NCBI GenBank assembly: GCA_023382385.1
Contig: JAHDVH010000002.1
Span: 386,219 to 450,218, forward strand
Reading direction: 5' to 3'
Length of the DNA: 64,000 nt
Source of the DNA: a bacterium
GTDB lineage: Bacteria; Electryoneota; RPQS01
Every line of letters starts with the position of its first letter. Positions within the stretch are counted from its first letter, which is position 1. The notes beneath the pieces were generated by a model, which saw nothing but the letters and a program-made list of their open reading frames with translations, made no database searches and had not been told where the DNA came from. This document shows positions 1 through 64,000 of this stretch, piece by piece. The translations under genes and the position numbers were made by a program.

Positions 1-86
1 TGGGCGAAGAAGTACCTTTTGTTGCAGACATTGAGCAGAATTGAAAAGGTGTTAGAATCTTGGCAAAGTGGAGGATTGATCAGATG
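1..86. other. Left edge, no gene assigned
   Basis: Two plus-strand frames are open from the window edge, one ending at 44 and one at 132. Either could be the tail of a gene that begins outside the window. The frame ending at 44 would leave a normal 42-base gap to the convergent lipocalin gene. The tails are too short to identify. Confidence 0.3.
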
Positions 87-680
87 CTATTGTCCTGCTT
101 GCTCTGTTCTAATCAGACCGGACAAATCGTAACCCAGTCGTTTGATCTCATCGAGGATGCTCTGCAAGAGAGCATCCTCCATCTGCGGAGCGCGGGATAG
201 AATCCAAAGATACTTGCGGCTTGGCTCACCCACGGCAGCATAACTGTAGTCAGACGCGAGGCTAATGATCCAATAGTCTCCCCACACAAATGGAAGGAAA
301 GAGAGCAACTTCGGAGCAAAACGAACTTTCAGTTTCGAGTTCGGTCCGTTTGCTGTCGCCCGTCTTGCAATGCCTTCTGCTTGCGTCGTGAGACCGTTCT
401 TGCCCTTGCAGCTATTCACAACGCTGACTCGCCCGTCCGGCAAGAGAGTATATGTGGCGACTACATCAGCCGAGCACTTCTTCTGAAACCAGTTAGGCAG
501 TCGTGCGATCTCATACCACGTGCCGACGTACCGATTCAAATCGACTTCGGGAACGGTATTCAGTGTTGGCATGCTGTCCGCAGTTGCATTCAGAATGAGG
601 CCGAGAAGTGCGAGAGCTAAAAGTAAACGTACGCATTGGGGTTTACCCCCATGCTTGGGATAACAAAGCGAATAACGCAT
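87..680 (-). CDS. blc: Blc-type bacterial lipocalin
   Basis: A 197-residue lipocalin, a small beta-barrel that binds fatty acids or lysophospholipids in the periplasm or outer membrane. The GxW signature GTWYEIARLPNWFQ lies near residue 53, and the later conserved strands (WGDYWIISL, then YLWILSRAP) are present. A basic N-terminus followed by a hydrophobic stretch (VRLLLALALLGLIL) serves as export signal. I see no clear lipobox, unlike E. coli Blc, so it may be periplasmic. The start is supported by GGAG four bases upstream of the ATG. It follows the POT transporter by 20 bases on the same strand, so the two are probably cotranscribed. Length fits the family. Confidence 0.9.
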   Translation of the reverse strand: MRYSLCYPKHGGKPQCVRLLLALALLGLILNATADSMPTLNTVPEVDLNRYVGTWYEIARLPNWFQKKCSADVVATYTLLPDGRVSVVNSCKGKNGLTTQAEGIARRATANGPNSKLKVRFAPKLLSFLPFVWGDYWIISLASDYSYAAVGEPSRKYLWILSRAPQMEDALLQSILDEIKRLGYDLSGLIRTEQAGQ

Positions 681-700
681 AAGGCTCCGAAAGCAAGGTT

Positions 701-2476
701 TTACTCCGGATTTCCCTTTTTCAGGATCAGCTTGTCATATAGAACAAGGATGATGGCCGTTGCCAGCGCCAATCCTCCGAAGATCATCCACATCAAGTCT
801 GGTCGTCCCTGATCGCGCGCCAGCGTGCCGTAGAGTTCACCCGAAAGCCGACCTCCGAAGATATTCCCAAGAGCGATGGTCCAAAAGTAGAATCCCATGT
901 ACATCGCCACCTTTTGCTGCGGTGCAATACGGCCAACGTATTCCTGACTCTTTGGAGAAGCGATCATTTCGCCGAATGCAAAAATGGTTATCGCAAGCGT
1001 CACCAGCCATCCCGTCGCAAGCCACGCGCTCATACCGATACCGATCGCCGAAACAATAATTCCGATGACCATTACGGACAGCGGCGGGAAGAAACCTATC
1101 AGGAACGAAACAAGCACCTGAAAGACGACGATTGCTCCCGCGTCGATGTTGATGATATACTCGGGATTGACCTGCCGATACTTCTCTGCCCACGTGTGCG
1201 CCAGAGCTTTGACTGCGGCCGAATCCGCACTCCATGGTTCTTTCCCGTTGGACGCAGCGGGCAGCGCGGCAATGGAGGCCCGAATGTCCTCCTCAGGCAC
1301 GCGCACTTTGAAGTCAAACAGCGTGCGCCGGATTTTCGCAGTCTCCTCCGCACTAAGCATCGTCCCGACTTCGCCTTTGCGCATCGCGGCGGCAGTGTGG
1401 ATTTCGGAAGCAAGCAGATCTTCATTGACTGCTGCGAACTCGCGGGCGAAATCTTCGCCTACCCAGTTGCGCGCCGTATTGACCATGTCGCTCGTATCCA
1501 CGAAGTCACGAATGTACTCAGGCATGGTTAGAAAGATCTGATTAAACGAAGTCCAGAAACCTGACAGAATCAGCAGGTAGAGAGCGAACTTCCAATTGCC
1601 GAGCTTGAGCGGCTGCATGAGCCAAGACGACGCCAAAGCTTTCTTGGCCCGTGCGCGCAACGGAACATCAAGCAGCAGATTCAACACTACCCACACTGCA
1701 CCGATGACCAACATTTGATTCCACGAAATGTAACGGCCGGAAATCGCCAGCAGCGTCAGCAGAACAAAGACCAAGAGGAAAAAGCGGCCATTGCCCAGCA
1801 CCTCCACGATTCCCGACAGCACCTGCTTTATCGAGCGTTTCTCACCGCTGGTGGCTTCGGTAGTCGGCTCTTTATAGAAGAACAGGAGCCAGAAGAAATT
1901 GCAGGCGATCCAGAACGAAGAAGCGATGAACACCCAATCCCAACCGTATCTCACTCGCACCATTCCCGCGACGATCGGCCCGATGAATCCGCCGATGTTA
2001 ACCATCATGTAGAAGATGCCGAAGCCCATGGACGAATTTGTTTCGTCCGTGGTTCGGGCCACCGTTCCCACGACCACCGGTTTGAAAATCGCGGCACCAA
2101 TGGCAACAAAAAGAAAGGCCATGAAGAAGGCACCGAACGAGTGGAACTGACCGAGCAGGTAGTATCCAGGCACGAGTAGTGTGTAGGCGACGATGAAGGT
2201 CTTCTTGTAGCCGAAGCGGTCGCCCAATGCGCCAAACACGACGGGCAGGAGATAGAGAATGAACGGAACGATACCCTGCAACATGCCGCGCTGCTCGGAG
2301 GTGAAACCGAGCGCGCCTTCTGCCTTGGAACCGGTGATGTAGAGGGTCGAGACGGCAAAAAAGCCATACCAGGCGAGCCGCTCGAAGATTTCCATCGTGT
2401 TGGCGACCCAGAAGCTCTGCGGCAATTTGGAGCGCGGACGCTTGGCCGCGTCAGGGGAGATTGGAGTAGCTGTCAT
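701..2476 (-). CDS. POT/PTR2 family proton-dependent oligopeptide transporter
   Basis: A 591-residue inner-membrane transporter of the proton-coupled oligopeptide (POT) branch of the major facilitator superfamily, expected to import di- and tripeptides. The first helix carries the family-like FERLAWYGFF motif near residue 31, and about 12 to 14 hydrophobic helices follow. A soluble insertion of roughly 125 residues (about 315-440), rich in charged residues and alanine, interrupts the C-terminal half. It is longer than the usual loop and probably faces the periplasm. A TTGATT-N17-TATCTT promoter lies just upstream. The lipocalin gene follows closely. Confidence 0.85.
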   Translation of the reverse strand: MTATPISPDAAKRPRSKLPQSFWVANTMEIFERLAWYGFFAVSTLYITGSKAEGALGFTSEQRGMLQGIVPFILYLLPVVFGALGDRFGYKKTFIVAYTLLVPGYYLLGQFHSFGAFFMAFLFVAIGAAIFKPVVVGTVARTTDETNSSMGFGIFYMMVNIGGFIGPIVAGMVRVRYGWDWVFIASSFWIACNFFWLLFFYKEPTTEATSGEKRSIKQVLSGIVEVLGNGRFFLLVFVLLTLLAISGRYISWNQMLVIGAVWVVLNLLLDVPLRARAKKALASSWLMQPLKLGNWKFALYLLILSGFWTSFNQIFLTMPEYIRDFVDTSDMVNTARNWVGEDFAREFAAVNEDLLASEIHTAAAMRKGEVGTMLSAEETAKIRRTLFDFKVRVPEEDIRASIAALPAASNGKEPWSADSAAVKALAHTWAEKYRQVNPEYIINIDAGAIVVFQVLVSFLIGFFPPLSVMVIGIIVSAIGIGMSAWLATGWLVTLAITIFAFGEMIASPKSQEYVGRIAPQQKVAMYMGFYFWTIALGNIFGGRLSGELYGTLARDQGRPDLMWMIFGGLALATAIILVLYDKLILKKGNPE

Positions 2477-2511
2477 TGAGATACCCGTGTGGGTGAAACG
2501 TAGGTTGGCTC

Positions 2512-2540
2512 AAGATAGGGACTTCGCACCACGAAATCAA
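2512..2540 (-). promoter_or_regulatory. Sigma70-like promoter of POT transporter gene
   Basis: On the minus strand: TTGATT (2540-2535), a 17-base spacer, then TATCTT (2517-2512), about 36 bases before the start codon. It matches the TTGACA-N17-TATAAT form seen at several other places in this window. Confidence 0.55.
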
Positions 2541-2672
2541 ACCAGTATGGCCAGGAATCCCGCATTCAAGACGGCTGCCTGCCCCTCAAACCGCCCCTAA
2601 TGTGACGTTTTCACAATGTGATGGCCCCGTTCTTCGGGCGGGACATGGGGCGTTCATCTGTAAGAACACCTT

Positions 2673-2696
2673 GAGTAGCGTCTGAAAGCGCTACTC
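2673..2696. repeat. Inverted repeat, 8-bp arms
   Basis: GAGTAGCG and CGCTACTC are separated by 8 bases. There is no T-run on either side, so it is not a standard terminator. It is isolated in the intergenic region and its role is unknown. Confidence 0.4.
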
Positions 2697-3051
2697 CATG
2701 CCACTCTCTCGAAGTCCCGAGCTTGTAGGAAGCCAGGAACGACGGTCAAATCCGCCGGATCCCACGTTCGTCCACGACTCCGCAACAGTCCGACTTGAGG
2801 CAAATACCACTCAATACGCTTCAAGGATTCGGGTTTTCTCAACTCTAAATTATGAAAGGAAACAACTTCATTTCCAGTCGATTTCTTAGAAATTCCTCTT
2901 AGTAAGCTCGTTCATTTAGCTTGGAAAGAGTTATCGTTTGAAGATAGCTGCATTTGCAAGTTTAGAACTTAGATTTTCGATCACGGGGACTCACAGTTAG
3001 AAGCTTGTGGATCTGTGGATTCAGTGCTAGATAAATAGAAAGCGTTGCATC

Positions 3052-4425
3052 ATGCCTTTCGCTCAACTATCGGCACAAACAAGCATTCACATGTCCGCGA
3101 CACAAATACGAGCCAGACTGCCATTCATCCAGCCGGGAAAGGCCTTCGATGAAAGGTCACGTAAACTCCGAGTCTTCAAGAGAAATGAGATCTTGGTAGT
3201 TCGCGGCTGGCCGGACTTGATGGCTTGGCAAAAAACCGCGGAGAATCCACAGTGGCGATACATCAGACCTAAACTTACTGTCATTCCCCCTTGGACTCCT
3301 GGACTACAACTGTCCTTCTATTTCGCTCTATCTGATCGGGAGATTCGCTGGCAGAAAAACAGAATCGCCGAGTTGTGTTGGCACGGTCTTATTCCAAGAG
3401 AAATTCGCCGAAGTGTTCACTATTATCCCTGTCGACATTGGCACCTGTTGCAACTCGCCGCGCGCTGTGGCAAGCCGGGTGCGGATTTGCTGCAGACCAA
3501 TCCTGCACTTGCATATGCGCTGTCATCTGGTTGGGTCTTTCATCCGGTCAAGCGTCACTTGTCGAGTGCCCGGAATCTTTTGAAGGCCGGACGCGACCAG
3601 CGCGATATTCTGAATTGGCTGGGATTTCCTCCCACACAGCAGGTTCGACGAATTACATCGCGGGTTATTCATCCAGCGTTGAACATCACAAGATTGTTAT
3701 ACCTGCGTGATGCTGTTAAAGATAGTGTGACGACAAAGCAACTCTCGCACTTGCCTCGCTTGAACGCCGGAGTATTGCGCATTGTCACAGATTCCAAACT
3801 GCTGCCGTGGGCCAACATGTCTCTGCTTTCCCAAGTTTCCCAAGCTACGCAGGAAGACAGCTATCCGGAAACGGCCCGCCTGCTGCTTGACTGCATCGAG
3901 ATCGGTACCAAGCTCGGAATTCGAACGTCTAAACTCGCAAGCAGAAAGTCATTCGATGAACTTCATCAACTTTGGCGGTCACTTGCCACTCGACGCAATC
4001 TCTATGAACTGTGCAAAGGCGACACTTCCTTTCCCGATCCGCCAATTCCCGGAACGCCTGACATTGTTCCCATCGATTCGCTTGACGAGATGATTGATGA
4101 AGGCAACTCCATGAGAAATTGCGTAGCATCGCCCAGTTACTTGACTGCAATTCGCGGAAAGAGACTCTACCTCTATTCCGTTCGGGAACCTGTTCGCTGC
4201 ACCCTCTCCATTGCCTGGGTGGCGGAATCAAATCAATGGAGTGTGGATCAACTTCGCTCAGTTTGCAACGGTACCGCACCTCTTGAGGTCCAGCGTACGG
4301 TGCACGACTGGATATCGAAGCATGAAGACTCGACCGGTTCTTCCGAGAATCACGCAACACATAGACTCAACATCGAGACTGACATTGACGAACCGCCCCC
4401 CTTCGCCGATGATGCGCCATTCTGA
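3052..4425 (+). CDS. PcfJ-like protein
   Basis: A 457-residue protein with a PcfJ-like C-terminal region: EGNSMRNCVASPSYLTAI (about residues 350-367), followed by a GxxxxLYSVRE-like stretch and a beta-strand (RCTLSIAW). This matches the M.NCV...Y and I/LYSVR pattern of PcfJ proteins, first named in enterococcal conjugative plasmids and found widely in mobile and chromosomal contexts. Their biochemical function is not established. The N-terminal part is rich in Trp and basic residues and unassigned. No conjugation genes are nearby. No clear ribosome site precedes the ATG; a second ATG at 3091 is an alternative. Confidence 0.6.
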   Translation: MPFAQLSAQTSIHMSATQIRARLPFIQPGKAFDERSRKLRVFKRNEILVVRGWPDLMAWQKTAENPQWRYIRPKLTVIPPWTPGLQLSFYFALSDREIRWQKNRIAELCWHGLIPREIRRSVHYYPCRHWHLLQLAARCGKPGADLLQTNPALAYALSSGWVFHPVKRHLSSARNLLKAGRDQRDILNWLGFPPTQQVRRITSRVIHPALNITRLLYLRDAVKDSVTTKQLSHLPRLNAGVLRIVTDSKLLPWANMSLLSQVSQATQEDSYPETARLLLDCIEIGTKLGIRTSKLASRKSFDELHQLWRSLATRRNLYELCKGDTSFPDPPIPGTPDIVPIDSLDEMIDEGNSMRNCVASPSYLTAIRGKRLYLYSVREPVRCTLSIAWVAESNQWSVDQLRSVCNGTAPLEVQRTVHDWISKHEDSTGSSENHATHRLNIETDIDEPPPFADDAPF

Positions 4426-4678
4426 TCCGACTCTGCCGTTATAGGTAAAGCGATCGCATCTATCGACTTTGCGACTCTTATCCAGCGTTGGACACAAGAT
4501 CAGATTTGATCTATGACAGATAGTAACCAAACAGTTCCATCCACCGCGCGCTTGCAGAAAAACGATTCACTAACCAAAAGCCGAGCCGTGCAACAGTCTG
4601 CACTTTTCGCTGTGATATGCCGAATAGAAATGAAGCAAGTGTCGACACAGTGTAGAACCATGATCATCCGAAACACAA

Positions 4679-4706
4679 AGCCCCTGACATCATCATGTCA
4701 AGGGCT
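4679..4706 (-). terminator. Intrinsic terminator after tRNA-Ser(GGA)
   Basis: A 12-bp stem with one internal mismatch (AGCCC-TGACAT arms, 4-base loop). On the minus strand it is followed by a T-rich tract (TTTGTGTTT). It lies 10 bases beyond the tRNA 3' end and probably closes the repair-gene and tRNA transcript. Confidence 0.75.
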
Positions 4707-4716
4707 AAGTCATCTG

Positions 4717-4803
4717 CGGAGAGAGGGGGATTCGAACCCCCGATACGGTTTCCCGTATGCACGCCTTCCAAGCGTGTGCCTTCAACCACTCGGCCACCTC
4801 TCC
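4717..4803 (-). tRNA. tRNA-Ser(GGA)
   Basis: An 87-nt class II tRNA. Acceptor stem GGAGAGG pairs with TCTCTCC, the discriminator is G, the variable arm is long, and the T-loop is TTCGAAT. The anticodon loop is TTGGAAG (anticodon GGA), reading UCC and UCU. CCA is not encoded. It lies 42 bases downstream of the AlkD-like gene on the same strand and may be processed from that message. Confidence 0.95.
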
Positions 4804-4845
4804 AGCACGCCGCTCTCGAAGAACGGCGATCGTCTTCAAACTAAT

Positions 4846-5967
4846 CTATCTCTTTCTCGCCCACATCTTCTCGATGTAGGAAACTGCCTCCGGTGTCTTG
4901 CAGTTTGTCTGGCCGTGATCCACATGAACCTTGCCGATTCTTTTCGCCGTGGCGACTGCAAGTCTGCGCAGTTTTTCGTTTCTCCCGCCAATACAAATCA
5001 CAGCGTTGTTCATCGCGTAACGAGTGTAGTTCTTCGCGCTGTGGATCTCTTTTTCGATGATCTTGAGCCGGTCCTCGAAATATGAATCCGGCAATCCGGA
5101 CTTCAAATTTAGTGCCAATCCGCCCACTATCGTCCAGCCTGTTTGACTAATCCATTCGTCTTTCGACTTGATCCATGTCTCCGCCTTGGAGTGCGCAAAC
5201 TTCGTCTTGCCGATTAGATTGCCCAGCATCATACAGACGCCGTAGTTTCCCAGGTCCTTAACCCAACGATCGATTTCGCTTGCTGAAAATTGATCCGGAT
5301 CCGCAATCATCATCGCCAGATTTCGCGCATCGGCATTCTTTGATGCCCACAATTCTTGCGCCAAAGCGTGATCAACCTTAATCTTCTTCTTAAGCTTGTT
5401 CAACTCCGCAAAGCTGACACCAAACATCGGCTCAGACATGCCGTGACGCTTATAAATCTTCACGGCCTGCGCCGTTCCGAGTTTCTTCATCTCGGCCATC
5501 AAGGTCTCGAATGTCCAGCCGTGAGTTCCGTTCGGAGAACCGGAAGCCTCTTTTGAACGTGTCGCCTTAGCCGCGCTCTTGGCGGGCTTAGCGTCCACCT
5601 TGTTGCTCAGCTTTGCCGCTTCTCTCAACAACGATGCAAACTTGCGCGGCTGAATTTCTCCAAGAGACGCAACCTTGACATGCCTCATGCCCTTTCCAGC
5701 CCCTTCGAGCAAATCGCTGTCAAGCTCTGCTCCGCGCGGGAATCCGAAGTTGATACGCTTTGCCACTCCCGCAAGATATGCGACATTCTCGCCGTTCAAT
5801 TCGTACCACGGATACCCCCACCTGACGCGCACTTTTACCTTCGGCAATGTGCTTGCGATCAGAGCATGAAGTGCTTCAGCGATTTCGCGTTGCGGTTTGG
5901 CCAGCGTTTTGAAGTAACTCTCGGCGGACGCTTTGCCATCAATGAGTTTAACCGTTGCCTTACTCAT
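4846..5967 (-). CDS. DUF1801-AlkD-like fusion, putative DNA alkylation repair protein
   Basis: A 373-residue two-domain protein. Residues about 1-120 resemble the DUF1801 fold (YdhG/Fra-like), with a conserved [11 protein letters not shown] core and an FGFPRGAEL stretch. A linker rich in Lys, Ala and Ser (about 123-148) joins it to a helical HEAT-like domain (about 150-373) of the AlkD type. In true AlkD this domain excises N3- and N7-alkylated bases; here the [10 protein letters not shown] and [12 protein letters not shown] helices fit the family. Activity is inferred from family only. The DinB-fold gene ends 7 bases upstream, so these are cotranscribed. The two domains are more often separate genes. 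Confidence 0.75.
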
Positions 5968-5974
5968 GTGACCC

Positions 5975-6451
5975 CTAAATCTTTCCCGGCAAACCCAACG
6001 ATCTTCTCAGGCTTCCCAACTGTCCCGCGTGATACGCCTCGTGCTGTAAGAAGAATTGCACGCGCCGACCGTAAGTTTGTAGACTGCCTTCTTTGCGCTG
6101 CGGCCACAGATCATCCCAGTCGATTGCGAAATTCTCAATCCCTGCTTTTAGAATCGCGTGAGTCTGCTCTTCATCCGCTTTGAGTTTCGCGAGACTCAGG
6201 AGCTTTGCCTTGTCTGTCTTTGGCCACGATTCGTCATAAACGGAAAACTTCGCGTCGTTCCACGGATGCTTCACTTCCAGAATCTTGCATACGTGCGTCC
6301 GATAAGCCACGATGTGCCCCAGCACATAGTTTACTGGATTACCGGAAGGTTTCGGTTCCTGCAACGCTTGCGCTTCCGTCACCTCCTCAAGATTCGTGAT
6401 GATGCAGAAGTGGCAGAATCCCAGTTGAGCGAGCAAGTCGTCTGTAGTCAT
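5975..6451 (-). CDS. DinB superfamily four-helix protein
   Basis: A 158-residue DinB/YfiT-like protein. The metal-site histidines typical of the superfamily are visible in NYVLGHIVAYR (near residue 40) and HEAYHAGQLG near the C-terminus. Members include thiol transferases and damage-induced proteins; the substrate here is unknown. I start at the ATG of MTTDDLLAQLG because the longer frame runs through the tRNA-Ser(CGA) gene, whose translation is an artefact. Its stop lies 7 bases before the AlkD-like gene, suggesting a two-gene repair or detoxification unit. Confidence 0.8.
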   Translation of the reverse strand: MTTDDLLAQLGFCHFCIITNLEEVTEAQALQEPKPSGNPVNYVLGHIVAYRTHVCKILEVKHPWNDAKFSVYDESWPKTDKAKLLSLAKLKADEEQTHAILKAGIENFAIDWDDLWPQRKEGSLQTYGRRVQFFLQHEAYHAGQLGSLRRSLGLPGKI

Positions 6452-6478
6452 CCTGATACTCTGTTCGATGGGGCGATA

Positions 6479-6507
6479 CTGCCCCGGCTGTTTCCTGACC
6501 GGGGCAG
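6479..6507 (-). terminator. GC-rich hairpin between tRNA-Ser(CGA) and dinB-like gene
   Basis: CTGCCCCGG and CCGGGGCAG are separated by 11 bases. It lies 10 bases past the tRNA 3' end and 28 bases before the DinB-like start. It lacks a T-run on the minus strand, so it may be a weak terminator, an attenuator or an RNA-processing signal that allows some read-through. Confidence 0.5.
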
Positions 6508-6516
6508 TGTCCGTTG

Positions 6517-6604
6517 CGGAGAGAGAGGGATTCGAACCCCCGGTACCGACAAGCGGTACAACGGCTTTCGAGGCCGCCGCATTCGACCACTCTGCCATCT
6601 CTCC
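6517..6604 (-). tRNA. tRNA-Ser(CGA)
   Basis: An 88-nt class II tRNA. Acceptor GGAGAGA pairs with TCTCTCC, the discriminator is G, the variable arm is long, and the T-loop is TTCGAAT. The anticodon loop is CTCGAAA (anticodon CGA), reading UCG. CCA is not encoded. It lies 80 bases downstream of the LolA-like gene on the same strand. Confidence 0.95.
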
Positions 6605-6684
6605 TTACTTTGCTCCGGGCCGGTCGATGACCCGTTGCAATTTCTCAATCTACATATCCACTCTCTTCTCGAGAGCGTCAGATC

Positions 6685-7503
6685 CTATTCGCCCTGCAGA
6701 AGTTTCGACACCTCGTTCGTGAACACCGAACCGAAAATCTTCATCGTGCGCATTAGCGCGCTCATGTCCGGGAAGCTCTCACCGCCAAGTTGAGCGGAGT
6801 CAAACAGCGCGTTGCTCACAGCCGATCCAGAAGCAACACCGGTAATTCGCGCATTAAAGATCTGTGATCCATCCTGCACCGCCCGCAACTCGTGCGGAAT
6901 TACGTAACCCGCGCGCACTTCCCGAAAATCCGAAAACTCCATGCGCACCGGTTTCGAGTCCAGGGTGCTCTCCGACTGAACCAGCACAAAGTGTTCCTTG
7001 TCATACCAGCTCGTCATCGTGATATCTTTGCCGTTGGACTCTTTGAGCGGCGTCGTGATCACACGGCACAAGCGTCCCTGCACGTACTCTTCGCCGACGA
7101 GCACCGAACCTGCCGCCGGTTCCTCCCAGTAAAGATAACCACGCACGCGGTTGTCCACGTCTCCGCGCGGAACTTTCAGCTTCATCCCCAGTATCTTCGC
7201 CCACACCTGCTGCCCGTCGAACAGCACCGTTAACGGAAATCCGTCGCTGCTGCCTTCCTTGAAGAGCGTCGCGTCCGTGCGCCACTGGCTTCCCCGCGCG
7301 TAATAAGTCGCGTCTATTGTGAAGACGTCCTGCTTCGGCTGCGTGATTTCTCCCCGTATCTCCAGCATGACGCCGTTCAGCGCATCCTGATGCTTCGCAT
7401 GATGCGCCTTGGCCTCGCGCACAAAATCGTTGATGTCATAGGCAAACGCAGAGGTGGCGACAATGATCGCGACAAGGAAAATCTGTAGCACATATCTTTT
7501 CAT
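6685..7503 (-). CDS. LolA-like periplasmic protein
   Basis: A 272-residue exported protein with signal peptide MKRYVLQIFLVAIIVATSAFA. The mature part has the alternating strand pattern of the LolA/LolB lipoprotein-binding fold: a helix followed by MLEIRGEITQ, TYYARGSQWRTDA, TVLFDGQQVWAK, then CRVITTPL and SWYDKEHFVLV. Such proteins bind lipid or lipoprotein acyl chains in the periplasm. It is longer than classical LolA, so I do not call it the essential chaperone. The HxlR regulator gene ends 13 bases upstream on the same strand, suggesting cotranscription. Confidence 0.6.
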   Translation of the reverse strand: MKRYVLQIFLVAIIVATSAFAYDINDFVREAKAHHAKHQDALNGVMLEIRGEITQPKQDVFTIDATYYARGSQWRTDATLFKEGSSDGFPLTVLFDGQQVWAKILGMKLKVPRGDVDNRVRGYLYWEEPAAGSVLVGEEYVQGRLCRVITTPLKESNGKDITMTSWYDKEHFVLVQSESTLDSKPVRMEFSDFREVRAGYVIPHELRAVQDGSQIFNARITGVASGSAVSNALFDSAQLGGESFPDMSALMRTMKIFGSVFTNEVSKLLQGE

Positions 7504-7516
7504 GACTACCCACCCT

Positions 7517-7867
7517 TTACATCACAGCGCTTTCGCTTCCGTTCAGCTCTTTTGCCCTTGCAACTCCCCATTCGCAGGCAAGTTCAAGAATTGGTTTCAA
7601 AGATTCGCCGCACTTTGTCATTGAGTACTCCACGCGCGGCGGAATCTGAGGGAAAATCTCCCGCCTGATTATCCCGTCCCTTTCAAGTTCCCGAAGCTGA
7701 TGAATCAGCATTCTCTGAGTGCACCCGTCGATCTGTTTCCTCAGTTCACCGAAGCGCTTGGTGCCATCTTTAAGATTCCACAGAATCAAGGTTTTCCATT
7801 TGCCTCTGAGAATTCGTAATGTAAACTCAATGTAGCATTCGAATTCTTGGTCATGAACTTTGAACAT
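7517..7867 (-). CDS. HxlR family transcriptional regulator
   Basis: A 116-residue winged-helix regulator of the HxlR/YodB family. The hallmark LRGKWKTLILWNL opens the helix-turn-helix region near residue 19, followed by RFGELRKQIDGCTQRML and the wing IPPRVEYSMT. Several members sense reactive carbonyls or quinones through a conserved N-terminal cysteine; Cys11 here is a candidate, which is inference. It is divergent from the cupin gene, whose promoter contains a 24-bp palindrome, so that gene is the likely target. The LolA-like gene follows 13 bases downstream. Confidence 0.85.
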   Translation of the reverse strand: MFKVHDQEFECYIEFTLRILRGKWKTLILWNLKDGTKRFGELRKQIDGCTQRMLIHQLRELERDGIIRREIFPQIPPRVEYSMTKCGESLKPILELACEWGVARAKELNGSESAVM

Positions 7868-7903
7868 CGCGGCCCCACCCTTGGTATACTTCCTCGCACC
7901 ATG

Positions 7904-7917
7904 TTACAAAATTGTAA
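7904..7917. promoter_or_regulatory. Inverted repeat TTACAA-N2-TTGTAA, possible second operator
   Basis: Six-base arms separated by AA in the divergent region between the HxlR and cupin genes. It lies where the minus-strand -35 element of the regulator gene would be expected, so it could serve autoregulation. Supported by position only. Confidence 0.35.
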
Positions 7918-7921
7918 GCAC

Positions 7922-7951
7922 TTGATTGAAGGTAATTTACTCATTACCTTC
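7922..7951 (+). promoter_or_regulatory. Cupin gene promoter overlapped by a 24-bp palindromic operator
   Basis: Plus strand: TTGATT (7922-7927), a 17-base spacer, then TACCTT (7945-7950). The palindrome GAAGGTAAT-N6-ATTACCTTC covers 7928-7951, filling the spacer and the -10. A protein bound there would block RNA polymerase. The divergent HxlR regulator is the obvious candidate. Confidence 0.6.
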
Positions 7952-8023
7952 ACCGAAGAGATGCAATGTAGCTCTGACCTGAATCACCCGCAACCCTTAC
8001 AACCGCAAAAGACAGGAGTCACC

Positions 8024-8464
8024 ATGAGAACGCTTGGAATCTTAATCCCTCTTCTCGCGCTCTGCTTAACCCCTCAATTGTGGGCTGCCGACGGAACTGC
8101 TAATCTGAATTCCGCCGCTAAGAAGAGTCTCGCGACGCCCGATGAAGTGCGCGAGTTTCCCTTGGGAAAACTGGAATTAGTGCAAGTTGGCGGTGTTACA
8201 ATTGGTCGGGCAACCTTTGAACCGGGATGGAGATGGTCGACATCCCTTCAGCCGATTGCTCAAACTAAGAGTTGCGAAGCGCCCCACTTCCAATATCACG
8301 TCTCGGGAACTCTCAGGGTTCGCATGGACGATGGAACGGAATTTGAGTGCAAACCGGGAGACGTTTCACTCTTTCCTTCTGGTCACGACGCATGGGTGGT
8401 CGGTGACGAACCCGTTGTGGTCGTGGATTGGCATGGAATGGTAGAGTACGCGTCGAAGAAATAG
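8024..8464 (+). CDS. Exported cupin-domain protein
   Basis: A 146-residue protein with signal peptide MRTLGILIPLLALCLTPQLWA and a single cupin barrel. Features include GRATFEPGWRWS, HFQYHVSGTLRVRMDDG and CKPGDVSLFPSGHDAWVV, which correspond to cupin motifs 1 and 2; the conserved histidines are candidate metal ligands. Enzymatic or binding function is unknown. The start is set by AGGAG seven bases upstream; the longer frame to 7847 would cross the promoter and operator. Probably controlled by the divergent HxlR regulator. Confidence 0.8.
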   Translation: MRTLGILIPLLALCLTPQLWAADGTANLNSAAKKSLATPDEVREFPLGKLELVQVGGVTIGRATFEPGWRWSTSLQPIAQTKSCEAPHFQYHVSGTLRVRMDDGTEFECKPGDVSLFPSGHDAWVVGDEPVVVVDWHGMVEYASKK

Positions 8465-8519
8465 CGAATCGCTCTCGGAATTCATCGAATCTGAAACCGT
8501 AGCGCCGACTGCCTGACAG

Positions 8520-8573
8520 CCTGATTCGCCATTGTGTGCAAAGGACAACCTCTTCATGCAGTGGCGAATCAGG
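8520..8573. repeat. 12-bp inverted repeat at convergent gene ends
   Basis: CCTGATTCGCCA (8520-8531) and TGGCGAATCAGG (8562-8573) form perfect 12-bp arms around a 30-base loop. The right arm overlaps the tyrS stop codon. There is no T-run, so it could be a structured 3' end for both convergent transcripts or a relic of a repeat element. Confidence 0.45.
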
Positions 8574-9834
8574 AACTTCTTACTACGAGATACTCCTTCT
8601 TCCCCTTGCGCAGCACGAGCAGCTCCCCGTCTATCGCCTGCGCAGCATTTACAGTGTGTGAGGCGTCGCTGATCCGCACGTTGTTGACATACACCCCGCC
8701 CGCCTCGATCATCCGCCGCGCTTCGCCCTTCGACTTGAAGAGTCCCGCGTCCACCACCAGATCCACCACGTTCCTGCCCTGTTCGAGAGCGCCACGCTCC
8801 AGTGCGTGCGACGGCACATCCGCAAAAATCCCCAACACATCTTTCGCGCTCAGGCCGTCCAGCTCACCGCCGAACAACACCTTTGCAGCGCGCTCCGCCG
8901 AGTGCACGCCCGCAGCGCCGTGCACCAGCAACGTTACTTCGCGTGCCAGCACGGTTTGCGCTTCACGCTTCTCCGGTGAACTCGCCGTCGCTTCCGCAAG
9001 TTCCGCAATCTGCTCGCGCGGCAAGAACGTAAACGTCTTGAGATTGCGCTCCACGTCGCGGTCGTCGGTGTTATACCAATACTGATAGAACTGATACGGC
9101 GACGTCATCTCTGCGTCCAGCCACACGTTCCCCGCCTCAGTCTTGCCGAACTTCTGTCCGCTGGCTGTCGTCAACAGCGGAAAGACCAGCGCGTGCGCTT
9201 TGCCTTGTCGCTTCCGTCGGATCAGATCCGTTCCCGCCGTGATATTGCCCCACTGATCGCTCCCTCCGATTTGCAGCGTGCACTGGTAGCGGTCGAAGAG
9301 CATCAGATAGTCATACGCCTGCATCAGACTGTACGTGAACTCGGTGTAGGAGATTCCGTCTTCGCTTTCCAGTCTGCGCCGCACGGATTCTTTCTGCATC
9401 ATCACGTTGACCGAAAAATTCTTCCCGATCTCGCGCAGAAATTCGACCATCGTGACTTTGTTCAGCCATTCGGCGTTGTTGACAAGCCGCGCAGGATTGC
9501 TCTTCGCGTCAAAATCGAGAAAGTGCCGCAGCTGCTTCTCCATCCCGATCATGTTCTCGGAGATCTGCTCAAGCGTCTGCAGATTCCGCTCTGCCGACTT
9601 CCCCGACGGATCGCCGATCATTCCCGTCCCGCCGCCCGCCAACGCAATCGGAGTGTGACCGAAAAATTGACAGCGCCGCAGCTGCAGCAACGGAACCAGA
9701 CTTCCCACGTGCAGCGACTTCGCCGTCGGATCAAAACCGGAATACACGACCAACGGCGATTTCACCGCTTCCGCCGTCTCCGCGGTGGCGTCGAAAATCA
9801 GCCCGCGCCACTGAAATTCTTCGAAGAGCGTCAC
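8569..9834 (-). CDS. tyrS: Tyrosyl-tRNA synthetase
   Basis: A 421-residue class I aminoacyl-tRNA synthetase that charges tRNA-Tyr. The HIGH-like motif is HVGS (residues 42-45), the tyrosine/ATP pocket includes YSGFDPTAKSLHVG and GGSDQWGNI, and the KMSKS-like motif is KFGKT near residue 230. A C-terminal S4 RNA-binding domain (about 350-421) is present. The KFGK form places it in the TyrRS-S type. Its start lies 6 bases after the stop of the toroid protein gene, so it is likely the last gene of the tRNA-Arg, tadA, toroid and tyrS transcript. Confidence 0.97.
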   Translation of the reverse strand: MTLFEEFQWRGLIFDATAETAEAVKSPLVVYSGFDPTAKSLHVGSLVPLLQLRRCQFFGHTPIALAGGGTGMIGDPSGKSAERNLQTLEQISENMIGMEKQLRHFLDFDAKSNPARLVNNAEWLNKVTMVEFLREIGKNFSVNVMMQKESVRRRLESEDGISYTEFTYSLMQAYDYLMLFDRYQCTLQIGGSDQWGNITAGTDLIRRKRQGKAHALVFPLLTTASGQKFGKTEAGNVWLDAEMTSPYQFYQYWYNTDDRDVERNLKTFTFLPREQIAELAEATASSPEKREAQTVLAREVTLLVHGAAGVHSAERAAKVLFGGELDGLSAKDVLGIFADVPSHALERGALEQGRNVVDLVVDAGLFKSKGEARRMIEAGGVYVNNVRISDASHTVNAAQAIDGELLVLRKGKKEYLVVRSS

Positions 9835-9840
9835 CGGAAT

Positions 9841-11445
9841 CTATCCTCGCGGAGCTTCGTACTTGCGTTGCATCCGTGTGCGTTGTGCTCGAACTCGGCT
9901 GCCTGTATGCAGAGCTTCCAAAGCCGCGATCGCAGTGACATCGTTCACCGCTAGCACCTCGTTGCTGCTTGGCACACACAGATTCGGAGCGGAGTCAACC
10001 CACCACTTCGTCTCGTCGTCCTGTCGCAAATTGAGATGCTCGCGTGCGCTGACCAACTGCTCGGCAAACCGCGCGGGACGCAAACTCAATCCGCGAATCG
10101 CCATCGCCGTGTGCCACGAAGTCAACCCGCCGGCTTCACCGAATCCGCCCAGCACGTGCTGCTTCCCGATAATCCACTCGAGCGAACGTTCCACCTGCAC
10201 TCGGTGACCGCCGAATGCGTCGAGCGCTTCTACGGCCAAAACCGTTGAGACAAGTTGCGACTGCATCGTCGAACGCGGAAACGAACCGTCGCGTGACTGT
10301 GCCCGCCTGACGAAATGCGCGGCTTTATTCATCGCCCGCACTGCACCCGTCTCACCGCTTTCACACAGCGCGAGCAAAGCAAGACTCGTGGCTTCAAGGC
10401 TTGCATGTGTCATCACACCACGACGCGCCAACCAATTCCCGCGCGGCAACAATGCAAAACTTCCGTCGCGCAACTGCACGGCCGAGAGAAACTCAACCGC
10501 GCGCCGTCTCGCCCAGCGCGTCTCCAGCGGCTCGTCTCCGAACAAAGACAGCGCGTCCAACGCCAACGCGGTCGTCATCACGTCCACCGGCTGTCCGCTG
10601 CCGATCGACCACCCGCCGGAAGCATCCTGCGAATGTGCGAGTAACAGCGCGTGACCGGCGACATCGTTCGGCTCCATGCCCGCCAGCAGCAGCGACCGCA
10701 ACACCATCGCGTGCAGTGCCATCGAGACGTCGTTCGGAGCTTGCACAAGGTCCTCGCCGTCCCACTGCTGCAGCACACGCAAAAATCTGTATCCTCGTTC
10801 AAACAGCGTGTCACTCGCGGGCAAGCCTGCTTGACGCAAAGCGGACATCGCAAGTGTCGTCGTGCGCGCGTCGCCGTTCCACGAACCGTCGCTGTGCTGT
10901 CTGCGAATCAACTGCGACACGCGCTCCGCATCCGTCCCGGGGTCGTTCATCAGCAGATGCGCGGCGAGCTTGCGAGAACGCACTGCGTGACGGAGACTCC
11001 ATTCCAGTGCCGCATGCAGCGCAGGCTTGGCAATCTGTTTGTATCGCAGTGGCGCGCCGAGTCCCGTCGCGTGACCCAACAGCAACAGCGTTTCCACGCG
11101 CAGCTGCTTCTTGGAAGGATGAGCTTCCAACCAATCCACCGCTCTGGACAGCGCCGGTCTGGCTTCCGGTCGCTGCGACTGACTTAGCGCCTGCACAATC
11201 TCCAGCGTGTGCGAAACGTCGTTGCCCCACGACCCGTTCTCAAGCTGTTCGAGCAGAATCGGCCGGACGAGCGGCGCGACATCGTCGTTCGGCAGCTTGC
11301 CTAACAGTGTTCCCATCAGCAACGCAAGCGCATTGCGTTCGGCGCATGGCTTGACGGCCACCGGCCAGACGGGTAAGTTGCTGTCGGCGCGTTGCGCGAG
11401 GCGCGTGCGCAGTTGCTCAATCGGATTAGTAGTCGGGGTGGCCAA
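9841..11445 (-). CDS. Alpha/alpha-toroid (prenyltransferase/squalene-oxidase repeat) protein
   Basis: About 534 residues made of repeated helical units with the glycine-rich loop pattern of terpene cyclase and prenyltransferase toroids: ENGSWG, HSDGSWNG, DASGGWS, LRDGSF, SRDGSF and VLGGFGEAGG, each followed by a helix ending in ALxAL. I see no DxDD motif of squalene-hopene cyclase, so it may be a non-catalytic or divergent toroid. No signal peptide is apparent. The start is uncertain: a TTG at 11445 overlaps the tadA end by 20 bases, and GTG or ATG codons lie inside. The frame upstream belongs to tadA in another phase. Confidence 0.6.
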   Translation of the reverse strand: MATPTTNPIEQLRTRLAQRADSNLPVWPVAVKPCAERNALALLMGTLLGKLPNDDVAPLVRPILLEQLENGSWGNDVSHTLEIVQALSQSQRPEARPALSRAVDWLEAHPSKKQLRVETLLLLGHATGLGAPLRYKQIAKPALHAALEWSLRHAVRSRKLAAHLLMNDPGTDAERVSQLIRRQHSDGSWNGDARTTTLAMSALRQAGLPASDTLFERGYRFLRVLQQWDGEDLVQAPNDVSMALHAMVLRSLLLAGMEPNDVAGHALLLAHSQDASGGWSIGSGQPVDVMTTALALDALSLFGDEPLETRWARRRAVEFLSAVQLRDGSFALLPRGNWLARRGVMTHASLEATSLALLALCESGETGAVRAMNKAAHFVRRAQSRDGSFPRSTMQSQLVSTVLAVEALDAFGGHRVQVERSLEWIIGKQHVLGGFGEAGGLTSWHTAMAIRGLSLRPARFAEQLVSAREHLNLRQDDETKWWVDSAPNLCVPSSNEVLAVNDVTAIAALEALHTGSRVRAQRTRMQRKYEAPRG

Positions 11446-11932
11446 GCTTTTTGTCTTCTCGCTTCTTTGCAAAAAACGCAGAGAGAAGTTCGGAGCATTC
11501 CGCGCCTCGCACGTTCCGCACGAGGTGACTGCGATGATTAAGTCGCGGATCGGAAAGCAGGTTGTAGAGACTGTCCGTGGCGCCCGCTTTCGGGTCCGCC
11601 GCGCCGTAGACAACGTAGGGAATCCGGGACAGAACGATGGCACCCGCGCACATCGCGCACGGCTCCAACGTCACATAGAGGGCACAATCCAATAAACGGC
11701 GGCTGCCGAGTGCTTCAGCCGCCGCCGTTATGGCTATCATTTCCGCGTGCGCGGTCGGGTCCTGCAGGGTTTCGGTCAGGTTATGTCCCCGCCCGATCAC
11801 GACCCCGTTATGCACTATGACGCAGCCAATCGGGACTTCGTCTTTCTCGGCGGCTGCTTGCGCTTCCGCCAGCGCCGCCCCCATCCAGCGATCATGATCC
11901 GGCTTGCCAAAGGACTCAAGGATGCTGTTCAT
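11426..11932 (-). CDS. tadA: tRNA-specific adenosine deaminase TadA
   Basis: A 168-residue zinc deaminase of the CDA fold. It has the proton-shuttle and ligand motif HAE (residues 62-64) and the zinc ligands of PCAMC (91-95). TadA converts A34 of tRNA-Arg(ACG) to inosine so the tRNA can read CGU, CGC and CGA. The ATG at 11932 is preferred; a GTG lies one codon earlier. The gene sits 52 bases downstream of the tRNA-Arg(ACG) gene on the same strand, behind the same promoter, which strongly supports this role over cytosine or guanine deaminase. Confidence 0.93.
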   Translation of the reverse strand: MNSILESFGKPDHDRWMGAALAEAQAAAEKDEVPIGCVIVHNGVVIGRGHNLTETLQDPTAHAEMIAITAAAEALGSRRLLDCALYVTLEPCAMCAGAIVLSRIPYVVYGAADPKAGATDSLYNLLSDPRLNHRSHLVRNVRGAECSELLSAFFAKKREDKKLGHPDY

Positions 11933-11984
11933 CACGATCGGGGCCTGCGCCTCACGTTCCCTTTATCCTGTATCCTTTTTCTCG

Positions 11985-12058
11985 TACGCCCGTAGGGATT
12001 CGAACCCCAAACCTTCTGGTCCGTAGCCAGACGCTCTATCCAGTTGAGCTACGGGCGC
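11985..12058 (-). tRNA. tRNA-Arg(ACG)
   Basis: A 74-nt tRNA. Acceptor GCGCCCG pairs with CGGGCGT, the discriminator is A, the anticodon stem is TCTGG/CCAGA, and the loop is CTACGGA (anticodon ACG). A34 is the site of inosine editing by TadA, encoded just downstream. CCA is not encoded. Confidence 0.96.
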
Positions 12059-12108
12059 ATGCAACTTCTCGAAAAACAAACATTTCACGCAAGTCGCAAG
12101 TAAACCCA

Positions 12109-12137
12109 AGTATATGGATTTTGAGGACTAAAGTCAA
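12109..12137 (-). promoter_or_regulatory. Promoter of the tRNA-Arg/tadA operon
   Basis: Minus strand: TTGACT (12137-12132), 17-base spacer, TATACT (12114-12109). Transcription would start about 45 bases before the tRNA 5' end. It matches consensus well, as expected for a tRNA gene. Confidence 0.7.
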
Positions 12138-12372
12138 GGCGCATCCTCTTACATTCGCACCTCGCCTTGTCCGCTTTCACGTAATGTTTGTCCCGCCCAT
12201 TTTTCCTCCTCTGTCATACTGGCAGCAGGAAGGAGTCCACGCAGAGTAGGTCACGCCTAAGCGAATTCCCAACAACCGGAACAGCTCGCCATACTGGATA
12301 AAGTGCTTGACCCCGCTTTCCCCCCATAACCTCAATTTGCCCAAATGTTTACAACATTTTTACGAAAACTAC

Positions 12373-12401
12373 TTGACTTTTTGTAAATATTGTATTATAT
12401 T
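12373..12401 (+). promoter_or_regulatory. Orphan sigma70-like promoter
   Basis: TTGACT, 17 bases, TATATT on the plus strand. No plus-strand gene follows; a transcript would run antisense into the 3' end of the GT39-like gene. The surrounding 70 bases resemble 52066-52130, including the shared ACTTGAC and TATTATATTAG blocks. Confidence 0.45.
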
Positions 12402-12457
12402 AGCATCTGTTCGTCACATGGGTCCCCCGTGACGGGCCCCACCGCGCAGACCATCCC

Positions 12458-14521
12458 TTACCAATTCTGAATGCGCAACAACGAGTCCAGCAGCTTCGCA
12501 CTCGCACGTAATGAGTCATTCATTATCTGAATCTTGTCCAGTTCGCGCGACTGCACTACCGCATCTTCAAAATGTCCCCACTCATACGCCAGAAATCCCA
12601 ACGCCAGCCGTGACGGCACGTATGCCGGATACCGCTTGACCGCCTCCTCCCACAGCGAATCCGCCAAGCGCGGATAGTCCAGCCGCAGCGCGAATACCCC
12701 CATCCAATGCAGCCACTCCGGATTGTCCGGATCAAGTTCGTGCGCCCGCGACATTGACTGATACGCCGACACATAATCCGGCAGGCGCGCCTGCAATTGC
12801 GCCCGCGTCACCCACAAATCGCGCACCGGCAAACTTTCAATGTTGGGTATCTCCTTATCGAGATAAGCCAGCGCTGCCGAATCGCCCTTGCTCGCCGCAA
12901 TGTCACTGATCACCATCTGCAATGAATCCAGCGGCGCACCGGAAATATCGTCCGGCGCCGGAACTCCCGCCCGCTCGTATTCTTCGCGCGCCTGATCAAA
13001 ATTGCTCGTCGCCCACAACGCGTCCGCCAATCCCAACCGTGCATCATCGTTACTCGGATCAATCGAAAGCGCGCGCGAAAAACTCGCAATAGCTTCCGAA
13101 TACAGCTTGCCCCGCAGCGCGGTCTGTCCGAGATTCGCAAAATCCACACGCGGGAATACCGTCGCCGATGCTTCCGCCGAGGGAAGATTCGCAGGCAGGA
13201 GCAACGCAAGATAAGCCGCTAACGCAATCGTCACGCGCACCGTCTCTTTCTTCCGAAACGCCTCCACAACTCCCACCAGAGCCGCACCTGCCAACGGAAT
13301 GAAGATCGCCATCAGCGGAAAACGATACTCCGACGAAGCGAAAAACACCAGACTCGTGAGCAGATAACCGAGCGTGTAAAGCCCGAAGACGGCAAACTTG
13401 CGTCTCTGATGCCAATTGAGAATCACACCAGCCAGTGCCAGCGGAAGCAAGAGTCCCCAGCGGAGAGGCAATTTGTCGACCATCGGCACGACCAGTTGCG
13501 TCGCGCGAAACGAAAAGTTGTTGGCAATCTCTTCATTACGAATCGTCCACCATAACTTTTTCATCGCCAGCCGCGACCAACCAAGCGGATTGCGCGTCAT
13601 ATTGCCGAGCGCCTGATCGCGCCAGTAATTTGCCGCCTGCGGCAGCGTCAGAATCTTCCCCGCGCGTTTGCTCGCCTCTCGCCGAAAACCTTCTGCCTCA
13701 GTCGGCGCATCGAACGAACCGACGAAATCGAGTTCGTCATAGATTCCCGAAGCTCCCGCGCGATTGCCGATGTAGAAATTTACACCGCCGGACGCCGTGA
13801 CGAACACCGGACTACCTCCAGCCGTCGCATTGCGCAGTGAAATCGGCAGATGCACAGCCAGCAGCGCGAGCACGAACACCACCAGCGGCGCCGCGAACAC
13901 CTTGCGCATGCGGATTTGCCACACGTAGTACAACAGCAGTAACGCGGCAAACAGCAGCACCGATGGCCGTGCCATCGCCGACAGCGCACACAACGCTCCC
14001 GCAATTCCCCACACCCACAACCTCTTCGGTTCACCTTCCCACATTCCTCCCGGCACGAGCAGCAGATAGAGCATCCCGCTGTTCAAAAACAGAATCCACG
14101 ACGCGGAAAGCAGCATCCCGTCAAAGTAAAGCCACGGCGAGTAGAGCAAACCGATGACTCCTGCGACAAGTGCGGCGGTGGCTCCGAAGAGCTTCCGCGT
14201 GAGCAGCAGGATAATCAGAAACGTCGCGCACGAGAGGAACATCTGCGCCAGCACAACCACGGCGGGAGTATGATCTCCGAAGAGACGGAAGATCCAACTG
14301 ATGAACAGCGGATAGCCCGGTCCAAGCCAGAACGGACCATCCGGATGACCGTGTCCGGTCGCCAGCGAAAACCCCCACAAATAGTAGGTCTCGCTGTCGA
14401 GCACCGGAACTTTCAACAACACGGTTTTCTCGAGCTGGCCGAACGTCGTATAGCGGACAAACGCGAAAAGCGCCGTTAGTGCGGCGGCGAGTTTGCTGAA
14501 GTGCTTTTCCGAAAATGACAT
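12458..14521 (-). CDS. GT39-like membrane glycosyltransferase with C-terminal TPR domain
   Basis: A 687-residue protein. Residues about 1-440 form a polytopic membrane domain of the PMT/ArnT (GT39-like) type: a first helix, then an extracytoplasmic loop with acidic VLDSETYYLWG near residue 40, followed by many helices. Such enzymes move sugars from a lipid-phosphate carrier to protein or lipid on the outer face of the inner membrane. Residues about 455-687 form tetratricopeptide repeats (for example IASFSRALSIDPSNDDARLGLADAL). The start has GGAGG eight bases upstream of the ATG. Substrate unknown. Confidence 0.65.
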   Translation of the reverse strand: MSFSEKHFSKLAAALTALFAFVRYTTFGQLEKTVLLKVPVLDSETYYLWGFSLATGHGHPDGPFWLGPGYPLFISWIFRLFGDHTPAVVVLAQMFLSCATFLIILLLTRKLFGATAALVAGVIGLLYSPWLYFDGMLLSASWILFLNSGMLYLLLVPGGMWEGEPKRLWVWGIAGALCALSAMARPSVLLFAALLLLYYVWQIRMRKVFAAPLVVFVLALLAVHLPISLRNATAGGSPVFVTASGGVNFYIGNRAGASGIYDELDFVGSFDAPTEAEGFRREASKRAGKILTLPQAANYWRDQALGNMTRNPLGWSRLAMKKLWWTIRNEEIANNFSFRATQLVVPMVDKLPLRWGLLLPLALAGVILNWHQRRKFAVFGLYTLGYLLTSLVFFASSEYRFPLMAIFIPLAGAALVGVVEAFRKKETVRVTIALAAYLALLLPANLPSAEASATVFPRVDFANLGQTALRGKLYSEAIASFSRALSIDPSNDDARLGLADALWATSNFDQAREEYERAGVPAPDDISGAPLDSLQMVISDIAASKGDSAALAYLDKEIPNIESLPVRDLWVTRAQLQARLPDYVSAYQSMSRAHELDPDNPEWLHWMGVFALRLDYPRLADSLWEEAVKRYPAYVPSRLALGFLAYEWGHFEDAVVQSRELDKIQIMNDSLRASAKLLDSLLRIQNW

Positions 14522-14608
14522 GAACCCTCCAGTCTGTCAAGTTTGATAAGCTAAGGGTTTTGCGCGAGGGAAGCAAGCGCCGCGCTGAACTGCGTGCACG
14601 GGAGCAGA

Positions 14609-14632
14609 AAGCCCCGCACGAATGCGGGGCTT
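14609..14632 (-). terminator. Intrinsic terminator of FG-GAP protein gene
   Basis: AAGCCCCGC and GCGGGGCTT form 9-bp arms with a 6-base loop. On the minus strand it continues into TTTCT. It lies about 60 bases after the stop codon. Confidence 0.75.
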
Positions 14633-14693
14633 AGTGATTGGGCGGAGAAGGAGGGAGATTGCTTCTACGCCACGGGCTTGCTCAAGGCCCTGC

Positions 14694-16442
14694 CTACTTC
14701 GCGAGCAGGATGCGATGCACGACCGACTGATTCGGTGCTTCCAAGCGCACGAGATACAGACCGGACGTCAGCGAGGACGCATCGAAGACCAGGGAGTGCG
14801 ATCCGGCTTCGAAGGTTCCGCTGGCCAGCGCCGCAACTTGCTGTCCCAGTAGGTTGAAAACGGTCAGATTGATGTCTGCCACTTCCGGCAGCGTGAAATG
14901 GATATTGGTCGTAGGATTAAACGGATTCGGATAGTTCGAGACTTCCGGTCGCGTGACCATCGACATCGCCGAACCGTGCGAACCCGGCGTCACCGTCGTC
15001 GGCATGTGCAGTTCGTTGACGCCCCACAGATGAATCTGATCCTGAGTGTAGTGGGTCACAATACCGTTCGGCCACAACACGGAGACAGAGTATTCTTCGC
15101 TGTGATCACTCGAAGTGTTATAGAAGAATTTCGTCATGCCGTCCACACCGGGCTGGCTCGCATACATCGAAGTCGCGGCCCACTGCTTTCCGGTCGGGAA
15201 GGTCACTTCAACCAGAGCGTCCATCACCGGCGTCGTGCACGTTCCCGGTCCGCAAAGCTTCAAACCGAAGAACTCATTGTTCAATACGGCATTGTTGCGG
15301 AACAGTCTGACGGTGCCTATACCCGTAGCCATCACACAGTCGAGGTCCCCGTCGTTATCGAAGTCCGCCCACGCCGAAGAGAACGACCCTGCGCCCGGCT
15401 CAATCAACGGATTGCCGCCCACCCACGGACGCCAGCCGTTACCGGAGAGGTTGATTAGTACGACGTTTCCGAGTCCTTTGCTGCGCGAGAGATACAGGTC
15501 GGTCCAGCCGTCCCCGTTTACATCCACAGCGTGCGCGCTGTGTGCATACTTTGTGAGGCTGCGCAGTTCGAATGCGTCGCTCATGTTCTCAAACCACGGA
15601 ACTTCACGCGGGTCGTTTGGCGTGCGCTGATAGAAGAGACAGTTGTTCTCTTCGGAGCCGCACAAAAAGAGATCCAGATTGCCGTCCCGATTGAAGTCCG
15701 CCCACGTCAAACCGCTTTGGCCGCCGTTGCTCGGAAGATCAGTGTAGATCGCGAGGTTGCGATACGAGTCGCCCTCATATCGCCAGAGGCTGGCTTCGCC
15801 GTTCAACTTAGTGATAAAGTAATCGAGGTCCCCGTCCTGATCGAAGTCCACGGGACTGATTTGCGCGACATTGGATTCCATAAGCGGTCCGTCGCCGGCG
15901 CGCTGTTCGGCATACTCCTGCGCAACTTGCGTGAGCAGGACCATTCCGTCCGAACTGCTCGAGCGATTGCTGAACAAGAGGTCGAGCGATCCGTCCTGAT
16001 CGGCGTCGCACCACGTCGCCGAGCGAATACCCGCGTCAGACAGCTGCTCGAGGTTCAATACGACTCGCTGGTAGCGCAGATTGCTGTTCAGACGATACAG
16101 TTCCGCACCATCCGCGTTTCCGGTCAAGCAAAACAGATCCATCCGTCCGTCGGCATCGAAGTCGACGAAGCGGGCGCTGCGCACACGCGTGATCTCGTCA
16201 ACATCATATGCGCTCGACGCGTCGGTCCAGTTCCGCCCGTCATTTAAGAACAACTTGCTTCCGGTGTTGAACGAGCTTCCCAGGAACAAATCTACATTTC
16301 CGTCACCATCCACATCCGCCCAAGCCACGACCGAGTAGTGCCCGTTTCTAAACTGATTGGGCGTCACTTCGGTAAAGCTCTGACCAAACGCGGCTCCCGC
16401 AAGCGCCGCACACAGGGTCAGGATTAACGTGGTGCTCTTCAT
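14694..16442 (-). CDS. FG-GAP/VCBS repeat protein with T9SS sorting domain
   Basis: A 582-residue secreted protein. Signal peptide MKSTTLILTLCAALAGAAFG, then about ten FG-GAP-like repeats with calcium-loop motifs such as DVDGDGNVDLF, DADQDGSLDLLF and DFNRDGNLDLF, typical of a seven-bladed propeller. An ASPIC/UnbV-like strand region follows, then a type A T9SS sorting domain over the last 80 residues (YPNPFNPTTNIHFTLP, ending SGLYLVRLEA). It should be exported and attached to the cell surface. The start at 16442 is chosen because GGAGG lies 8 bases upstream. Ligand unknown. Confidence 0.85.
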   Translation of the reverse strand: MKSTTLILTLCAALAGAAFGQSFTEVTPNQFRNGHYSVVAWADVDGDGNVDLFLGSSFNTGSKLFLNDGRNWTDASSAYDVDEITRVRSARFVDFDADGRMDLFCLTGNADGAELYRLNSNLRYQRVVLNLEQLSDAGIRSATWCDADQDGSLDLLFSNRSSSSDGMVLLTQVAQEYAEQRAGDGPLMESNVAQISPVDFDQDGDLDYFITKLNGEASLWRYEGDSYRNLAIYTDLPSNGGQSGLTWADFNRDGNLDLFLCGSEENNCLFYQRTPNDPREVPWFENMSDAFELRSLTKYAHSAHAVDVNGDGWTDLYLSRSKGLGNVVLINLSGNGWRPWVGGNPLIEPGAGSFSSAWADFDNDGDLDCVMATGIGTVRLFRNNAVLNNEFFGLKLCGPGTCTTPVMDALVEVTFPTGKQWAATSMYASQPGVDGMTKFFYNTSSDHSEEYSVSVLWPNGIVTHYTQDQIHLWGVNELHMPTTVTPGSHGSAMSMVTRPEVSNYPNPFNPTTNIHFTLPEVADINLTVFNLLGQQVAALASGTFEAGSHSLVFDASSLTSGLYLVRLEAPNQSVVHRILLAK

Positions 16443-16480
16443 ATCCATTTCCTCCGCACATTTTTCTGCAAACATTCATC

Positions 16481-16509
16481 TTTATATCCGTCGGGTCTTC
16501 TTTTGGCAA
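16481..16509 (-). promoter_or_regulatory. Promoter of FG-GAP protein gene
   Basis: Minus strand: TTGCCA (16509-16504), 17-base spacer, TATAAA (16486-16481), about 40 bases before the start codon. Confidence 0.6.
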
Positions 16510-16688
16510 GCCATGCGCCAAGCGAAAAAAGTCAAACGGACACAGCGAAACTGTGAAAGAAATGAGAGTTATGATAGCGACCCGAAAAGTCAATGTGGTG
16601 TGAAATCCACCGAATACACATTTGTGTTGCGGGAAATCCACCACGAGGGCAATTTGCGTTAGAGTCGTTTTGAAATGGCTGCGGTGCA

Positions 16689-16724
16689 GAAAAACAAAAA
16701 GAGGTGGTTGAACTTCACCACCTC
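16689..16724 (-). terminator. Intrinsic terminator at the end of the nine-gene etf operon
   Basis: GAGGTGGT and ACCACCTC arms with an 8-base loop, followed on the minus strand by TTTTTGTTTTT. It lies 27 bases after the methyltransferase stop. This is the only clear terminator seen between 16.7 and 26 kb. Confidence 0.85.
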
Positions 16725-16750
16725 TTCGACGATCGGTTCAAGCAAACCTG

Positions 16751-17575
16751 TTACGCTTTCTTTCCGACGAAGATCCAGCCGCCGCCTTTCCGGTTGTCCG
16801 TGCGCAAATCCATCCACATCGCGAACGCCGCCAACGGATAGACGACCGCAATCCACGGTACGACCACGACGAAGAACAACTTTGAAACATTCAGCAGCTG
16901 CATCGGCAACCGTTGCAAAAGCTGCCAAGCGATCACGCCCCATACGGGACCGTAAGTGGCATCCAATCGGTCAATCTCAAAACCCGCGCGCGTGGCCTTG
17001 TCAATGAACTCCTGCCGCGTGTAGCCTTCACGGACATGCTCGCCGACGACGGAAATGTCTCCTTCCACATACTGCTGTGTGCCTTCCAGACAGGCTGGTG
17101 TTGTGGCAATCAGATAGCCGCCGCTGCGCAGTGAATTGTAGAAGTTCGCCCAGAGTTTTTCGTCTTCGAGCACGTGTTCGAGCACGTCGGTGTTGAGAAT
17201 CAAGTCATAGCTGTCGGCTTTCGAATACTGGGTCAGATCACCGACGTCATACGTAACATTCTGTTGGCCGACCGCTTTCGAGAACCAGCGGCAATCTTCA
17301 ATCTGCTCGGCTTTCACATCGAGCGCGTAAACTGTCGCGGAGGGAAACGTCTTTGCCATCTTGTAGGAGAACTGACCGAACCCCGAACCGGCATCAAAGA
17401 TGTTCCACTTGTTCTTTGTGGGACGCAGACGATTCAGTTCGCGGCGGATATACCAGTTGCGCAGGAAAAGCGCGCCGAGCATCGTGTAGAACAGGCGGCG
17501 CAGCAGCGGCTGCCGCGACACAACGCGCCCCAGCGAGGCTTTAACGGGATCGTATTCTATGGCGTGTTCAGGCAA
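16751..17575 (-). CDS. Class I SAM-dependent methyltransferase with C-terminal membrane segment
   Basis: A 274-residue protein with a Rossmann methyltransferase core: motif I IFDAGSGFGQFSYKMAK (about residue 59), an acidic loop (YALDVKAEQIEDC), motif II/III YDLILNTDVLEHVLEDE and GGYLIATTPACLE. The last 60 residues contain a hydrophobic helix (VSKLFFVVVVPWIAVVYPLAAFAMW), suggesting membrane attachment. Many such proteins modify sugars or lipids in surface polysaccharide clusters, and a GT4 glycosyltransferase precedes it. The substrate cannot be named. Confidence 0.75.
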   Translation of the reverse strand: MPEHAIEYDPVKASLGRVVSRQPLLRRLFYTMLGALFLRNWYIRRELNRLRPTKNKWNIFDAGSGFGQFSYKMAKTFPSATVYALDVKAEQIEDCRWFSKAVGQQNVTYDVGDLTQYSKADSYDLILNTDVLEHVLEDEKLWANFYNSLRSGGYLIATTPACLEGTQQYVEGDISVVGEHVREGYTRQEFIDKATRAGFEIDRLDATYGPVWGVIAWQLLQRLPMQLLNVSKLFFVVVVPWIAVVYPLAAFAMWMDLRTDNRKGGGWIFVGKKA

Positions 17576-17623
17576 TTCGAAAACAGAGTAGAGGTGAAAT
17601 GTGAGTCAAGAAATCTTCTCGCG

Positions 17624-18772
17624 CTATGCACGGAGAGAGTTTTGCGCGAACGCTTCGAGCAGTTCACAAGGCCTGTGCCACGAAAACTCTTCGGATTTGG
17701 TGCGGACGTGCGGCTCGAAAGCGGCGCGTCCTCCGGCGGCATAGAAGTGCGCGACTTTCTCGGCAATCGCGTGAGGATTCTCGCCCTCAACCACAAATCC
17801 GCTCTTGCCGTTATCCACAACTTCAGCCAGTCCGCCGACCCGCGTCACGAGCACCGGGCAACCGTGCGCATAAGCCGTGACAAGAATACCGGACTGCGTG
17901 GCGTGGCGATAGGGCAGAATATTCAAATCCGCGGCGGCAAGATACAGTCCGATTTCATGCGCGGGAACAAACTTGGGCCTGACGATGACGTGGGCGCGGA
18001 TGCCGAGTTCGTCAATCAGCTTCTCGTATTTTTCCTGTCCGTCGTAGAATTCCCCCGCAATCACAAGCTTGATGTCGGGATCATTGCGCACGATCTCAGG
18101 CATCGCCCGCAGCAGTACATCCACGCCTTTGTATTCGCGAATCAGCCCGATGAAGAGCAGGAGCTTCTTCGCTTCGATGCCAAGCTTCGCCCGCGCGGCC
18201 TGCGGCCCTGCGGTGAATTGGTCGTAGCACTCATAGACCGGCAGCGGTGTCGGGCGAATGTTTTCCTTCGGCCAATCGGGGAAAAGTTTGCGCGCGGTGT
18301 CGGCTTCCGCCGAGCTAAGGGTCAGGATAAACGAACCGCTGCCAAGTGCCATCTTGGTGAACGGCAAATCGCCGACGCGCTTCTCGTGCGGCAGCACGTT
18401 ATGGCAGACGAACGCGGTCTTTCTGCGATACGATTTTCCAAGCAACTTGGAGACTCCCCAGAACGCGGGACCGAAAAACGGAATCCACCACTTGAAAATC
18501 ACCAGGTCCGGCTTGTGGTTCCGGATAGCCCGCGCGGTGCGCGGCCACGTCAAGGGATTCCACGCGACCAGCAGTCGCTCCGAAGGAATATTCTCCACTT
18601 TCGAATCATCCAGCTGCGTCTGCCCGGGAAAGAGCAGTTTTGGGAACTGCTTCTTGAAGCCGACAACGTGTGCGTCATGCCCGCGCTCGAGAAAAGTTCT
18701 GTATAGCGCGTTCGTGGTTTCCGCAATCCCGCCGCGAAACGGCCAGGCTGGTCCGACGAGGACGATTCTCAA
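17624..18772 (-). CDS. GT4-family glycosyltransferase
   Basis: A 382-residue GT-B glycosyltransferase. The N-terminal domain begins LVGPAWPFRGGIAETT, a glycine-rich donor or acceptor loop. The C-terminal domain has LLFIGLIREYKGVDVLLRAM, the interdomain motif seen in GT4 enzymes, and the nucleotide-sugar region HATQSGILVTAYAHGCPVL. It probably transfers a sugar to a lipid-linked or surface glycan precursor at the cytoplasmic face. Its start overlaps the stop of the DUF5683 gene by 4 bases, so translation is coupled. Confidence 0.88.
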   Translation of the reverse strand: MRIVLVGPAWPFRGGIAETTNALYRTFLERGHDAHVVGFKKQFPKLLFPGQTQLDDSKVENIPSERLLVAWNPLTWPRTARAIRNHKPDLVIFKWWIPFFGPAFWGVSKLLGKSYRRKTAFVCHNVLPHEKRVGDLPFTKMALGSGSFILTLSSAEADTARKLFPDWPKENIRPTPLPVYECYDQFTAGPQAARAKLGIEAKKLLLFIGLIREYKGVDVLLRAMPEIVRNDPDIKLVIAGEFYDGQEKYEKLIDELGIRAHVIVRPKFVPAHEIGLYLAAADLNILPYRHATQSGILVTAYAHGCPVLVTRVGGLAEVVDNGKSGFVVEGENPHAIAEKVAHFYAAGGRAAFEPHVRTKSEEFSWHRPCELLEAFAQNSLRA

Positions 18773-19524
18773 GGCTTGCTGTGTTTCTTCACCGGCGCGT
18801 AGAGCGCGTCGTAGTAATTTGCCAGATAGACGCCGAGCGAAAGATAGCCCAGCAGATTGCGCGTCCGGTAGGCCGAGCGGTAATCGTTGTAGCGTTCTTC
18901 AATCAACGGGTTGCCGTATTCGTTGACGGCAAGGTAGTCGTCCTTGCGCGCGTCGGTCTCAATCACATAGGCCACGAACGCGGCGAGCGTCACGGCCTGC
19001 AGCACTGCGAATACTGCACCTTTGGCTTTCTGTTGTTTGTAAGCCTGCCCCCAGCCGGGCAGCACGGCTGAACGCCACGACGCGGCGAGTTTGGCATTTG
19101 CTTCAGGCAATCGATAGGCTTCGGGCTGCGAAAGCACCCTGTCCGCGTATTCCCGTTTTGCCGCTCGAAACACTTCAAGAATCTTCGGCGACGTCAACAC
19201 AGGATCCATTTCGAACGCGGGGTTAATCGCAACGATTCTCCGGAATTCACTGAGCGCAAACTCCTGCTGCTCGCGTGCGACATAGATGGTCGCGAGCACG
19301 ACGTGAAAGGGGATTTCCGCCAAATCGTCCACGCTCTCCGCTTCGCGCAGGCCGCGCAAGGCCGAAAGTTCCGCCTCTTCGTAGCGTCCTTCTTCCACCG
19401 CAGTCTGAGCGGCCCGCCGCAATGAATCGAGCGGTTGTGCGGACGCGTCACCCCATGCGAACAGCAAACACACGAGCACAACGCTCGCGTATCGCGACCA
19501 GCACGGGATGAGCGACAACCTCAA
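18769..19524 (-). CDS. DUF5683-type protein with TPR-like N-terminus
   Basis: A 251-residue exported or membrane protein. It has an N-terminal signal segment (VVLVCLLFAWGDASA), a TPR-like helical part (about 28-105), and then SAVLPGWGQAYKQQKAKG, the PGxGQ signature of DUF5683 proteins, followed by two hydrophobic helices. These proteins are common in the FCB group and uncharacterised. The start is 2 bases after the etfA stop and its end overlaps the glycosyltransferase start. Confidence 0.65.
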   Translation of the reverse strand: MRLSLIPCWSRYASVVLVCLLFAWGDASAQPLDSLRRAAQTAVEEGRYEEAELSALRGLREAESVDDLAEIPFHVVLATIYVAREQQEFALSEFRRIVAINPAFEMDPVLTSPKILEVFRAAKREYADRVLSQPEAYRLPEANAKLAASWRSAVLPGWGQAYKQQKAKGAVFAVLQAVTLAAFVAYVIETDARKDDYLAVNEYGNPLIEERYNDYRSAYRTRNLLGYLSLGVYLANYYDALYAPVKKHSKP

Positions 19525-19526
19525 TT

Positions 19527-20498
19527 CTACTCCGCCTTGACCTTCTTTACTTCTTCCGTAATTTTCGGAATGATTTCGAGCGCGTCGCCGACGATACCGT
19601 ACGTGGCGACTTTGAAGATGGGCGCGTCGGCGTCCTTGTTGATAGCGACAATCGTGCGGCTGGTGGTCATGCCCGCCAGATGCTGAATCGCACCGCTGAT
19701 ACCGACTGCGACATAAAGACTCGGAGAAACCACTTTGCCGGTCTGACCGACCTGCTCATGATGCGGTCGCCAACCGGCATCCACGACTGCACGTGACGCG
19801 CCGACACTGCCGCCCAATGCTCCTGCAAGCTCTTCCAGAATGTGCCAATTCTCCGGCCCCTTCAATCCGCGTCCGCCGCTGACGACAATGTCCGCTTCCG
19901 TCACATCGAGCATCCCGCCTTCCTGCATTTTCTCGGCGACAACTTTCGCGCGAATCTTCGAGCCGTCGAGCGTAACGGCCTGCGCAACCACTTCGGCGCC
20001 GCCACCGGTTTCAACGGGCAGAAAGGCTTTGGGACGCAGCGTGACGATACCGAGCGGCGCGGTGATCTTCGCCCATAACAGAACTTTTCCGGCGTAGATG
20101 GGACGCAACGCGCAGACGGAGTTCCCTTCGACTTTCACATCGGTGCAGTCGGCAAGCAGCGGCGCATTAATGCGCGCGGCCAGACGCGGAGCGACTTCCT
20201 TGCCCAACGCGCTGGCACTCAGGACAACTGCGACAGGTTTTTCACTTTTGCAGAGTTCCGCCGCGGCCATTGCGCAGCCTTCGGCGGAAAACGAAGCAAG
20301 TTCGGAATTCGTCAACTGAATGACTTTCTTTGCTCCGACATTGCCGAGCGACGCAGCATCGGCGCACTCGCCGAACGTCACGGCGGTAACGGCGGCGTTC
20401 AATCCCTGCGCAAGCTTCTTCGCGCCCGTCACCGCTTCGCGCGCGGTGGGCTTCAGCTTGCCGTTCTTGGAATCACAGAAAACGAGAATAGTAGACAT
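19527..20498 (-). CDS. etfA: Electron transfer flavoprotein alpha subunit
   Basis: A 323-residue ETF alpha subunit, which holds FAD and passes electrons from acyl-CoA dehydrogenases to the quinone pool. The C-terminal FAD domain is clear: VVSGGRGLKGPENW, GASRAVVDAGWRPHHEQVGQTG, and YVAVGISGAIQHLAGM near residue 270. Length fits the family. Its partner etfB lies 4.7 kb upstream in the same apparent transcription unit, with four unrelated genes between them, which is unusual because the two are normally adjacent. Confidence 0.95.
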   Translation of the reverse strand: MSTILVFCDSKNGKLKPTAREAVTGAKKLAQGLNAAVTAVTFGECADAASLGNVGAKKVIQLTNSELASFSAEGCAMAAAELCKSEKPVAVVLSASALGKEVAPRLAARINAPLLADCTDVKVEGNSVCALRPIYAGKVLLWAKITAPLGIVTLRPKAFLPVETGGGAEVVAQAVTLDGSKIRAKVVAEKMQEGGMLDVTEADIVVSGGRGLKGPENWHILEELAGALGGSVGASRAVVDAGWRPHHEQVGQTGKVVSPSLYVAVGISGAIQHLAGMTTSRTIVAINKDADAPIFKVATYGIVGDALEIIPKITEEVKKVKAE

Positions 20499-20556
20499 GA
20501 GAGAAATAGGAAAGTAAGAAAATTGAAGTTAGAAATAGTCAAAAAAAGATGTCGCC

Positions 20557-21522
20557 TCAACCCGACTGATCCAAGGAAGCTTGCATCTCCGCACGCACCA
20601 TCAGCTTCACCATGTCGGGAAACGGCATGCGTGCCTCCCAGTCGAGCAGCCGTTTGGCTTTCGCGGGATTGCCGACCAACTGATGTTCTTCTCGCGGTCG
20701 GATGAACTCGGGGTTCACTTTCACGAACTGGCGGTAATCCAAATCCAGTTCACCGAACGCCAGTTCGCAGAAGTCGCGCACCGAGTGGGTCTGTCCTGTG
20801 GCAATCACGAAATCTTCAGGCGACTTCGTCTGTAGCATCCGCCACATCGCGTCAACATATTCCGGCGCGTAACCCCAGTCACGCCGCGCTTCAAGGTCGC
20901 CGAGTTCCAGCGAGTCGGTAAGACCGAGGCTGATGTCCACAGCACCGCAAACGATTTTACGCGTGACGAACTGCAGACTGCGGCGCGGAGATTCATGATT
21001 AAAGAGAATACCCGACACGGCGAACAATCCGTATTGCTCGCGGGCCTGCACGGTCAACGCATGACCGAGAGCTTTGGCTTCTCCGTAAGGATTGCGCGGA
21101 TGCAGAGGCGTTGTTTCCGACTGAGGAGACTCCGTCGCGCTGCCGAAAATTTCCGCGGATGCTGCGTGAAAGAGCTTGATTGCAGGATTCACTCCACGAA
21201 TCGCGTCAATCAAATTCGTGACCGAGCGTTCAGCAAATTCCAGCACACCTTGCGGGTCCTGAAACGACTTAGGCACGAAGGTCGGGGCCGCCAAGTGATA
21301 AATCTCATCAGGCGCCGTCTCGCGCACGACTTGCTCCACGGCCTCCGTGTCGAGCAAATCTGTATCAAGAAGCGTAAGCCGCGAGCGTATCTGCTCGATA
21401 TTCGCATGGTGCGCGGAGCTTTCGCGCACCATGCCCCATACGTGATAGTCCTTCGCAAGCAGCAGTTCAGCTAAATAGCTTCCGTCCTGTCCGGAAATTC
21501 CGGTGATCAGCGCGCGCTTCAA
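20557..21522 (-). CDS. gmd: GDP-mannose 4,6-dehydratase family SDR protein
   Basis: A 321-residue extended short-chain dehydrogenase. The NAD(P) motif GISGQDGSYLAELLL starts at residue 8, with WGMVRESS next as in GMD enzymes. The active site shows SAEIFGS and the Tyr-x-x-x-Lys pair in NPYGEAK. RRDWGYAPEYVDAMW matches the GMD C-terminal region. The reaction would convert GDP-mannose to GDP-4-keto-6-deoxymannose for fucose, rhamnose or perosamine. No fucose synthase is adjacent, so the final sugar is unknown. Confidence 0.85.
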   Translation of the reverse strand: MKRALITGISGQDGSYLAELLLAKDYHVWGMVRESSAHHANIEQIRSRLTLLDTDLLDTEAVEQVVRETAPDEIYHLAAPTFVPKSFQDPQGVLEFAERSVTNLIDAIRGVNPAIKLFHAASAEIFGSATESPQSETTPLHPRNPYGEAKALGHALTVQAREQYGLFAVSGILFNHESPRRSLQFVTRKIVCGAVDISLGLTDSLELGDLEARRDWGYAPEYVDAMWRMLQTKSPEDFVIATGQTHSVRDFCELAFGELDLDYRQFVKVNPEFIRPREEHQLVGNPAKAKRLLDWEARMPFPDMVKLMVRAEMQASLDQSG

Positions 21523-21538
21523 CAGCCCTTGCTCAAAA

Positions 21539-23875
21539 TCAGACCACCGCAGTGCCTTTTTCGCGCTGTTCGGATTTCGACCCCGAACCTAACGCCACTC
21601 TGACCAGCACGATAGCCATGTCGTCACCGACGGGCATCGTGTCGGACGTGACGCGCTGAAACAGCAATTGCGCAATATCCGGCAGCGGGCGGTCGCGGTT
21701 TTCGGAAAGGAAATACTGCAGACGGTCGTAGCCGAACATGTCTTCGAAACCGATTTCCGCTTCGGGAATGCCGTCCGTGTAAAACGCGAGCAGGTCGCCG
21801 GGTTCAAGACTGTACTCCATCTGAATGAAGGGGAACATCTCCATGACGCCGAGCATGATGCCGCCCGCATCGAGTTCGATGACGGTGCCGTGCTTGCGAA
21901 TCAGATAGCCCGGATTGTGTCCCGCGTTGCAGATGGTGAGCATGGAACGGTCGGCGGAGATTTCGGCCATCATCAGCGTCACGAATCTATCCGGCGACGT
22001 GCGGCGCACCATTTCGTTGTTCAGGAGCGCGACGATTTCATTGATGGGTCTGCGGTGGCTGGCAATCGCGTGCAGCGTGGCCTGTAGATTCGACATCAGC
22101 AGAGCGGCTGGCAAGCCGTGACCGGCGACGTCAGCGACGCAGATCAGCACGCGGCCGTCTTCAAGCGGGAAGAAGTCGTAGTAATCGCCGCCGACGGATT
22201 GCATACTCTGATGCAAGCCGAGCACCTGCAGTCCGCGAACTTCCATCGGACCTTTGGGCAGTAGTTTCTGCTGGACCTGCCGCGCGCTTTCCAGCTCCTG
22301 CGCGTATTCTTCGGCCTGCTTGCGGCGGCGCTTATCGCGCTGTCTCAATTCCCAGATCGCGAAGCCGCCCAGGATAGCGCTGATGAGTGCGATGCCGATC
22401 GCCCAACGTGCGGCCTTCGGCCACTTCTTGAAGGAACTCAGAGCGGTGCGTTCTATCGGTCGCGCAATGCGATAGGCAAGATAGACGGTTTCCTGCGACG
22501 GATTGTAGAAGTAGAGTCCAAGCAGGCGATGGCTTGCGTCCCGCACGGGTCTGCCTTGAAAAGTCGCCTGCGGTGGACGCAGCGTCTGTGCAGGCGGGAG
22601 CGGAATCGTGTTTGGATAATTTCGGCTGGTCGGCGTGAAGGTGCGCACGCTCTTGGAGAGCGGCAAATCGGTCCTTGCCCAGAAGCGGTCGTTGGGCGCC
22701 TGCGGGAAGACGTACACGGCTTCATCGTACTGCCAGGCATACAATGTTCCTTCGACATTCTTTCCCGATGCGCTTTCGACAAACCACGAGATGGCTTTGG
22801 TCGGAGCCTTTGCTTCGGGTAGTCCGGCAAGCGGTGTGGTCGTCGTCACATGCATCTTCGGCGCGGAGAATGCCAGCGAAAGCTCAAGGAACGATGTATC
22901 ATACTGCGCGGCATTGGCCAAGTTGCTGCGGCGCCAGAGATAGAGCGAATCGCGTTGTTCATACACTTGCCGCAGAATTGCCACGATAGACGTGTCCACA
23001 CCGCTGACGCGCAACGCCTGCGCGGCATACTTGGCTTTCGGCGGCAGAACCTCTTGCGAGAGTTCTTGAGAACGCGCAACGGAATAGGGCGGCACGGCGA
23101 CACATTGCCACGGTGAGTGTTCAATCTGCGTGGAGATGCGCGCTTCGCGCGGCAGCCACGCGGGCGGCGCGCTGCCCGGAGCGCGATGAAAGACGATTTC
23201 TCCTGCTTCTGGAATATCACACTCAAGTCTCAGCGTGAAGCTGCCGCCGCGTTTAGCCATATCGCGCAGCGAAATCGTGCCGGCGTCACCAAGCCAGCGC
23301 TTGACAGTGACCTGTCCGGGAAGTGAATCACCCGCCGGAGTGGTCGCCCAAAAGCGCACGAGGTCTGTCGGCAGTTCGAGATCAACGATAGTCTGAAAGC
23401 GCGTGGTGTCGGGCAGCTTGAATTCATAATCCACAACGAAGCGATCACCCGCCGCAAGCGGTACCACGTTGCGCTCGACGGACTTCACGGGAAACGGTGT
23501 GCGCCCGCTCTTGCCGAACTTCGGCCACGCGGCCAACAGCACAGGTCGTGAGCGCTGTCCGGTCTTGCGCACGGTGATGCGATATTGCGCGTCGCTCTCG
23601 ATCTTCAGATTTTCCTGCAGGTCGGTGCGCTCGGCTTCGATGGTGCGCGACCAGACCTCGCCCGCCAAATTGGAGCTGATGCTCACGCGCGTTTCCCCGT
23701 CGCCCTGTTGACCTGATTCAGCCAGCAGCGACCATTGCAGAACGTCGCCTTTAAGCAGCGACATCTCGATGCTGACCGAATCGTCCGGCATCAGCAATTG
23801 GCTGTGCATTCCGGAAAGCGGCGTCTGTGCAAACGCTGATATACAGCAGCAGAGAAACAGCAGGAGGGGCATCAT
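21539..23875 (-). CDS. Membrane-anchored SpoIIE/RsbU-type serine phosphatase
   Basis: A 778-residue sensor-type PP2C phosphatase. After a signal segment, residues about 25-485 form a large extracytoplasmic region of beta-strand character. One transmembrane helix (WAIGIALISAILGGFAIWEL, about 490-509) leads to a coiled-coil linker and the catalytic domain (about 545-765), with GGDYYDFF, CVADVAGHGLPAALLM, FYTDGIPEAE and GDDMAIVLV giving the metal-binding acids. Such enzymes dephosphorylate anti-anti-sigma factors; no such partner is in the window. The signal sensed outside is unknown. Confidence 0.85.
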   Translation of the reverse strand: MMPLLLFLCCCISAFAQTPLSGMHSQLLMPDDSVSIEMSLLKGDVLQWSLLAESGQQGDGETRVSISSNLAGEVWSRTIEAERTDLQENLKIESDAQYRITVRKTGQRSRPVLLAAWPKFGKSGRTPFPVKSVERNVVPLAAGDRFVVDYEFKLPDTTRFQTIVDLELPTDLVRFWATTPAGDSLPGQVTVKRWLGDAGTISLRDMAKRGGSFTLRLECDIPEAGEIVFHRAPGSAPPAWLPREARISTQIEHSPWQCVAVPPYSVARSQELSQEVLPPKAKYAAQALRVSGVDTSIVAILRQVYEQRDSLYLWRRSNLANAAQYDTSFLELSLAFSAPKMHVTTTTPLAGLPEAKAPTKAISWFVESASGKNVEGTLYAWQYDEAVYVFPQAPNDRFWARTDLPLSKSVRTFTPTSRNYPNTIPLPPAQTLRPPQATFQGRPVRDASHRLLGLYFYNPSQETVYLAYRIARPIERTALSSFKKWPKAARWAIGIALISAILGGFAIWELRQRDKRRRKQAEEYAQELESARQVQQKLLPKGPMEVRGLQVLGLHQSMQSVGGDYYDFFPLEDGRVLICVADVAGHGLPAALLMSNLQATLHAIASHRRPINEIVALLNNEMVRRTSPDRFVTLMMAEISADRSMLTICNAGHNPGYLIRKHGTVIELDAGGIMLGVMEMFPFIQMEYSLEPGDLLAFYTDGIPEAEIGFEDMFGYDRLQYFLSENRDRPLPDIAQLLFQRVTSDTMPVGDDMAIVLVRVALGSGSKSEQREKGTAVV

Positions 23876-23886
23876 GTGACTTCGGA

Positions 23887-24597
23887 TTAGGCTTCGCTCT
23901 CGTCTGTGAGTTTACGTGTATACCACGAACGTTCTTCACCCTCGAACTTCACGGGTTTATAGTTATCGAGAATCTGCGCGTGCGATACATCGGTGAACTC
24001 GGTGTCCACCACTTCGAACGGTCCTTCGCCCGTGCACTCGATGGCGTGCGGCGTCGTATCGCTGATGGTGCTGTGCAGCACGCGCACTTCGTCACAGCCT
24101 TCGGCGATGACCCCGCTGCCTCCGCAGCGCTCAATCAGCGAATTGTCCACGAGCACGTTGATGCCGTGCTTTGCCAGCAGTCCCCCGCGTTCGGCTTCGC
24201 CGAGCGAACTGTTCGCAACAGTCACTCTCGTGCCGGAGTCGGCCGCGATGGAATACTTCCCGCCTTCGATGGAACAGAACCGGACATCCATACTGCCGGA
24301 CTTCACGTGAATCACCGGCTGCGTGCGGACTTTCCCGACCAGCGTCATGTTCTTGATGACCAGCGTCTGCGCGGTCGAAACGACGACCGAATCGCGCTCG
24401 GTCGTGAGCTTGACGTCGTCATGCGCTCCAAAGCCGACCAGTTCGAGGTCTTTGTCTATCAGAAGCGACTCGCTGTATATGCCCGGGTGAACTTGAATCA
24501 AATCACCGGGTGCGGCGGCGGCTATGGCGGATGAAATGGTGCCGTGCGAGCCGGCACCGGCGGAACCTACATAGTGCACAGTGCGAGTGTCGGACAT
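23887..24597 (-). CDS. Right-handed beta-helix protein, probably cytoplasmic
   Basis: A 236-residue single-domain parallel beta-helix. It starts with TVHYVGSAGAGSHGTISSAI, then GDLIQVHPGIYSESLLIDKDLELVGFG, typical first rungs of pectate-lyase-like helices, followed by regular rungs to the end. No signal peptide and no T9SS domain are present, unlike the other beta-helix proteins in the window. It lies 11 bases before the SpoIIE phosphatase gene. Function unknown. Confidence 0.7.
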   Translation of the reverse strand: MSDTRTVHYVGSAGAGSHGTISSAIAAAAPGDLIQVHPGIYSESLLIDKDLELVGFGAHDDVKLTTERDSVVVSTAQTLVIKNMTLVGKVRTQPVIHVKSGSMDVRFCSIEGGKYSIAADSGTRVTVANSSLGEAERGGLLAKHGINVLVDNSLIERCGGSGVIAEGCDEVRVLHSTISDTTPHAIECTGEGPFEVVDTEFTDVSHAQILDNYKPVKFEGEERSWYTRKLTDESEA

Positions 24598-24639
24598 TGG
24601 CGAATCCTAAGTTAGAAAATTGGTAGCAGAAAGAGTGGA

Positions 24640-25230
24640 TTATTCATCCCAGTTCACGAGGCCTGTGGCAATGTCATAGTACGCACGGACGATAGACAGT
24701 GAGCCGTGTTCGAGCGCTTCGTGTATCGCCGGAGACTGCTGCGGAAGTTGGGTGACGAGGTTGCGGGTGTTTTGTTTGGAGACTTCCGCCGCGAGTTCCG
24801 CGCCGGCGTAACCCTGTTTGCGCTTCTCGATGACCAGCGTGCCGAGTCGCGCAATCACAGCCGAGACGGCGCCGCGCAAGGGCAAATCGGAGACTGCCGC
24901 TTCGATGGCTCCGCAGTGCGAATGCGCCATGACGACCACAAGTTTGACCCCGAGCGCTTCGACGGCGAATTCGACGGAACCGACCACTTCGGGAGTGAGA
25001 ATCGTTCCCGCGACCCGCACGACAAACAAATCACCCTGCGTTTGGTCAAACAATATCTCCGGCGAAACGCGCGAGTCCGAGCAGGTGATGATACAGGCGA
25101 ACGGTGCCTGCTGTTGGGCGAGCTTCGCACGCAAACTCGCATCGGCCCGCCACGGTGCGGGAGTGCCGTTGACATAGCGGAGATTGCCGTCACGCAACGC
25201 CGCGAGAGCCGCAGAAGGAGAACTCAACAT
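24640..25230 (-). CDS. Beta-class carbonic anhydrase
   Basis: A 196-residue zinc enzyme interconverting CO2 and bicarbonate. The zinc ligands are in CSDSR (near residue 50, Cys with the Asp-Arg dyad) and HSHCG (near 103-107). SVEFAVEALGVKLVVVMAHSHCG is the usual central region. No signal peptide is seen, so it is cytoplasmic. It lies within the etf operon, 17 bases after etfB; no carbonyl or carboxylase partner is visible. Confidence 0.93.
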   Translation of the reverse strand: MLSSPSAALAALRDGNLRYVNGTPAPWRADASLRAKLAQQQAPFACIITCSDSRVSPEILFDQTQGDLFVVRVAGTILTPEVVGSVEFAVEALGVKLVVVMAHSHCGAIEAAVSDLPLRGAVSAVIARLGTLVIEKRKQGYAGAELAAEVSKQNTRNLVTQLPQQSPAIHEALEHGSLSIVRAYYDIATGLVNWDE

Positions 25231-25247
25231 CGCTCGGGCGAGTTTTG

Positions 25248-25997
25248 TTACAGCACCTTGGCTTCTTCGCGAAGCTTCTGAATCAGAACGGGAACAGCTT
25301 CAACGCCGGTGCCGAGCATCTGACCGGGCTGACGTTCCGGCTTGGGCAGCACTTCCATGGCTTCCACCTGCACAGGACCGCTGTCGGCAGCGACTTCGTC
25401 AATCGGTTTCTTCTTGGCGGCCATAATGCCTTTGAGCGATGCGTAGCGCGGCTCGTTCAAGCCCTTCTGTGTTCCGATGACGCAGGGCATGGGTGTTTCA
25501 ACGATGAGCAGCCCGCCTTCGATTTCGCGCTCGCAGACGAGCTTGCCGTCTTTCTGTTCGAGCTTGACGACCACACTGACAGACGGCAGGTCGAGCAATT
25601 CGGCGACCATCATTCCGACCGCGTGGTTGTCGTGGTCAATGGCGGATTTTCCGCAGAGGATTAAGTCATACGACAGCCCTTTGACAGCGGCAGCTAACGC
25701 TCGCGCGGTCGCCAGCGCGTCGAATCCGGTCTGGCCTTTGACATGCACACCGCGATCAACACCCATCGCGAGCGCGTTGCGCAGCACCTTGGGTACTTCG
25801 TCACCACCCACGCTGACGGCCACAACTTCGCCTGAGCCTGCGGCATCGCGCAGTTTCAGAGCTTCTTCCACAGCAAATTCATCAAACGGATTGAGCACCC
25901 ACGTCACGCCGTCGAGGTTGACATTTTTCCCGTCGGTGGTGGGGCGGATGGTGGCCTCGCTGTCCGCGACGGCCTTAAGCAAGAGGACAATATTCAC
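25248..25997 (-). CDS. etfB: Electron transfer flavoprotein beta subunit
   Basis: A 249-residue ETF beta subunit with the conserved opening VLLLKAVADSE, WVLNPFDEFAVEEALKLRD, and the AMP-binding style DRGVHV and CGKSAIDHDNHAVGMM motifs. Its partner is etfA at 19527-20498. It appears to be the first gene of a nine-gene minus-strand unit with gaps of -4 to about 60 bases. Length fits the family. Confidence 0.95.
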   Translation of the reverse strand: MNIVLLLKAVADSEATIRPTTDGKNVNLDGVTWVLNPFDEFAVEEALKLRDAAGSGEVVAVSVGGDEVPKVLRNALAMGVDRGVHVKGQTGFDALATARALAAAVKGLSYDLILCGKSAIDHDNHAVGMMVAELLDLPSVSVVVKLEQKDGKLVCEREIEGGLLIVETPMPCVIGTQKGLNEPRYASLKGIMAAKKKPIDEVAADSGPVQVEAMEVLPKPERQPGQMLGTGVEAVPVLIQKLREEAKVL

Positions 25998-26077
25998 AGT
26001 CGGTCAACAAATACAGTAAAATGAAAGGTTTTGAATTCTTCTACAACTTAATATGTTAGCGATTTTTGCTCAGAGTT

Positions 26078-27697
26078 TCAAGCATTTTCAACACTTCGCA
26101 TCCAAATCCAGTCCGCCCGCGTGGCCACGATGGCCAACGTGCCGACAATCACGAGGATCACAAACAGTCCGGCTGAGATTCCAAATCCGGTCCAGATCAG
26201 GGCCAACCCCAGATAGCCGCCCAGCACGAGTGCGTGAAACAGCAGAACTCCAAGTATTCCCACCCGCAGCATCAGCCACCCCGCCATCAGCGACCAGACC
26301 ACCCACTGCGCGGCGCCCAGCGAGAGCCAATTGTGTGTGTCGAAGCCGACAAAGTAGGAAGCCGTGACGGCCATCAACACCAGAGCGGTGAAGGTGCCGC
26401 GCACCCAGAAAATCAGCAGGGGAAAGAGCCACAATCTGAAAATCAGCTCTTCCCAGAGCACCAGCTTCGCGACGAGCACCGGCGCGGCGGCAATCGGTGC
26501 AGGAGTTCCGAGAATCTCGGCCATCAGCGGCAACGCCTGTCCCGCAATACCGCCCGGTTCTTCGAGATTGCCGAGCGTTGCCTCGGCAGCGAGAAAGAGC
26601 GCGGCGGCGGGCAAGGCCCAGCGTGCGGATTGAATCCATGCTCCGGTCCAGCCGCGATGTGAAGGGGCGATGCGCGTAAGGGTGGTGATGTTCGGCAGGA
26701 GGTCGCGCGAAATGGATTCGCCGGATGCAACAATCAAGGTGATGAGAATGCCGCTTTGCAGCGCATCCACTGCGGCGGCGAGCACCACGCGTTTAACGAA
26801 ATCCTCGGCACCGCTTCCTCCGGGCACCAGCAGCGCGGCCTGCGAAATGGTTAGCGCGCGCGCCGCCAGCACAATCAGCATGGCGATGACTCCCCACCAC
26901 ATGCCGCGTCGCCACGAAATCGGATGTCGGTGATGCAGAATAATCTGAAACACGCCGAAGACTATCAGCGCAAAGCCCAACAGTCTCAGACGTGCGCCGG
27001 GCGGACGTGCATCGAGCGGCACCACTTCCGGTGACGGTCGGGCCTCAAACTCTGTAATAGTGCGTCCTGCGAGCTTGACGCGCAGCAGGTTGCCGTGCGG
27101 TGAACCGTCCAACAATCGAAACGTGTAGTGCCAATCATGACGGAGCGGCAACTTCGCAAGCGAGTCTTTGAGCAGCTCCACGCGATCTGAACCGATACCC
27201 AATCCGGTGGCCAACTGTTCGTAGACAAGCAGCAGTGCGTCGCTCTTGGTCAGCTCGAAACCCGGATCAAGATCGTCGAGGTCGTGCTTGACCTTGTAGA
27301 TGTTTCCCGCGGGCGAAACGTGAATCGTCCAGCTGTCGTCGCGGGTGCTCAGAAAGTAGCGGTTGACATAACCGATTGCCGGACTGAAGCTGAAGCCGGC
27401 GGGGTCGCGCTCGGCATTCCAGATACCGTCGTGACGGTATTCGGTCGCCTGAATGAGCGTGTATTCGTCAAGCTCCACACCTTGCTTGAAGAGAAACTCC
27501 TCGGCAATCGAAATCGCTTCGTCGGGTCTGAGCCATTCCCACCTCCACGGTTTGCAGGTCACGCCGACCGCCAGCACGGCGAGCACATAGAGCAACGTGC
27601 GCGTGGCCATCGAACGCACGAGCACGGGAAACCATTGGCGCGCGCGTTTCTTAAGCTCACGCCGCGTGAACTGCGTGATTTCCGAAGGAGTAGTCAA
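26078..27697 (-). CDS. CPBP (CaaX/Abi) family intramembrane protease
   Basis: A 539-residue membrane protein. It has an N-terminal helix, an extracytoplasmic domain of about 190 residues (about 60-240), then about eight helices. The CPBP hallmark EExxxR occurs as WEELIFRLWLF near residue 416, and later candidates for motifs 2 and 3 are FVGFDTHNW and LLFHALV. Family members cleave prenylated proteins or peptides in the membrane, or give bacteriocin immunity. The long periplasmic N-terminal part is not typical of short CPBP proteins. Substrate unknown. Confidence 0.7.
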   Translation of the reverse strand: MTTPSEITQFTRRELKKRARQWFPVLVRSMATRTLLYVLAVLAVGVTCKPWRWEWLRPDEAISIAEEFLFKQGVELDEYTLIQATEYRHDGIWNAERDPAGFSFSPAIGYVNRYFLSTRDDSWTIHVSPAGNIYKVKHDLDDLDPGFELTKSDALLLVYEQLATGLGIGSDRVELLKDSLAKLPLRHDWHYTFRLLDGSPHGNLLRVKLAGRTITEFEARPSPEVVPLDARPPGARLRLLGFALIVFGVFQIILHHRHPISWRRGMWWGVIAMLIVLAARALTISQAALLVPGGSGAEDFVKRVVLAAAVDALQSGILITLIVASGESISRDLLPNITTLTRIAPSHRGWTGAWIQSARWALPAAALFLAAEATLGNLEEPGGIAGQALPLMAEILGTPAPIAAAPVLVAKLVLWEELIFRLWLFPLLIFWVRGTFTALVLMAVTASYFVGFDTHNWLSLGAAQWVVWSLMAGWLMLRVGILGVLLFHALVLGGYLGLALIWTGFGISAGLFVILVIVGTLAIVATRADWIWMRSVENA

Positions 27698-27755
27698 GAA
27701 GGTTGTTTCGCTTTGCGGGATTGAAGCTCGCTGCTCCCGTTCCGCGGGCGGAGTG

Positions 27756-27965
27756 CTATTCTCTTACCAGTAGAACGTGAATCGCTTTGACGATGACTTT
27801 CACGTGGTCACCCGGCTGGATGCCGAGGTCGTGCAGCGAATCGGTGGTCAGGACCGAACTCATCAGCACGCGGTCGTTGACTTCGAGATTCACCTGCGAC
27901 ATCACGTCGCCTTTTTTGATATCGGTGACGCGCGCGGGGATTTTGTTCTTGGCTCCGTATTTCAT
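27756..27965 (-). CDS. Molbindin-like TOBE/Mop domain protein
   Basis: A 69-residue single TOBE (Mop) domain, as in molbindins that bind molybdate or tungstate as oligomers. It contains KIPARVTDIKKGDVMSQVNL, VNDRVLMSSVLTTDSLHDLGI and GDHVKVIVKAIHVLLVRE, a full Mop repeat. I use the ATG at 27965, which has GAAGG eight bases upstream. No molybdate transporter genes are nearby, so storage or regulation cannot be told apart. Confidence 0.85.
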   Translation of the reverse strand: MKYGAKNKIPARVTDIKKGDVMSQVNLEVNDRVLMSSVLTTDSLHDLGIQPGDHVKVIVKAIHVLLVRE

Positions 27966-28007
27966 TTCTGCATCCTTCAAGCACTGCGGTTTGGAGTTAT
28001 TTAGCGG

Positions 28008-28622
28008 TCAATAATAAATGAGCGACGCGTCTCCTTTGCCTTCGCGCAGGATGACGGGCTCGTTGGGGTCAGTGCAGTCCACAACCGTGGAAGCCACGTT
28101 GTCAATGACACCGCTGTCGAGAATCACGGCTATGGCGTCACCCCAATGTTCTTCAATTTCCTGCGGGTCGTTCATGGATTCGCCGTCGCGGTCGGTGACG
28201 GACGTTGACAGAATCGGACGGCCGAAGGCCTTCAGAAGTTCGCGGCAGACCGGATGGTCCGGCACTCGCAAGCCGACTGTTTTCTGTTTGGTCAGCAGGA
28301 GCTTCGGCACTTCTCGCGTTGCGGGGAGAATGAACGTATACGGACCGGGCAGGCAGCGCTTGAGCATTTTGTAGACGGGAGTCTCGACACGTGCGAAGGT
28401 GCTGATATCGGAGAGGTCGGCGCAGAGAAACGACAGGGCGTGATATTTGGAGTAGCCTTTCAGCGCGAGTGCGCGCTCCATCGCGTCTTTGCGGTGAATG
28501 TCGCAGCCCAGCCCGTAGACTGTATCGGTGGCATAGGCAATCAACTCGCCCTGTTCGAGCGCGTGAATCGCTTTTTGAATCGCGCGTGGATTCGGATTAT
28601 CGGGGTGCGTCTCGTAAATCAT
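28008..28622 (-). CDS. tsaC: L-threonylcarbamoyladenylate synthase (TsaC/Sua5/YrdC family)
   Basis: A 204-residue YrdC-fold enzyme that makes threonylcarbamoyl-AMP for the t6A37 modification of ANN-decoding tRNAs. The N-terminal LEQGELIAYATDTVYGLGCD is the conserved threonine/ATP region, with LKGYSKYHALSFLCADLSDIS, LPGPYTFILPA and ILSTSVTDRDGE following. It lacks the extra Sua5 C-terminal domain. It could be the related YciO protein, which has the same fold; this is the main uncertainty. Confidence 0.85.
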   Translation of the reverse strand: MIYETHPDNPNPRAIQKAIHALEQGELIAYATDTVYGLGCDIHRKDAMERALALKGYSKYHALSFLCADLSDISTFARVETPVYKMLKRCLPGPYTFILPATREVPKLLLTKQKTVGLRVPDHPVCRELLKAFGRPILSTSVTDRDGESMNDPQEIEEHWGDAIAVILDSGVIDNVASTVVDCTDPNEPVILREGKGDASLIYY

Positions 28623-28691
28623 TCCAACTTAAACCGACATGAACGAATGTGGTTACCTTGCAATCATCTTGACTTCTCTCAACAAACCGTA

Positions 28692-29489
28692 TCAAAGTAT
28701 TTCGGTTACATTGTCGTACAGCATTGGGAGACAATCCTGTCTCAATCGAAACTTCGTTCCGTGGTTATGCCCCGTTCGCGCGTCGAAATCTATAAGTAGT
28801 TTCCCTTCCTCAAGTGCACGCAGAAAACCTTCAAAATTCATCCGCTCCAACATCATCACCTTTTTATAGTGGTAGTACTCCTGCTTCCGTTCAATCTTTA
28901 CTTCTGCTTGAACATAGAAAGTGTTCAGGAGCTTTGTGCCCGCCTTGTGACTGAGATCATCAAAACCCCAATATGGCTGCGGATCCAATTCCGCGAGACC
29001 AATTCGGTGCCTTACTTGTTCCAGCCACGCCTCATGGCGGGAGTCAACACTTCGCGAATCGAATGAGATCAATATTTTTCTCTGCCCGCGGTCGATCAGA
29101 ACTCCAAAACCTCTGTCACTTCTAGACATGCCATGAATAGTTTGTCGGAAACTCATTTCATTGTCGTCATATTTTTTGCCTGCTTCTTGATGTCGCCATC
29201 CGTACTTCGGAAGCAGAACTTTCGGCACAAAACGCACCGCTCGAGGTGACGGCTCAATATGAAACAGTGTCGTGAGTGAAGAGGTTCCGAGTCGCTGTGT
29301 CTTTAGTTCCCATTCCGCAGCATTTGGGATTGGCAAGTTATTCTCTTCTATTCCAAGTAACTCTTCAAGTGTGTTGCCAATTCCGCCGTGATTCCCTTTG
29401 CGAGCATTGGGGACAAATCCTGCTGCAGAGATATCTTTAAGGCGTGCAATCAGGTCTGACTTTGTGAATACTACTTGATCCTTTTTCAT
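28692..29489 (-). CDS. BcnI/MvaI-like type II restriction endonuclease
   Basis: A 265-residue enzyme of the MvaI/BcnI family, which act as monomers and cut CCWGG or CCSGG. GIGNTLEELLGIEENNLPIP followed by AAEWELKTQR is the catalytic region (about residues 36-66), and a later HNHGTKFRLR stretch fits the family's DNA-contact region. The E-x-K pair and an upstream Glu are present; the Asp I expect before E-x-K appears as Asn. The specificity cannot be read from sequence. It begins 4 bases after the methyltransferase stop. The DNA is AT-richer than its neighbours, suggesting transfer. Confidence 0.82.
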   Translation of the reverse strand: MKKDQVVFTKSDLIARLKDISAAGFVPNARKGNHGGIGNTLEELLGIEENNLPIPNAAEWELKTQRLGTSSLTTLFHIEPSPRAVRFVPKVLLPKYGWRHQEAGKKYDDNEMSFRQTIHGMSRSDRGFGVLIDRGQRKILISFDSRSVDSRHEAWLEQVRHRIGLAELDPQPYWGFDDLSHKAGTKLLNTFYVQAEVKIERKQEYYHYKKVMMLERMNFEGFLRALEEGKLLIDFDARTGHNHGTKFRLRQDCLPMLYDNVTEIL

Positions 29490-29493
29490 TATG

Positions 29494-30249
29494 TCACCAG
29501 AGTTTTGCCTGTTGCATGTGCGCCTTCACCCGTCGTCTCGCCATTTCACAGTATTCAGGTGAAACATCTATTCCAATGTAATGTCTATTCAAGTTCAATG
29601 CAGATATTGCAGTTGTTCCTGAGCCCATGAAGGGGTCTAACACTATCTTTGCAGCCGTACTTGATATTATCCTGTCTATTAGAATAACAGGGAATGCTGC
29701 AGGATGCTCATTCTTCATTTCTTGAGTAAATTCCCAGACATCGCCGTAAGCGTTTGCTTTATCAACTAATCGGAACTTCTTCTTTGCAATAACGTAAATG
29801 ACTTCATACGTTGGTAAGAAATAGCCGGGGTTGAAGTTTAGGCCGCCTTTACGTTTCCAGATGATAATCTGGCGCACCGGAAATCCAGAAATAATGTCTT
29901 GCCTGTCCTGCAATAAACCTGCTTGAACACGCCATTTGTGGTTGTAGAAGATCGCTCCGTCCTCTGGTATGATCCGCAGCATCTCTTCAAGGCACCGCCG
30001 CTGCCACTGGACATACTCTTCGTGGGGCATACAATCATTGTGGTGCGAATAACCATTTTGTAGCGCAGCATTGGCCCATTTGCCTCCTCGTCCATCTTTC
30101 ATCCCATTCCCTGTTGAGTTCTTTAGGTTGTATGGAGGAGAGGTAACAATGAGCTCCACTGATCCATCTGGAATCTGCCTCATAACATCAACTGCGTTTC
30201 CGCAGATAATCTTATCAACGAAATCTTTTGGATAAGCAAGGTTTTTCAT
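29494..30249 (-). CDS. Type II DNA methyltransferase, probably N4-cytosine
   Basis: About 251 residues. It has motif IV TSPPYN (near residue 37), motif I DPFMGSGTT near the C-terminus, and IGIDVSPEYCEMA after it, giving the beta-type order IV to I. SPPY is frequent in N4-cytosine enzymes, and MvaI/BcnI partners are N4-cytosine methylases, so that modification is inferred. I start at the ATG at 30249; the frame is open to 30384, with another ATG at 30306. It protects DNA from the endonuclease encoded next. Confidence 0.82.
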   Translation of the reverse strand: MKNLAYPKDFVDKIICGNAVDVMRQIPDGSVELIVTSPPYNLKNSTGNGMKDGRGGKWANAALQNGYSHHNDCMPHEEYVQWQRRCLEEMLRIIPEDGAIFYNHKWRVQAGLLQDRQDIISGFPVRQIIIWKRKGGLNFNPGYFLPTYEVIYVIAKKKFRLVDKANAYGDVWEFTQEMKNEHPAAFPVILIDRIISSTAAKIVLDPFMGSGTTAISALNLNRHYIGIDVSPEYCEMARRRVKAHMQQAKLW

Positions 30250-30390
30250 CTCAGAACACCAACTACAGAATCCTTGGTTTGATAGTAAACTGCTAGGCAA
30301 AGCCATTGAGGTCAGGAAAGACTTGCAGGTTAGGAAACGGACAGTTCTAAATGTAACCTTCAAATTCCGAGTTTGCAAGCCCATAAGGAC

Positions 30391-30419
30391 GAAAAAGCCC
30401 GAAGCGCGGGGCTTCGGGC
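30391..30419 (-). terminator. Intrinsic terminator of M23 peptidase gene
   Basis: GCCCGAAGC and GCTTCGGGC arms (9 bp, 5-base loop), followed on the minus strand by CTTTTTC. It lies 26 bases past the stop codon. Confidence 0.85.
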
Positions 30420-30444
30420 AAAGAAACTCAAGATGTTGCGGAGC

Positions 30445-31395
30445 TTAGTGGTCGTCGCTGTGCACTGTTGTGCTGGCAAAGCCCGGGAAGGACTCGGTCT
30501 CCTCAAAGACATAGTCCATCGGATTGACGGCCACACCATTGACGCGCACTTCGTAGTGCAGATGCGGTGCGGTCGAGCGGCCCGTCGAACCGACCTGCCC
30601 GATCACCATACCCTTTGTGACCTTCTGACCCTTGCGCACGAGAATCTTGTGCAGGTGGCCATACGCAGTCTGAATGCCTCCGCCGTGATCCACCACGATA
30701 AACTGACCGTAGTTATAATAGCGGCCGGCATAGATGACCGTTCCGGCTGCCGAAGACTTAACGGGCGTGCCGCGCGGCGCGGAAATATCAAGACCGTCGT
30801 GATGCGTGGTCTTCTTCGTGAACGGATCCAGCCTCACGCCAAAACCGGACGAGAAATACCCTGTGTCACAGGGACGCAGGGTCGGCAGATGCTCCAGCAG
30901 AGCCTGATTCTGCTCAAGCTTGCTGTGGATTTCGCGGAAGCTGGTGCGCTGCAAATCCAGCTCGCGGTCCAGCTTGTTCAGAATCTCGTTGATTTCCTGC
31001 GCTTCGGGAACCAGCGGCCCCGGGGGTAGAATCTCAACCGTTCCGCCCACCCCGACATTCCGCACGTCCTGCGGCAGGAGCGGCAGATCGGCCATCAGGC
31101 GCAGCATATTGTCCGTCTCGGCGAGCGTCGAAAGTCGCTGCTCAACCGACTTTATCTTGGTGTCAAACTTCGCAAGTTGTTCCCGCAGGGCACGATTCTC
31201 GGCTTCCAGCTGCTCACGGCCGGTCTCCTTGGCAATCCGGCTGGCGAGAAATCCAGTCACTCCATTGAAGAGGAGGAAACTCGCCACGAGGCCTGCGAGG
31301 AGAGCTTTCGCGCGAGCCCGAGTAAAAGTGAATTCGACTTTCTTACTCAGGTCGTGGGATAGTAATATTAATGAAAACTTGCGATTCGCCATCAA
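30445..31395 (-). CDS. M23 family (LytM/NlpD-type) metallopeptidase
   Basis: A 316-residue envelope protein. It has a cytoplasmic N-terminus, one transmembrane helix (about 30-50), a coiled coil (about 52-90 and 125-165), and a C-terminal LytM domain. Zinc ligands are in HHDGLDI (about 198-204) and HLHYE (about 278-282), so it should be active on peptidoglycan cross-bridges. These proteins act in cell-wall remodelling during growth or division. A clear promoter lies 170 bases upstream. Confidence 0.92.
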   Translation of the reverse strand: MMANRKFSLILLSHDLSKKVEFTFTRARAKALLAGLVASFLLFNGVTGFLASRIAKETGREQLEAENRALREQLAKFDTKIKSVEQRLSTLAETDNMLRLMADLPLLPQDVRNVGVGGTVEILPPGPLVPEAQEINEILNKLDRELDLQRTSFREIHSKLEQNQALLEHLPTLRPCDTGYFSSGFGVRLDPFTKKTTHHDGLDISAPRGTPVKSSAAGTVIYAGRYYNYGQFIVVDHGGGIQTAYGHLHKILVRKGQKVTKGMVIGQVGSTGRSTAPHLHYEVRVNGVAVNPMDYVFEETESFPGFASTTVHSDDH

Positions 31396-31563
31396 ACTCC
31401 GAACTTATTCACCGCAATATCTGGGGCTGCATGGGGATGCAGAACTCAACAACTTGCGGTAGAATCAGAATAATCTATAGAATTCGTTGCCGCAGTTGCG
31501 ACTGTTAGTTATTTGTTTTGATTCAGCTTAGGAATCGTTTTCGCAGTTCGCGAAAGATGCCTG

Positions 31564-31592
31564 AAAGTAACAAAAAAATAGCTACTTGTCAA
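31564..31592 (-). promoter_or_regulatory. Promoter of M23 peptidase gene
   Basis: Minus strand: TTGACA (31592-31587), 17-base spacer containing a T7 run, then TACTTT (31569-31564). The 5' leader would be about 160 bases. Confidence 0.6.
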
Positions 31593-31635
31593 GCCGATTT
31601 CTTGCAAAAGTGAGACCAAATTTGCCCACTTTTCG

Positions 31636-31663
31636 CTGACCCGGCTTTGCTTGCTTGGGTCAG
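31636..31663. promoter_or_regulatory. Inverted repeat before AbrB-like gene
   Basis: CTGACCC and GGGTCAG arms with a 14-base spacer, 51 bases before the AbrB-like start. It could be an operator for that DNA-binding protein or a leader hairpin. Confidence 0.3.
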
Positions 31664-31713
31664 TTCAAAAGCGTATCTTCGAAATGTCGGAAATTCTGAA
31701 AACTCAAGGTGTC

Positions 31714-31983
31714 ATGGCGAGACGGCTGTCAGCTCAGATCCGAGCGAAAAATCAGATCACCCTTCCCAAGCGACTGGTTGACCATGTTGACCTGAAAGAG
31801 GGTGATTTTCTTGACTTTGAGCTTGTGACAACCGCGCGCTCCGTTCCGGCGGGCGTTATTATTCTGCACAAGAAGCGCTTGGCGGATGATCCGCTGCCGA
31901 ACGAACCTCTGCCAGCAGAACGGGAAGAAAACGAGTTTCCGGGTGTGAAAACCGCGATAGCCGAGCTGAAGAAGCGGCTTTAG
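31714..31983 (+). CDS. AbrB/SpoVT-like (swapped-hairpin) DNA-binding protein
   Basis: An 89-residue protein whose N-terminal half (SAQIRAKNQITLPKRLVDHV) matches the AbrB/MazE swapped-hairpin DNA-binding motif. The C-terminal part is charged and proline-rich. It may be a small transition-state type regulator or an antitoxin without a visible toxin. I start at the ATG at 31714, with AAGG five bases upstream; an ATG at 31684 is the alternative. Its end overlaps the convergent FmdB-like gene by 4 bases. Confidence 0.72.
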   Translation: MARRLSAQIRAKNQITLPKRLVDHVDLKEGDFLDFELVTTARSVPAGVIILHKKRLADDPLPNEPLPAEREENEFPGVKTAIAELKKRL

Positions 31984-32213
31984 TTCAGCGAACAGCCGCA
32001 ACCGCCACCGTGGCAGGTGCCACGAGGTTCGCCGCACATGCCAAGTCCATCAGAATCTTTGCTTTGCGGCGCAGCGGTTAGTGAGAAGAGTTTGGTGAAT
32101 TTGCGTTCGCCTTCGCAATTGGGACAATAGCCTTCGGCGCGATTCTTGACCGTAGCCTCCAGAATCTCGACTACGTTTCCGCAGGTTTCGCACTTATACT
32201 CGTAGAGTGGCAT
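31980..32213 (-). CDS. FmdB family zinc-ribbon protein
   Basis: A 77-residue protein that starts MPLYEYKCETCGNVVE, the FmdB signature, with a second CPNC pair completing a zinc ribbon (residues 8-33). The tail contains five more cysteines (MCGEPRGTCHGGGCGCSLN), typical of the family. Its role is unknown; the name comes from a formamidase regulator. AAGG lies upstream of the ATG. It diverges from the HU gene with only 33 bases between starts. Confidence 0.85.
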   Translation of the reverse strand: MPLYEYKCETCGNVVEILEATVKNRAEGYCPNCEGERKFTKLFSLTAAPQSKDSDGLGMCGEPRGTCHGGGCGCSLN

Positions 32214-32246
32214 AATCTACCTTTTTGTTTATATTGATTTTGTGAA

Positions 32247-32519
32247 ATGACAAACAAAGAACTTGTGGCAGCCATTGCGGCCCGGACAGCCCTTTCTCAA
32301 CAAACTTCTCTTGAAGTCCTGCAGGTGGTCATCGAAACGATTAAAGACACCGTTTGGGACGGAGACCGCGTGAATTTATCGGATTTCGGGTCGTTCTATC
32401 TTGCAGAACGCAAAGCCCGCACCGGTCGTAACCCACGCACCGGAGAGGAAATGCTCATCCCCGCATCGAAGTTCCCGAAGTTCGTGCCGGCCAAGAAGTT
32501 CAAGGACCTCGTTCGCTAA
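32247..32519 (+). CDS. HU/IHF family DNA-binding protein
   Basis: A 90-residue nucleoid protein: helical dimerisation part (MTNKELVAAIAARTALS), then VNLSDFGSFYLAERKARTGRNPRTGEEM, the conserved beta-arm signature with the tip proline (RNPRTG, about 63-68). It bends DNA and helps pack the chromosome. It is the first gene of a plus-strand run continuing with YceI and CutA. Confidence 0.95.
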   Translation: MTNKELVAAIAARTALSQQTSLEVLQVVIETIKDTVWDGDRVNLSDFGSFYLAERKARTGRNPRTGEEMLIPASKFPKFVPAKKFKDLVR

Positions 32520-32537
32520 ACCCGGAAGTCAGAGCAT

Positions 32538-33125
32538 ATGAAACTCGCACAACTCCTTGTCCCCCTGTTGCTGTATTCCGGTGCGGTCCGTGCTGAAGGT
32601 ACGGAATTTTCCGTAAAGACAACAAATCCGAAGAACCTCGTGCAGTTCGTCTCCAACGCCCCATTGGAGAAGATAGTGGGCCGAACGCGCGATGTCAGTG
32701 GCAAAGTCACATTAGATTTGGGTAACCTGAAATCCGGCGCGAAAGGCACGATTCGAGTGTCGCTGAAGGAACTGGACACGGGGTTGTCGCTGCGGAACGA
32801 GCATATGCGGGTGAATCACCTCGACACGAAGAGTTATCCCGACGCCGTGTTTACGGTGAAAGACATTTTTTCGGCTGACCCGACGAACATTTCGGGCGGC
32901 GGCTCGGCGGCGATCTTAGTGCAGGGGGACTTGGACCTGCATGGCGTAAAAAAGGAGTACGAGATTCTGGGGTCACTGACCTACACACCGGCAACTTCCA
33001 CGCTGAGCGTTCGCTGTCAGTGGCCGATTAGTTTGATGGATCATCAGATTCCGCGACCGGAGTTCCTGTTCATGCGTCTGTCCGACACACAGGAAATCAC
33101 GGTAGAGATAGAATTATCACAATAG
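32538..33125 (+). CDS. YceI family periplasmic lipid-binding protein
   Basis: A 195-residue protein with signal peptide MKLAQLLVPLLLYSGAVRA and a lipocalin-like YceI barrel: LEKIVGRTRDVSGKVTLD, LDTGLSLRNEHMRVNHLDT and LDLHGVKKEYEI are family landmarks. YceI proteins bind long isoprenoids or amphiphiles in the periplasm. It lies 18 bases after the HU gene and 14 before cutA. Confidence 0.9.
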   Translation: MKLAQLLVPLLLYSGAVRAEGTEFSVKTTNPKNLVQFVSNAPLEKIVGRTRDVSGKVTLDLGNLKSGAKGTIRVSLKELDTGLSLRNEHMRVNHLDTKSYPDAVFTVKDIFSADPTNISGGGSAAILVQGDLDLHGVKKEYEILGSLTYTPATSTLSVRCQWPISLMDHQIPRPEFLFMRLSDTQEITVEIELSQ

Positions 33126-33139
33126 TATACGAGGCACAC

Positions 33140-33472
33140 ATGGAAAAAGGACACGGCGAAGTGCTGATTGTCACCACAATAGATCATGATCACAAAGCAG
33201 AGGCTTTTTCGAGAGGATTAGTGGAGAAGCGATTAGCGGCATGTGTGACAAGGTTACCCGGCGCATCCTCGATGTATCGCTGGGAGTTTACGGAAGTGAC
33301 GGATAATCCGGAAATTGTTTTGTTGATCAAGACACATCACACACGGTTGGCCGAAGTCAAGCGTTATTTTGACGAAGCACACCCGTATACGGAGCCGGAG
33401 ATCCTGGTGTTTCAGGTGGATGAAATCGGCGAAGCGTATCGCAACTGGCTGATGAAAGAGATCGGATTATAG
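33140..33472 (+). CDS. cutA: CutA divalent-cation tolerance protein
   Basis: A 110-residue CutA protein, a very stable trimer linked to divalent-metal tolerance. It shows VEKRLAACVTRLPGASSMYRW (conserved cysteine and tryptophan) and PYTEPEILVFQVDEI, both standard. No export signal. It follows the YceI gene closely. Confidence 0.95.
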   Translation: MEKGHGEVLIVTTIDHDHKAEAFSRGLVEKRLAACVTRLPGASSMYRWEFTEVTDNPEIVLLIKTHHTRLAEVKRYFDEAHPYTEPEILVFQVDEIGEAYRNWLMKEIGL

Positions 33473-33548
33473 TCGTCTCGGGGAACCTTTCATCGCTGAA
33501 ACGCGTGCAAACTATAGGCAAGGCACAAAACCGTCAAGGAGGATAAAT

Positions 33549-33872
33549 ATGTCTACGACACCGCCGCAAGGCAAGTCATTATGGGTAGATGTCCGCGAGA
33601 CGGTCGTTGCTGGGTTGCGGGATTGGCGGGACAAGGGCGAGGAGTTGGCGCGGCAGGGCAGAATCCGTATGGATGAGGTGCAGACGGAGCGTCGTCTGCG
33701 ATCGGCACAAGAGGCCTTGGGCGCGAAGTGCAGCGAACTCCTATCACAGGGAGAGAGCATCTCCTCCGAGCATCCGGTGGTCAATCTACTGCTGCAGCGC
33801 GTGCGCTATTACGAAGACGATTTGACGCGGCTGCGCAGCGAACACGCACAACACGCGGAAACGATCGTCTGA
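33549..33872 (+). CDS. Hypothetical helical protein
   Basis: A 107-residue charged, helix-rich protein (for example EELARQGRIRMDEVQTERRL, then RVRYYEDDLTRLRSEHAQH) likely to form coiled coils. No signal peptide or known motif is visible. A purine-rich AAGGAGG lies nine bases before the ATG, so it is translated. It is the last gene before the 33897-33920 hairpin. Confidence 0.65.
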   Translation: MSTTPPQGKSLWVDVRETVVAGLRDWRDKGEELARQGRIRMDEVQTERRLRSAQEALGAKCSELLSQGESISSEHPVVNLLLQRVRYYEDDLTRLRSEHAQHAETIV

Positions 33873-33896
33873 CACGAACATCATGCCGAAATTGAC

Positions 33897-33920
33897 GAGG
33901 CGAGCCAAATGGCTCGCCTC
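33897..33920. terminator. Hairpin between convergent genes
   Basis: GAGGCGAGCC and GGCTCGCCTC form perfect 10-bp arms with a 4-base loop between convergent genes, so it may serve both. Its right arm and flank (33911-33926) are repeated exactly at 36303-36318, at the end of the second beta-helix gene. Confidence 0.7.
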
Positions 33921-33970
33921 GTGTGTGTATTTGCAGTGTGATCTTGTGCTGGGGGGGCACAAATGACATC

Positions 33971-35653
33971 TCACTTTAGGAACACTATCTTGCGTGTTTC
34001 AACTGCAGATCGATCTGAGGCCCGCAAGAAGTAGATTCCACCTGCGAGCGTTCGTGGTGCCTCAAACATTAGCTCCCCGCCGGATAGATTTCCTGTATGC
34101 ACAACAGCTTGCTCTCTGCCCAGAATGTCAAACAGAGTTAGTTTGAAATCCTGACGAGTGAACCCGGCCAATTCAATCTTCAAAGTCGAGTTAAACGGAT
34201 TGGGAAAAACGGACAAGAGCCTCCATGTCGAATTGACTCCTGGACTCAGGCGTCGGAAATCGCTTGACATCGACGTGTCAGGCGGCTCCATCAGCCACGG
34301 TTCAAACTCAACGATACTCAAAAGTAGAGTATCACCTTGTCCATCTGGATTCCTCGTCGGATGGAAGGGTCCGCTTTCGTGGCCCCACCAGTTGTTGCGA
34401 GCATCAATCGTCGGGGGATTCGGAATCCACGCTTCGCGATAGAAAACGGTGCCGACATTATCCTCAAAGACATTTGAATCAAGTCTTCCCGGCATAGGGC
34501 CTTGGTTGTCAAAGGAGAAAACAGAACCGCCGCTATTCCCATCCTGTTGATTGCCAGTGAAGATGTTGTGATGAAAGAACACACTTCCAGAGGGAACAAT
34601 ACATGCCCCGCGAGCGCCATACCCATCTCGAACAATGTTGTGTGAGAACTCACCTTGACAATCCCACAGGTAGACAGCGCCGACCCGGTCAAGCATGGTA
34701 TGTGATTCTATTACATTACCTGAGAAGAATGGGACACCAAACCGTCGAAAATCAAAGATAACAACAGCCGCATCATTTGATGTGTTGCCACGAAATATGC
34801 AATTTCGAGTCTCCACATTACCCAGAGTCAGCAAGTGGCATGCACCAAAGAACTGAAATGACCACGGATTTCCGTTTGTCTCAAACAAACAGCCTTGCAC
34901 AAGTGAATTGTCGCTTTCCAAGACAGCAGCACCCATTATACCCCCGCACTGGCGTAATGTACAAGCTACCATCATCGCGTATCCACCCAAGTGGGCACCA
35001 CCCGCAGACTCCCGAGAGGTACACGCTTCCATCGTACAGAACTGCAAGATCGCGGCAGATTGAAAAGTGAAGAGGCCGCCGCCAAACCGATCTGCATTGC
35101 AATTCTGTAGAGAACTATATTGTATATCCAGAAGGCCTTCTGCAGAGTCGGGAGTATTAGACATAACCGCAATGCCTCCGCCTCGTTGCGCACTACAATT
35201 CATGATACGGGAGTTTCTGATCACGACACGACTGGCATTCGTATGAAGTCCGCCTCCGGCAATCCAATCATCGGACGGACCATGCCAGACCGTACCTCGT
35301 CCCTCCCAGAGAGTAAGACCAATCATCGTCAGACTATCAGTCATGGGGAGCGAAACAATGAAGCAACTCGCGCTGTCAGGATCGGCAAGCTCCGCCTCAA
35401 CGATTGTGGCAATTATGTGACTGGAATCTCCCTCGAGAAGATACGCGCTGGCGATTACGATCGAGTGATCAAGCACACGTACAGACTCTCGGTACACGCC
35501 GTCGCGAAGTAGTATCGTATCACCTGCACTCGCCTCTCTAATTGTCGCGGAGATTGAATAGCTGGAGTCGATCTCAATCACCGCGCATAAACCCTCACCA
35601 ACAATGCTTAGTGGCAAGATCAAAAAACAGTGCGCGATGCAATTAGCACACAT
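33971..35653 (-). CDS. Secreted right-handed beta-helix protein with T9SS sorting domain (copy A)
   Basis: About 560 residues. Signal peptide (MCANCIAHCFLILPLSI...), then a beta-helix with ISATIREASAGDTILLRDGVYRESV as first rungs and many N-x-x-D/N-N turns (for example SNVFEDNVGTVFYRE), ending in NNWWGHESGPFHPTRNPDGQG. The last 80 residues are a T9SS domain (FPNPFNSTLKIEL). The ATG at 35653 has GGAG upstream; a GTG at 35668 overlaps the preceding gene's stop by 4 bases. It should be a cell-surface protein; its target is unknown. Copy B (36369-38051) has the same layout and the same NYWGHESGP-type motif. Confidence 0.82.
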   Translation of the reverse strand: MCANCIAHCFLILPLSIVGEGLCAVIEIDSSYSISATIREASAGDTILLRDGVYRESVRVLDHSIVIASAYLLEGDSSHIIATIVEAELADPDSASCFIVSLPMTDSLTMIGLTLWEGRGTVWHGPSDDWIAGGGLHTNASRVVIRNSRIMNCSAQRGGGIAVMSNTPDSAEGLLDIQYSSLQNCNADRFGGGLFTFQSAAILQFCTMEACTSRESAGGAHLGGYAMMVACTLRQCGGIMGAAVLESDNSLVQGCLFETNGNPWSFQFFGACHLLTLGNVETRNCIFRGNTSNDAAVVIFDFRRFGVPFFSGNVIESHTMLDRVGAVYLWDCQGEFSHNIVRDGYGARGACIVPSGSVFFHHNIFTGNQQDGNSGGSVFSFDNQGPMPGRLDSNVFEDNVGTVFYREAWIPNPPTIDARNNWWGHESGPFHPTRNPDGQGDTLLLSIVEFEPWLMEPPDTSMSSDFRRLSPGVNSTWRLLSVFPNPFNSTLKIELAGFTRQDFKLTLFDILGREQAVVHTGNLSGGELMFEAPRTLAGGIYFLRASDRSAVETRKIVFLK

Positions 35654-35664
35654 CATCACTCCAC

Positions 35665-36093
35665 TCACTGGCTAGGCTGTTGCGGACATAATGCTTGCTG
35701 ATAGTACTGACTATTGTTGTCATATCCTATACAGGTAGCTTCTCCTCCTGATGCGATCGTAGCGCTCGCATCGTAAGACACTGCTCCTCCTCCAATCTGG
35801 ACCCAGCCGGAAGAACACTTAGATCTGGGACCTGTTGACTGCACTGCCGCCACACAGCGAACTTGACCGTTTTGCACAATTTGCGAGATCGCAGTGGAAC
35901 CAAGCGTCGCTGTTGCAAATACATAGTGCACACCAGAATATGACGGCCAAAGAACCACGCTTTCGTTATCGTGCTGCGTGAAGGTGAATTTCTGATCTCA
36001 TGCATCTACTCTAAATGTGGCGGCGAGTAGAAGCAGAACCCCGGCGAAGATTGCTGGAAGTTGTGTGCTCTTCACTTCGTCTAAGTACTTCAT
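35665..36093 (-). pseudogene. Small secreted protein interrupted by in-frame TGA
   Basis: A strong start (GGAGAGG six bases before the ATG at 36093) opens a signal peptide MKYLDEVKSTQLPAIFAG... of 31 codons, ending VDA. Codon 32 is TGA (36000-35998). The same frame then stays open for 110 codons (DQKFTFTQHDNESVV... to CPQQPSQ), with four cysteines, and ends at the beta-helix gene. No function is recognised. Possible readings are a recent nonsense mutation, read-through, a sequencing error, or restart at an internal GTG (35958). It occupies the same place as the Cys-rich gene at 38056-38493. Confidence 0.65.
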
Positions 36094-36147
36094 ATTTCCT
36101 CTCCCATGTCTGGTTACCTCTCGCAGGATTGCGTCGAGGGCACCAAC

Positions 36148-36179
36148 AATATACTACCCCCCCCCCCCGTATTTGTCAA
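36148..36179 (-). promoter_or_regulatory. Promoter with a 12-G homopolymer in its spacer
   Basis: Minus strand: TTGACA (36179-36174), then AATAC, G12 (36168-36157), then TAGTAT (17-base spacer) or, three bases on, TATATT (20-base spacer). Slippage of the G-tract would change -35 to -10 spacing. The -35 lies 86 bases before the ATG, almost the same as in the paralogous cassette (85). Confidence 0.65.
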
Positions 36180-36288
36180 GACCACATTCAGCATTTCCAG
36201 AGATTTCTTTCTTTTCTTAAAAACAAGAGTTATCAATGAGATCGGGGCACCAGCGAAAAGTGTGGATAGTTTAGGATACTTCAAGAGA

Positions 36289-36312
36289 GAGGCGAGCTGA
36301 AAGGCTCGCCTC
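36289..36312 (-). terminator. Hairpin after beta-helix gene copy B
   Basis: GAGGCGAGC and GCTCGCCTC arms (9 bp, 6-base loop), followed on the minus strand by a T/C-rich tract. Sixteen bases of its right side match the 33897 hairpin exactly. Confidence 0.65.
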
Positions 36313-36368
36313 GTGTGTTACAGAAGAGTCGGCAACCGCAGTCAATCGAGGTCACGCGTTACTCATGC

Positions 36369-38051
36369 TCACTTTATGAACAGCAGTTTTGCCGTCGAGG
36401 GAATCCCTTCATCCGTAGACAGTCGGGCGAAGTAGAGGCCGCTGGCGGATGTTTCCGGCCGCCAGTCGCGAACATGAACGCCTGCGCGAATCTTCTCGTC
36501 AAGAAGAGTCGCAACGCGCCGGCCAGTGAGATCAAATATGTCGAGTGAAATCTTCTGGTCCTTCAGCAGCACGAACTCGATGGTCACGCTGCTGTTGAAG
36601 GGGTTTGGATAGGCATTTCCAATGAAACTCTGCGGCACTGAAACCGGAACACGCGGCTCGGGAACACTCGCAAGGAAGCTCGTGTCCTCTTCCCACGGCT
36701 GATAGTTGATTCTCCATTCCACCGTGTCTCCCAATCCGCCCGGATTTCCGACAGAATCGTACGGCCCGGATTCATGTCCCCAATAGTTCCGCCGGGCGAA
36801 GGATGTTCCATTGAGGTTTCCCTGAAAGACAGCGTATCCGATGTTTCCCTGCATGACGTTGTAGTTAAAATCCGTATCGCCGTTTCGGTAGAGCAAGACC
36901 TGACCGGAAGGCGGCCACGAGATAGACTCGTTTGAACACTCCAGAATGTAGTTGTTGGAGACAACGCGAGGCGACTCATTGATCTCGAACAAGTTTCCCA
37001 ACGATGTATGACCAAGACTGAAGCCGCGCACAAGATTATGCATGATCATAACGGTCGTGCGCGTTCGGGACAACGCGAAGAGTCCATGCATGCCGTAGGG
37101 CCACACTCTTGTGAAATCTTCAAACACGTTTCCACGACAAAAGAAAGTGGTCAAACTGTCCGGACCGCCCTGACTGTAGATCGCGCCGCTGAGTCGCTCA
37201 TTCGTGAACCGACAAGAGTCAATTCGCAGAAAGTCGAGATACTGACCGCCCCTGTGAATGAAATTCGCCCAATGATTGTCGTGAAAATACGTGTTTGAAA
37301 TTTCCACGGTATCAGGTGGCTTTGACGCATACACGAAGTAGCAACCGTCAGGGTTGGGCCCCCTTCCACAGTTCCTGACTTCCGAGTTGATCAACGTCAG
37401 ATGCGTGAGCCGTATTCCGATTTGTTCCGGTCGCTCATCCTCGTCATCATATGATGTGCTTTCTTCGATGAGACATGAGTCCATCACCACCTGAGATTCG
37501 ACACTCCGGACTGCTGCGCCGAACCTGTTTGCACCACAGAATGTGAACGAACAATTAGAGATAGAAGTCACGGATTGTCGTACTCCTACTCCCCCGCCAT
37601 AGCCGGCCTTGCAGGAATCGAATTTGCAATGCTCAATGCTGACAACTTGACCAAAGACCCGAATCGCGCCGCCTGATTCGTCGTGACGCGCTGAACTGGT
37701 CGCGAATCGAAGTCCGACGACTCTGCAGGACGGAAGGGGTCCGCCGTCATCTTCGATTGAGATTGCTCTGATGGTGTCGTCTCCGCTCGTGTAGCCACGA
37801 ATCACGCAGGAATCGATATCGCCGAGCACTCCTGTTTCAAGAAACCTGCCTGCGATCGTCAGGCCCATGGACGGAATGCTGACCGCCTCAAGATAGGTTC
37901 CACTCGAGATCAGAACTGTGTCGCCTTGCTGTGATGCCGTAACGGCAGACTGAATACTGCCGTATACTTGAGGGACTCTTCTGACAGCGGCAAGTGAAAC
38001 TTCCCCGCTCAAGACGACCATAGTTACGGCTATTAAAGCAATCAACCGCAC
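36369..38051 (-). CDS. Secreted right-handed beta-helix protein with T9SS sorting domain (copy B)
   Basis: About 560 residues, the same length as copy A. Signal peptide (MRLIALIAVTMVVLSG...), first rungs YGSIQSAVTASQQGDTVLIS and SGTYLEAVSIP, many helix rungs, then RRNYWGHESGPYDSVGNPGG and a C-terminal T9SS domain (YPNPFNSSVTIEF, ending SGLYFARLST). I use the GTG at 38051, which follows the upstream stop; a GTG at 38081 would overlap it by 26 bases. Probably surface-exposed; function unknown. Confidence 0.8.
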   Translation of the reverse strand: MRLIALIAVTMVVLSGEVSLAAVRRVPQVYGSIQSAVTASQQGDTVLISSGTYLEAVSIPSMGLTIAGRFLETGVLGDIDSCVIRGYTSGDDTIRAISIEDDGGPLPSCRVVGLRFATSSARHDESGGAIRVFGQVVSIEHCKFDSCKAGYGGGVGVRQSVTSISNCSFTFCGANRFGAAVRSVESQVVMDSCLIEESTSYDDEDERPEQIGIRLTHLTLINSEVRNCGRGPNPDGCYFVYASKPPDTVEISNTYFHDNHWANFIHRGGQYLDFLRIDSCRFTNERLSGAIYSQGGPDSLTTFFCRGNVFEDFTRVWPYGMHGLFALSRTRTTVMIMHNLVRGFSLGHTSLGNLFEINESPRVVSNNYILECSNESISWPPSGQVLLYRNGDTDFNYNVMQGNIGYAVFQGNLNGTSFARRNYWGHESGPYDSVGNPGGLGDTVEWRINYQPWEEDTSFLASVPEPRVPVSVPQSFIGNAYPNPFNSSVTIEFVLLKDQKISLDIFDLTGRRVATLLDEKIRAGVHVRDWRPETSASGLYFARLSTDEGIPSTAKLLFIK

Positions 38052-38055
38052 GGCT

Positions 38056-38493
38056 CTACTCAGGATTGCAGTTTGGCGCACAAACCGCTGCTGTAGCGGT
38101 GGAGAAGTACACTGTGCCGGATCCGGACTCGCAACTTCCCTCGCACTCCTTGCACTTCACCTTAAACCTTAAGATATGATTCTGTCCGATTGCGTGATTC
38201 TCGACCGTCGTTTCGTTTCCGCATCCGCAAAGATCATCAAGTATCCAGAACCTAAACCATTCCGCTCCACCCACGATATCCCAGCATTCGAGCACTACTT
38301 TGTTGTCTTCGTCGCCATCATAGTGTATGTAGGTCTTTGTGACTTGTTCTCCGGAGGGAATCGTGAATTCCACCGTCGACCAATCGTTGTCGCAGCAAAC
38401 GTCAGTCACGTAGACGCACATACTTGCTTCGGTTTGCGCAAGCATTGACGCGCACAATCCGAACAGCATACCCATCATCACCAGCGACTTCAT
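38056..38493 (-). CDS. Small cysteine-rich secreted protein
   Basis: A 145-residue protein with signal peptide MKSLVMMGMLFGLCASMLAQ. The mature part has about 13 cysteines, many paired or closely spaced (VCCDN, LCGCGN, CKECEGSC, CAPNC), suggesting disulfides or metal binding, and an acidic tract (HYDGDEDN). No known family is recognised. It sits immediately upstream of beta-helix copy B, as the TGA-interrupted small gene does for copy A, so the pairs may work together. Confidence 0.7.
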   Translation of the reverse strand: MKSLVMMGMLFGLCASMLAQTEASMCVYVTDVCCDNDWSTVEFTIPSGEQVTKTYIHYDGDEDNKVVLECWDIVGGAEWFRFWILDDLCGCGNETTVENHAIGQNHILRFKVKCKECEGSCESGSGTVYFSTATAAVCAPNCNPE

Positions 38494-38548
38494 AACTGTG
38501 ACACCATTTGATTGTTCAGTCGTGAGAAGATGTCTCAAGAGCTTGTAT

Positions 38549-38578
38549 AAAGTAATACCCTCCCTTCGGCAATGTCAA
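38549..38578 (-). promoter_or_regulatory. Promoter of the second beta-helix cassette
   Basis: Minus strand: TTGACA (38578-38573), 18-base spacer containing GGGAGGG, then TACTTT (38554-38549). The G-rich spacer is in the same place as the 12-G tract of the other cassette, but is interrupted and so should be stable. Confidence 0.55.
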
Positions 38579-38670
38579 GCCCGCTGTCCCATGATTGCAA
38601 AATTCCCCCGGACCCGCCCTGTTGACAAGTTACGAGAGACTCAATGTGACTTAAAAATTTGTATTACTTG

Positions 38671-38708
38671 GAATAATAAAATGAAAGAGACGCGCTGCGG
38701 CACGTCTC
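38671..38708 (-). terminator. Terminator of FKBP-type isomerase gene
   Basis: GAGACG and CGTCTC arms with a GC-rich inner part (38687-38708), followed on the minus strand by a T/A-rich tract (TTTCATTTTATT). It lies 28 bases after the stop. Confidence 0.65.
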
Positions 38709-38735
38709 GTCAATCACAAGTCGGGAATTCTCTGC

Positions 38736-39257
38736 TTATTGCGCGGTGCCGATGTCCAGCAATTCGACGTCAAAAATCAGCGTCGCTTTGGGTGGAATTC
38801 CGGCGGGATGTCCGCGGTCGCCATAGGCCAAGTCGCTCGGTATGATAAACTGACGCTTTTCGCCCTTCTTCATCAACGCAACGCCTTCGTCCCATCCGGC
38901 GATCACCTGCCTGCGTCCGAGCGTAAAGCTGTACGGCTCGCCGCGGTCCACTGAACTGTCAAACTTGCTTCCATCCAAAAGCCAACCGGAGTAATGCACG
39001 CTCACGCGGTCGCCCGTTTTGGGCGTGTCGCCCGTGCCTTCTTTGACCATCAGGTACTGCAGACCTGAAGCGGTCGTCACTGTATCGCCTTCAACTTTCC
39101 ACATGGTTGGTCCGTTGTTCTCCGTCTTGGTCTCAGTTTGAGTGGTCTGCTTCTGTTCGTCGGCGGCACTTCCGGCCTCGACTTTCTTGCTCGCCCCGCC
39201 GCAGCCTAATGCAATGCACATAGCTGCAATAAGTCCCAATCGCATTCTTGTCCTCAT
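38736..39257 (-). CDS. FKBP-type peptidyl-prolyl isomerase lipoprotein
   Basis: About 173 residues. A lipobox-like signal ([11 protein letters not shown]) suggests anchoring in a membrane, followed by a Gln/Thr-rich linker. The FKBP domain (about 60-170) has [21 protein letters not shown] and [19 protein letters not shown], the active-site core, and [15 protein letters not shown]. It speeds folding of exported proteins. GGAG supports the ATG at 39257; other ATGs lie within 4 codons on either side. Confidence 0.93.
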
Positions 39258-39383
39258 CATGCTCCTTTCTTCATACAAAGAGGCTGTTTTCGGCCTTGTT
39301 TTTCAGGTCTTAAAGCCGTAATATAAGAGAAATGACTTTAGGTGCAAGCTATTGATACTATTAATTGTGAAAGGTAGGGGGCC

Positions 39384-40946
39384 ATGAGTGTGTGCAGGAC
39401 ATTCCTGGAGATTAATACACGCCTTTGGCTGCGGGAGCTTGGGAACGGGCCTCCTCTGTCGCTGGCTGACGTGCCCGACGAGCACTTCGACCGCTGGAAG
39501 GAACGAGCTGTGGACGCGGTCTGGCTGATGGGCGTCTGGAAACCCAGCGCGGCGTCACGGGATATTGCGCGAGTCCATGAGGGGCTAATGAAGGACTATT
39601 CTGAGGTCTTGCCCGATTGGACTGCGGAGGATGTGACGGCCTCTCCCTATGCTCTGGTCGGATATGAGGTGAATCCGGAGTTAGGGGGCGACGCGGGTTT
39701 GGCGGAGTTTCGCAGAAAACTGAACGAGCGGGGGATGAAACTCATCCTCGATTTCGTCCCCAGTCATACGGCCCGTGATCATCCGTGGACGCGGACACAT
39801 CCCGAGCGCTACGTGCAGGGCAGCGACGCCGATCTGCAGCGTGACCCTGCTTCGTGGTTTCTCTGTGAAACGGAGCATGGCCCGAAGATCATCGCGCACG
39901 GCCGCGACCCCTACTTCCCCGCGTGGTCGGATACGGCGCAGCCGGATTTCCGCAAGCTGGAAACGCAGCTTGCGATAGCCAATGAACTGCTTTCCGTGGC
40001 GGGACGCTGTGACGGCGTGCGCTGCGACATGGCGATGCTGATCCTCTCGCACGTTTTCACCAAGACGTGGGGCGGGGAGATGCGGGAATTCTGGCCGTTG
40101 GCGCTTCAGCGCGTGCGCGAGAAACATCCCGAGTTTATCTTCATTGCGGAAGTCTATTGGGGACTGGACCTTGAGCTCTGTGAAATGGGATTCAATCTCA
40201 CGTATGACAAGAATCCGCTCGATTGGGCGGTCGGACCGACGGGGTTGTCGCGCGTGCAGTTTGATTATGACGAGTCGAAGCACAGGTGCCGGATTCGCTT
40301 TCTTGAGAATCATGACGAGCAGCGTATCGCATCCCGGCTGGCATTCGCACCGCACCGTGCCGCGGCAACGTGGATATTCTGTCTGCCGTCTGCGAATCTG
40401 CTCTATCAGGGGCAGCTCAAGGGCGCCAAGCTGAAGGCTCCGGTGCAGCTGCTGCGGATGCCGCCGGAGGAGCCGGACGCTGCAATCTCTGAGTTCTACG
40501 CGCAGTTGATGACGGTATTGGCACACGATGCGATGCGCAACGGTCAGTGGTCGTTCTGTCATCCGCGGCAAGCCTGGCAAGGCAACGAGTCTTTCTGGCA
40601 GGTATTGGCGCAGCGTTGGGATTCCGAGACAAATCATCTGCGGATTTTCGTGAACTGGGCGGACTATCGGAGTCAGTGCTGGGTGGATTTGGGTTTTGGC
40701 AATCTGCAGGGCAAGGAAGTAGTGTTGCGCGACTTGCTTTCGAGCAAAGTTTATATCCGCGACGGCGTGGAACTGATGATGCGCGGGCTATACCTCGATT
40801 TGGAGCCGTGGGAGGTGCACGCTTTTGAGTGCGAGGTGCGCGACGCCGCGGCGGTGACGGATGAAAGTTCGGAAACCGGCGGAGCGCTGCCGTTCGGCGA
40901 TACGCTCGGCTGGACAGCACGCAAACAGGACGAAACAAATCGCTAA
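39384..40946 (+). CDS. GH13-type alpha-glucosidase/amylase family protein
   Basis: A 520-residue (beta/alpha)8 glycoside hydrolase or transglycosylase. Region I is DFVPSH, region II CDGVRCDMA with the nucleophile Asp near 215, region III AEVYW with the acid Glu near 256, and region IV ENHDEQR with the second Asp near 312; all three catalytic acids are present. Region I has Ser where many members have Asn. No signal peptide, so it is cytoplasmic. Substrate (maltodextrin, trehalose or sucrose) cannot be told. hldD follows after 28 bases. Confidence 0.82.
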   Translation: MSVCRTFLEINTRLWLRELGNGPPLSLADVPDEHFDRWKERAVDAVWLMGVWKPSAASRDIARVHEGLMKDYSEVLPDWTAEDVTASPYALVGYEVNPELGGDAGLAEFRRKLNERGMKLILDFVPSHTARDHPWTRTHPERYVQGSDADLQRDPASWFLCETEHGPKIIAHGRDPYFPAWSDTAQPDFRKLETQLAIANELLSVAGRCDGVRCDMAMLILSHVFTKTWGGEMREFWPLALQRVREKHPEFIFIAEVYWGLDLELCEMGFNLTYDKNPLDWAVGPTGLSRVQFDYDESKHRCRIRFLENHDEQRIASRLAFAPHRAAATWIFCLPSANLLYQGQLKGAKLKAPVQLLRMPPEEPDAAISEFYAQLMTVLAHDAMRNGQWSFCHPRQAWQGNESFWQVLAQRWDSETNHLRIFVNWADYRSQCWVDLGFGNLQGKEVVLRDLLSSKVYIRDGVELMMRGLYLDLEPWEVHAFECEVRDAAAVTDESSETGGALPFGDTLGWTARKQDETNR

Positions 40947-40974
40947 TCACACACGGCCGGAATTACAGCAATAT

Positions 40975-41955
40975 ATGATTCTTATCACCGGAGCGGCGGG
41001 ATTCATCGGCAGCGCGTGCGCGTGGGCACTGAATCAGCGCGGCGTGTCTGACCTGATTTTGGTGGATAGTTTCGGCTCACGCGAGAAGTGGAAAAACGTG
41101 CGTGGATTACGTTTCCGCGAGTTCGTGGACCGCGAGGATTTGTTTGACGCGCTTGCCAGCGCACCGTGGGCGGGTGACGTCAAGACTGTGATTCACATGG
41201 GTGCGTGCGCGGACACCACGCAAGCCGACGTGGATTATCTGATGGCGTGGAACTATGAGTATTCACGGCTGCTTTGTGAGTGGTCGCTGGAGCATCACGC
41301 GCGCTTCATTTACGCGTCGAGTGCGGCGGTGTATGGCGACGGTTCGCTGGGATTTTCCGACGACGATTCCCTGACTCCGAAGCTGCGCCCTTTGAACGCC
41401 TACGGATTTTCGAAATGGTTGTTTGACATGTGGCTGCTCGAACACAAGCTGCAGGACAAGGTCGCGGGCTTACGCTTCTTCAACGTGTTTGGCCCGAACG
41501 AATATCACAAGGGTCGCATGGCGAGTGTTGTGCTGCACGCCTATCCGCAGGCGCGCGACACGGGTAAAGTGCGACTGTTCGAGTCACACCGCAGCGACTT
41601 CCAGCACGGCGAGCAACGGCGCGACTTCATCCACATCGCGGAAGTGCTGACCGGCATCAAGTTTCTCCTCGACAAACCGAGTGTCAACGGTATTTTCAAT
41701 CTCGGCACGGGCACTCCGCACACCTATAATCAGCTCGCGGAGAACGTCTTTAAGGCACTGGGCAAGCCGGTGAATATCGAATACTTTCCGATGCCCGAGG
41801 ATCTGCGCGGCCGCTATCAGTATGAAACCTGCGCGGACATGAGCAAGTTTTACGCTGCGGGTCTGCCCAAGTTCGCGGACCGCTTCGGTGAGTTTGTCCA
41901 GAGCTACGTGCGGGATTACATGCATCGGGACTCAAGGTATCTTGCGGACGCGTGA
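40975..41955 (+). CDS. hldD: ADP-L-glycero-D-manno-heptose 6-epimerase
   Basis: A 326-residue extended SDR enzyme that makes the heptose donor for the LPS inner core. NADP motif GAAGFIGSA (residues 6-14), MGACADTT as in HldD, ASSAAVYGDG, and the catalytic Tyr-x-x-x-Lys in NAYGFSK (Tyr near 143). NVFGPNEYHKGRMASV is characteristic of HldD. I start at the ATG at 40975, which gives the standard N-terminus; the longer frame overlaps the GH13 gene. A strong terminator follows. Confidence 0.95.
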   Translation: MILITGAAGFIGSACAWALNQRGVSDLILVDSFGSREKWKNVRGLRFREFVDREDLFDALASAPWAGDVKTVIHMGACADTTQADVDYLMAWNYEYSRLLCEWSLEHHARFIYASSAAVYGDGSLGFSDDDSLTPKLRPLNAYGFSKWLFDMWLLEHKLQDKVAGLRFFNVFGPNEYHKGRMASVVLHAYPQARDTGKVRLFESHRSDFQHGEQRRDFIHIAEVLTGIKFLLDKPSVNGIFNLGTGTPHTYNQLAENVFKALGKPVNIEYFPMPEDLRGRYQYETCADMSKFYAAGLPKFADRFGEFVQSYVRDYMHRDSRYLADA

Positions 41956-41977
41956 GTTTCGAGTATAAGCTTAGTAA

Positions 41978-42010
41978 CACAGCGGGCGGCCATAATGGCC
42001 GCCCGCTGTG
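41978..42010 (+). terminator. Strong terminator after hldD
   Basis: Near-perfect 16-bp arms (CACAGCGGGCGGCCAT and its complement) with essentially no spacer, followed by CTTTG. It lies between convergent transcripts and may work on both. Confidence 0.8.
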
Positions 42011-42091
42011 CTTTGATGAGGAGAGATGAAACAAGTTGCTCGGCGGGTGGCGAACTCACGCGGTTCACTTTGCACCCGCCTCGCGCAAGGC

Positions 42092-45000
42092 TTAACGCAT
42101 TAAGATAGCTTTCTGCAGGCTTGTGCGATTCAACGCGTCGAGGCGGATGAAGTACACACCGGTCGGCAGCGCGCCGCTGGAGTTTTCGGCGTTCCAGAGC
42201 ATCGTGTGTTCACCGGCTTCCATGCGGCCATGCAGAATCGTTGCCACTTCCTGACCGATGACGTTGAACGCGCGTAGAGTGACATCGGCGGCTTCCGGCA
42301 GTACGAACGTGAGGTTCGTGCTCGGGTTGAAGGGATTCGGATACGCTGGTTTCAATCCGAACTCAACGGGCAGCACGGCTTGATTAACCGATTGCGTAAC
42401 TCCGAAACCGGTCAGCGTGTTTTCGCTGTCCCGCAGTTCATAGCGCACGCGCACATACGGCGTTTCGCCGGCGGGCAGCATCAGTTCGACGGTCGCGAGC
42501 GTTCCGCTTCCCGAAATTCCGGGCGCGGTGCGGCTCAGACGTCCGATGTTGATGTCCGCGAGATTGCCGTCGTGATGCGCGAGGAAAACGGTCTGTGCAC
42601 CGCGCCGCAGGAAATCGCCTTCGCTCACGTCCGTTACGATGGCTCGCGAGTTTAACACTTCAACCACGAGATGCGCACTGGTCAAACGAACCGCCTCGGG
42701 AACAGCAATCGTCAACGTCGTCGTTTCGCCATCCGGCTGATAGGACACACGGATGCTGCCGTCGTCGTCAAGTTGATCGCCGCTCCAGTCACGCGCGGCA
42801 ATCGAAGAACCGCTCTGAGTGTTGAACCATGCATACATGGTCGCAAGCGACAACAAGTCGTAAGCGTCGAGCTGTCCGTCGGGATTGGCCACGAGATTCG
42901 GCACGGTGGAACCCAGATACGGCCCGATATCCGAAATCGGATCAAAAGTCAGTCCGTTGCCGTTCCAGCCTTGCGTGAACACGTTCACGTCGGCGAAATT
43001 TATCTGTCCGTCTGGTTCGGGCACCATGCGCGGCGCATTGCCCGGAGTTCCTCCGGTTCTGGCGATGTCCGCAAGGTAACCCGCACGCAGCGACATTCCG
43101 GAACGCACGCCGTTGGTCACGGGCACATTGCTGACGTCGCGCAGGTCGGTCGCCGCCGCAAAGCTGATGGCGCCGGTGGAGGGAATCGTGAGTGTCGTCA
43201 ACGCTTGTACGGTAATGGTTGCAACGGTGCGTGTGCCGACGATGGAGAGCCCGTCATTGTCGCCGACCATCGCGGCATTGATGTCCAAAGTTCCCGCCGT
43301 GTTGTTTACATTGGTCAGAAACACCGTGTTCGTGTAGCGTTCGCCGCTCCACAGATTGCCTTCGCTGATATTCAGCACGGAAATCATCGTGGCAGGGAAC
43401 GTGCAGGACGCGCGCACCGATACCAATGAGTCGGGGTTATTGAGCACGAGCCGCAGCGTGCGCACGGCGCCGCGCTGTAATAACAGGTATCCGTCACCGT
43501 CCAGCGCATCTATGAACGCAAGCTCGGGGATGACGTTTGTGCTGTCTGTTCCGTCCGTGCTGTCCGAACCGAGTTCCGTCAGCCAGTCGCGGCGCACGAT
43601 TTTGACAACCTTGTCACGGTCGGCGTCCGCCGCCAGAATCACCAGCCCGCTGTCTTCGGCCATGACACCCAAGCCCATCGGATTTGCGAAGCGGTTTAAG
43701 CTATTCCCCGCCGAGCCGGCCTGCGACACAAATGCAGGCGCGGTATTGCCGCCGGAACCGGTGGCTTCACTGTCGCGATAGATGACGACACGGTCATTGC
43801 CGTTGTCGCTGACGACCAGATAAACCTGACCGCTCATCTTGACCGTTTCGATGTCTTGCGGCGCGTTCAGGAAATCCGAGCCGCTGCTTGCCGTGGACCA
43901 TGCCACCTTGGGGCTTGTCCACGAATTCGGGTTGACGTTCGAATTCGGATTATACGAGAATTTCTGCAGACGATTGTTGCCGGTATCACAGACGTAGACG
44001 TCATACAGGCCGAGGTTGTCATTGTAGGCTGCGGCAATTCCGCGCGGGTAAGCCAATTGACCGCTCGCGCTGCCCAGTCGGCCGAATTCAGCTTCGTCCA
44101 CGGACTCTTCATAGCGAACGCGAATGAACACGCCCGCAGAGGGAATCATACCGTGCGCGCCGTCACCGAAGCGCAGCTCGCGTGTGTAGCGGTCGACTTC
44201 GCAGTAACGATCCGCAGGTCCCGCAATCAGCAGGTCTTCGACAATCGTCCACGGAGTGTTGTCATTGCTTGCCCAGACGGTGAAGCTGTTTTCGCCGCCG
44301 ACTGTCGCCAGTTTGAAAGTTTGACCCGGTGAACCGTTTGATTGACCCGGCACATCCCATCGCACGTCGCCCGCAAAGCAGTTGTCAATGTTTTCGTAGG
44401 CGCGGATGACCTTGATCCGATGATTGTCCGTGTCGGAGATAAACAGTAGATCGTTCTTGACGGCAGGCGAGCCGTCCAGTTCGTAATAGTCTCCCAGATT
44501 GAAATTCGTTCCGTCCACGTCATCCGTTGACGATGCGAAGTCCGTTGTATTGGTGATTGTGAACGACAAACCCGGAATTCCGGAGATGTCCGCGACGCCG
44601 TGCGTCCAGACGCGCCACTTTTGGATTTCAGCGAGATTTGTCTGATCAGTAATCGTGATGATACCGTCAATGACTTTGAACAGCGCACGCGGCGATCCGC
44701 CGCCCAGCGATGTGTAGGCCTTTGCGCACGCCATAAAGGGAGCAGTCTGTCCCGCGATGGACGGGCAGATCAATCGAGGCTCGATCGCAAAGACCGTTGC
44801 CGCCGCTCCTTCTTCAAGAATCTCGCGCCCCGGATTTCCGGTCGCGGGAGACCATGTGCCGCTGTTGATGTCGAAAGTCTTGTAGCGCAGGCCTTCGCGA
44901 TTCACGGTTGAACCGTAAGGATACAGAATGTGCAGCATGTTGTTGGGATCAACCGACACACTAAACGCCAGCGGTGCGACGTCATCTCCTGTCGTCGCGG

Positions 45001-46903
45001 CAGTGCCTGCTCCGGACGTGAAGTTTCCGTCGAGTGAACCGATCATATTGTAGCGAAGTTGAGCCTGATCCACACCGTAAGTTTCGGTGCCCGTTCCGGC
45101 CCAGAAGACATAGAGACTCGAATTGACAAGCGCGATTTGCGGCTGCGGGAAGGATTCACCGCGACCGCCGCCGTCGGAAGCAAAGCCCGCCGCCGTCGTC
45201 ACGGGATCAGGCGTACCGGCAGTAAATCCGCCGGTCTGATAGCTTCCCCACGCCGCGCCGTTAAACAGCATGTAGCTGATGTCCGCAGGCGGTGTCGCGT
45301 CGGACACGTAGGCCATGTAGATGCGGCCGATGTTATCCACCACACAATGCGGCGCGGAAAAACCCGTGCCCGCACCCGAAGCGATGAGCGTCGGTGCGCC
45401 CCACGAACCATTATAGACTCGATAGTAGACGTCGTCGTCGCCCGCCCAGATTAAATGCACGTTGCCGGATGGATCGACCAGCAGATTACAGTAACGATTT
45501 TCAGTGACCGTCGCGGGCGTAAGGGATGTCGTCAATTCGATACCCGCCGACCAGCTTGAGCCGTCGGAAGAAACCGAGTGATACAAATGGCGTTCGCCGC
45601 CGCCGTTTTCGGCTTCATAGACGATGTGCAGGTTGCCGTTGCTCTCTTTGGCGATGCGCGGACGGTCATGCACTCCTGTCAGCGTCGGAGGTGAAATCGT
45701 TACCGGCGTAGACCATGTCTGGCCGAAGTCGTCGCTGTAGCTGTATGCCGTGCCGGGCACCGCGTTGTCCGACGTCATGACCATATGCAGCCGGCCGCGC
45801 GGCTGATCCCACATCAGATCTACTTCCGTCACGTCTGGAGTCGCGTTGGCGTTCATACCCGTCGTTGTGTCGAAACTGAACGTGATGCGATAGTCGTTGC
45901 CGAGGAATGTGTTCTGATTGGTGATGCTCTCGACAAGCGTCGAGTTGGCTACGCCGGACGGCGTGCCTTCCGCGATCATTCCGTCCACGTTTGTGCCGCG
46001 ATCGACGACTTCCACGTCATACGGACGACCGATGAGTCCGGGATAGGTGTCCACGTGCGTGAATGCACCACCCGGGCCGATGTTGGTGAGATCATAGCTT
46101 GCGAGCGAACCGCTCCCGCCCGTCACGCCGTTGACCAAATACAAGTCAACCACCGCACCCAGCCGCACCGACGCGTTAATCGCCAATGATGTCAAATCTG
46201 TCATCGCGGGATCGGTAGAGGAAGTCGCCTCATTCAATTGCAGGGGAATGTCGGTCGGCATGGACTGATAAAGCATGTAATCCAAATCTCCCACGCCGGG
46301 CGTTCCCGGCGGAGTGGCATAAGCATACTCCACGCGCACGCTGTCTGTCGGCTGCAAGTCCCAACCGAGCGGCAGAGTCGCCACGCCGCCCGTGTTCGGC
46401 ACACCGGAGTAGACCATCGTATACACGGAGTCCGCCGCACCGTAGCCCGTGAGCGAACCGACACGCTTGAAGAATTTGCCGTTTACCCAGATGCGCTCGC
46501 TGCCCGGAACCGTCTCGCCGAGCGAGAATCGGATCGAACGTCCGCCGTAGTTGCCCTGCACCGGCGTGACGCTGTAGAATAGCGCTTCGACATTCCACTT
46601 GACCGGAGTGCCGAAGACCTGCACGCGGCGATGGTCGTGATCCACGACAAACGTGCGCATCGCGTCCACCGAACCGAACAGTTCGACGGCGGTCGGCGAG
46701 GAAAACGGCGTGCTGTAAAGCGGCAGCGGAGTATTGACCAGATAGTCAAGATAGCCGCTCGAGTCCGCAGTCAGGCCGTGCCGCACATTATAGTATGGCC
46801 CGTTCCATTCAATGAATGAACGGTAGGTCGGCGCGCCGATTACCGTTGTGACACTCACAAACAACGTGAGCGTAGAAAGCAACATGATTTGCCAATTTCG
46901 CAT
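42092..46903 (-). CDS. Giant T9SS surface protein with propeller, cohesin-like and dockerin-like modules
   Basis: A 1603-residue secreted protein. Signal peptide MRNWQIMLLSTLTLFVSVTT. The central part has BNR/sialidase-like and NHL-like propeller repeats (SYSDDFGQTWS, VHLIWAGDDDVYYR, CDTGNNRLQKFSYN). Near residues 1125-1235 is a cohesin-like strand domain. A dockerin-like pair follows at about 1290-1345 (PEPDGQINFADVNVF and ANPDGQLDAYDLLSL). A second cohesin-like domain spans about 1385-1490, and a T9SS domain (YPNPFNPSTNLTF) ends the protein. GGGAG seven bases upstream supports the ATG at 46903. It is the last gene of a four-gene operon. Binding partners are unknown. Confidence 0.75.
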   Translation of the reverse strand: MRNWQIMLLSTLTLFVSVTTVIGAPTYRSFIEWNGPYYNVRHGLTADSSGYLDYLVNTPLPLYSTPFSSPTAVELFGSVDAMRTFVVDHDHRRVQVFGTPVKWNVEALFYSVTPVQGNYGGRSIRFSLGETVPGSERIWVNGKFFKRVGSLTGYGAADSVYTMVYSGVPNTGGVATLPLGWDLQPTDSVRVEYAYATPPGTPGVGDLDYMLYQSMPTDIPLQLNEATSSTDPAMTDLTSLAINASVRLGAVVDLYLVNGVTGGSGSLASYDLTNIGPGGAFTHVDTYPGLIGRPYDVEVVDRGTNVDGMIAEGTPSGVANSTLVESITNQNTFLGNDYRITFSFDTTTGMNANATPDVTEVDLMWDQPRGRLHMVMTSDNAVPGTAYSYSDDFGQTWSTPVTISPPTLTGVHDRPRIAKESNGNLHIVYEAENGGGERHLYHSVSSDGSSWSAGIELTTSLTPATVTENRYCNLLVDPSGNVHLIWAGDDDVYYRVYNGSWGAPTLIASGAGTGFSAPHCVVDNIGRIYMAYVSDATPPADISYMLFNGAAWGSYQTGGFTAGTPDPVTTAAGFASDGGGRGESFPQPQIALVNSSLYVFWAGTGTETYGVDQAQLRYNMIGSLDGNFTSGAGTAATTGDDVAPLAFSVSVDPNNMLHILYPYGSTVNREGLRYKTFDINSGTWSPATGNPGREILEEGAAATVFAIEPRLICPSIAGQTAPFMACAKAYTSLGGGSPRALFKVIDGIITITDQTNLAEIQKWRVWTHGVADISGIPGLSFTITNTTDFASSTDDVDGTNFNLGDYYELDGSPAVKNDLLFISDTDNHRIKVIRAYENIDNCFAGDVRWDVPGQSNGSPGQTFKLATVGGENSFTVWASNDNTPWTIVEDLLIAGPADRYCEVDRYTRELRFGDGAHGMIPSAGVFIRVRYEESVDEAEFGRLGSASGQLAYPRGIAAAYNDNLGLYDVYVCDTGNNRLQKFSYNPNSNVNPNSWTSPKVAWSTASSGSDFLNAPQDIETVKMSGQVYLVVSDNGNDRVVIYRDSEATGSGGNTAPAFVSQAGSAGNSLNRFANPMGLGVMAEDSGLVILAADADRDKVVKIVRRDWLTELGSDSTDGTDSTNVIPELAFIDALDGDGYLLLQRGAVRTLRLVLNNPDSLVSVRASCTFPATMISVLNISEGNLWSGERYTNTVFLTNVNNTAGTLDINAAMVGDNDGLSIVGTRTVATITVQALTTLTIPSTGAISFAAATDLRDVSNVPVTNGVRSGMSLRAGYLADIARTGGTPGNAPRMVPEPDGQINFADVNVFTQGWNGNGLTFDPISDIGPYLGSTVPNLVANPDGQLDAYDLLSLATMYAWFNTQSGSSIAARDWSGDQLDDDGSIRVSYQPDGETTTLTIAVPEAVRLTSAHLVVEVLNSRAIVTDVSEGDFLRRGAQTVFLAHHDGNLADINIGRLSRTAPGISGSGTLATVELMLPAGETPYVRVRYELRDSENTLTGFGVTQSVNQAVLPVEFGLKPAYPNPFNPSTNLTFVLPEAADVTLRAFNVIGQEVATILHGRMEAGEHTMLWNAENSSGALPTGVYFIRLDALNRTSLQKAILMR

Positions 46904-46971
46904 GGTCATGCTCCCGATCTTCCGGCCGCTGAAGCCGGATATGGTGAAATGTAAAAGTTTGTGTGAATGTG

Positions 46972-48048
46972 TCACGGGATCACCGTCAGTGTTCCGGCGC
47001 GCAGCGAGCACGAACGCATCTGCGCAAACATATCCAGTCCGAACGTCGAATCCGCATCAAACACAGCCCCCGCCGAGCCCGGTGCAAGTCCTCTGAGGTC
47101 CAGATACGCCACCACTCCGGCTCCGTCCGCGCGCGTCCCCACGCGCGTGTCGCCGTTATACTGGATCACCCACGTCATCGTGTTCGTCACACGATTGTGG
47201 CTGTTTTGAATATTCCTGAAAAAGTTGAAGCCGTCGTTGTTGTCGTAGAACGGCCCCGAACGCACCGCGACCACTTCGATGTTCCCTTCCGGCAATTCGA
47301 GCGAGTATTGCAGCGCGGCCAAATCACTCGCGGCTTCGAGATGCACCGGAACGGTCACCGTATCGCCGAGCGGCAATTGCGTCGCCGGCATCCACAGCGT
47401 CAGTCGCGCCGCCGTCGCAAACACACTGTCCCGCCCTACTCCGCGCAGTCCATCGGCATCAATCGCCTCAGGCCGCAACGCATAGATTGTGGACGGCACA
47501 AGTCCGGAAAGCGACACTTCGTGATCCATCGTCATCTCACTCTGCGTCACTGAATCGCTCGCAATACCGACACCGTAATACAATATCGTGCGGGCCGGTT
47601 CGTCCGTCTCCCACGTGATGCGCGCGGCGAACTCCGTGATATCCTGAATTCGCAGATTCGAGAGAATCGGTTCCGGCGTGGCCTTGTCGGGTGTTTCAAA
47701 TTCTCCGCCGCAGTCGAGCCGGTTGCCATCCTGGTCGATGACCGTCAGCCGATAGATGTACAGCGTGTTGAACGTGTAGCCCGTCAAACCGACACTGTGC
47801 GTATCCGCCGGCACACCGATATTGATGAGCTGCGTGAAGACCGTCTGTCCGAAGCGGAACTCGCCAGTCGTCGGACGGTTCGCGGCCCACTCGACGCGCA
47901 TGCGTCCGTCGCTTTCCACCACGCGGCAGTAATACAGGCTGAACGGTTCCGGTCCGACCGGAGTCGTCGGTCCCGAAGAACCGCCGCTGCCGCACGCCGC
48001 AAACAGCATCGCAAACAATAGGAGCAGGAAGAGTCGTCGTGTCATCAA
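46972..48048 (-). CDS. Lipoprotein with fibronectin-like and cohesin-like domains
   Basis: A 358-residue lipoprotein (lipobox LFAACGSGG near residue 19). Residues about 35-210 hold two fibronectin-III-like segments (ARITWETDEPARTILYYG; STIYALRPEAIDADG). Residues about 220-356 resemble a cohesin: PLGDTVTVPVHLEAASDLAA, LQYSLELPEGNIEVVAV, and a closing GVVAYLDLRGL and SLRAGTLTV. Cohesins bind dockerins; the next gene encodes a protein with dockerin-like repeats. Its start overlaps the preceding stop by 4 bases. Confidence 0.7.
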   Translation of the reverse strand: MMTRRLFLLLLFAMLFAACGSGGSSGPTTPVGPEPFSLYYCRVVESDGRMRVEWAANRPTTGEFRFGQTVFTQLINIGVPADTHSVGLTGYTFNTLYIYRLTVIDQDGNRLDCGGEFETPDKATPEPILSNLRIQDITEFAARITWETDEPARTILYYGVGIASDSVTQSEMTMDHEVSLSGLVPSTIYALRPEAIDADGLRGVGRDSVFATAARLTLWMPATQLPLGDTVTVPVHLEAASDLAALQYSLELPEGNIEVVAVRSGPFYDNNDGFNFFRNIQNSHNRVTNTMTWVIQYNGDTRVGTRADGAGVVAYLDLRGLAPGSAGAVFDADSTFGLDMFAQMRSCSLRAGTLTVIP

Positions 48049-48428
48049 GGTGTATTTTCCGTAAACATGATTTCAACTGAATCGCGCAGCCCGTCCGCGT
48101 AGGCAACTAACCAGCCCAATCCCGCCACGGAGTCCGCACGCAGCGTATCCAGCGCCACGCCGCCGGTCGTATAAATCGTTCCCGCACTCAAACGGCCCAT
48201 CGTATTGAGCAGGATAACTCGCGTCGAATCGGCGACCGGAATACCTTCATTGCGGTACTCGACAAAAACTGTCATCCGCGATACGCCGTCCGCCGGAATC
48301 GCGCTCGGCAGCGCGCTGACCGATAACACGCGGGAGCCTTGAGTGTTGATCGTCTCGTCGTTCGAATCCGTCGGTGACGTGCACGAGATCGTCCACAGCG
48401 CCAGCGTCAGCAGCAGCAGGAGTCTCAT
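48045..48428 (-). CDS. Small lipoprotein with Ig-like (Big/invasin-type) domain
   Basis: A 127-residue lipoprotein (lipobox LWTISCTSP). The mature part is one Ig-like domain: VSALPSAIPADGVSRMTVFVE, GIPVADSTRVILLNTMGRLS and GWLVAYADGLRDSVEI follow the pattern of bacterial Ig-like (intimin/invasin) repeats. It overlaps both neighbours by 4 bases, so the three genes are translationally coupled. Confidence 0.7.
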   Translation of the reverse strand: MRLLLLLTLALWTISCTSPTDSNDETINTQGSRVLSVSALPSAIPADGVSRMTVFVEYRNEGIPVADSTRVILLNTMGRLSAGTIYTTGGVALDTLRADSVAGLGWLVAYADGLRDSVEIMFTENTP

Positions 48429-49798
48429 TCACCCTCCTCGCGCGGCGGCAGTGACAGCGCCACTTCCCGTCCTGCGTTTTGATAAGCCTTCAGCGTGATT
48501 TCGCGCGCGCGTTCCACGCTCAGCTTTTCTTTCTCAATCGTCGATACCAGCGGACTGCGCAGCCCGTCGTTCATCATAGCGGTTGCCATCACGATGCGTT
48601 CGGGATACGCCGTCTGTTCGTAGAGGTCAATCAGCTGCACCCGCAGCTTGCACGCCGCTTCCCATTGCGGTTGCGAAACGATTAGCGGAATCGAAATTCC
48701 CTGTGCACGCGAGACGCTTTCGTCATCCACGTGCGTAATTAGCAGCCAGCGCACGTTCGGATAGGCCGCGCCGATCGCCGCCATCGTATTCCAGAAACTC
48801 GTGCGGTTCATTTCGTCGAACAACAGCCCGGGCCGGTCGAGCGACGCCAGCGGCTGCACAATGTCAAAAGAAGTCGTCAGCGATTCACGTAGCTGACTCC
48901 ACAGAGCGTCGTTGTCAGAGAGCGCGAGCTTCGACAGCGGCGGAGGAACCAACACCGCACCCTGACGAACTTCCGGCAGTCGCGGATACGGCTTCGGTGG
49001 AAACACCGACAGCGGCAGACGATTGGTGAAACTCAAGGCTAACGCGCCGCCCACCATCGGGTCGTCTTCAAGCTCCGCATACATGCCCGGATGCAGTCCG
49101 AATCCCCACGGCAGTTGAATATCCACTCCGCCGCGCAGCACTTCCGTATCAGGAAATCTGCCCGTGCGCGTGATGGATTGCGCGAAGGCCAGACTTGCTC
49201 CGATGCGTTCGCCGAACGGGGTCAGTGCGAGCGTCATCCCCCAGCGCATCGCCTGTTCGCGGTTATCGGATGTGCCGAAATAACCTGCGAATGCGCCCAA
49301 CTCGGCGGCTCGGCTCGGCGTCCACGCGGTGCCCACCGAAAGCTGTCCACTCGTCTGTTCGAGCGAAAAGGCCGGCAGTGAAATCACCTGATTCGTCGTC
49401 GAATCGTAGAAACTCTGCTCGTCGCGGAAGCCCGTCGGCAAGATAAGATTGCCGTTGAAGCCGAACGCGAGCTTATCCTTATAAGAAAGCGGCCAGACGG
49501 CCAATCCCAGCCTGGCGTCTTCGGCTCCGTTCTGGAAAGCTCCGCGGCCTGCGAGGTCGCGGTTCGAGGTCGCGGCCGAGAGGGCCAGACCGCGCGCGAC
49601 TCCCAGCTCGAAGGAGGCTCCGAACCGGTTGTCTTCCCAAATCTCGTTGGACAGGGACGCGCCGAATCCGGCCAGTTTGAACCAGCCGGCAGGGACAGGT
49701 TTTGCCCCCGAGCCGGGGTCGGAGACCGCCCCGGACGGCCAGGTTTGCGCCTGAACCATCCCGGCCAAGAGAAGAATAATTAAAGTTTTAGCTTTCAT
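48425..49798 (-). CDS. Predicted outer-membrane beta-barrel protein
   Basis: A 457-residue protein with signal peptide MKAKTLIILLLAGMVQA and residues about 35-285 in alternating strands typical of an outer-membrane barrel (for example LAFGFNGNLILPTGFRDEQ; LGAFAGYFGTSDNREQAMRW). The C-terminal 170 residues are mixed alpha/beta and probably periplasmic or surface-exposed. I use the ATG at 49798; the frame continues upstream through a dispersed repeat and is not coding. First gene of the surface operon. Function unknown. Confidence 0.65.
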   Translation of the reverse strand: MKAKTLIILLLAGMVQAQTWPSGAVSDPGSGAKPVPAGWFKLAGFGASLSNEIWEDNRFGASFELGVARGLALSAATSNRDLAGRGAFQNGAEDARLGLAVWPLSYKDKLAFGFNGNLILPTGFRDEQSFYDSTTNQVISLPAFSLEQTSGQLSVGTAWTPSRAAELGAFAGYFGTSDNREQAMRWGMTLALTPFGERIGASLAFAQSITRTGRFPDTEVLRGGVDIQLPWGFGLHPGMYAELEDDPMVGGALALSFTNRLPLSVFPPKPYPRLPEVRQGAVLVPPPLSKLALSDNDALWSQLRESLTTSFDIVQPLASLDRPGLLFDEMNRTSFWNTMAAIGAAYPNVRWLLITHVDDESVSRAQGISIPLIVSQPQWEAACKLRVQLIDLYEQTAYPERIVMATAMMNDGLRSPLVSTIEKEKLSVERAREITLKAYQNAGREVALSLPPREEGE

Positions 49799-49897
49799 AT
49801 GACTCGGTATAACAGATGCCACAGCACCTTCATCCGGACTGGAACTACGCAACCCATGTGCCACCCCGCTTGGTCGCCCACTTACCTGCCTCCCCTT

Positions 49898-49924
49898 GTC
49901 ATCCTGAACGAAGTGAAGGACCTT
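49898..49924. repeat. Dispersed CHPERSEG/HFVQDD-type repeat fragment
   Basis: GTCATCCTGAACGAAGTGAA and the next 7 bases match the widespread bacterial intergenic repeat that is often mistranslated as HFVQDD or CHPERSEG. It lies between the surface operon and the GATC R-M genes. Confidence 0.55.
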
Positions 49925-49964
49925 GTCCAGCCGCCCGCATCGGCCTTGCCCATCCCACAAAACA

Positions 49965-49990
49965 CAAGCGGCCCCGCTTGGAGCCGCTTG
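49965..49990 (-). terminator. Terminator of the DpnII-like endonuclease gene
   Basis: CAAGCGGC and GCCGCTTG arms with a 10-base loop, followed on the minus strand by TGTTTTG. It lies 24 bases past the stop. Confidence 0.7.
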
Positions 49991-50014
49991 AAGATTCAAT
50001 GATAATCAGCAATT

Positions 50015-50935
50015 CTACTGCAAAACTTGATCGAGCACTCCGTGCTCAAGCATATCAAGAGAAAAGAGATAGTCAATGGCGTCAAAGGTCTCCCTTAAGG
50101 GTCGCTCAGATGCTGCAAGCCCTTGACCGTCTGTAATCCAGATAAACTTATGACGACCACTCAGAAACTTAAACAATGTATTGTACTCTCCTGCTGTTGC
50201 TTTCTGCTTTGTTCCTTCAGAACCATAGAAGTTCGTTTCAATGATAAACAGATTTGACTTCGTATTGATGACAAAGTCATACTTTCGTGACGACTTATCG
50301 TATGGCACAGCGATTCCCCATGCCCGCTGTATTTTTGACGCATTCGCCTGTGCAAGATATGGAAAGTTACGCCGTTGGCATGCGTCAGCAATGAAGACTT
50401 CAACAATGTCCTCCATTACAAAACCGATGCGATTCTTCCGTGCGTTACTGTTCAAACCTGCTTCGACGCCAAACATGTAATCAACAAGATTCTTGACGCG
50501 TTGTGAGGCTATTATGTCCCGAAGGCCTGTTCCCTTAACAAAGTTCAGATAACTTTCAATATCTGAATCGTTGGGTCTTGACTTCGAAAAATCTACCTCC
50601 TCATACTCAAGTCTCTTTTGTTTGTAGTTCACAAGAATGTTGAACTTCATCGAGCCCTTTCCATCTCGAACTACCAACGCGGGTAAAGCTCGAGCCAAAC
50701 CTGGGTTCGATTGGAGTAGTCTTCTAAACTCATTGTCGAAATCTTTCTTACCTATCAAGTAATTGAGACTATTTAGTGCAATCTCAAGATCTTGAGAATT
50801 CGTCTTGACCTTTTCCCAGTCAACAAAATACGACCAAAGCATTATACTAGGCTTAAGATGGGACAAGAAGTATTCGAACACTTGGTCTTCGTTTTTGCAA
50901 TTCAATGCGTTCTTGTAGAATGGTATGAACTTCAT
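50015..50935 (-). CDS. DpnII-like type II restriction endonuclease (GATC)
   Basis: A 306-residue enzyme resembling DpnII, which cuts unmethylated GATC. The C-terminal catalytic region shows KNRIGFVMEDIVEVFI, then KYDFVINTKSNLFIIETNFYG (Asp and Glu of a PD-(D/E)xK-like core), KATAGEYNTLFKFL, FIWITDGQGLA, and the end motif DYLFSLDMLEHGVL. The GATC target is inferred from the family. It starts 8 bases after the methyltransferase. The gene is AT-rich relative to neighbours, suggesting transfer. Confidence 0.85.
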   Translation of the reverse strand: MKFIPFYKNALNCKNEDQVFEYFLSHLKPSIMLWSYFVDWEKVKTNSQDLEIALNSLNYLIGKKDFDNEFRRLLQSNPGLARALPALVVRDGKGSMKFNILVNYKQKRLEYEEVDFSKSRPNDSDIESYLNFVKGTGLRDIIASQRVKNLVDYMFGVEAGLNSNARKNRIGFVMEDIVEVFIADACQRRNFPYLAQANASKIQRAWGIAVPYDKSSRKYDFVINTKSNLFIIETNFYGSEGTKQKATAGEYNTLFKFLSGRHKFIWITDGQGLAASERPLRETFDAIDYLFSLDMLEHGVLDQVLQ

Positions 50936-50943
50936 CGCTGTTT

Positions 50944-51888
50944 CTATAGGCTTAGCTGACCGCTTTTTTCGTAAACCAGCTTCTTCACCCTCTTCACCGA
51001 AACATCCAAATACTTTTTCTCCAGATCAATCCCGATGAACTTCCGCCCGTTCGCCACCGCCGCCAACCCCGTCGAAGAGCTCCCGGCAAAGGGATCCAGA
51101 ATCAACGCCCCCGGCACTGTTGAAGCGAGCACGATTCTCCTGAGCAATTCAACCGGTTTCTGTGTCGGATGTTTGCCGAACGTCTTCTCTTCCGGCGGCG
51201 GCGTGTTGATTGCCCAGATCGAGCGCATCTGCTTGTCCGGCTTCTTGATAAAGTCTCCCGGCCACGTGCCGTGCCGCATCTCCTTGTAGTTGAAAACGTG
51301 TTTTGCTTTCGCGGACTTTCTCGCCCACAGAATCGTCTCGTGGCTCGCCGTGAAATACCGGCAGGAGAGATTCGGCGATGCGTTCGGTTTGTACCAGGCG
51401 ATATCGTTCAGGATCTTGAAGCCCTGCAGTTGCAGCGCGTAGCCGCAGGCGTAGATGGAGTGATAGGTTCCGCTGATCCACAGTGTGCCTTCGGGCTTCA
51501 GTACTCTGCGGCACGCCGCTATCCACTCCATGTGAAACCTGAAGTCCTCTTCCAGTCCGCGGCTCTTGTCCCACTTTCCTTTGTTCACACTCGCGCGTTT
51601 ACCCGCATGCACCGTGAACCCGTCGTTGGAAAGCATGTACGGCGGATCGGCGAACACCATATCGAAATGATCTTCGGGAAACTGTGTTAGAATTTCGCGG
51701 CAATCCCCGTGCAGTAAACAGAAGCCGTTCTCGTTGAAGTATGGATCAATCCCCTTCGGCAACTCGACCCGCACAGTAGCCATAACAACAGCGTGCGGCT
51801 TGTGACCGTTCTTTGACGGAGCCTTCGCCTTCTTTTCTTTTCCCGCTTTTCTGCGGAGGATGGTATCAGCCAATTCGATATTGCTCAA
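50944..51888 (-). CDS. DpnA-like adenine methyltransferase (probable GATC)
   Basis: A 314-residue beta-type N6-adenine methyltransferase. Motif IV FADPPYMLSNDG (near residue 80), a SVNKGKWDKS region as in DpnA-type enzymes, and motif I LDPFAGSSSTGLAA near 270 with FIGIDLEKKYLDVS. DpnA can methylate single-stranded DNA during transformation; whether this one does is unknown. The start is TTG at 51888; the first ATG in frame is at 51783 after a Lys-rich stretch. The predicted promoter contains several GATC sites. Confidence 0.85.
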   Translation of the reverse strand: MSNIELADTILRRKAGKEKKAKAPSKNGHKPHAVVMATVRVELPKGIDPYFNENGFCLLHGDCREILTQFPEDHFDMVFADPPYMLSNDGFTVHAGKRASVNKGKWDKSRGLEEDFRFHMEWIAACRRVLKPEGTLWISGTYHSIYACGYALQLQGFKILNDIAWYKPNASPNLSCRYFTASHETILWARKSAKAKHVFNYKEMRHGTWPGDFIKKPDKQMRSIWAINTPPPEEKTFGKHPTQKPVELLRRIVLASTVPGALILDPFAGSSSTGLAAVANGRKFIGIDLEKKYLDVSVKRVKKLVYEKSGQLSL

Positions 51889-51928
51889 GGGTAAGCGCGA
51901 TCTAACTTATTGATTTTTGATCACATTG

Positions 51929-51957
51929 ATCGTAGTGATAATTGAGCAAATGATCAA
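51929..51957 (-). promoter_or_regulatory. Promoter of GATC R-M genes carrying its own target sites
   Basis: Minus strand: TTGATC (51957-51952), 17-base spacer, TACGAT (51934-51929). One GATC lies in the -35; a second overlaps the last three bases of the -10 (51928-51931). A third (51919-51922) lies at the expected start point. Confidence 0.55.
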
Positions 51958-52090
51958 GGTTCCCCCCCCGCACGCCTCCTTTTCTCCTCCCCTTTCCCCA
52001 CCTCCGACCCCTAAACCCCTGTTTTTCGACCTGCCTTCGGGTCCTAACCCCAACCCTCATCATCATTTAGAACATTTGTTCAAAAAACAC

Positions 52091-52119
52091 TTGACAAACC
52101 CCATTTTCAGTATTATATT
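52091..52119 (+). promoter_or_regulatory. Orphan sigma70-like promoter (second copy)
   Basis: TTGACA, 17 bases, TATATT on the plus strand, in a stretch similar to 12348-12417. No plus-strand gene follows before the antisense C11 peptidase gene. Confidence 0.45.
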
Positions 52120-52186
52120 AGACTCGTTCACTTCAGATAACTAAACCATTGTTTTATGTAACACGCAATCCCAACCCAAACAAAAA

Positions 52187-52216
52187 CAGGGGCCACCCCT
52201 CGCGGGACAGCCCCTG
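52187..52216 (-). terminator. Terminator of C11 peptidase gene
   Basis: CAGGGGC and GCCCCTG arms with a 16-base structured loop, followed on the minus strand by TTTTTGTTTG. It lies 27 bases after the stop codon. Confidence 0.85.
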
Positions 52217-52242
52217 CCAGCCAAACTATCCTTAAATAGCCG

Positions 52243-53988
52243 CTACTTCAGAACCACTGCTCCCGGCTCATCCGTAATTCCCACCTGCGTAATCCTGAAC
52301 TGGAACGGACCGCTTCCGTCCCAAATCGCCACCGCGATGAACAGCTCACCCGAACCGTTGAAACTGCACACGAAATCCTCGCTCGGCCCCGTCGCTTCGC
52401 TCATACAGCCAAGCTGACTGGCACACGGCGAGAAGGTATACACGTCGTAGTCGTTCCCGCCCGACGTCGCCATCTCAAAGCGATACTGCCCGGTGGAGAT
52501 ATTCACCCGCAGCCAATTCGCATCGCCCCGCGACCCCGTCAAATTGCATTCCACAACCTGACCGAGCGAAATCGGAGTGGCCGACGCGCAGTTTGTCGCG
52601 CAATTCGTGCCGCCGCCGCCGCAACCCTGAGCGCACGTCGCGCCCTGCGTCCACGTGCCGCCTAATTGATTGCACTGCGCCTGCGTCACGTCCTGACACG
52701 ACTGATTATTATTGTAGCAGCAGCGGCCCGTCGGTGATTGCTGACCCAAACTGCGCACGAAGGTCGAAATAAACGAGTGCCAGTTCGTCGCCCGCCATTG
52801 CAGACTCGAGTAACTCACCGAATCCGGAACAAACTGATCCACCTGCCACGGAATATACACGTTCACACCGCCGCGCGGCACCGGCTGTGTCGGAGAATGA
52901 AAGTACGTGTCCGTAAACGGTATTGCCGAGTTCAGCGCGTTGCGCACGTTCACCGCATTCGAGTTAATCAGGTTGATCGTCGCCAGCGTCGGCTGCGCCT
53001 GAATCTGATTCGTGAATTCGCGAACGTCCACATACTTCGGATTGTCAAGATTCGTCGCGTGCGTGCTGTTCCACGCATTCAGCACTTCGTTCCAATGCTG
53101 TCCGCCCTCCTGCACCAATATATTGCCGAAATTGCCCAGCGCCGCGCCGAGATTCTGCATCTCCGACATCTTCATCATCGCGTAATGCGTCGTCTTCTGC
53201 TTGAATTGCGCGCGCTCGATCACCGACTGCACAATCTTCCGCGAATACTGATCGTTCGAAGCGCTCTGATTGTCCTTCAACCAGCCGAGCCAAAGGTCCG
53301 CGCCGAGAATGTTCTCCATCGGCATCACGAACTGACAAGCGGTCATGTATTCACACACGCTGCGCAGTTCATAGGCTACCTCGACCATCCCCATCAGACA
53401 CGCGTGCCACGTCAGAATGTCCACCCGGCCCAAGTCCGACGACGCGATCGCTTCCCGCGTCTCCGGCAGCGTCAACAGTCCGCCCGCTCCGGCCAAATCG
53501 TCCGAGCAGCTTCCCGGCCAGCCCGCGCCGTGATCGTCAATAATCAGATGATAACGCTCCGCCGGAAAATTCGCCTTGCAGTAGTTGATGAAATTTCTGA
53601 GCGTCTGCGGATCCGACATGTCCCGCGTTCCCAGATTCTCAAGCTCCGGGGAACTAATCTGATTCGGATTCTCGCTCGGATGATACTCCACCTTGTAGTA
53701 GCGCGCATTTCCGCCGCCGCCATAACGCGAGACCATCGCAATCATGTTTAATCCCTGCTGACTCCCGACCTTCTGCATGTCCTGCACGTCCTGAACTATA
53801 TACGACGTGCCGTTGTTCGCCAGGTCGAGGTCGTTATTCCCCGCTCCATAGAGCATAATCGTCCACTTAGCCTGACCCCCGCCGTTGTCGTCGCCGCCGT
53901 CGTCACTGCTGCAGCTGACAATCAGGGCCAACGCAATCAGCACGGTCAGTGCCGGAACCGTCCACCAAACCGTTTTACTGAACTTCAT
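52243..53988 (-). CDS. Clostripain (C11) family cysteine peptidase lipoprotein
   Basis: A 581-residue lipoprotein (lipobox LALIVSCSS). The C11 domain (about 40-400) begins WTIMLYGAGNNDLD, with the catalytic His in DDHGAGWPG (near 151) and Cys in WHACLMGMVEV (near 194). A short Cys-rich segment (CCYNNNQSCQDVTQAQCNQL) and a PPC-like beta-sandwich (about 470-575) follow. C11 enzymes usually cleave after Arg or Lys; the specificity here is not known. No T9SS domain is present. A promoter lies 19 bases upstream of the start. Confidence 0.85.
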   Translation of the reverse strand: MKFSKTVWWTVPALTVLIALALIVSCSSDDGGDDNGGGQAKWTIMLYGAGNNDLDLANNGTSYIVQDVQDMQKVGSQQGLNMIAMVSRYGGGGNARYYKVEYHPSENPNQISSPELENLGTRDMSDPQTLRNFINYCKANFPAERYHLIIDDHGAGWPGSCSDDLAGAGGLLTLPETREAIASSDLGRVDILTWHACLMGMVEVAYELRSVCEYMTACQFVMPMENILGADLWLGWLKDNQSASNDQYSRKIVQSVIERAQFKQKTTHYAMMKMSEMQNLGAALGNFGNILVQEGGQHWNEVLNAWNSTHATNLDNPKYVDVREFTNQIQAQPTLATINLINSNAVNVRNALNSAIPFTDTYFHSPTQPVPRGGVNVYIPWQVDQFVPDSVSYSSLQWRATNWHSFISTFVRSLGQQSPTGRCCYNNNQSCQDVTQAQCNQLGGTWTQGATCAQGCGGGGTNCATNCASATPISLGQVVECNLTGSRGDANWLRVNISTGQYRFEMATSGGNDYDVYTFSPCASQLGCMSEATGPSEDFVCSFNGSGELFIAVAIWDGSGPFQFRITQVGITDEPGAVVLK

Positions 53989-54006
53989 GTTTACCTGCCT
54001 TTGGTA

Positions 54007-54035
54007 AGTCTATTGTACTCCTGCACACTCGTCAA
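54007..54035 (-). promoter_or_regulatory. Promoter of C11 peptidase gene
   Basis: Minus strand: TTGACG (54035-54030), 17-base spacer, TAGACT (54012-54007), leaving a short leader before the start codon. Confidence 0.55.
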
Positions 54036-54082
54036 ATGTAGCAAACGGCTAACAAATTATCAACGGCTCGACACAAACTATA

Positions 54083-55129
54083 TCATTCCACCCAATCCGC
54101 AATAAAAATGTTCGTTTCCCCCCTCATCTGGCTCGCCCCGCGATTGCTCGCCCAGACCAGCTTCTTCCCGTCATAACTCCACATCGGAAACCCGTCGAAC
54201 GTCGGCCCATAGGTCAACCGCTCGAGGTCCGAGCCGTCCGGCCGCACACGAAACAAATCAAAGTTCGGCATCCGCTTGTCACCCATGCTGTCCGCCCACG
54301 TCGTCGTGAAAATAATCCACTCGCCGCTCGGATGCACGTAGGGACAGAAACTCGCGCTGTTCAGATTGGTAATCTGCCGCTGATTCCCGCCGTTCGTGTC
54401 CATCATCCAGATCTCCAGCCGCACGGGCGACACCGCCTGCTTTTCCCACAGATGATTCCACTTCGCAAATTCCTCGGGTGTCTTCGGATGAAACGCGCGA
54501 TAGATAATGTGCTTGCCGTCCGGAGAAAAGAACGGCCCGCCGTCGTAGCCCACCGTATAGGTCAGCCGCCGCACGTTCGAGCCGTCAATGTTCATCTTAT
54601 AAAGTTCGAGATCGCCGTCACGGCCCGACGTAAACACAATCTCCTTGCCGTCCGGCGACACCGCGGCCTCCGCGTCGTAGCCCTTTTCGTTCGTGAGCTT
54701 CTTCAAGCCGCTGCCGTCCAATTTGCAGGAATACACGTCGAACTCGAACAATCCCCACACATACCCCAGACTGCGGTCGGGTTTCATCGGACACTCCGCG
54801 CCGTGTTCGTGCGTCGAGCAGAACACCAGCTCGTCTCGACCCGGCACGAAAAATGAACACGTCGTCGCACCCGTGCCCGTGCTCACCAGTTTGCTTTCCA
54901 TCGTCTCCAGATTCATCGTGAAAATCTGATCGCACTCAAAACTGTCGCGCGTTGACTGATACACCAGCCACTTCCCGTCCGCCGAAAAATAGGCTTCGGC
55001 ATTCTCACCACCGAACGTCAATTGCTTCACATTCTGTAAATGAGTCTCTCCCTCAAACCACACCGGACCGTTCGCCTGCGCGAACGACAGCGACGCGCAC
55101 AACAGCAGACAGATAATACTCTCTTTCAT
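54083..55129 (-). CDS. Exported TolB-like PD40 beta-propeller protein
   Basis: A 348-residue protein with signal peptide MKESIICLLLCASLSFA and about six PD40 blades, each with an S-x-D-G-K-x-hydrophobic core (FSADGKWLVYQS, VSPDGKEIVFTSGRDG, FSPDGKHIIYRA, WSYDGKKLVWAS). It resembles TolB and other WD40-like periplasmic propellers that bind proteins or peptidoglycan-associated partners. I use the ATG at 55129, which gives a clean signal peptide. No Tol-Pal genes are near. Confidence 0.82.
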   Translation of the reverse strand: MKESIICLLLCASLSFAQANGPVWFEGETHLQNVKQLTFGGENAEAYFSADGKWLVYQSTRDSFECDQIFTMNLETMESKLVSTGTGATTCSFFVPGRDELVFCSTHEHGAECPMKPDRSLGYVWGLFEFDVYSCKLDGSGLKKLTNEKGYDAEAAVSPDGKEIVFTSGRDGDLELYKMNIDGSNVRRLTYTVGYDGGPFFSPDGKHIIYRAFHPKTPEEFAKWNHLWEKQAVSPVRLEIWMMDTNGGNQRQITNLNSASFCPYVHPSGEWIIFTTTWADSMGDKRMPNFDLFRVRPDGSDLERLTYGPTFDGFPMWSYDGKKLVWASNRGASQMRGETNIFIADWVE

Positions 55130-55146
55130 ATCCCGTTTTCCATTTC

Positions 55147-55566
55147 TTAATTCAGCATTCGCTTCGCAAGCCAGGGCAGAAAAATAATCCCGGCAACCAT
55201 CAGCGGCCACAGCTCACCCTTCCACAGGTGATACATGGCGAACAACTCCTCCCAACTCATGCCGCGCGCGCGGCCAAACCCGAACTCGAACACAATCGTC
55301 ATCACACACCACAGCACTCCCGCTTTCCACAAGTCGGCGTCCACATACGGCGCGCGCTGTAGTTTCAAGAACAGCATCGTCACCAGCAGCATCAGCGCGT
55401 ATCCCGTAAACACCGAAAGCTGGTGCGCACCCTTGCCGAGATACTCTTCCAGCCACGGCTTGAGCAGCATCTCGCGCAGTGCCGCGTTGGCAATCGCCAT
55501 CGCCAGCAGCACAAACCAGAATAGAACACTATAGACGTAAAACATCAGCCTGCTCCATCGCCGCAC
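55147..55566 (-). CDS. Small integral membrane protein
   Basis: A 139-residue protein with four predicted transmembrane helices (VYSVLFWFVLLAMAIANAAL, GYALMLLVTMLFLKL, AGVLWCVMTIVFEFGFG, LWPLMVAGIIFLPWLA). No family is recognised. It sits between the M28 peptidase and the PD40 propeller genes with gaps of about 13-17 bases, so it is likely in the same operon. Confidence 0.65.
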   Translation of the reverse strand: MRRWSRLMFYVYSVLFWFVLLAMAIANAALREMLLKPWLEEYLGKGAHQLSVFTGYALMLLVTMLFLKLQRAPYVDADLWKAGVLWCVMTIVFEFGFGRARGMSWEELFAMYHLWKGELWPLMVAGIIFLPWLAKRMLN

Positions 55567-55579
55567 ACGGGCCCGAATC

Positions 55580-57355
55580 TTAGTGCTTTTGCGGCGGAGC
55601 CTTCAGCACAACCTGCGTCAATTCGCGCTTGTCGTCGCGCACGTATTCCACTTCCACCGTGTCGCCCGGCGCGTACGTGCGCAGTGCGAACACAAAATCG
55701 TAGATGTTATTGAGCGTCACCTTGCCCATGCGTATGAGCAAATCACCGCCCTTGATGCCCGCTTCCGCCGCGGGGCCGCCTTCGCGCGCACCGGAGAGCA
55801 GCACGCCGAGCAGCGTGTCCGGCTGCGAGTAATCCGGTATCGAACCAAACCACACGCGGAAGCTTCCGCCACCCTGATCCGGCGGCTCACTCGTCTTGAC
55901 ATAAGTCAGCGGTGACTTTTCGGCGTCAATTTCGCGCAACACATTGTAGGCAAGTTCCGTGATTTTCGCCGCGCCGTCGTAGTTTATCAGGTGCGCGTCG
56001 TCTGTGGACTTGTGATAATCCGCATGCGCGCCGCTGAAGAAGAACAGCACCGGCTTGCCCGCCAGATAGAAATTCATATGGTCCGATGGGCCGTATCCGT
56101 CGCCCTTGCAGCTAATCGTCAGACCAGTGCCTTCCTTCGCGCGCTCCACAATGCCGCTGAACTCTTCGGCGGATTTGCAGGCCAATACGGTAAATTCGTC
56201 TTTTTCATTCAATCTTCCCACCATGTCGAGATTGAGCATCATCCGCACGCGTTCGAGGTCCATCGGAAAGTGCTTCACCAGATGTCCCGAACCGCCCAAG
56301 CCTGTCTCCTCGGCGGTAAACGCAACTGCCAGAACGGTTGAATTGACCGACGTCGCCTTCAACATGCGCATCGTTTCCAGCATGCCCGCCACGCCGCTCG
56401 CATTGTCGTCCGCGCCGTTGTGAATCACGTTGGTCTTCTCATCGAGGCTTCCGCTTTGTCCGTAACCGAGATGGTCGTAGTGCGCACCGATAACGAGCAC
56501 GTCATTCCCTCCGCGCAGCACGGCTCCAACGTTCTTCACGGCCACTGCTTCGCGCGACAGGTCCGTGACCATCGTCACACTGTCCTTGGTGATTTCCAGA
56601 CTGCGCGGCTGAGTGTTGGAGTCAATTGAACGCTGTAGCTTGGCCAGTTCGAATTCGGGGAACAGTTCGCTCACGGCTTTGCGCGTGATGCGAAGCACGG
56701 GGATACCGCAGTCGATGTAGGCTTCGTTCGAAGCCGGCGCGACCAACTCTTCCTCTTCAGTTGTATCGGCGTAGAGCGGCCCTTCGACCAGCAGCATCGC
56801 CAGCGCACCGTGCTGTTTCGCGTTGCTGGCTTTTGTGCGCAGCGTCGCGTGCAGCGTGGAATTCACTCCCTCAAATTTGGAAGTCGAATCGAACTCGCCC
56901 GGCTCCTTGCGCAGACACAGCACGATGGCCCCCTTGACGTCGAAATTCTCGTAGTCGTCGTATTCGTATTCCGGCGCGGTAATCCCGTAGCCCGCGAAGA
57001 GCACGGGTGCGGTAACTTCTCCCGCCGCCGAGAATCCGAGCGGCATGACTCCGCTTTTCGTGTCAATTGTTTTGTCTTTGTAGGTCAGGCGGTTGTGTTC
57101 GCCGAGCGCGAATCCCCAGCCCATTTCGAACTCCTGAAAGTAGGAGCCGTCAAAGGCGGGTTCCAGACCGATGGCTTTGAACTGTTGGGCGATATATTCG
57201 GCGGCGTCATCAAGCCCTTTGGTTCCGATACCGCGGCCTTCGCGTGCGTCGTCGGCCAAATACTCGATATGCGTGCGTAGGCGGTCCGCAAGTTCATTGG
57301 CAAACACGCTGGTTGCGAGTGCCGCAAGCAAGAGAAGCAAAGTCAGTCGTTTCAT
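55580..57355 (-). CDS. M28 family zinc aminopeptidase with PA and PDZ domains
   Basis: A 591-residue exported enzyme with signal peptide MKRLTLLLLLAALATSVFA. A PA insertion (about 115-240) precedes the M28 core, with zinc ligands in IGAHYDHLGYG (near 291), ADDNASG (near 315), TAEETGLGGSG (near 346, catalytic Glu pair), LDMVGR and a C-terminal HADYHKSTDD. A PDZ domain (about 495-585) ends the protein. It should trim peptides in the periplasm or outside the cell. Confidence 0.92.
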   Translation of the reverse strand: MKRLTLLLLLAALATSVFANELADRLRTHIEYLADDAREGRGIGTKGLDDAAEYIAQQFKAIGLEPAFDGSYFQEFEMGWGFALGEHNRLTYKDKTIDTKSGVMPLGFSAAGEVTAPVLFAGYGITAPEYEYDDYENFDVKGAIVLCLRKEPGEFDSTSKFEGVNSTLHATLRTKASNAKQHGALAMLLVEGPLYADTTEEEELVAPASNEAYIDCGIPVLRITRKAVSELFPEFELAKLQRSIDSNTQPRSLEITKDSVTMVTDLSREAVAVKNVGAVLRGGNDVLVIGAHYDHLGYGQSGSLDEKTNVIHNGADDNASGVAGMLETMRMLKATSVNSTVLAVAFTAEETGLGGSGHLVKHFPMDLERVRMMLNLDMVGRLNEKDEFTVLACKSAEEFSGIVERAKEGTGLTISCKGDGYGPSDHMNFYLAGKPVLFFFSGAHADYHKSTDDAHLINYDGAAKITELAYNVLREIDAEKSPLTYVKTSEPPDQGGGSFRVWFGSIPDYSQPDTLLGVLLSGAREGGPAAEAGIKGGDLLIRMGKVTLNNIYDFVFALRTYAPGDTVEVEYVRDDKRELTQVVLKAPPQKH

Positions 57356-57427
57356 GGTAGTTCCGTGCGGGAGTGGAAAGTGTGAACGGGAAAGTGTATC
57401 TTAGCGGAAATTAGGGACAGTTGCAAG

Positions 57428-58111
57428 ATGGATAGACGAGTTAAATCAGTTCTGCAAAGTGCCGCCGATTGGGCAGCGGGCGGCGAGGCGCCGTCGCGCG
57501 AAATGCTCTCGGAAGTGCTTGCTCTCGAACCGCCGCACATCGAAAAGCCTTCTGAAGCGCGCGACTATCTCTGGAGTATGCTGTCATATCCCGAGCGGGG
57601 CCGAGCACTGGCCGTCCTGCACGCGGTCAAACTGCTTGAAGAGCTGTTCCCGTCTTGGACGACCGACATTCCAGAGCAGGATGCGCGGCTGCGCACCGTC
57701 GAGGAAGTGCATCTTGAACGCTGGGCCTGCGGACTTTCCGAAACCGCATTCAACAGGATTTGCAGTTTTCACGACGAAGCCGTGCGCGGCGGCTTGAACG
57801 GTTGGGCGCTGACCGGCTTGGCCGCGCTGCTCGTGCGCGTCAGCGACCAATTGCCCGCCTATCTGAGCGGCTTGCGGCTGGACCTGACATCGCTCGGCGC
57901 AACGGATGAAGAAATCGAGCGCATCAGCGCCATTGTCAGTGAGTTTCCGCTCGTCTTTGAGGCGTTGGCCCGTGCCGAGCACAAGTCGTTTCGCGTCTTG
58001 CCCGCGACCGTAGTCATCGCTCTCTCGGCGATGTTTGCGGACGGCAGATTTGACGATGAACATATCACCGCGTCAATTCACGCGGCGGACAAGTGGGTGA
58101 CCCACTCATGA
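57428..58111 (+). CDS. Hypothetical helical protein
   Basis: A 227-residue, mostly helical protein with no signal peptide and no motif I recognise. Acidic and leucine-rich segments alternate (for example YPERGRALAVLHAVKLLEEL). Its stop overlaps the start of the S4-domain gene by 4 bases (ATGA), so the two are coupled. Confidence 0.65.
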   Translation: MDRRVKSVLQSAADWAAGGEAPSREMLSEVLALEPPHIEKPSEARDYLWSMLSYPERGRALAVLHAVKLLEELFPSWTTDIPEQDARLRTVEEVHLERWACGLSETAFNRICSFHDEAVRGGLNGWALTGLAALLVRVSDQLPAYLSGLRLDLTSLGATDEEIERISAIVSEFPLVFEALARAEHKSFRVLPATVVIALSAMFADGRFDDEHITASIHAADKWVTHS

Positions 58112-58491
58112 AACTGCGCGTGGACATCTGGCTGCATCGCGCGCGTCTGTATAAATCGCGCACGCAGGCGACCGAAGCCTGCAAAGACGGGAAGATCATG
58201 ATTGGCGAAACGTTCGCCGACCCGCACGATACCGTAGCCGAAGGCTCCGTTCTCAAGATTCGCATGAAGGGACTCTATCGCACCTTCCGGATTCTCGAAG
58301 CGGCGGACATCAATCTCTCGAAGAAAGACGCGCCGCGCATGTATGAGGAAATCACCGACGACGCGACCGCTGAGAAGTTCCGGCAGATTCTCGAAGCGGA
58401 CAAAGTCTGGCGCGAATCCGGCAAAAAAGAGCAGGGCCGCAGACCGACAAAGAAAGACCGCCGCGACATCGAGAAGCTGCGCGGGCGATAA
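58108..58491 (+). CDS. S4-domain RNA-binding protein (Hsp15/HslR-like)
   Basis: A 127-residue protein with an N-terminal S4 domain (MKLRVDIWLHRARLYKSRTQATEACKDG-type start, about 1-60) and a basic C-terminal tail ending KDRRDIEKLRGR. E. coli Hsp15 of this type binds stalled 50S-nascent-chain-tRNA complexes for ribosome rescue, and that role is inferred here. The ATG at 58108 gives the standard start. Confidence 0.85.
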   Translation: MKLRVDIWLHRARLYKSRTQATEACKDGKIMIGETFADPHDTVAEGSVLKIRMKGLYRTFRILEAADINLSKKDAPRMYEEITDDATAEKFRQILEADKVWRESGKKEQGRRPTKKDRRDIEKLRGR

Positions 58492-58498
58492 GTTCCGC

Positions 58499-59530
58499 TT
58501 AGTCCAGCAGCAGTTTCAACGCGGCTCCCATAATTTCGCGCGGAGAAATCATCGGCAGGTGTCCGAGCCGCACGCATTCCAATTCGTCACACTTCGGGCG
58601 AAGTTTGCACGGCGCAGCGAGCACGATGTTCCTGCGGTCGAGCGGATCGTTCCAATTCGCAGGATTGCCCGGCCCGAACAGAGTGACGGTGGGAATCCCG
58701 CAGGCCGTCGCAACATGTTTCGTGCCGGAATCCGGCCCGACATACAGCGCGCAATGCCGATAGAGCGCGGCGAGGTCCGGCACGTGTGCGTTGTCGAGGT
58801 GCGGCACTTTGTGCGCGAGTTTGTTCAGAATGCGCTGCGCGTATTCCTGTTCACCCGGTCCGCTCGTCAACACCACCTGCAGATGCGACGCGAGCATCAG
58901 TTCGATGACTTGCGCGGTCAGATCCGCCGGATAGCGTTTCGCGGGATTTGAACTTCCCGCAGCCACCGCCACCACGACTCCCGTCAACTTGTCTACAATC
59001 TGTTCGGCGCGTTTGCGCGCGTCTTCGTTGTGCGTGTCGCTGTAAATTTCCAGCGTGCGGGACGAAGCCGGAACGCCGAGCAGTTTCAGAATTTCCAGCC
59101 GGAAATCCACCGCATAAAGATTATCTTCCTGCGGTTCCTCGATCACACCGTGCGTATATGCCCACGCGCGGCCTCTTCTCGCCAACCCCACCCTCACCTT
59201 CGCTCCGGTCGCAAACACGATCTGTGCGCTGCGCGGATTGCTGAAAAAGTCTATCACAAGGTCGTAGCGTTCGCGGCGAAGTTTGTGCACCGTGCTCGCA
59301 ATCTTTCCTAACCCCTTATACGGCACCACCCACAGCTTCCGCAGTCGCGGATGATCGCGTAAGGTTTCTTCAGCCGGATACTCCGCCAGAAAGTCAATCC
59401 ACGCGCCGGGATAATGTTCGGCCAGCGCACGAATGGCAGGCGTGCAGAGCAGCGCGTCGCCGATACGGCGCAGCTGCACAATCAAGATGCGATTCGGAGC
59501 GAGAGTCGGTGCGGGCTTGGTCAGCTTCAC
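58499..59530 (-). CDS. GT9 family heptosyltransferase-like protein
   Basis: A 343-residue GT9 glycosyltransferase, as in LPS heptosyltransferases WaaC/WaaF/WaaQ. It has RILIVQLRRIGDALLCTPAI at the N-terminus and the C-terminal donor site region YVGPDSGTKHVATACGIPTVTLFGPGNP, both family hallmarks. It would add ADP-heptose-derived sugars to the LPS core; hldD in this window supplies the donor. It is the last gene of the operon running in from 64 kb. Confidence 0.88.
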   Translation of the reverse strand: MKLTKPAPTLAPNRILIVQLRRIGDALLCTPAIRALAEHYPGAWIDFLAEYPAEETLRDHPRLRKLWVVPYKGLGKIASTVHKLRRERYDLVIDFFSNPRSAQIVFATGAKVRVGLARRGRAWAYTHGVIEEPQEDNLYAVDFRLEILKLLGVPASSRTLEIYSDTHNEDARKRAEQIVDKLTGVVVAVAAGSSNPAKRYPADLTAQVIELMLASHLQVVLTSGPGEQEYAQRILNKLAHKVPHLDNAHVPDLAALYRHCALYVGPDSGTKHVATACGIPTVTLFGPGNPANWNDPLDRRNIVLAAPCKLRPKCDELECVRLGHLPMISPREIMGAALKLLLD

Positions 59531-61569
59531 GAGCGGCGCGCAAGTTCGAGTTTCAAAAGTGGGTCCCGGTTTCCGGGTTCAAACGCCAAAATGGTCAACA
59601 ATTCCCGAGTCGCTTCGCACCACAGATAGTGATGTGCGTCAGCCTCAGTCTTCAGTTTGGAACCGCCGCCGCCGGAGATGATGTAATGAACTCCGCCGTA
59701 TTCGGCATGCAGCAGCGAATGAATGTGACCGGAAAACACGGCCGTCACGCGATGCACCGCGAACAGTTCCATCAGCCGTTCCGCATGCGGCCGCCACTCC
59801 ATACCGTAGTATTGGTCACCGCGCGGGTCGAGCACCGGTTTGTGGCAGAACACAAGCGTGTGTGCTGCGGAAGAGGGCTGTGCGAAAGTCTTTTCAATCC
59901 ATGTCCACTGCTCGTCGGCCAGACTTCCCCACGCGTTGTTGAGGAGAATCAGTCGCACAGGGCCGAGCGTCACGTCGGCGTGGTCTGCCCCGAACAGCGC
60001 GTGAAAGAACTGCGGCTGCACAACACCGCGTTCAACGATGTCGTGATTGCCCGGCGTCGCCAGCAGCGGAAACTTCGCCCGTCTGAGCAGCACACGCAGA
60101 CGGCGAAAGGCAAGATGCGTCGCGCGTGCGGCCAAGTCGCCCGTTGACACGACGGCATCTGGATTTCGTTGGTTAATCTCTTCAACGATGGTGCGAAACG
60201 CGTAATAGCCGCTCTCGCGTGAAGAGAACGGAAACTCCGAACCGGCCACGTCCCCGAAAATCGCCAGACGCAGCGCATCGGTGTTCGCCGGCGTCACATC
60301 CACGGCTTCAGCTTCCCACTCTCTGCCTTGCGCCTTATCAAATCTGCGAAAGCGCGCGGAGTCAAAGCGGAACTTTTCTCCCGCCTGACGCAATCGCTGC
60401 GGAATGCGCCGGCCGTACAGTCTGCGGATGACCGCTTGGAAGAGGCCTGCAGTGACGGCAATCCAAACTGCAAGATCGAATTCCTTTGGCAGGTCGTCGA
60501 ACGACTCGACATTTGCGTAGCGCCACCAGAGCGCGGCGATGATCCACGCCGCAACTACGCTGACACCGAAGAGCACCCGCCGGGCGTCGCGCACGATAGA
60601 TACCACGAGCAACACCGCGGCAATCATCGCAAGCAAAGCGTGATTGCGCAACAGAATCAGCTCAGGCCATCTGACGATGCGGGCGTAGAGCAGCACCAGC
60701 AGTCCCGCCGCAGTAAAGAGCGCAATCCAGCGCAACGCCTTCAACTTGTTTTCGGAGTGCGCCTCGAACCAGCGCGCGACCAACGCCGTGACACACAGCA
60801 CACAGAGCGGCGCGGCGGCTCCCAGTATCACGGGCCACGTGCTGTTAAGCAGGAGTGTAAGTGCGAACAGCAGCGCGACGGCGAACAGCACGAAACGCGG
60901 CCAGCGTTCCTCCGTCAATCGTTTTGGCCAGAGCAATAAGAGCAGCAGCCACGGCAGCCACGGCAATGGAAGCAACAGCGTCTCTAAGGTCGACGTTGCA
61001 ATTTTCGGCAGCGACCCTGCAAACTCCGGCAGCGGCAGAATGCCCGCACTCTTGAATATGAGTCCGCCGGCGGGCAGCAGCAGCGCAGCGAACAGCGCGA
61101 TGACGGGAGCTTTCGCGCGCTCAAAAAGTATTATCAACGTAACGAGCGGCAGCAGCGCGGGCGGCCAAGCGCCGAATACGGCAAGCGATATTCCGCCAAG
61201 TGCGGAGATGAAGAACAGATGCTCGCGATAGCTTTCGAACGTGGCCCGCGCGGAAAACCACAGCGCAGCCGCGGTGACGAACATCAGACAAGTGGATGTG
61301 AGCAGCGGAGGTTCGCTAAGCACGATGGCCGCCGGAGTGAAGCTCGCGAAGATGGCCGCCGCGTAAACTCCCTTGCCTTTGCCAAGCAGACGTTCCGCCG
61401 CGTCATACGTCATGCCTGCCGCAAGAATGGCAAAGATGCCGCCCGCGAGGATGACGGGTGCGTCATACATGCCCGACTTCGCGGTCACCAGCAGAAACGG
61501 CGTCCAACCACAGCAGAGCAGCACTGCAAACAGCAGCGAACCGAGCACCTGTTCACGCTCCGCTTTCAT
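59527..61569 (-). CDS. Polytopic membrane protein fused to calcineurin-like phosphoesterase
   Basis: A 680-residue fusion. Residues about 1-390 carry 10 to 12 hydrophobic helices in a pattern like GT39 or other multispan lipid-linked glycosyltransferases. The C-terminal domain (about 435-660) is a metallophosphoesterase: FGDVAG (near 440), STGDLAAR, PGNHDIV (near 508), VFCHKP and FSGHIHSLLHA (near 616). The usual first D-x-H motif appears as D-V-A, so metal binding may be altered. It overlaps both flanking genes by 4 bases. Role in envelope lipid or glycan processing is inferred from context. Confidence 0.72.
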   Translation of the reverse strand: MKAEREQVLGSLLFAVLLCCGWTPFLLVTAKSGMYDAPVILAGGIFAILAAGMTYDAAERLLGKGKGVYAAAIFASFTPAAIVLSEPPLLTSTCLMFVTAAALWFSARATFESYREHLFFISALGGISLAVFGAWPPALLPLVTLIILFERAKAPVIALFAALLLPAGGLIFKSAGILPLPEFAGSLPKIATSTLETLLLPLPWLPWLLLLLLWPKRLTEERWPRFVLFAVALLFALTLLLNSTWPVILGAAAPLCVLCVTALVARWFEAHSENKLKALRWIALFTAAGLLVLLYARIVRWPELILLRNHALLAMIAAVLLVVSIVRDARRVLFGVSVVAAWIIAALWWRYANVESFDDLPKEFDLAVWIAVTAGLFQAVIRRLYGRRIPQRLRQAGEKFRFDSARFRRFDKAQGREWEAEAVDVTPANTDALRLAIFGDVAGSEFPFSSRESGYYAFRTIVEEINQRNPDAVVSTGDLAARATHLAFRRLRVLLRRAKFPLLATPGNHDIVERGVVQPQFFHALFGADHADVTLGPVRLILLNNAWGSLADEQWTWIEKTFAQPSSAAHTLVFCHKPVLDPRGDQYYGMEWRPHAERLMELFAVHRVTAVFSGHIHSLLHAEYGGVHYIISGGGGSKLKTEADAHHYLWCEATRELLTILAFEPGNRDPLLKLELARRS

Positions 61570-62645
61570 GCGCGTCGGGCAACCTCAGTTAAGACCTGTT
61601 CATATTGCAACATCGACGTTGCAAATCCAAACTCCGACAGCGCGCGACGCTTGTATGAATCGCGCTTTGCACGCAATTCGTCCGGATGTGCCGTCAGGTG
61701 TTTCAGTTTTTCAATGAACAGCTTGTCGTTTCCGCGCGGGACCAAACTATCGGACAACTCTCCATCCAGCAAACTCCGCATCGCTCCCACCTCAAAACCC
61801 AGCACGGGAACTCCTGCCGCCATTGCTTCCAGCACCGCGTTCGGCGTGCCTTCTTCATCAGACGTCAACAGAAACAAGTCGGCGTCTCCAACCAGTGCGG
61901 CGAATTCCGGACTGAATCCCATGAAGCGAACACATTCGTGCAGACCTTGCTCCCGTGCCTGCTGTGTCAGTTCATTTTCGAGCGGACCTTTACCGAATAT
62001 CGCCAGCGTCACCTTGCGCATCTCCTTCAGTTCACGGACAAACGTCAGAAGCTTGTCGAAACGCTTCTGCGATTCGAGCCGTCCCGCCGCGACAAGCAGC
62101 AGCTCATCGTGAGCAAGATTCAATCTCCGTCGCAGTTCTCCCGCGTGCTGTTCCGTTTCGGTAACGCCGTTGGGAATCACGCTGACACCGCGTGGCGAGA
62201 TTCCCAACTCGGCGTAGTGAGTGCGAATACTCTCAGCATTGACAATGACGTGCCGCACAATACGTTCGGCCAGAAACCGGTGATGCCGCTTGTGCGACCA
62301 CACGGTGAAGCCGTGCCGCGCAACGACAGGAACACTCAGGAGTGCTCCGGCGAGTCCGAACTGCCAGCTCTCTTTATTAAAGTTGGTCAACACAATATCA
62401 GGACGCGCACGCCGCAGCACGCCGACGGCATGCGCGAGGGCGAACGGATCGAAGTCGCCGCCGAACGTGCAGCTTTCACAGTGCACGCCGCGCTCCGTCG
62501 CACGCAGGAGTAACTTGGAGTGCGGCCGGCAAATCAGCGTGACGTCGTGTCCGCGTGCAGCGAACCACAGCGAGCCTTCCACAAACCACTTTTCGCCGCC
62601 CCCCCACAACTCCGGCGCGGCGGAATTGACCAACAGGAGATTCAC
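61566..62645 (-). CDS. GT4-family glycosyltransferase
   Basis: A 359-residue GT-B glycosyltransferase. N-terminal acceptor part LLVNSAAPELWGGGEKWFVEG, then VAAGRLESQKRFDKLLTFV and DADLFLLTSDEEGTPNAVLEAMAAGVPVL, the nucleotide-sugar E-x7-E region. It likely elongates the LPS core or a similar surface glycan. It overlaps the MsbA-like gene and the phosphoesterase fusion by 4 bases each. Confidence 0.9.
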   Translation of the reverse strand: MNLLLVNSAAPELWGGGEKWFVEGSLWFAARGHDVTLICRPHSKLLLRATERGVHCESCTFGGDFDPFALAHAVGVLRRARPDIVLTNFNKESWQFGLAGALLSVPVVARHGFTVWSHKRHHRFLAERIVRHVIVNAESIRTHYAELGISPRGVSVIPNGVTETEQHAGELRRRLNLAHDELLLVAAGRLESQKRFDKLLTFVRELKEMRKVTLAIFGKGPLENELTQQAREQGLHECVRFMGFSPEFAALVGDADLFLLTSDEEGTPNAVLEAMAAGVPVLGFEVGAMRSLLDGELSDSLVPRGNDKLFIEKLKHLTAHPDELRAKRDSYKRRALSEFGFATSMLQYEQVLTEVARRA

Positions 62646-64000
62646 TCGCCGCTGCTTTCGCGTTCGTAGAGTTGCGTGAGCGTGCGATAGAGGTCGCTGG
62701 TCGCAAGCAGGGCGTCGTGTTTACCTTCAGCCTCAATCCGGCCTTCGTCGAGCACAATCACGCGGTCGGCGAAGCGAATCGAACTCAGGCGGTGCGCGAT
62801 GATGATGACGGTGCGTGCCTGGAACAGCTCTTCGAGCGCTTGCTGAATCAGTCGTTCGGATTCATTGTCGAGCGCGGAGGTGGCTTCGTCGAAAATCAAC
62901 AGCGGCGCGTCCTTCAGCAAGGCGCGGGCAATCGCGATGCGTTGTTTTTGTCCGCCGGAGAGTTGCGCTCCGCGTTCGCCGACGATGGTGTTGAGTCCCT
63001 GCGGCAGACGGTTGACAAATTCCGTGCATTGCGCGCGGCGCATAACCTCCTGCAGCCGTGCGTCCGGCACATCGTTCATTCCGTAGGTCAGATTGTAGCG
63101 CACGCTCTCATTGAAGAGAAAGACATCCTGACTGACGAGACTGATGTTGCGGCGCAGCGTGGACAGTGAGGCGTTCTGAATATCCTGACCGTCCCAAAGC
63201 ACGCGGCCGCGTTCGGGCGAGTAAAAGCGCGGCAGCAGATTGGCCATCGTGGTTTTGCCGCTGCCGGACCTGCCGACCAGCGCGATGCGTTCACCGCGGC
63301 GAATGTCCAGATGGACGTCGTGCAGCACCCAGCGTTCGGAAGTCGGATAGCGGAACCAAACATGGTCGAACGTCACGCCGCGCGACAAGCCGTCAATCTG
63401 CAGACCGCTCGTAACATCGCGTTCAATCGGTTCGGCGAGCAGCTTCTCGATTCGCGCGCCGGCTGCGGAACCGATTTGCAGATAGTTGTGCAGGCCGCCG
63501 ACCGCACGGGCCGGAGCGAGCATGGAGAACAGCACGACGATAAAGCGGATAAAATCTTCCGCGTCGAGCAGCGAACCGGAGAGCACCTGTTGTCCGCCAA
63601 GCAGAAGCACGGAAGCCAGAATAATGACGCCGATTGTTTCGGAAAGCGGTGACGCCAGCCGTTCGAGCCGCGCCAGCCTAAGAGAATTTTTGAAGAGCCG
63701 GAACGAGCGCGCTTCGAAGCGTTCCGTCTCGTGCGGTTCGGTGACCGATGACTTGATCAGCCGCGAGCCGCTGATGGTTTCCTGCAACGCGGCGGTGATT
63801 TCGGCCAAGCCTTCCTGAATGCGTCCCGACTTGCGTTTGAGACTTCCGCCGGTTTTGCGGTAAAGCACGCCGAACACGGGCACGATGACCAGCGCGGCGA
63901 GCGTCAACTGCCACGAAATACTGAACAACAGAATCAGCAGCGTGACGACGGTAATCGGGTCGCGCACGGCCTGTGTGAACACTCTTTGAAACGTCACCGA
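62642..64000 (-). CDS. MsbA-like ABC transporter, 5' end beyond the window
   Basis: At least 452 C-terminal residues of a half-size ABC exporter. Remaining transmembrane helices precede a nucleotide-binding domain with Walker A GRSGSGKTT, signature LSGGQKQR, Walker B LLIFDEATSALD and H-loop IIIAHRLSS. Full proteins are about 580-600 residues, so roughly 140 N-terminal residues, including the first helices, lie to the right of the window. MsbA flips lipid A-core across the inner membrane; the neighbouring core glycosyltransferases support that role. Confidence 0.9.
   Translation of the reverse strand, partial: SVTFQRVFTQAVRDPITVVTLLILLFSISWQLTLAALVIVPVFGVLYRKTGGSLKRKSGRIQEGLAEITAALQETISGSRLIKSSVTEPHETERFEARSFRLFKNSLRLARLERLASPLSETIGVIILASVLLLGGQQVLSGSLLDAEDFIRFIVVLFSMLAPARAVGGLHNYLQIGSAAGARIEKLLAEPIERDVTSGLQIDGLSRGVTFDHVWFRYPTSERWVLHDVHLDIRRGERIALVGRSGSGKTTMANLLPRFYSPERGRVLWDGQDIQNASLSTLRRNISLVSQDVFLFNESVRYNLTYGMNDVPDARLQEVMRRAQCTEFVNRLPQGLNTIVGERGAQLSGGQKQRIAIARALLKDAPLLIFDEATSALDNESERLIQQALEELFQARTVIIIAHRLSSIRFADRVIVLDEGRIEAEGKHDALLATSDLYRTLTQLYERESSGE

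Follow-up and report, generated by a model that had tools for sequence, protein, structure and literature searches.

A homopolymeric G12 tract in a promoter spacer of an uncultured Electryoneota bacterium is probably one of a set of surface-cassette switches

Does a run of twelve G inside a promoter spacer act as a genetic switch and, if so, for which genes? The run considered here lies on the minus strand of a 64,000-nucleotide stretch of contig JAHDVH010000002.1 (hereafter the window), from a bacterium of the uncultured phylum Electryoneota. Most known cases of homopolymer phase variation come from host-adapted bacteria such as Neisseria, Campylobacter, Helicobacter and Treponema. The first-pass annotation of the window proposed that the tract makes transcription of a surface cassette phase-variable. 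Here we analyse the promoter, the genes behind it and the related loci of other genomes, and conclude that G12 is probably a contingency, or phase-variation, tract in a sigma70-type promoter and one of a set of switches for surface cassettes.

Read from 36179 down to 36147 the promoter is TTGACA-AATAC-G12-TAGTATATTG, and its -10 region is a double one, TAGTATATT. Five bases plus the tract result in a sigma70-type spacer of 17 nt to TAGTAT and of 20 nt to TATATT (Table 1), which is the geometry that the first-pass annotation had described. The promoter shares with those of the porA/tp0126 type a homopolymer of at least eight bases between -35 and -10 and a 17-nt spacing at one tract length. Nowhere in the 2,901,770-base genome does a longer G/C run occur and only one other place has a run of at least 10. 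Exact homopolymer counts hinge on assembly quality, with one assembly per species. Under a first-order Markov model of the window, 0.002 runs of at least 12 are expected per window and approximately 0.09 per genome. The perfect GC-rich hairpin upstream is likely the terminator of the preceding cassette, which would make the G12 promoter an independent unit.

Table 1. Features of the G12 promoter, the cassette behind it and the neighbouring tract-less cassette (window positions).
Feature	Positions	Strand	Basis or remark
Perfect 8-bp GC-rich hairpin AGGCGAGC-6-GCTCGCCT	36290..36311	-	Direct reading; comparable upstream hairpins in G001:C14, C17
-35 hexamer TTGACA	36174..36179	-	Direct reading; identical hexamer in homologous promoters
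G12 homopolymer, spacer positions 6-17 (C12 on plus strand)	36157..36168	-	Direct reading
First -10 register TAGTAT, 17 nt from TTGACA at G12	36151..36156	-	Direct reading
Second -10 register TATATT, overlapping the first; 20 nt from TTGACA at G12, 17 at G9	36148..36153	-	Direct reading
ORF1 start (small secreted protein): ATG 36093-36091, signal-peptide-like 31-residue leader, in-frame TGA 36000-35998	35998..36093	-	Homologues have Trp at the TGA position
Remaining ORF1 frame of 110 codons (DQKFTF...PSQ) up to the stop; small beta-sandwich protein of type I, cut from its leader by the TGA	35665..35997	-	42% identity to G001:C14; fold taken from this homologue
ORF2: right-handed beta-helix protein of 565 aa, ending in a T9SS sorting domain	33971..35668	-	Beta_helix 3.9e-11; Por_Secre_tail 2e-06
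Neighbouring tract-less cassette, ORF1: small secreted protein of type II, Cys-rich, intact at 145 aa	38056..38493	-	Beta-sandwich model, pLDDT 77
Neighbouring tract-less cassette, ORF2: 570 aa paralogue with T9SS sorting domain	36369..38081	-	Por_Secre_tail 7.8e-07

The cassette behind the promoter is a two-gene unit of which the first gene is broken. Matching against the whole genome identifies a single TGA inside ORF1, right after the signal peptide, and a GTGA joins the two genes, the GTG of ORF2 overlapping with the stop of ORF1. Since the TGA, at a conserved Trp codon, breaks the small gene, the G12 promoter serves at most the beta-helix gene. The first-pass annotation had suggested that tract length could tune or switch both the small protein and the beta-helix T9SS protein; the former has to be dropped, being truncated, and only the latter can be retained. 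Por_Secre_tail scores of 28.4 and 29.7 bits, versus a Pfam cut-off of 27, mark the two ORF2 products as putative T9SS type A cargo, and the combination of Beta_helix and Por_Secre_tail domains in ORF2 predicts that its product is exported to the surface or secreted. The neighbouring gene pair at 38493-36369 is a cassette of the same kind with ORF1 intact and without a tract. Structure models of the small proteins are predicted eight-strand beta-sandwiches (pLDDT 77 and 83). A Pfam search of these proteins found no domain, and a fold search recovered only weak resemblance to beta-sandwich, lectin-like or CBM-like folds, with TM below 0.5 for nearly all, for which reason we claim no function for them. 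Broken ORF1 copies with lesions outside tracts were also encountered elsewhere: G001:C34 (L057) has a TAA at codon 2, and G001:C17b (L074, about 13000) and G005:C285 (L152) have frameshifts. Turnover of the first cistron is common, the TGA of the window resembling these three broken copies.

The architecture recurs in relatives. The pattern TTGACN{0,11}G8N{0,12}TATATT finds eight sites versus none in the reversed control among 11 family genomes, five of which contain it, and nine versus none among 39 phylum genomes; a relaxed pattern of TTGACA plus at least six G gives nine sites versus one in the control. The sister species G001 has four sites (G11 on C3, G11 on C8, G8 and G9 on C17), and further family sites occur in G006 (G12), G004 (G9) and G009 (G9). 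All family sites that match the G8 pattern are upstream of a beta-helix or beta-helix/T9SS gene, usually at 440-530 bp with the small gene in between. Besides poly-G, spacers with poly-C (G006:C165, G008:C2) and poly-T were found, the latter as T13 and T10 with TATAAT or TATACT at 19 nt (C2:868.4k of the window's own genome, G000; G005:C501). According to a hand tally, about 20 of the 32 cassettes found by protein homology, which do not form an exhaustive census, have a homopolymer of at least seven at the promoter spacer or in the ORF1 leader codons. Since such tracts recur before, or at the start of, approximately two thirds of the gene pairs of this kind that we examined in the bacterium and its relatives, they are very probably no fluke but switch surface proteins on and off, or set their volume, at random. 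This is in line with the phase-variable transcription that the first-pass annotation had inferred. A chance origin of the tract was rejected, given both the recurrence of the pattern versus controls and the Markov expectation.

A public pattern scan yielded 28 loci, many of which are probably chance hits. Two of the more useful hits are in other bacteria: a KSB1 MAG (L099, L101) has two paralogous poly-G spacer promoters, G10 and G12, before small secreted-type ORFs, and Streptococcus ovuberis (L088) has a poly-G spacer promoter before a YSIRK-type surface protein.

Sister cassettes show a further point of control: in seven of them, codons 9-12 of ORF1 contain a run of G7-G10, and tract length there sets the reading frame; five of these fit one search pattern that has no control hits. 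The leader frame is open in G000:C2:834934 (G8), G004:C141 (G8), G004:C283 (G9) and G001:C18 (G7), and closed, with a peptide that ends after 13-14 residues, in G001:C10 (G7), G003:C207 (G7) and G003:C208 (G10). This class lends further support to the phase-variable reading, as do the length differences between paralogues described below. Other coding tracts were observed in FG-GAP-like secreted proteins of the sister species, where G9-G13 runs lie inside long frames (G001:C6:28175, 30467 and 32378, i.e. L053 9175, 11467 and 13378; G001:C11:109518, i.e. L055 6519). Two of the four runs close the frame and an adjacent frame continues for 270-374 codons, which suggests that these are further coding contingency loci of G001. 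Near the start of another beta-helix gene, G000:C2:741600-741660 (L012 6600-6660) is dense in G/C and A runs (C9, G10, A-rich), which reflects either a start region of low complexity that has degenerated or a fault of the assembly.

Tract lengths differ between similar copies, all of them paralogues from one assembly per species and not alleles of one locus. C17a and C17b have G8 versus G9, with 48 identical bases downstream and upstream identity of only 11 bases; C207 and C208 of G003 have G7 versus G10 with 134 identical bases upstream; and C34 and C37 have C9 versus C8 between near-identical flanks, with 48 identical bases upstream. The two similar promoters of the KSB1 MAG differ likewise (G10 versus G12). 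MutS is present in the genome, hence no general slippage-prone background is evident, and loss of mismatch repair was rejected as a cause.

How tract length might translate into output can be judged from the spacing of the promoters. In 408 kb of own-genus sequence from both species, tract-less TTGACA-TATATT pairs peak at 17 nt (n=7), which makes 17 nt the local norm, and each of the four pairs at 20 nt belongs to a tract promoter. Of ten tract-less cassette promoters whose -10 can be recognised, eight have exactly 17 nt. Among tract promoters, TAnTAT beside TATATT is found at 17 nt in five of six (the window, G001:C3, G001:C8, G001:C17b and G004:C37) and at 16 nt in C17a; the binomial probability is 9e-5 if nine spacings are equally likely, for a count that was picked post hoc and that omits G001:C17m (G6 tract, 12/15 nt). 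The latter departs from the 17-nt rule, and G006:C193, with CATTAT at 17, follows it loosely at best. Judged by these spacings, 17 nt to TAnTAT is likely the active state. Two tract-less promoters of the window, at 12373 (+) and 52091 (+), have TATTATATT with TATATT at 17 nt and TATTAT at 14 nt. Stable genus promoters with TATTATATT use registers 14/17 and tract promoters 17/20, and since the stable ones use the other register, a G9 tract would use TATATT. The earlier suggestion that G12 suits TAGTAT and G9 suits TATATT agrees with this family spacing. With a double -10, one of the two hexamers stays at 16-18 nt from G8 through G13, and the overlap may thus buffer single-base slips, with perhaps modest effects on output.

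This buffering leads to a possible sub-version of the phase-variation reading, compatible with it, that we rate below even: the tract might be a rheostat rather than a switch. TAGTAT and TATATT, three bases apart, would keep a usable -10 at G8-G13, slippage would tune promoter strength and shift the start by 3 nt, and only very short or long tracts would turn the cassette off. That TAnTATATT is common to the tract promoters of both species speaks for it, and so does the comparison of registers 14/17 with 17/20, by which both registers look usable. However, if all lengths worked there would be no reason for exactly 17 nt at five of six loci, and the leader-codon tracts of sister cassettes are clearly all-or-none. 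The same leader-codon tracts argue against a static role for G12, as a spacer that does not switch or as an element for binding or structure, with a length that is constant in the population. Frequent as the 17-nt spacing is, near-identical copies differ in tract length and homologous sites use G, C or T, which is at odds with base-specific binding; we consider such a static role very unlikely.

The state of the first gene counts against a working switch. ORF1 is broken here by the TGA at the conserved Trp, and several other copies by the non-tract mutations described above, so part of the cassette family may be decaying and G12 might be the leftover switch of a dead operon. A relic of this kind is unlikely, as the ORF2 frame is intact over 565 codons with both domains and the promoter has a well-formed 17-nt spacer. 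Some sequencing platforms are prone to errors in homopolymers, so that the true length may not be exactly 12. Yet independent assemblies of other species show the same architecture at homologous loci, and we rejected a sequencing or assembly artefact as highly unlikely.

For the preferred reading, that of a contingency tract, we propose that replication slippage lengthens or shortens the G12 run, which would alter the distance from TTGACA to the double -10 (TAGTAT/TATATT) and with it the transcription of the downstream cassette, in the window at most that of the beta-helix gene. Many cassettes of the genus and family are predicted to combine a small secreted beta-sandwich protein with a T9SS-exported beta-helix protein of approximately 560 residues and have a tract in the spacer or the leader codons. 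Switching across these cassettes would let each cell display its own mix of surface proteins. More tentatively, with a likelihood that we put just short of even, the tracts could form a family-wide contingency system in an uncultured T9SS-bearing phylum, in which stochastic switching acts at two interchangeable points (spacer or leader codons) and the two-register -10 serves as a stepped volume control.

The mechanism itself is known from porA of Neisseria meningitidis and tp0126 of Treponema pallidum, where, as in the window, poly-G lies between -35 and -10 of surface-protein promoters, with an optimum there of 17 nt; in T. pallidum (tp0126/tpr) poly-G occurs in the promoters of several outer-membrane protein genes (PMC7864442). 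Unlike the system described here, porA is one gene instead of a multi-cassette family and encodes a porin instead of T9SS cargo, and the double -10 is a feature of the present system. In T. pallidum the tprL tract is at the -10/TSS instead of in the spacer, and no leader-codon counterpart is described in the same family. Neisseria opa resembles the leader-codon class in that the frame depends on a repeat within the codons of the leader peptide (PMC3960869), but the repeat is the pentamer CTCTT and not poly-G. Moreover, opa and porA are different gene families, whereas here both control points are found within one cassette family. Neisseria opc likewise has homopolymer-controlled transcription of a surface protein, but its poly-C covers the -35 (PMC7864442), and its grouping with spacer tracts in the first-pass annotation was inexact. 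The literature searched contained no relevant report of phase-variable T9SS cargo or of phase variation in uncultured phyla, and use of the mechanism on several cassettes of T9SS cargo in such a phylum appears to be new.

Several promoters and several leaders of one surface-protein family thus carry switch tracts, aimed at T9SS cargo, in an uncultured phylum. They point to strong selection for surface diversity, for instance from phages, predators or partners, and counts of tract length in metagenome reads would suffice to test for such selection.

What the first reader, a model, noticed from the sequence alone, without database searches (positions are those of the whole stretch)
51899..51957. 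GATC sites in the -35, -10 and start region of the GATC methylase promoter
Seen: four GATC in 57 bases (51899, 51919, 51928, 51952), against an average of about one per 256. The predicted promoter is TTGATC-N17-TACGAT, so GATC lies in the -35 and overlaps the -10, and another sits at the expected start point. Known: some R-M systems (for example CfrBI) control themselves by methylating their own site in the promoter. Inference: adenine methylation by this DpnA-like enzyme could lower its own transcription and so balance methylase and endonuclease without a separate control protein; none is present here.
Basis: partly seen in the sequence, partly recalled or inferred. Interest (0 to 1): 0.74.

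Follow-up and report, generated by a model that had tools for sequence, protein, structure and literature searches.

The report
GATC methylase promoter carrying its own sites
The start region of a DNA-protection gene is packed with the same four-letter site that its enzyme is predicted to mark, and similar packing recurs in relatives from several distant bacterial groups, which suggests, but does not prove, that the enzyme senses its own activity and tunes its own production.

Summary
Confirmed: four GATC lie in 57 bp (51899-51955) directly upstream of a GATC-type R-M operon (methylase, then DpnII-family endonuclease, minus strand). In 464 kb of this genome only six such clusters exist; this is the only non-coding one. 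A same-genus relative keeps the 58-bp block (54/58 positions; flanks diverged), losing one GATC and gaining another, although its endonuclease is Sau3AI/MutH-like instead. Of 113 related methylase genes, 16 have at least three GATC in 60 bp upstream, against 2 of 275 control genes; they fall in about eight places on the methylase tree, two of these in GATC-dense DNA. In five promoters of three lineages GATC fills the end of a -10-like box 17 bp from a -35-like box.

Best reading: autogenous feedback by methylation (or occupancy) of the promoter, as known for CfrBI, AhdI and LlaDII and reported for CcrM, but which I did not find described for GATC systems or as recurring site clusters. Not shown: start site, methylation, its effect. 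Most relatives lack the cluster. Methylase and endonuclease share one predicted promoter, so feedback would set the dose of both, not their ratio; the 'balance' claim is only partly supported.

The parts
51952..51955 (.). GATC site 1, inside the -35-like hexamer TTGATC (51952-51957)
   Evidence: sequence; conserved in G028
51928..51931 (.). GATC site 2, overlapping the end of the -10-like hexamer TACGAT (51929-51934)
   Evidence: sequence; conserved in G028; same -10 overlap in L025, L049, L047
51919..51922 (.). GATC site 3, at the expected transcription start
   Evidence: sequence; conserved in G028; start position is inferred, not mapped
51899..51902 (.). GATC site 4, in the predicted short leader
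   Evidence: sequence; lost in G028 (GATA), where TTGCTCAA at the window's 51943-51950 has instead become TTGATCAA
51929..51957 (-). Predicted promoter TTGATC-N17-TACGAT
   Evidence: 8/12 consensus match; spacing conserved in G028; not reported by the consensus scan
51900..51957 (-). Conserved promoter block, 54 of 58 positions identical to G028 while flanks diverge
   Evidence: alignments
50944..51888 (-). Methylase (beta-class N6/N4 MTase), 314 aa from a TTG start
   Evidence: PF01555 6e-59; CcrM 5e-56 and DpnA 6e-29 in PDB; conserved TTG and coding-type substitutions 10,8,21 by codon position in the N-terminal extension
50015..50935 (-). DpnII-family restriction endonuclease, 8 nt downstream of the methylase
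   Evidence: PF04556 2e-84; PADLOC REase_II 1e-87
52185..52218 (-). Terminator-like hairpin of the upstream gene, separating it from the R-M operon

Best explanation
The GATC cluster is a cis-regulatory element through which the R-M operon reads its own methylase activity. On an unmethylated promoter (new host, or after replication when methylase is scarce) RNA polymerase uses the TTGATC-N17-TACGAT promoter. As methylase accumulates it methylates (and transiently occupies) the GATC sites in the -35, -10 and start region, which weakens initiation and caps output of the shared methylase-endonuclease transcript. Shown: the sites, their statistical excess, their conservation with site turnover, their recurrence in relatives. 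Inferred: promoter position, GATC specificity, methylation of these sites, and the sign of the effect (repression, by analogy with CfrBI, AhdI, LlaDII and CcrM).
For: Rarity and non-coding position of the cluster. Conservation in G028 at the same chromosomal place, 54/58 positions, with one GATC lost and one gained so that four remain. 16 of 113 methylase upstreams vs 2 of 275 control upstreams have >=3 GATC in 60 bp; 8 vs 0 have >=4; locus-matched P<5e-5. Positives lie in about eight separate places on the methylase tree. GATC positions are 0.79-1.00 identical vs 0.37-0.68 outside in six related upstream pairs. GATC fills the end of a -10-like box 17 nt from a -35-like box in window/L078, L025/L049 and L047. 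The cluster is kept when the endonuclease is DpnII, Sau3AI/MutH-like, DpnI-like or DUF6996/6997, so it goes with the methylase. No Dam-type gene and no evident controller gene. Precedents: PMC12707154, PMC4824078, PMC2217572.
Against: No transcription or methylation data. Promoter match is weak (8/12). Most relatives, including all sampled Patescibacteria and most Desulfobacterota, have no cluster, so it is not needed for the system to work. L107, L110 and L040 sit in GATC-dense DNA. The Verrucomicrobial clusters and L081 do not fit a -10 overlap. GATC specificity of the methylase is inferred, and its closest solved relative is GANTC-specific CcrM. The 60-bp/three-site criterion was chosen after seeing the first examples.
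Confidence: 0.58

Rival explanations
1. Occupancy rather than methylation: the methylase binds the clustered GATC sites and blocks RNA polymerase, acting as its own repressor.
For: Several close sites favour local capture of a dimeric enzyme (inference); MTase-as-repressor control is known for Ecl18kI, SsoII and EcoRII (PMC12707154).
Against: Those repressors use a fused N-terminal helix-turn-helix; the N-terminal extension here is about 50 residues, lysine-rich, with no domain hit. Binding to a site is normally brief once it is methylated (general knowledge).
Confidence: 0.12
2. Methylation activates the promoter: low basal expression in a new host lets methylase act first, and methylated GATC sites then raise output of both genes (positive feedback with delay).
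For: Suits a single methylase-endonuclease transcript better than repression, because it would delay the endonuclease in a naive host (inference from gene order).
Against: The characterised self-site promoters (CfrBI, AhdI, LlaDII) are repressed by methylation (PMC12707154; PMC4824078).
Confidence: 0.1
3. The sites are part of an operator for a separate DNA-binding protein with a TGATCA-like target (G028 has the perfect dyad TTGATCA-TT-TGATCAA), and GATC is incidental.
For: Dyad in G028 and repeated TGATCAA-like words in the window.
Against: Across lineages only GATC is shared; flanking bases and spacing differ. No regulator gene is evident next to the operon; the only controller-like neighbours found are in L118 and L119, which lack clusters.
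Confidence: 0.08
4. Chance plus ordinary promoter conservation: a promoter that happens to contain GATC, with no regulatory role for the sites.
For: Short motif; 297 triple-GATC clusters occur in this 2.9-Mb genome; many relatives lack the cluster.
Against: Shuffle and control-gene statistics, recurrence in separate branches of the methylase tree, site turnover that preserves number.
Confidence: 0.07
5. Fail-safe: unmethylated GATC sites in the promoter make the cassette a target of its own endonuclease, so that copies or cells that lose methylation are destroyed or silenced.
For: The sites are potential targets of the DpnII-family enzyme (family assignment).
Against: Every unmethylated genome already has thousands of GATC targets (4.5 per kb), so four more add little; clusters also occur beside a DpnI-like gene, whose family cuts methylated GATC.
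Confidence: 0.04

Closest known systems
CfrBI, AhdI and LlaDII type II R-M systems (promoter methylation; reviewed in PMC12707154)
   Same: Recognition site of the methylase in its own promoter, where methylation lowers methylase transcription; no C protein needed for this loop.
   Different: CfrBI has divergent overlapping promoters; AhdI also has a C protein. Here the predicted target is GATC, four sites are clustered, and methylase and endonuclease form one tandem operon. The effect of methylation is not shown here.
CcrM of Caulobacter (GANTC, orphan)
   Same: Closest solved relative of the methylase (5e-56); its promoter carries its own sites and methylation shuts it down (PMC2217572).
   Different: CcrM is solitary, cell-cycle controlled through CtrA, GANTC-specific and has a C-terminal DNA-binding domain; the window enzyme aligns only to CcrM 15-262 of 366, has an endonuclease partner and groups with DpnII-linked methylases.
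DpnII / LlaDCHI-type GATC systems (e.g. pSRQ700)
   Same: DpnII-family endonuclease; methylase 49% identical to the M2 gene of pSRQ700.
   Different: Those have a D12-type M1 plus M2 plus R, and pSRQ700 has no GATC in the 500 bp before M1. Here there is one methylase, no PF02086 gene in the genome and a GATC-clustered promoter.
Dam-sensitive promoters such as IS10 pIN (from memory)
   Same: GATC overlapping a -10 box, transcription lowered by adenine methylation.
   Different: There the methylase is the host's Dam and its own gene is not the target; not tested here.

Membership tests
R-M control by methylation of the MTase promoter (CfrBI/AhdI/LlaDII kind) | Recognition site of the methylase within its own promoter | tested here: met
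   GATC in the predicted -35, -10 and start, conserved in G028; promoter position and GATC specificity are inferred
R-M control by methylation of the MTase promoter (CfrBI/AhdI/LlaDII kind) | Methylated promoter is less active | not testable with these tools
   needs reporter or in vitro transcription
R-M control by methylation of the MTase promoter (CfrBI/AhdI/LlaDII kind) | Divergent overlapping R and M promoters (CfrBI only) | tested here: not met
   M and R are in tandem on the minus strand, 8 nt apart
DpnII-type R-M system | DpnII-family endonuclease (PF04556) | tested here: met
   2e-84
DpnII-type R-M system | Two methylases, D12-type DpnM plus DpnA | tested here: not met
   one methylase in the operon; no PF02086 match in the genome
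GATC-specific methylase | Methylates adenine in GATC | not testable with these tools
   indirect support: partner endonucleases are DpnII here and Sau3AI/MutH-like in G028; 49% identity to pSRQ700 M2
CcrM orphan methylase | Solitary, with the C-terminal DNA-binding domain | tested here: not met
   has an endonuclease partner; aligns to CcrM 15-262 of 366 and ends there; score 219 vs NCBIfam CcrM cut-off 830
C-protein-controlled R-M | XRE-type controller gene next to R/M | tested here: not met
   no such gene beside the window operon. A search seeded with the L118 controller hit only L118 and L119, both without the cluster; a divergent controller could be missed

The most novel reading that the evidence does not exclude
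Clusters of the cognate site in the methylase promoter arose repeatedly in GATC R-M cassettes of several phyla as a portable, regulator-free control device: promoter and methylase stay together while the endonuclease partner is exchanged (DpnII, Sau3AI/MutH-like, DpnI-like, DUF6996/6997).
Probability: 0.35. Interest if true: 0.7.

Novelty: new variant of a known kind. Interest (0 to 1): 0.55.

Why it matters
How two-gene R-M cassettes without a control protein keep methylase and endonuclease at safe levels is largely unexplained, and promoter methylation is regarded as a rarely used solution (PMC12707154). A self-site cluster that recurs in several lineages and survives endonuclease exchange would make it a more general one, and it gives a clear prediction that one reporter in dam+ and dam- E. 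coli can test.

Tried and rejected
Viral contigs: no relatives. Rfam: no RNA element at 49700-52400. Start at ATG 51783 instead of TTG 51888: considered because relatives begin near there; less likely because the extension is conserved with a coding-type substitution pattern and a conserved TTG, but not excluded. Cluster in three-gene or endonuclease-first loci: absent before the methylase and before the endonuclease, so the claim is not extended to them. LexA-like reading of the GAACATTTGTTC dyad upstream: GAACN4GTTC is not enriched in the genome (76 vs 108 for the reversed control). Last extra phylum search (Caldiserica group) added no new locus. Primary papers on CfrBI (PMC110769) and AhdI (PMC2275141) are not held; their content is cited through reviews. 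The LlaDII primary paper was not read.

Full report
Observation. Four in 57 bp is unusual: dinucleotide shuffles of the 77-bp segment average 0.62 GATC, P(>=4)=0.0005; of the 354-bp intergenic region, P(4 in 57)=5e-5. In 400 kb sampled from this genome plus the window there are six clusters of four in 60 bp, and only this one is in non-coding DNA. Looser triples are common genome-wide (297), so density alone is not decisive; position and conservation are.

The genes. 50944-51888(-) is a beta-class N6/N4 methylase (PF01555) and 50015-50935(-) a DpnII-family endonuclease (PF04556, 2e-84). They are 8 nt apart, and a terminator-like hairpin at 52218-52185 separates them from the upstream gene. Among solved structures the methylase resembles CcrM (5e-56) more than a DpnA (6e-29). 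It is 49% identical to the M2 methylase of pSRQ700, a three-gene DpnII-type cassette (that this is the GATC system LlaDCHI is from memory), against 38-42% for alphaproteobacterial CcrM-type enzymes. In the tree, DpnII-linked sequences spread over the part that excludes the CcrM-type ones. The genome has no D12 Dam-type methylase, so this gene is the best candidate for GATC methylation; two other beta-class genes, 36% and 27% identical over most of the domain, are uncharacterised.

Second species. G028 (same genus) has the operon at the same place, between the same neighbours, with a methylase 80-84% identical but a Sau3AI/MutH-like endonuclease (NCBIfam Sau3AI 2e-15, Pfam MutH 1e-8) in place of DpnII. 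Both endonuclease families are known for GATC, which supports GATC as the target. The promoter block is conserved at 54 of 58 positions while its surroundings are not. One GATC (51899) is GATA there, and TTGCTCAA has become TTGATCAA, so the number remains four. Substitutions between TTG 51888 and M36 fall 10, 8, 21 by codon position, so the TTG start, about 10 nt from the cluster, is favoured.

Other lineages. I collected 113 methylase relatives and compared the 310 bp upstream of each with the upstreams of 275 other genes in the same loci. At least three GATC in 60 bp: 16 vs 2. At least four: 8 vs 0. With controls drawn from the same locus, P<5e-5. Of the mixed-composition palindromes CATG, GTAC, CTAG, AGCT, TCGA, TGCA and ACGT none reaches four; GC-only and AT-only ones do in GC-rich or AT-rich DNA. 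Positives: window and L078; L079 and L080 (same order); L081 (same phylum); L025 and L049 (Planctomycetales); L047 (Caldiserica); L065 and L090-L092 (Verrucomicrobia); L030, L107 and L110 (one deltaproteobacterial group); L040 (Campylobacterota). L107, L110 and L040 come from GATC-dense loci (8.7-15.8 per kb) and carry little weight. On the tree these form roughly eight separate places; several support values are low, and transfer or loss cannot be told from independent gain. The relatives were sampled unevenly, related ones are not independent, and the 60-bp/three-site cut-off was chosen after seeing the first examples, so the P value is descriptive. In six alignments of related upstreams (not all independent) GATC positions are 0.79-1.00 identical against 0.37-0.68 outside.

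Architecture. A -10-like box ending in GAT(C), 17 nt from TTGA(C/T)N, occurs in the window and L078 (TTGATC..TACGATC), L049 (TTGACA..AAAGATC), L025 (TTGACT..AAAGATC) and L047 (TTGACA..AATGATC). In L079 and L080 GATC directly follows the -10 (TTGATC..TAAATTGATC). With GATC positions fixed and the rest shuffled, p is 0.035, 0.046, 0.006, 0.037 and 0.0002, and 0.12 and 0.09 for L079 and L080; the Verrucomicrobial clusters and L081 show no such fit. The -10 overlap is thus supported in three lineages and is not general.

Mechanism. The simplest account is that promoter output depends on the methylation state (or occupancy) of these sites. Repression follows the characterised cases: CfrBI, AhdI and LlaDII (PMC12707154); [quoted passage not shown] and CcrM, whose promoter carries GANTC and whose production is shut down by methylation in the published model (PMC2217572). 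Activation by methylation is a serious alternative, since it would delay the endonuclease in a new host. The sign cannot be read from sequence.

Negatives. Most relatives have no cluster, including the AT-rich Patescibacteria and the Desulfobacterota sampled, and three-gene or endonuclease-first operons lack it. Two relatives without the cluster (L118, L119) carry an XRE-type, C-protein-like gene just upstream, which would be an alternative control.

Verdict. A real, conserved and recurrent feature; promoter-methylation feedback is probable but unproven; a new variant of a known kind, pending a reporter experiment.

Noticed in passing
L090 (406-1179, -) and L091 (2575-3345, +): In two Verrucomicrobia the GATC-promoter methylase is followed by a DpnI homologue (PF06044 4.5e-53 and 1.3e-51). 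DpnI cuts methylated GATC, so the pair looks self-destructive; the ELK motif of DpnI reads QLK in both.
   Followed up: partly
L078:9507-10151 vs window 50015-50935: At the same chromosomal place in two species of one genus the methylase and promoter are kept but the endonuclease differs: DpnII-family here, Sau3AI/MutH-like in G028.
   Followed up: partly
window 52072-52119 (+): A strong promoter-like site (TTGACA-17-TATATT, 11/12) with a GAACATTTGTTC dyad just before its -35, both conserved in G028, points away from the methylase into a region without a + strand gene.
   Followed up: partly
L118, L119: Relatives without a GATC cluster have an XRE-type (C-protein-like) gene immediately upstream of the methylase.
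   Followed up: partly
window and G000 sample: CTAG (6 vs 50 expected in the window; 55 vs 399 in the sample), GTAC and GATC are under-represented.
   Followed up: no
L049:4998-5774: The gene after the GATC-promoter methylase is a DUF6996-DUF6997 protein (1.5e-23, 6e-49); its position suggests an uncharacterised endonuclease partner.
   Followed up: no
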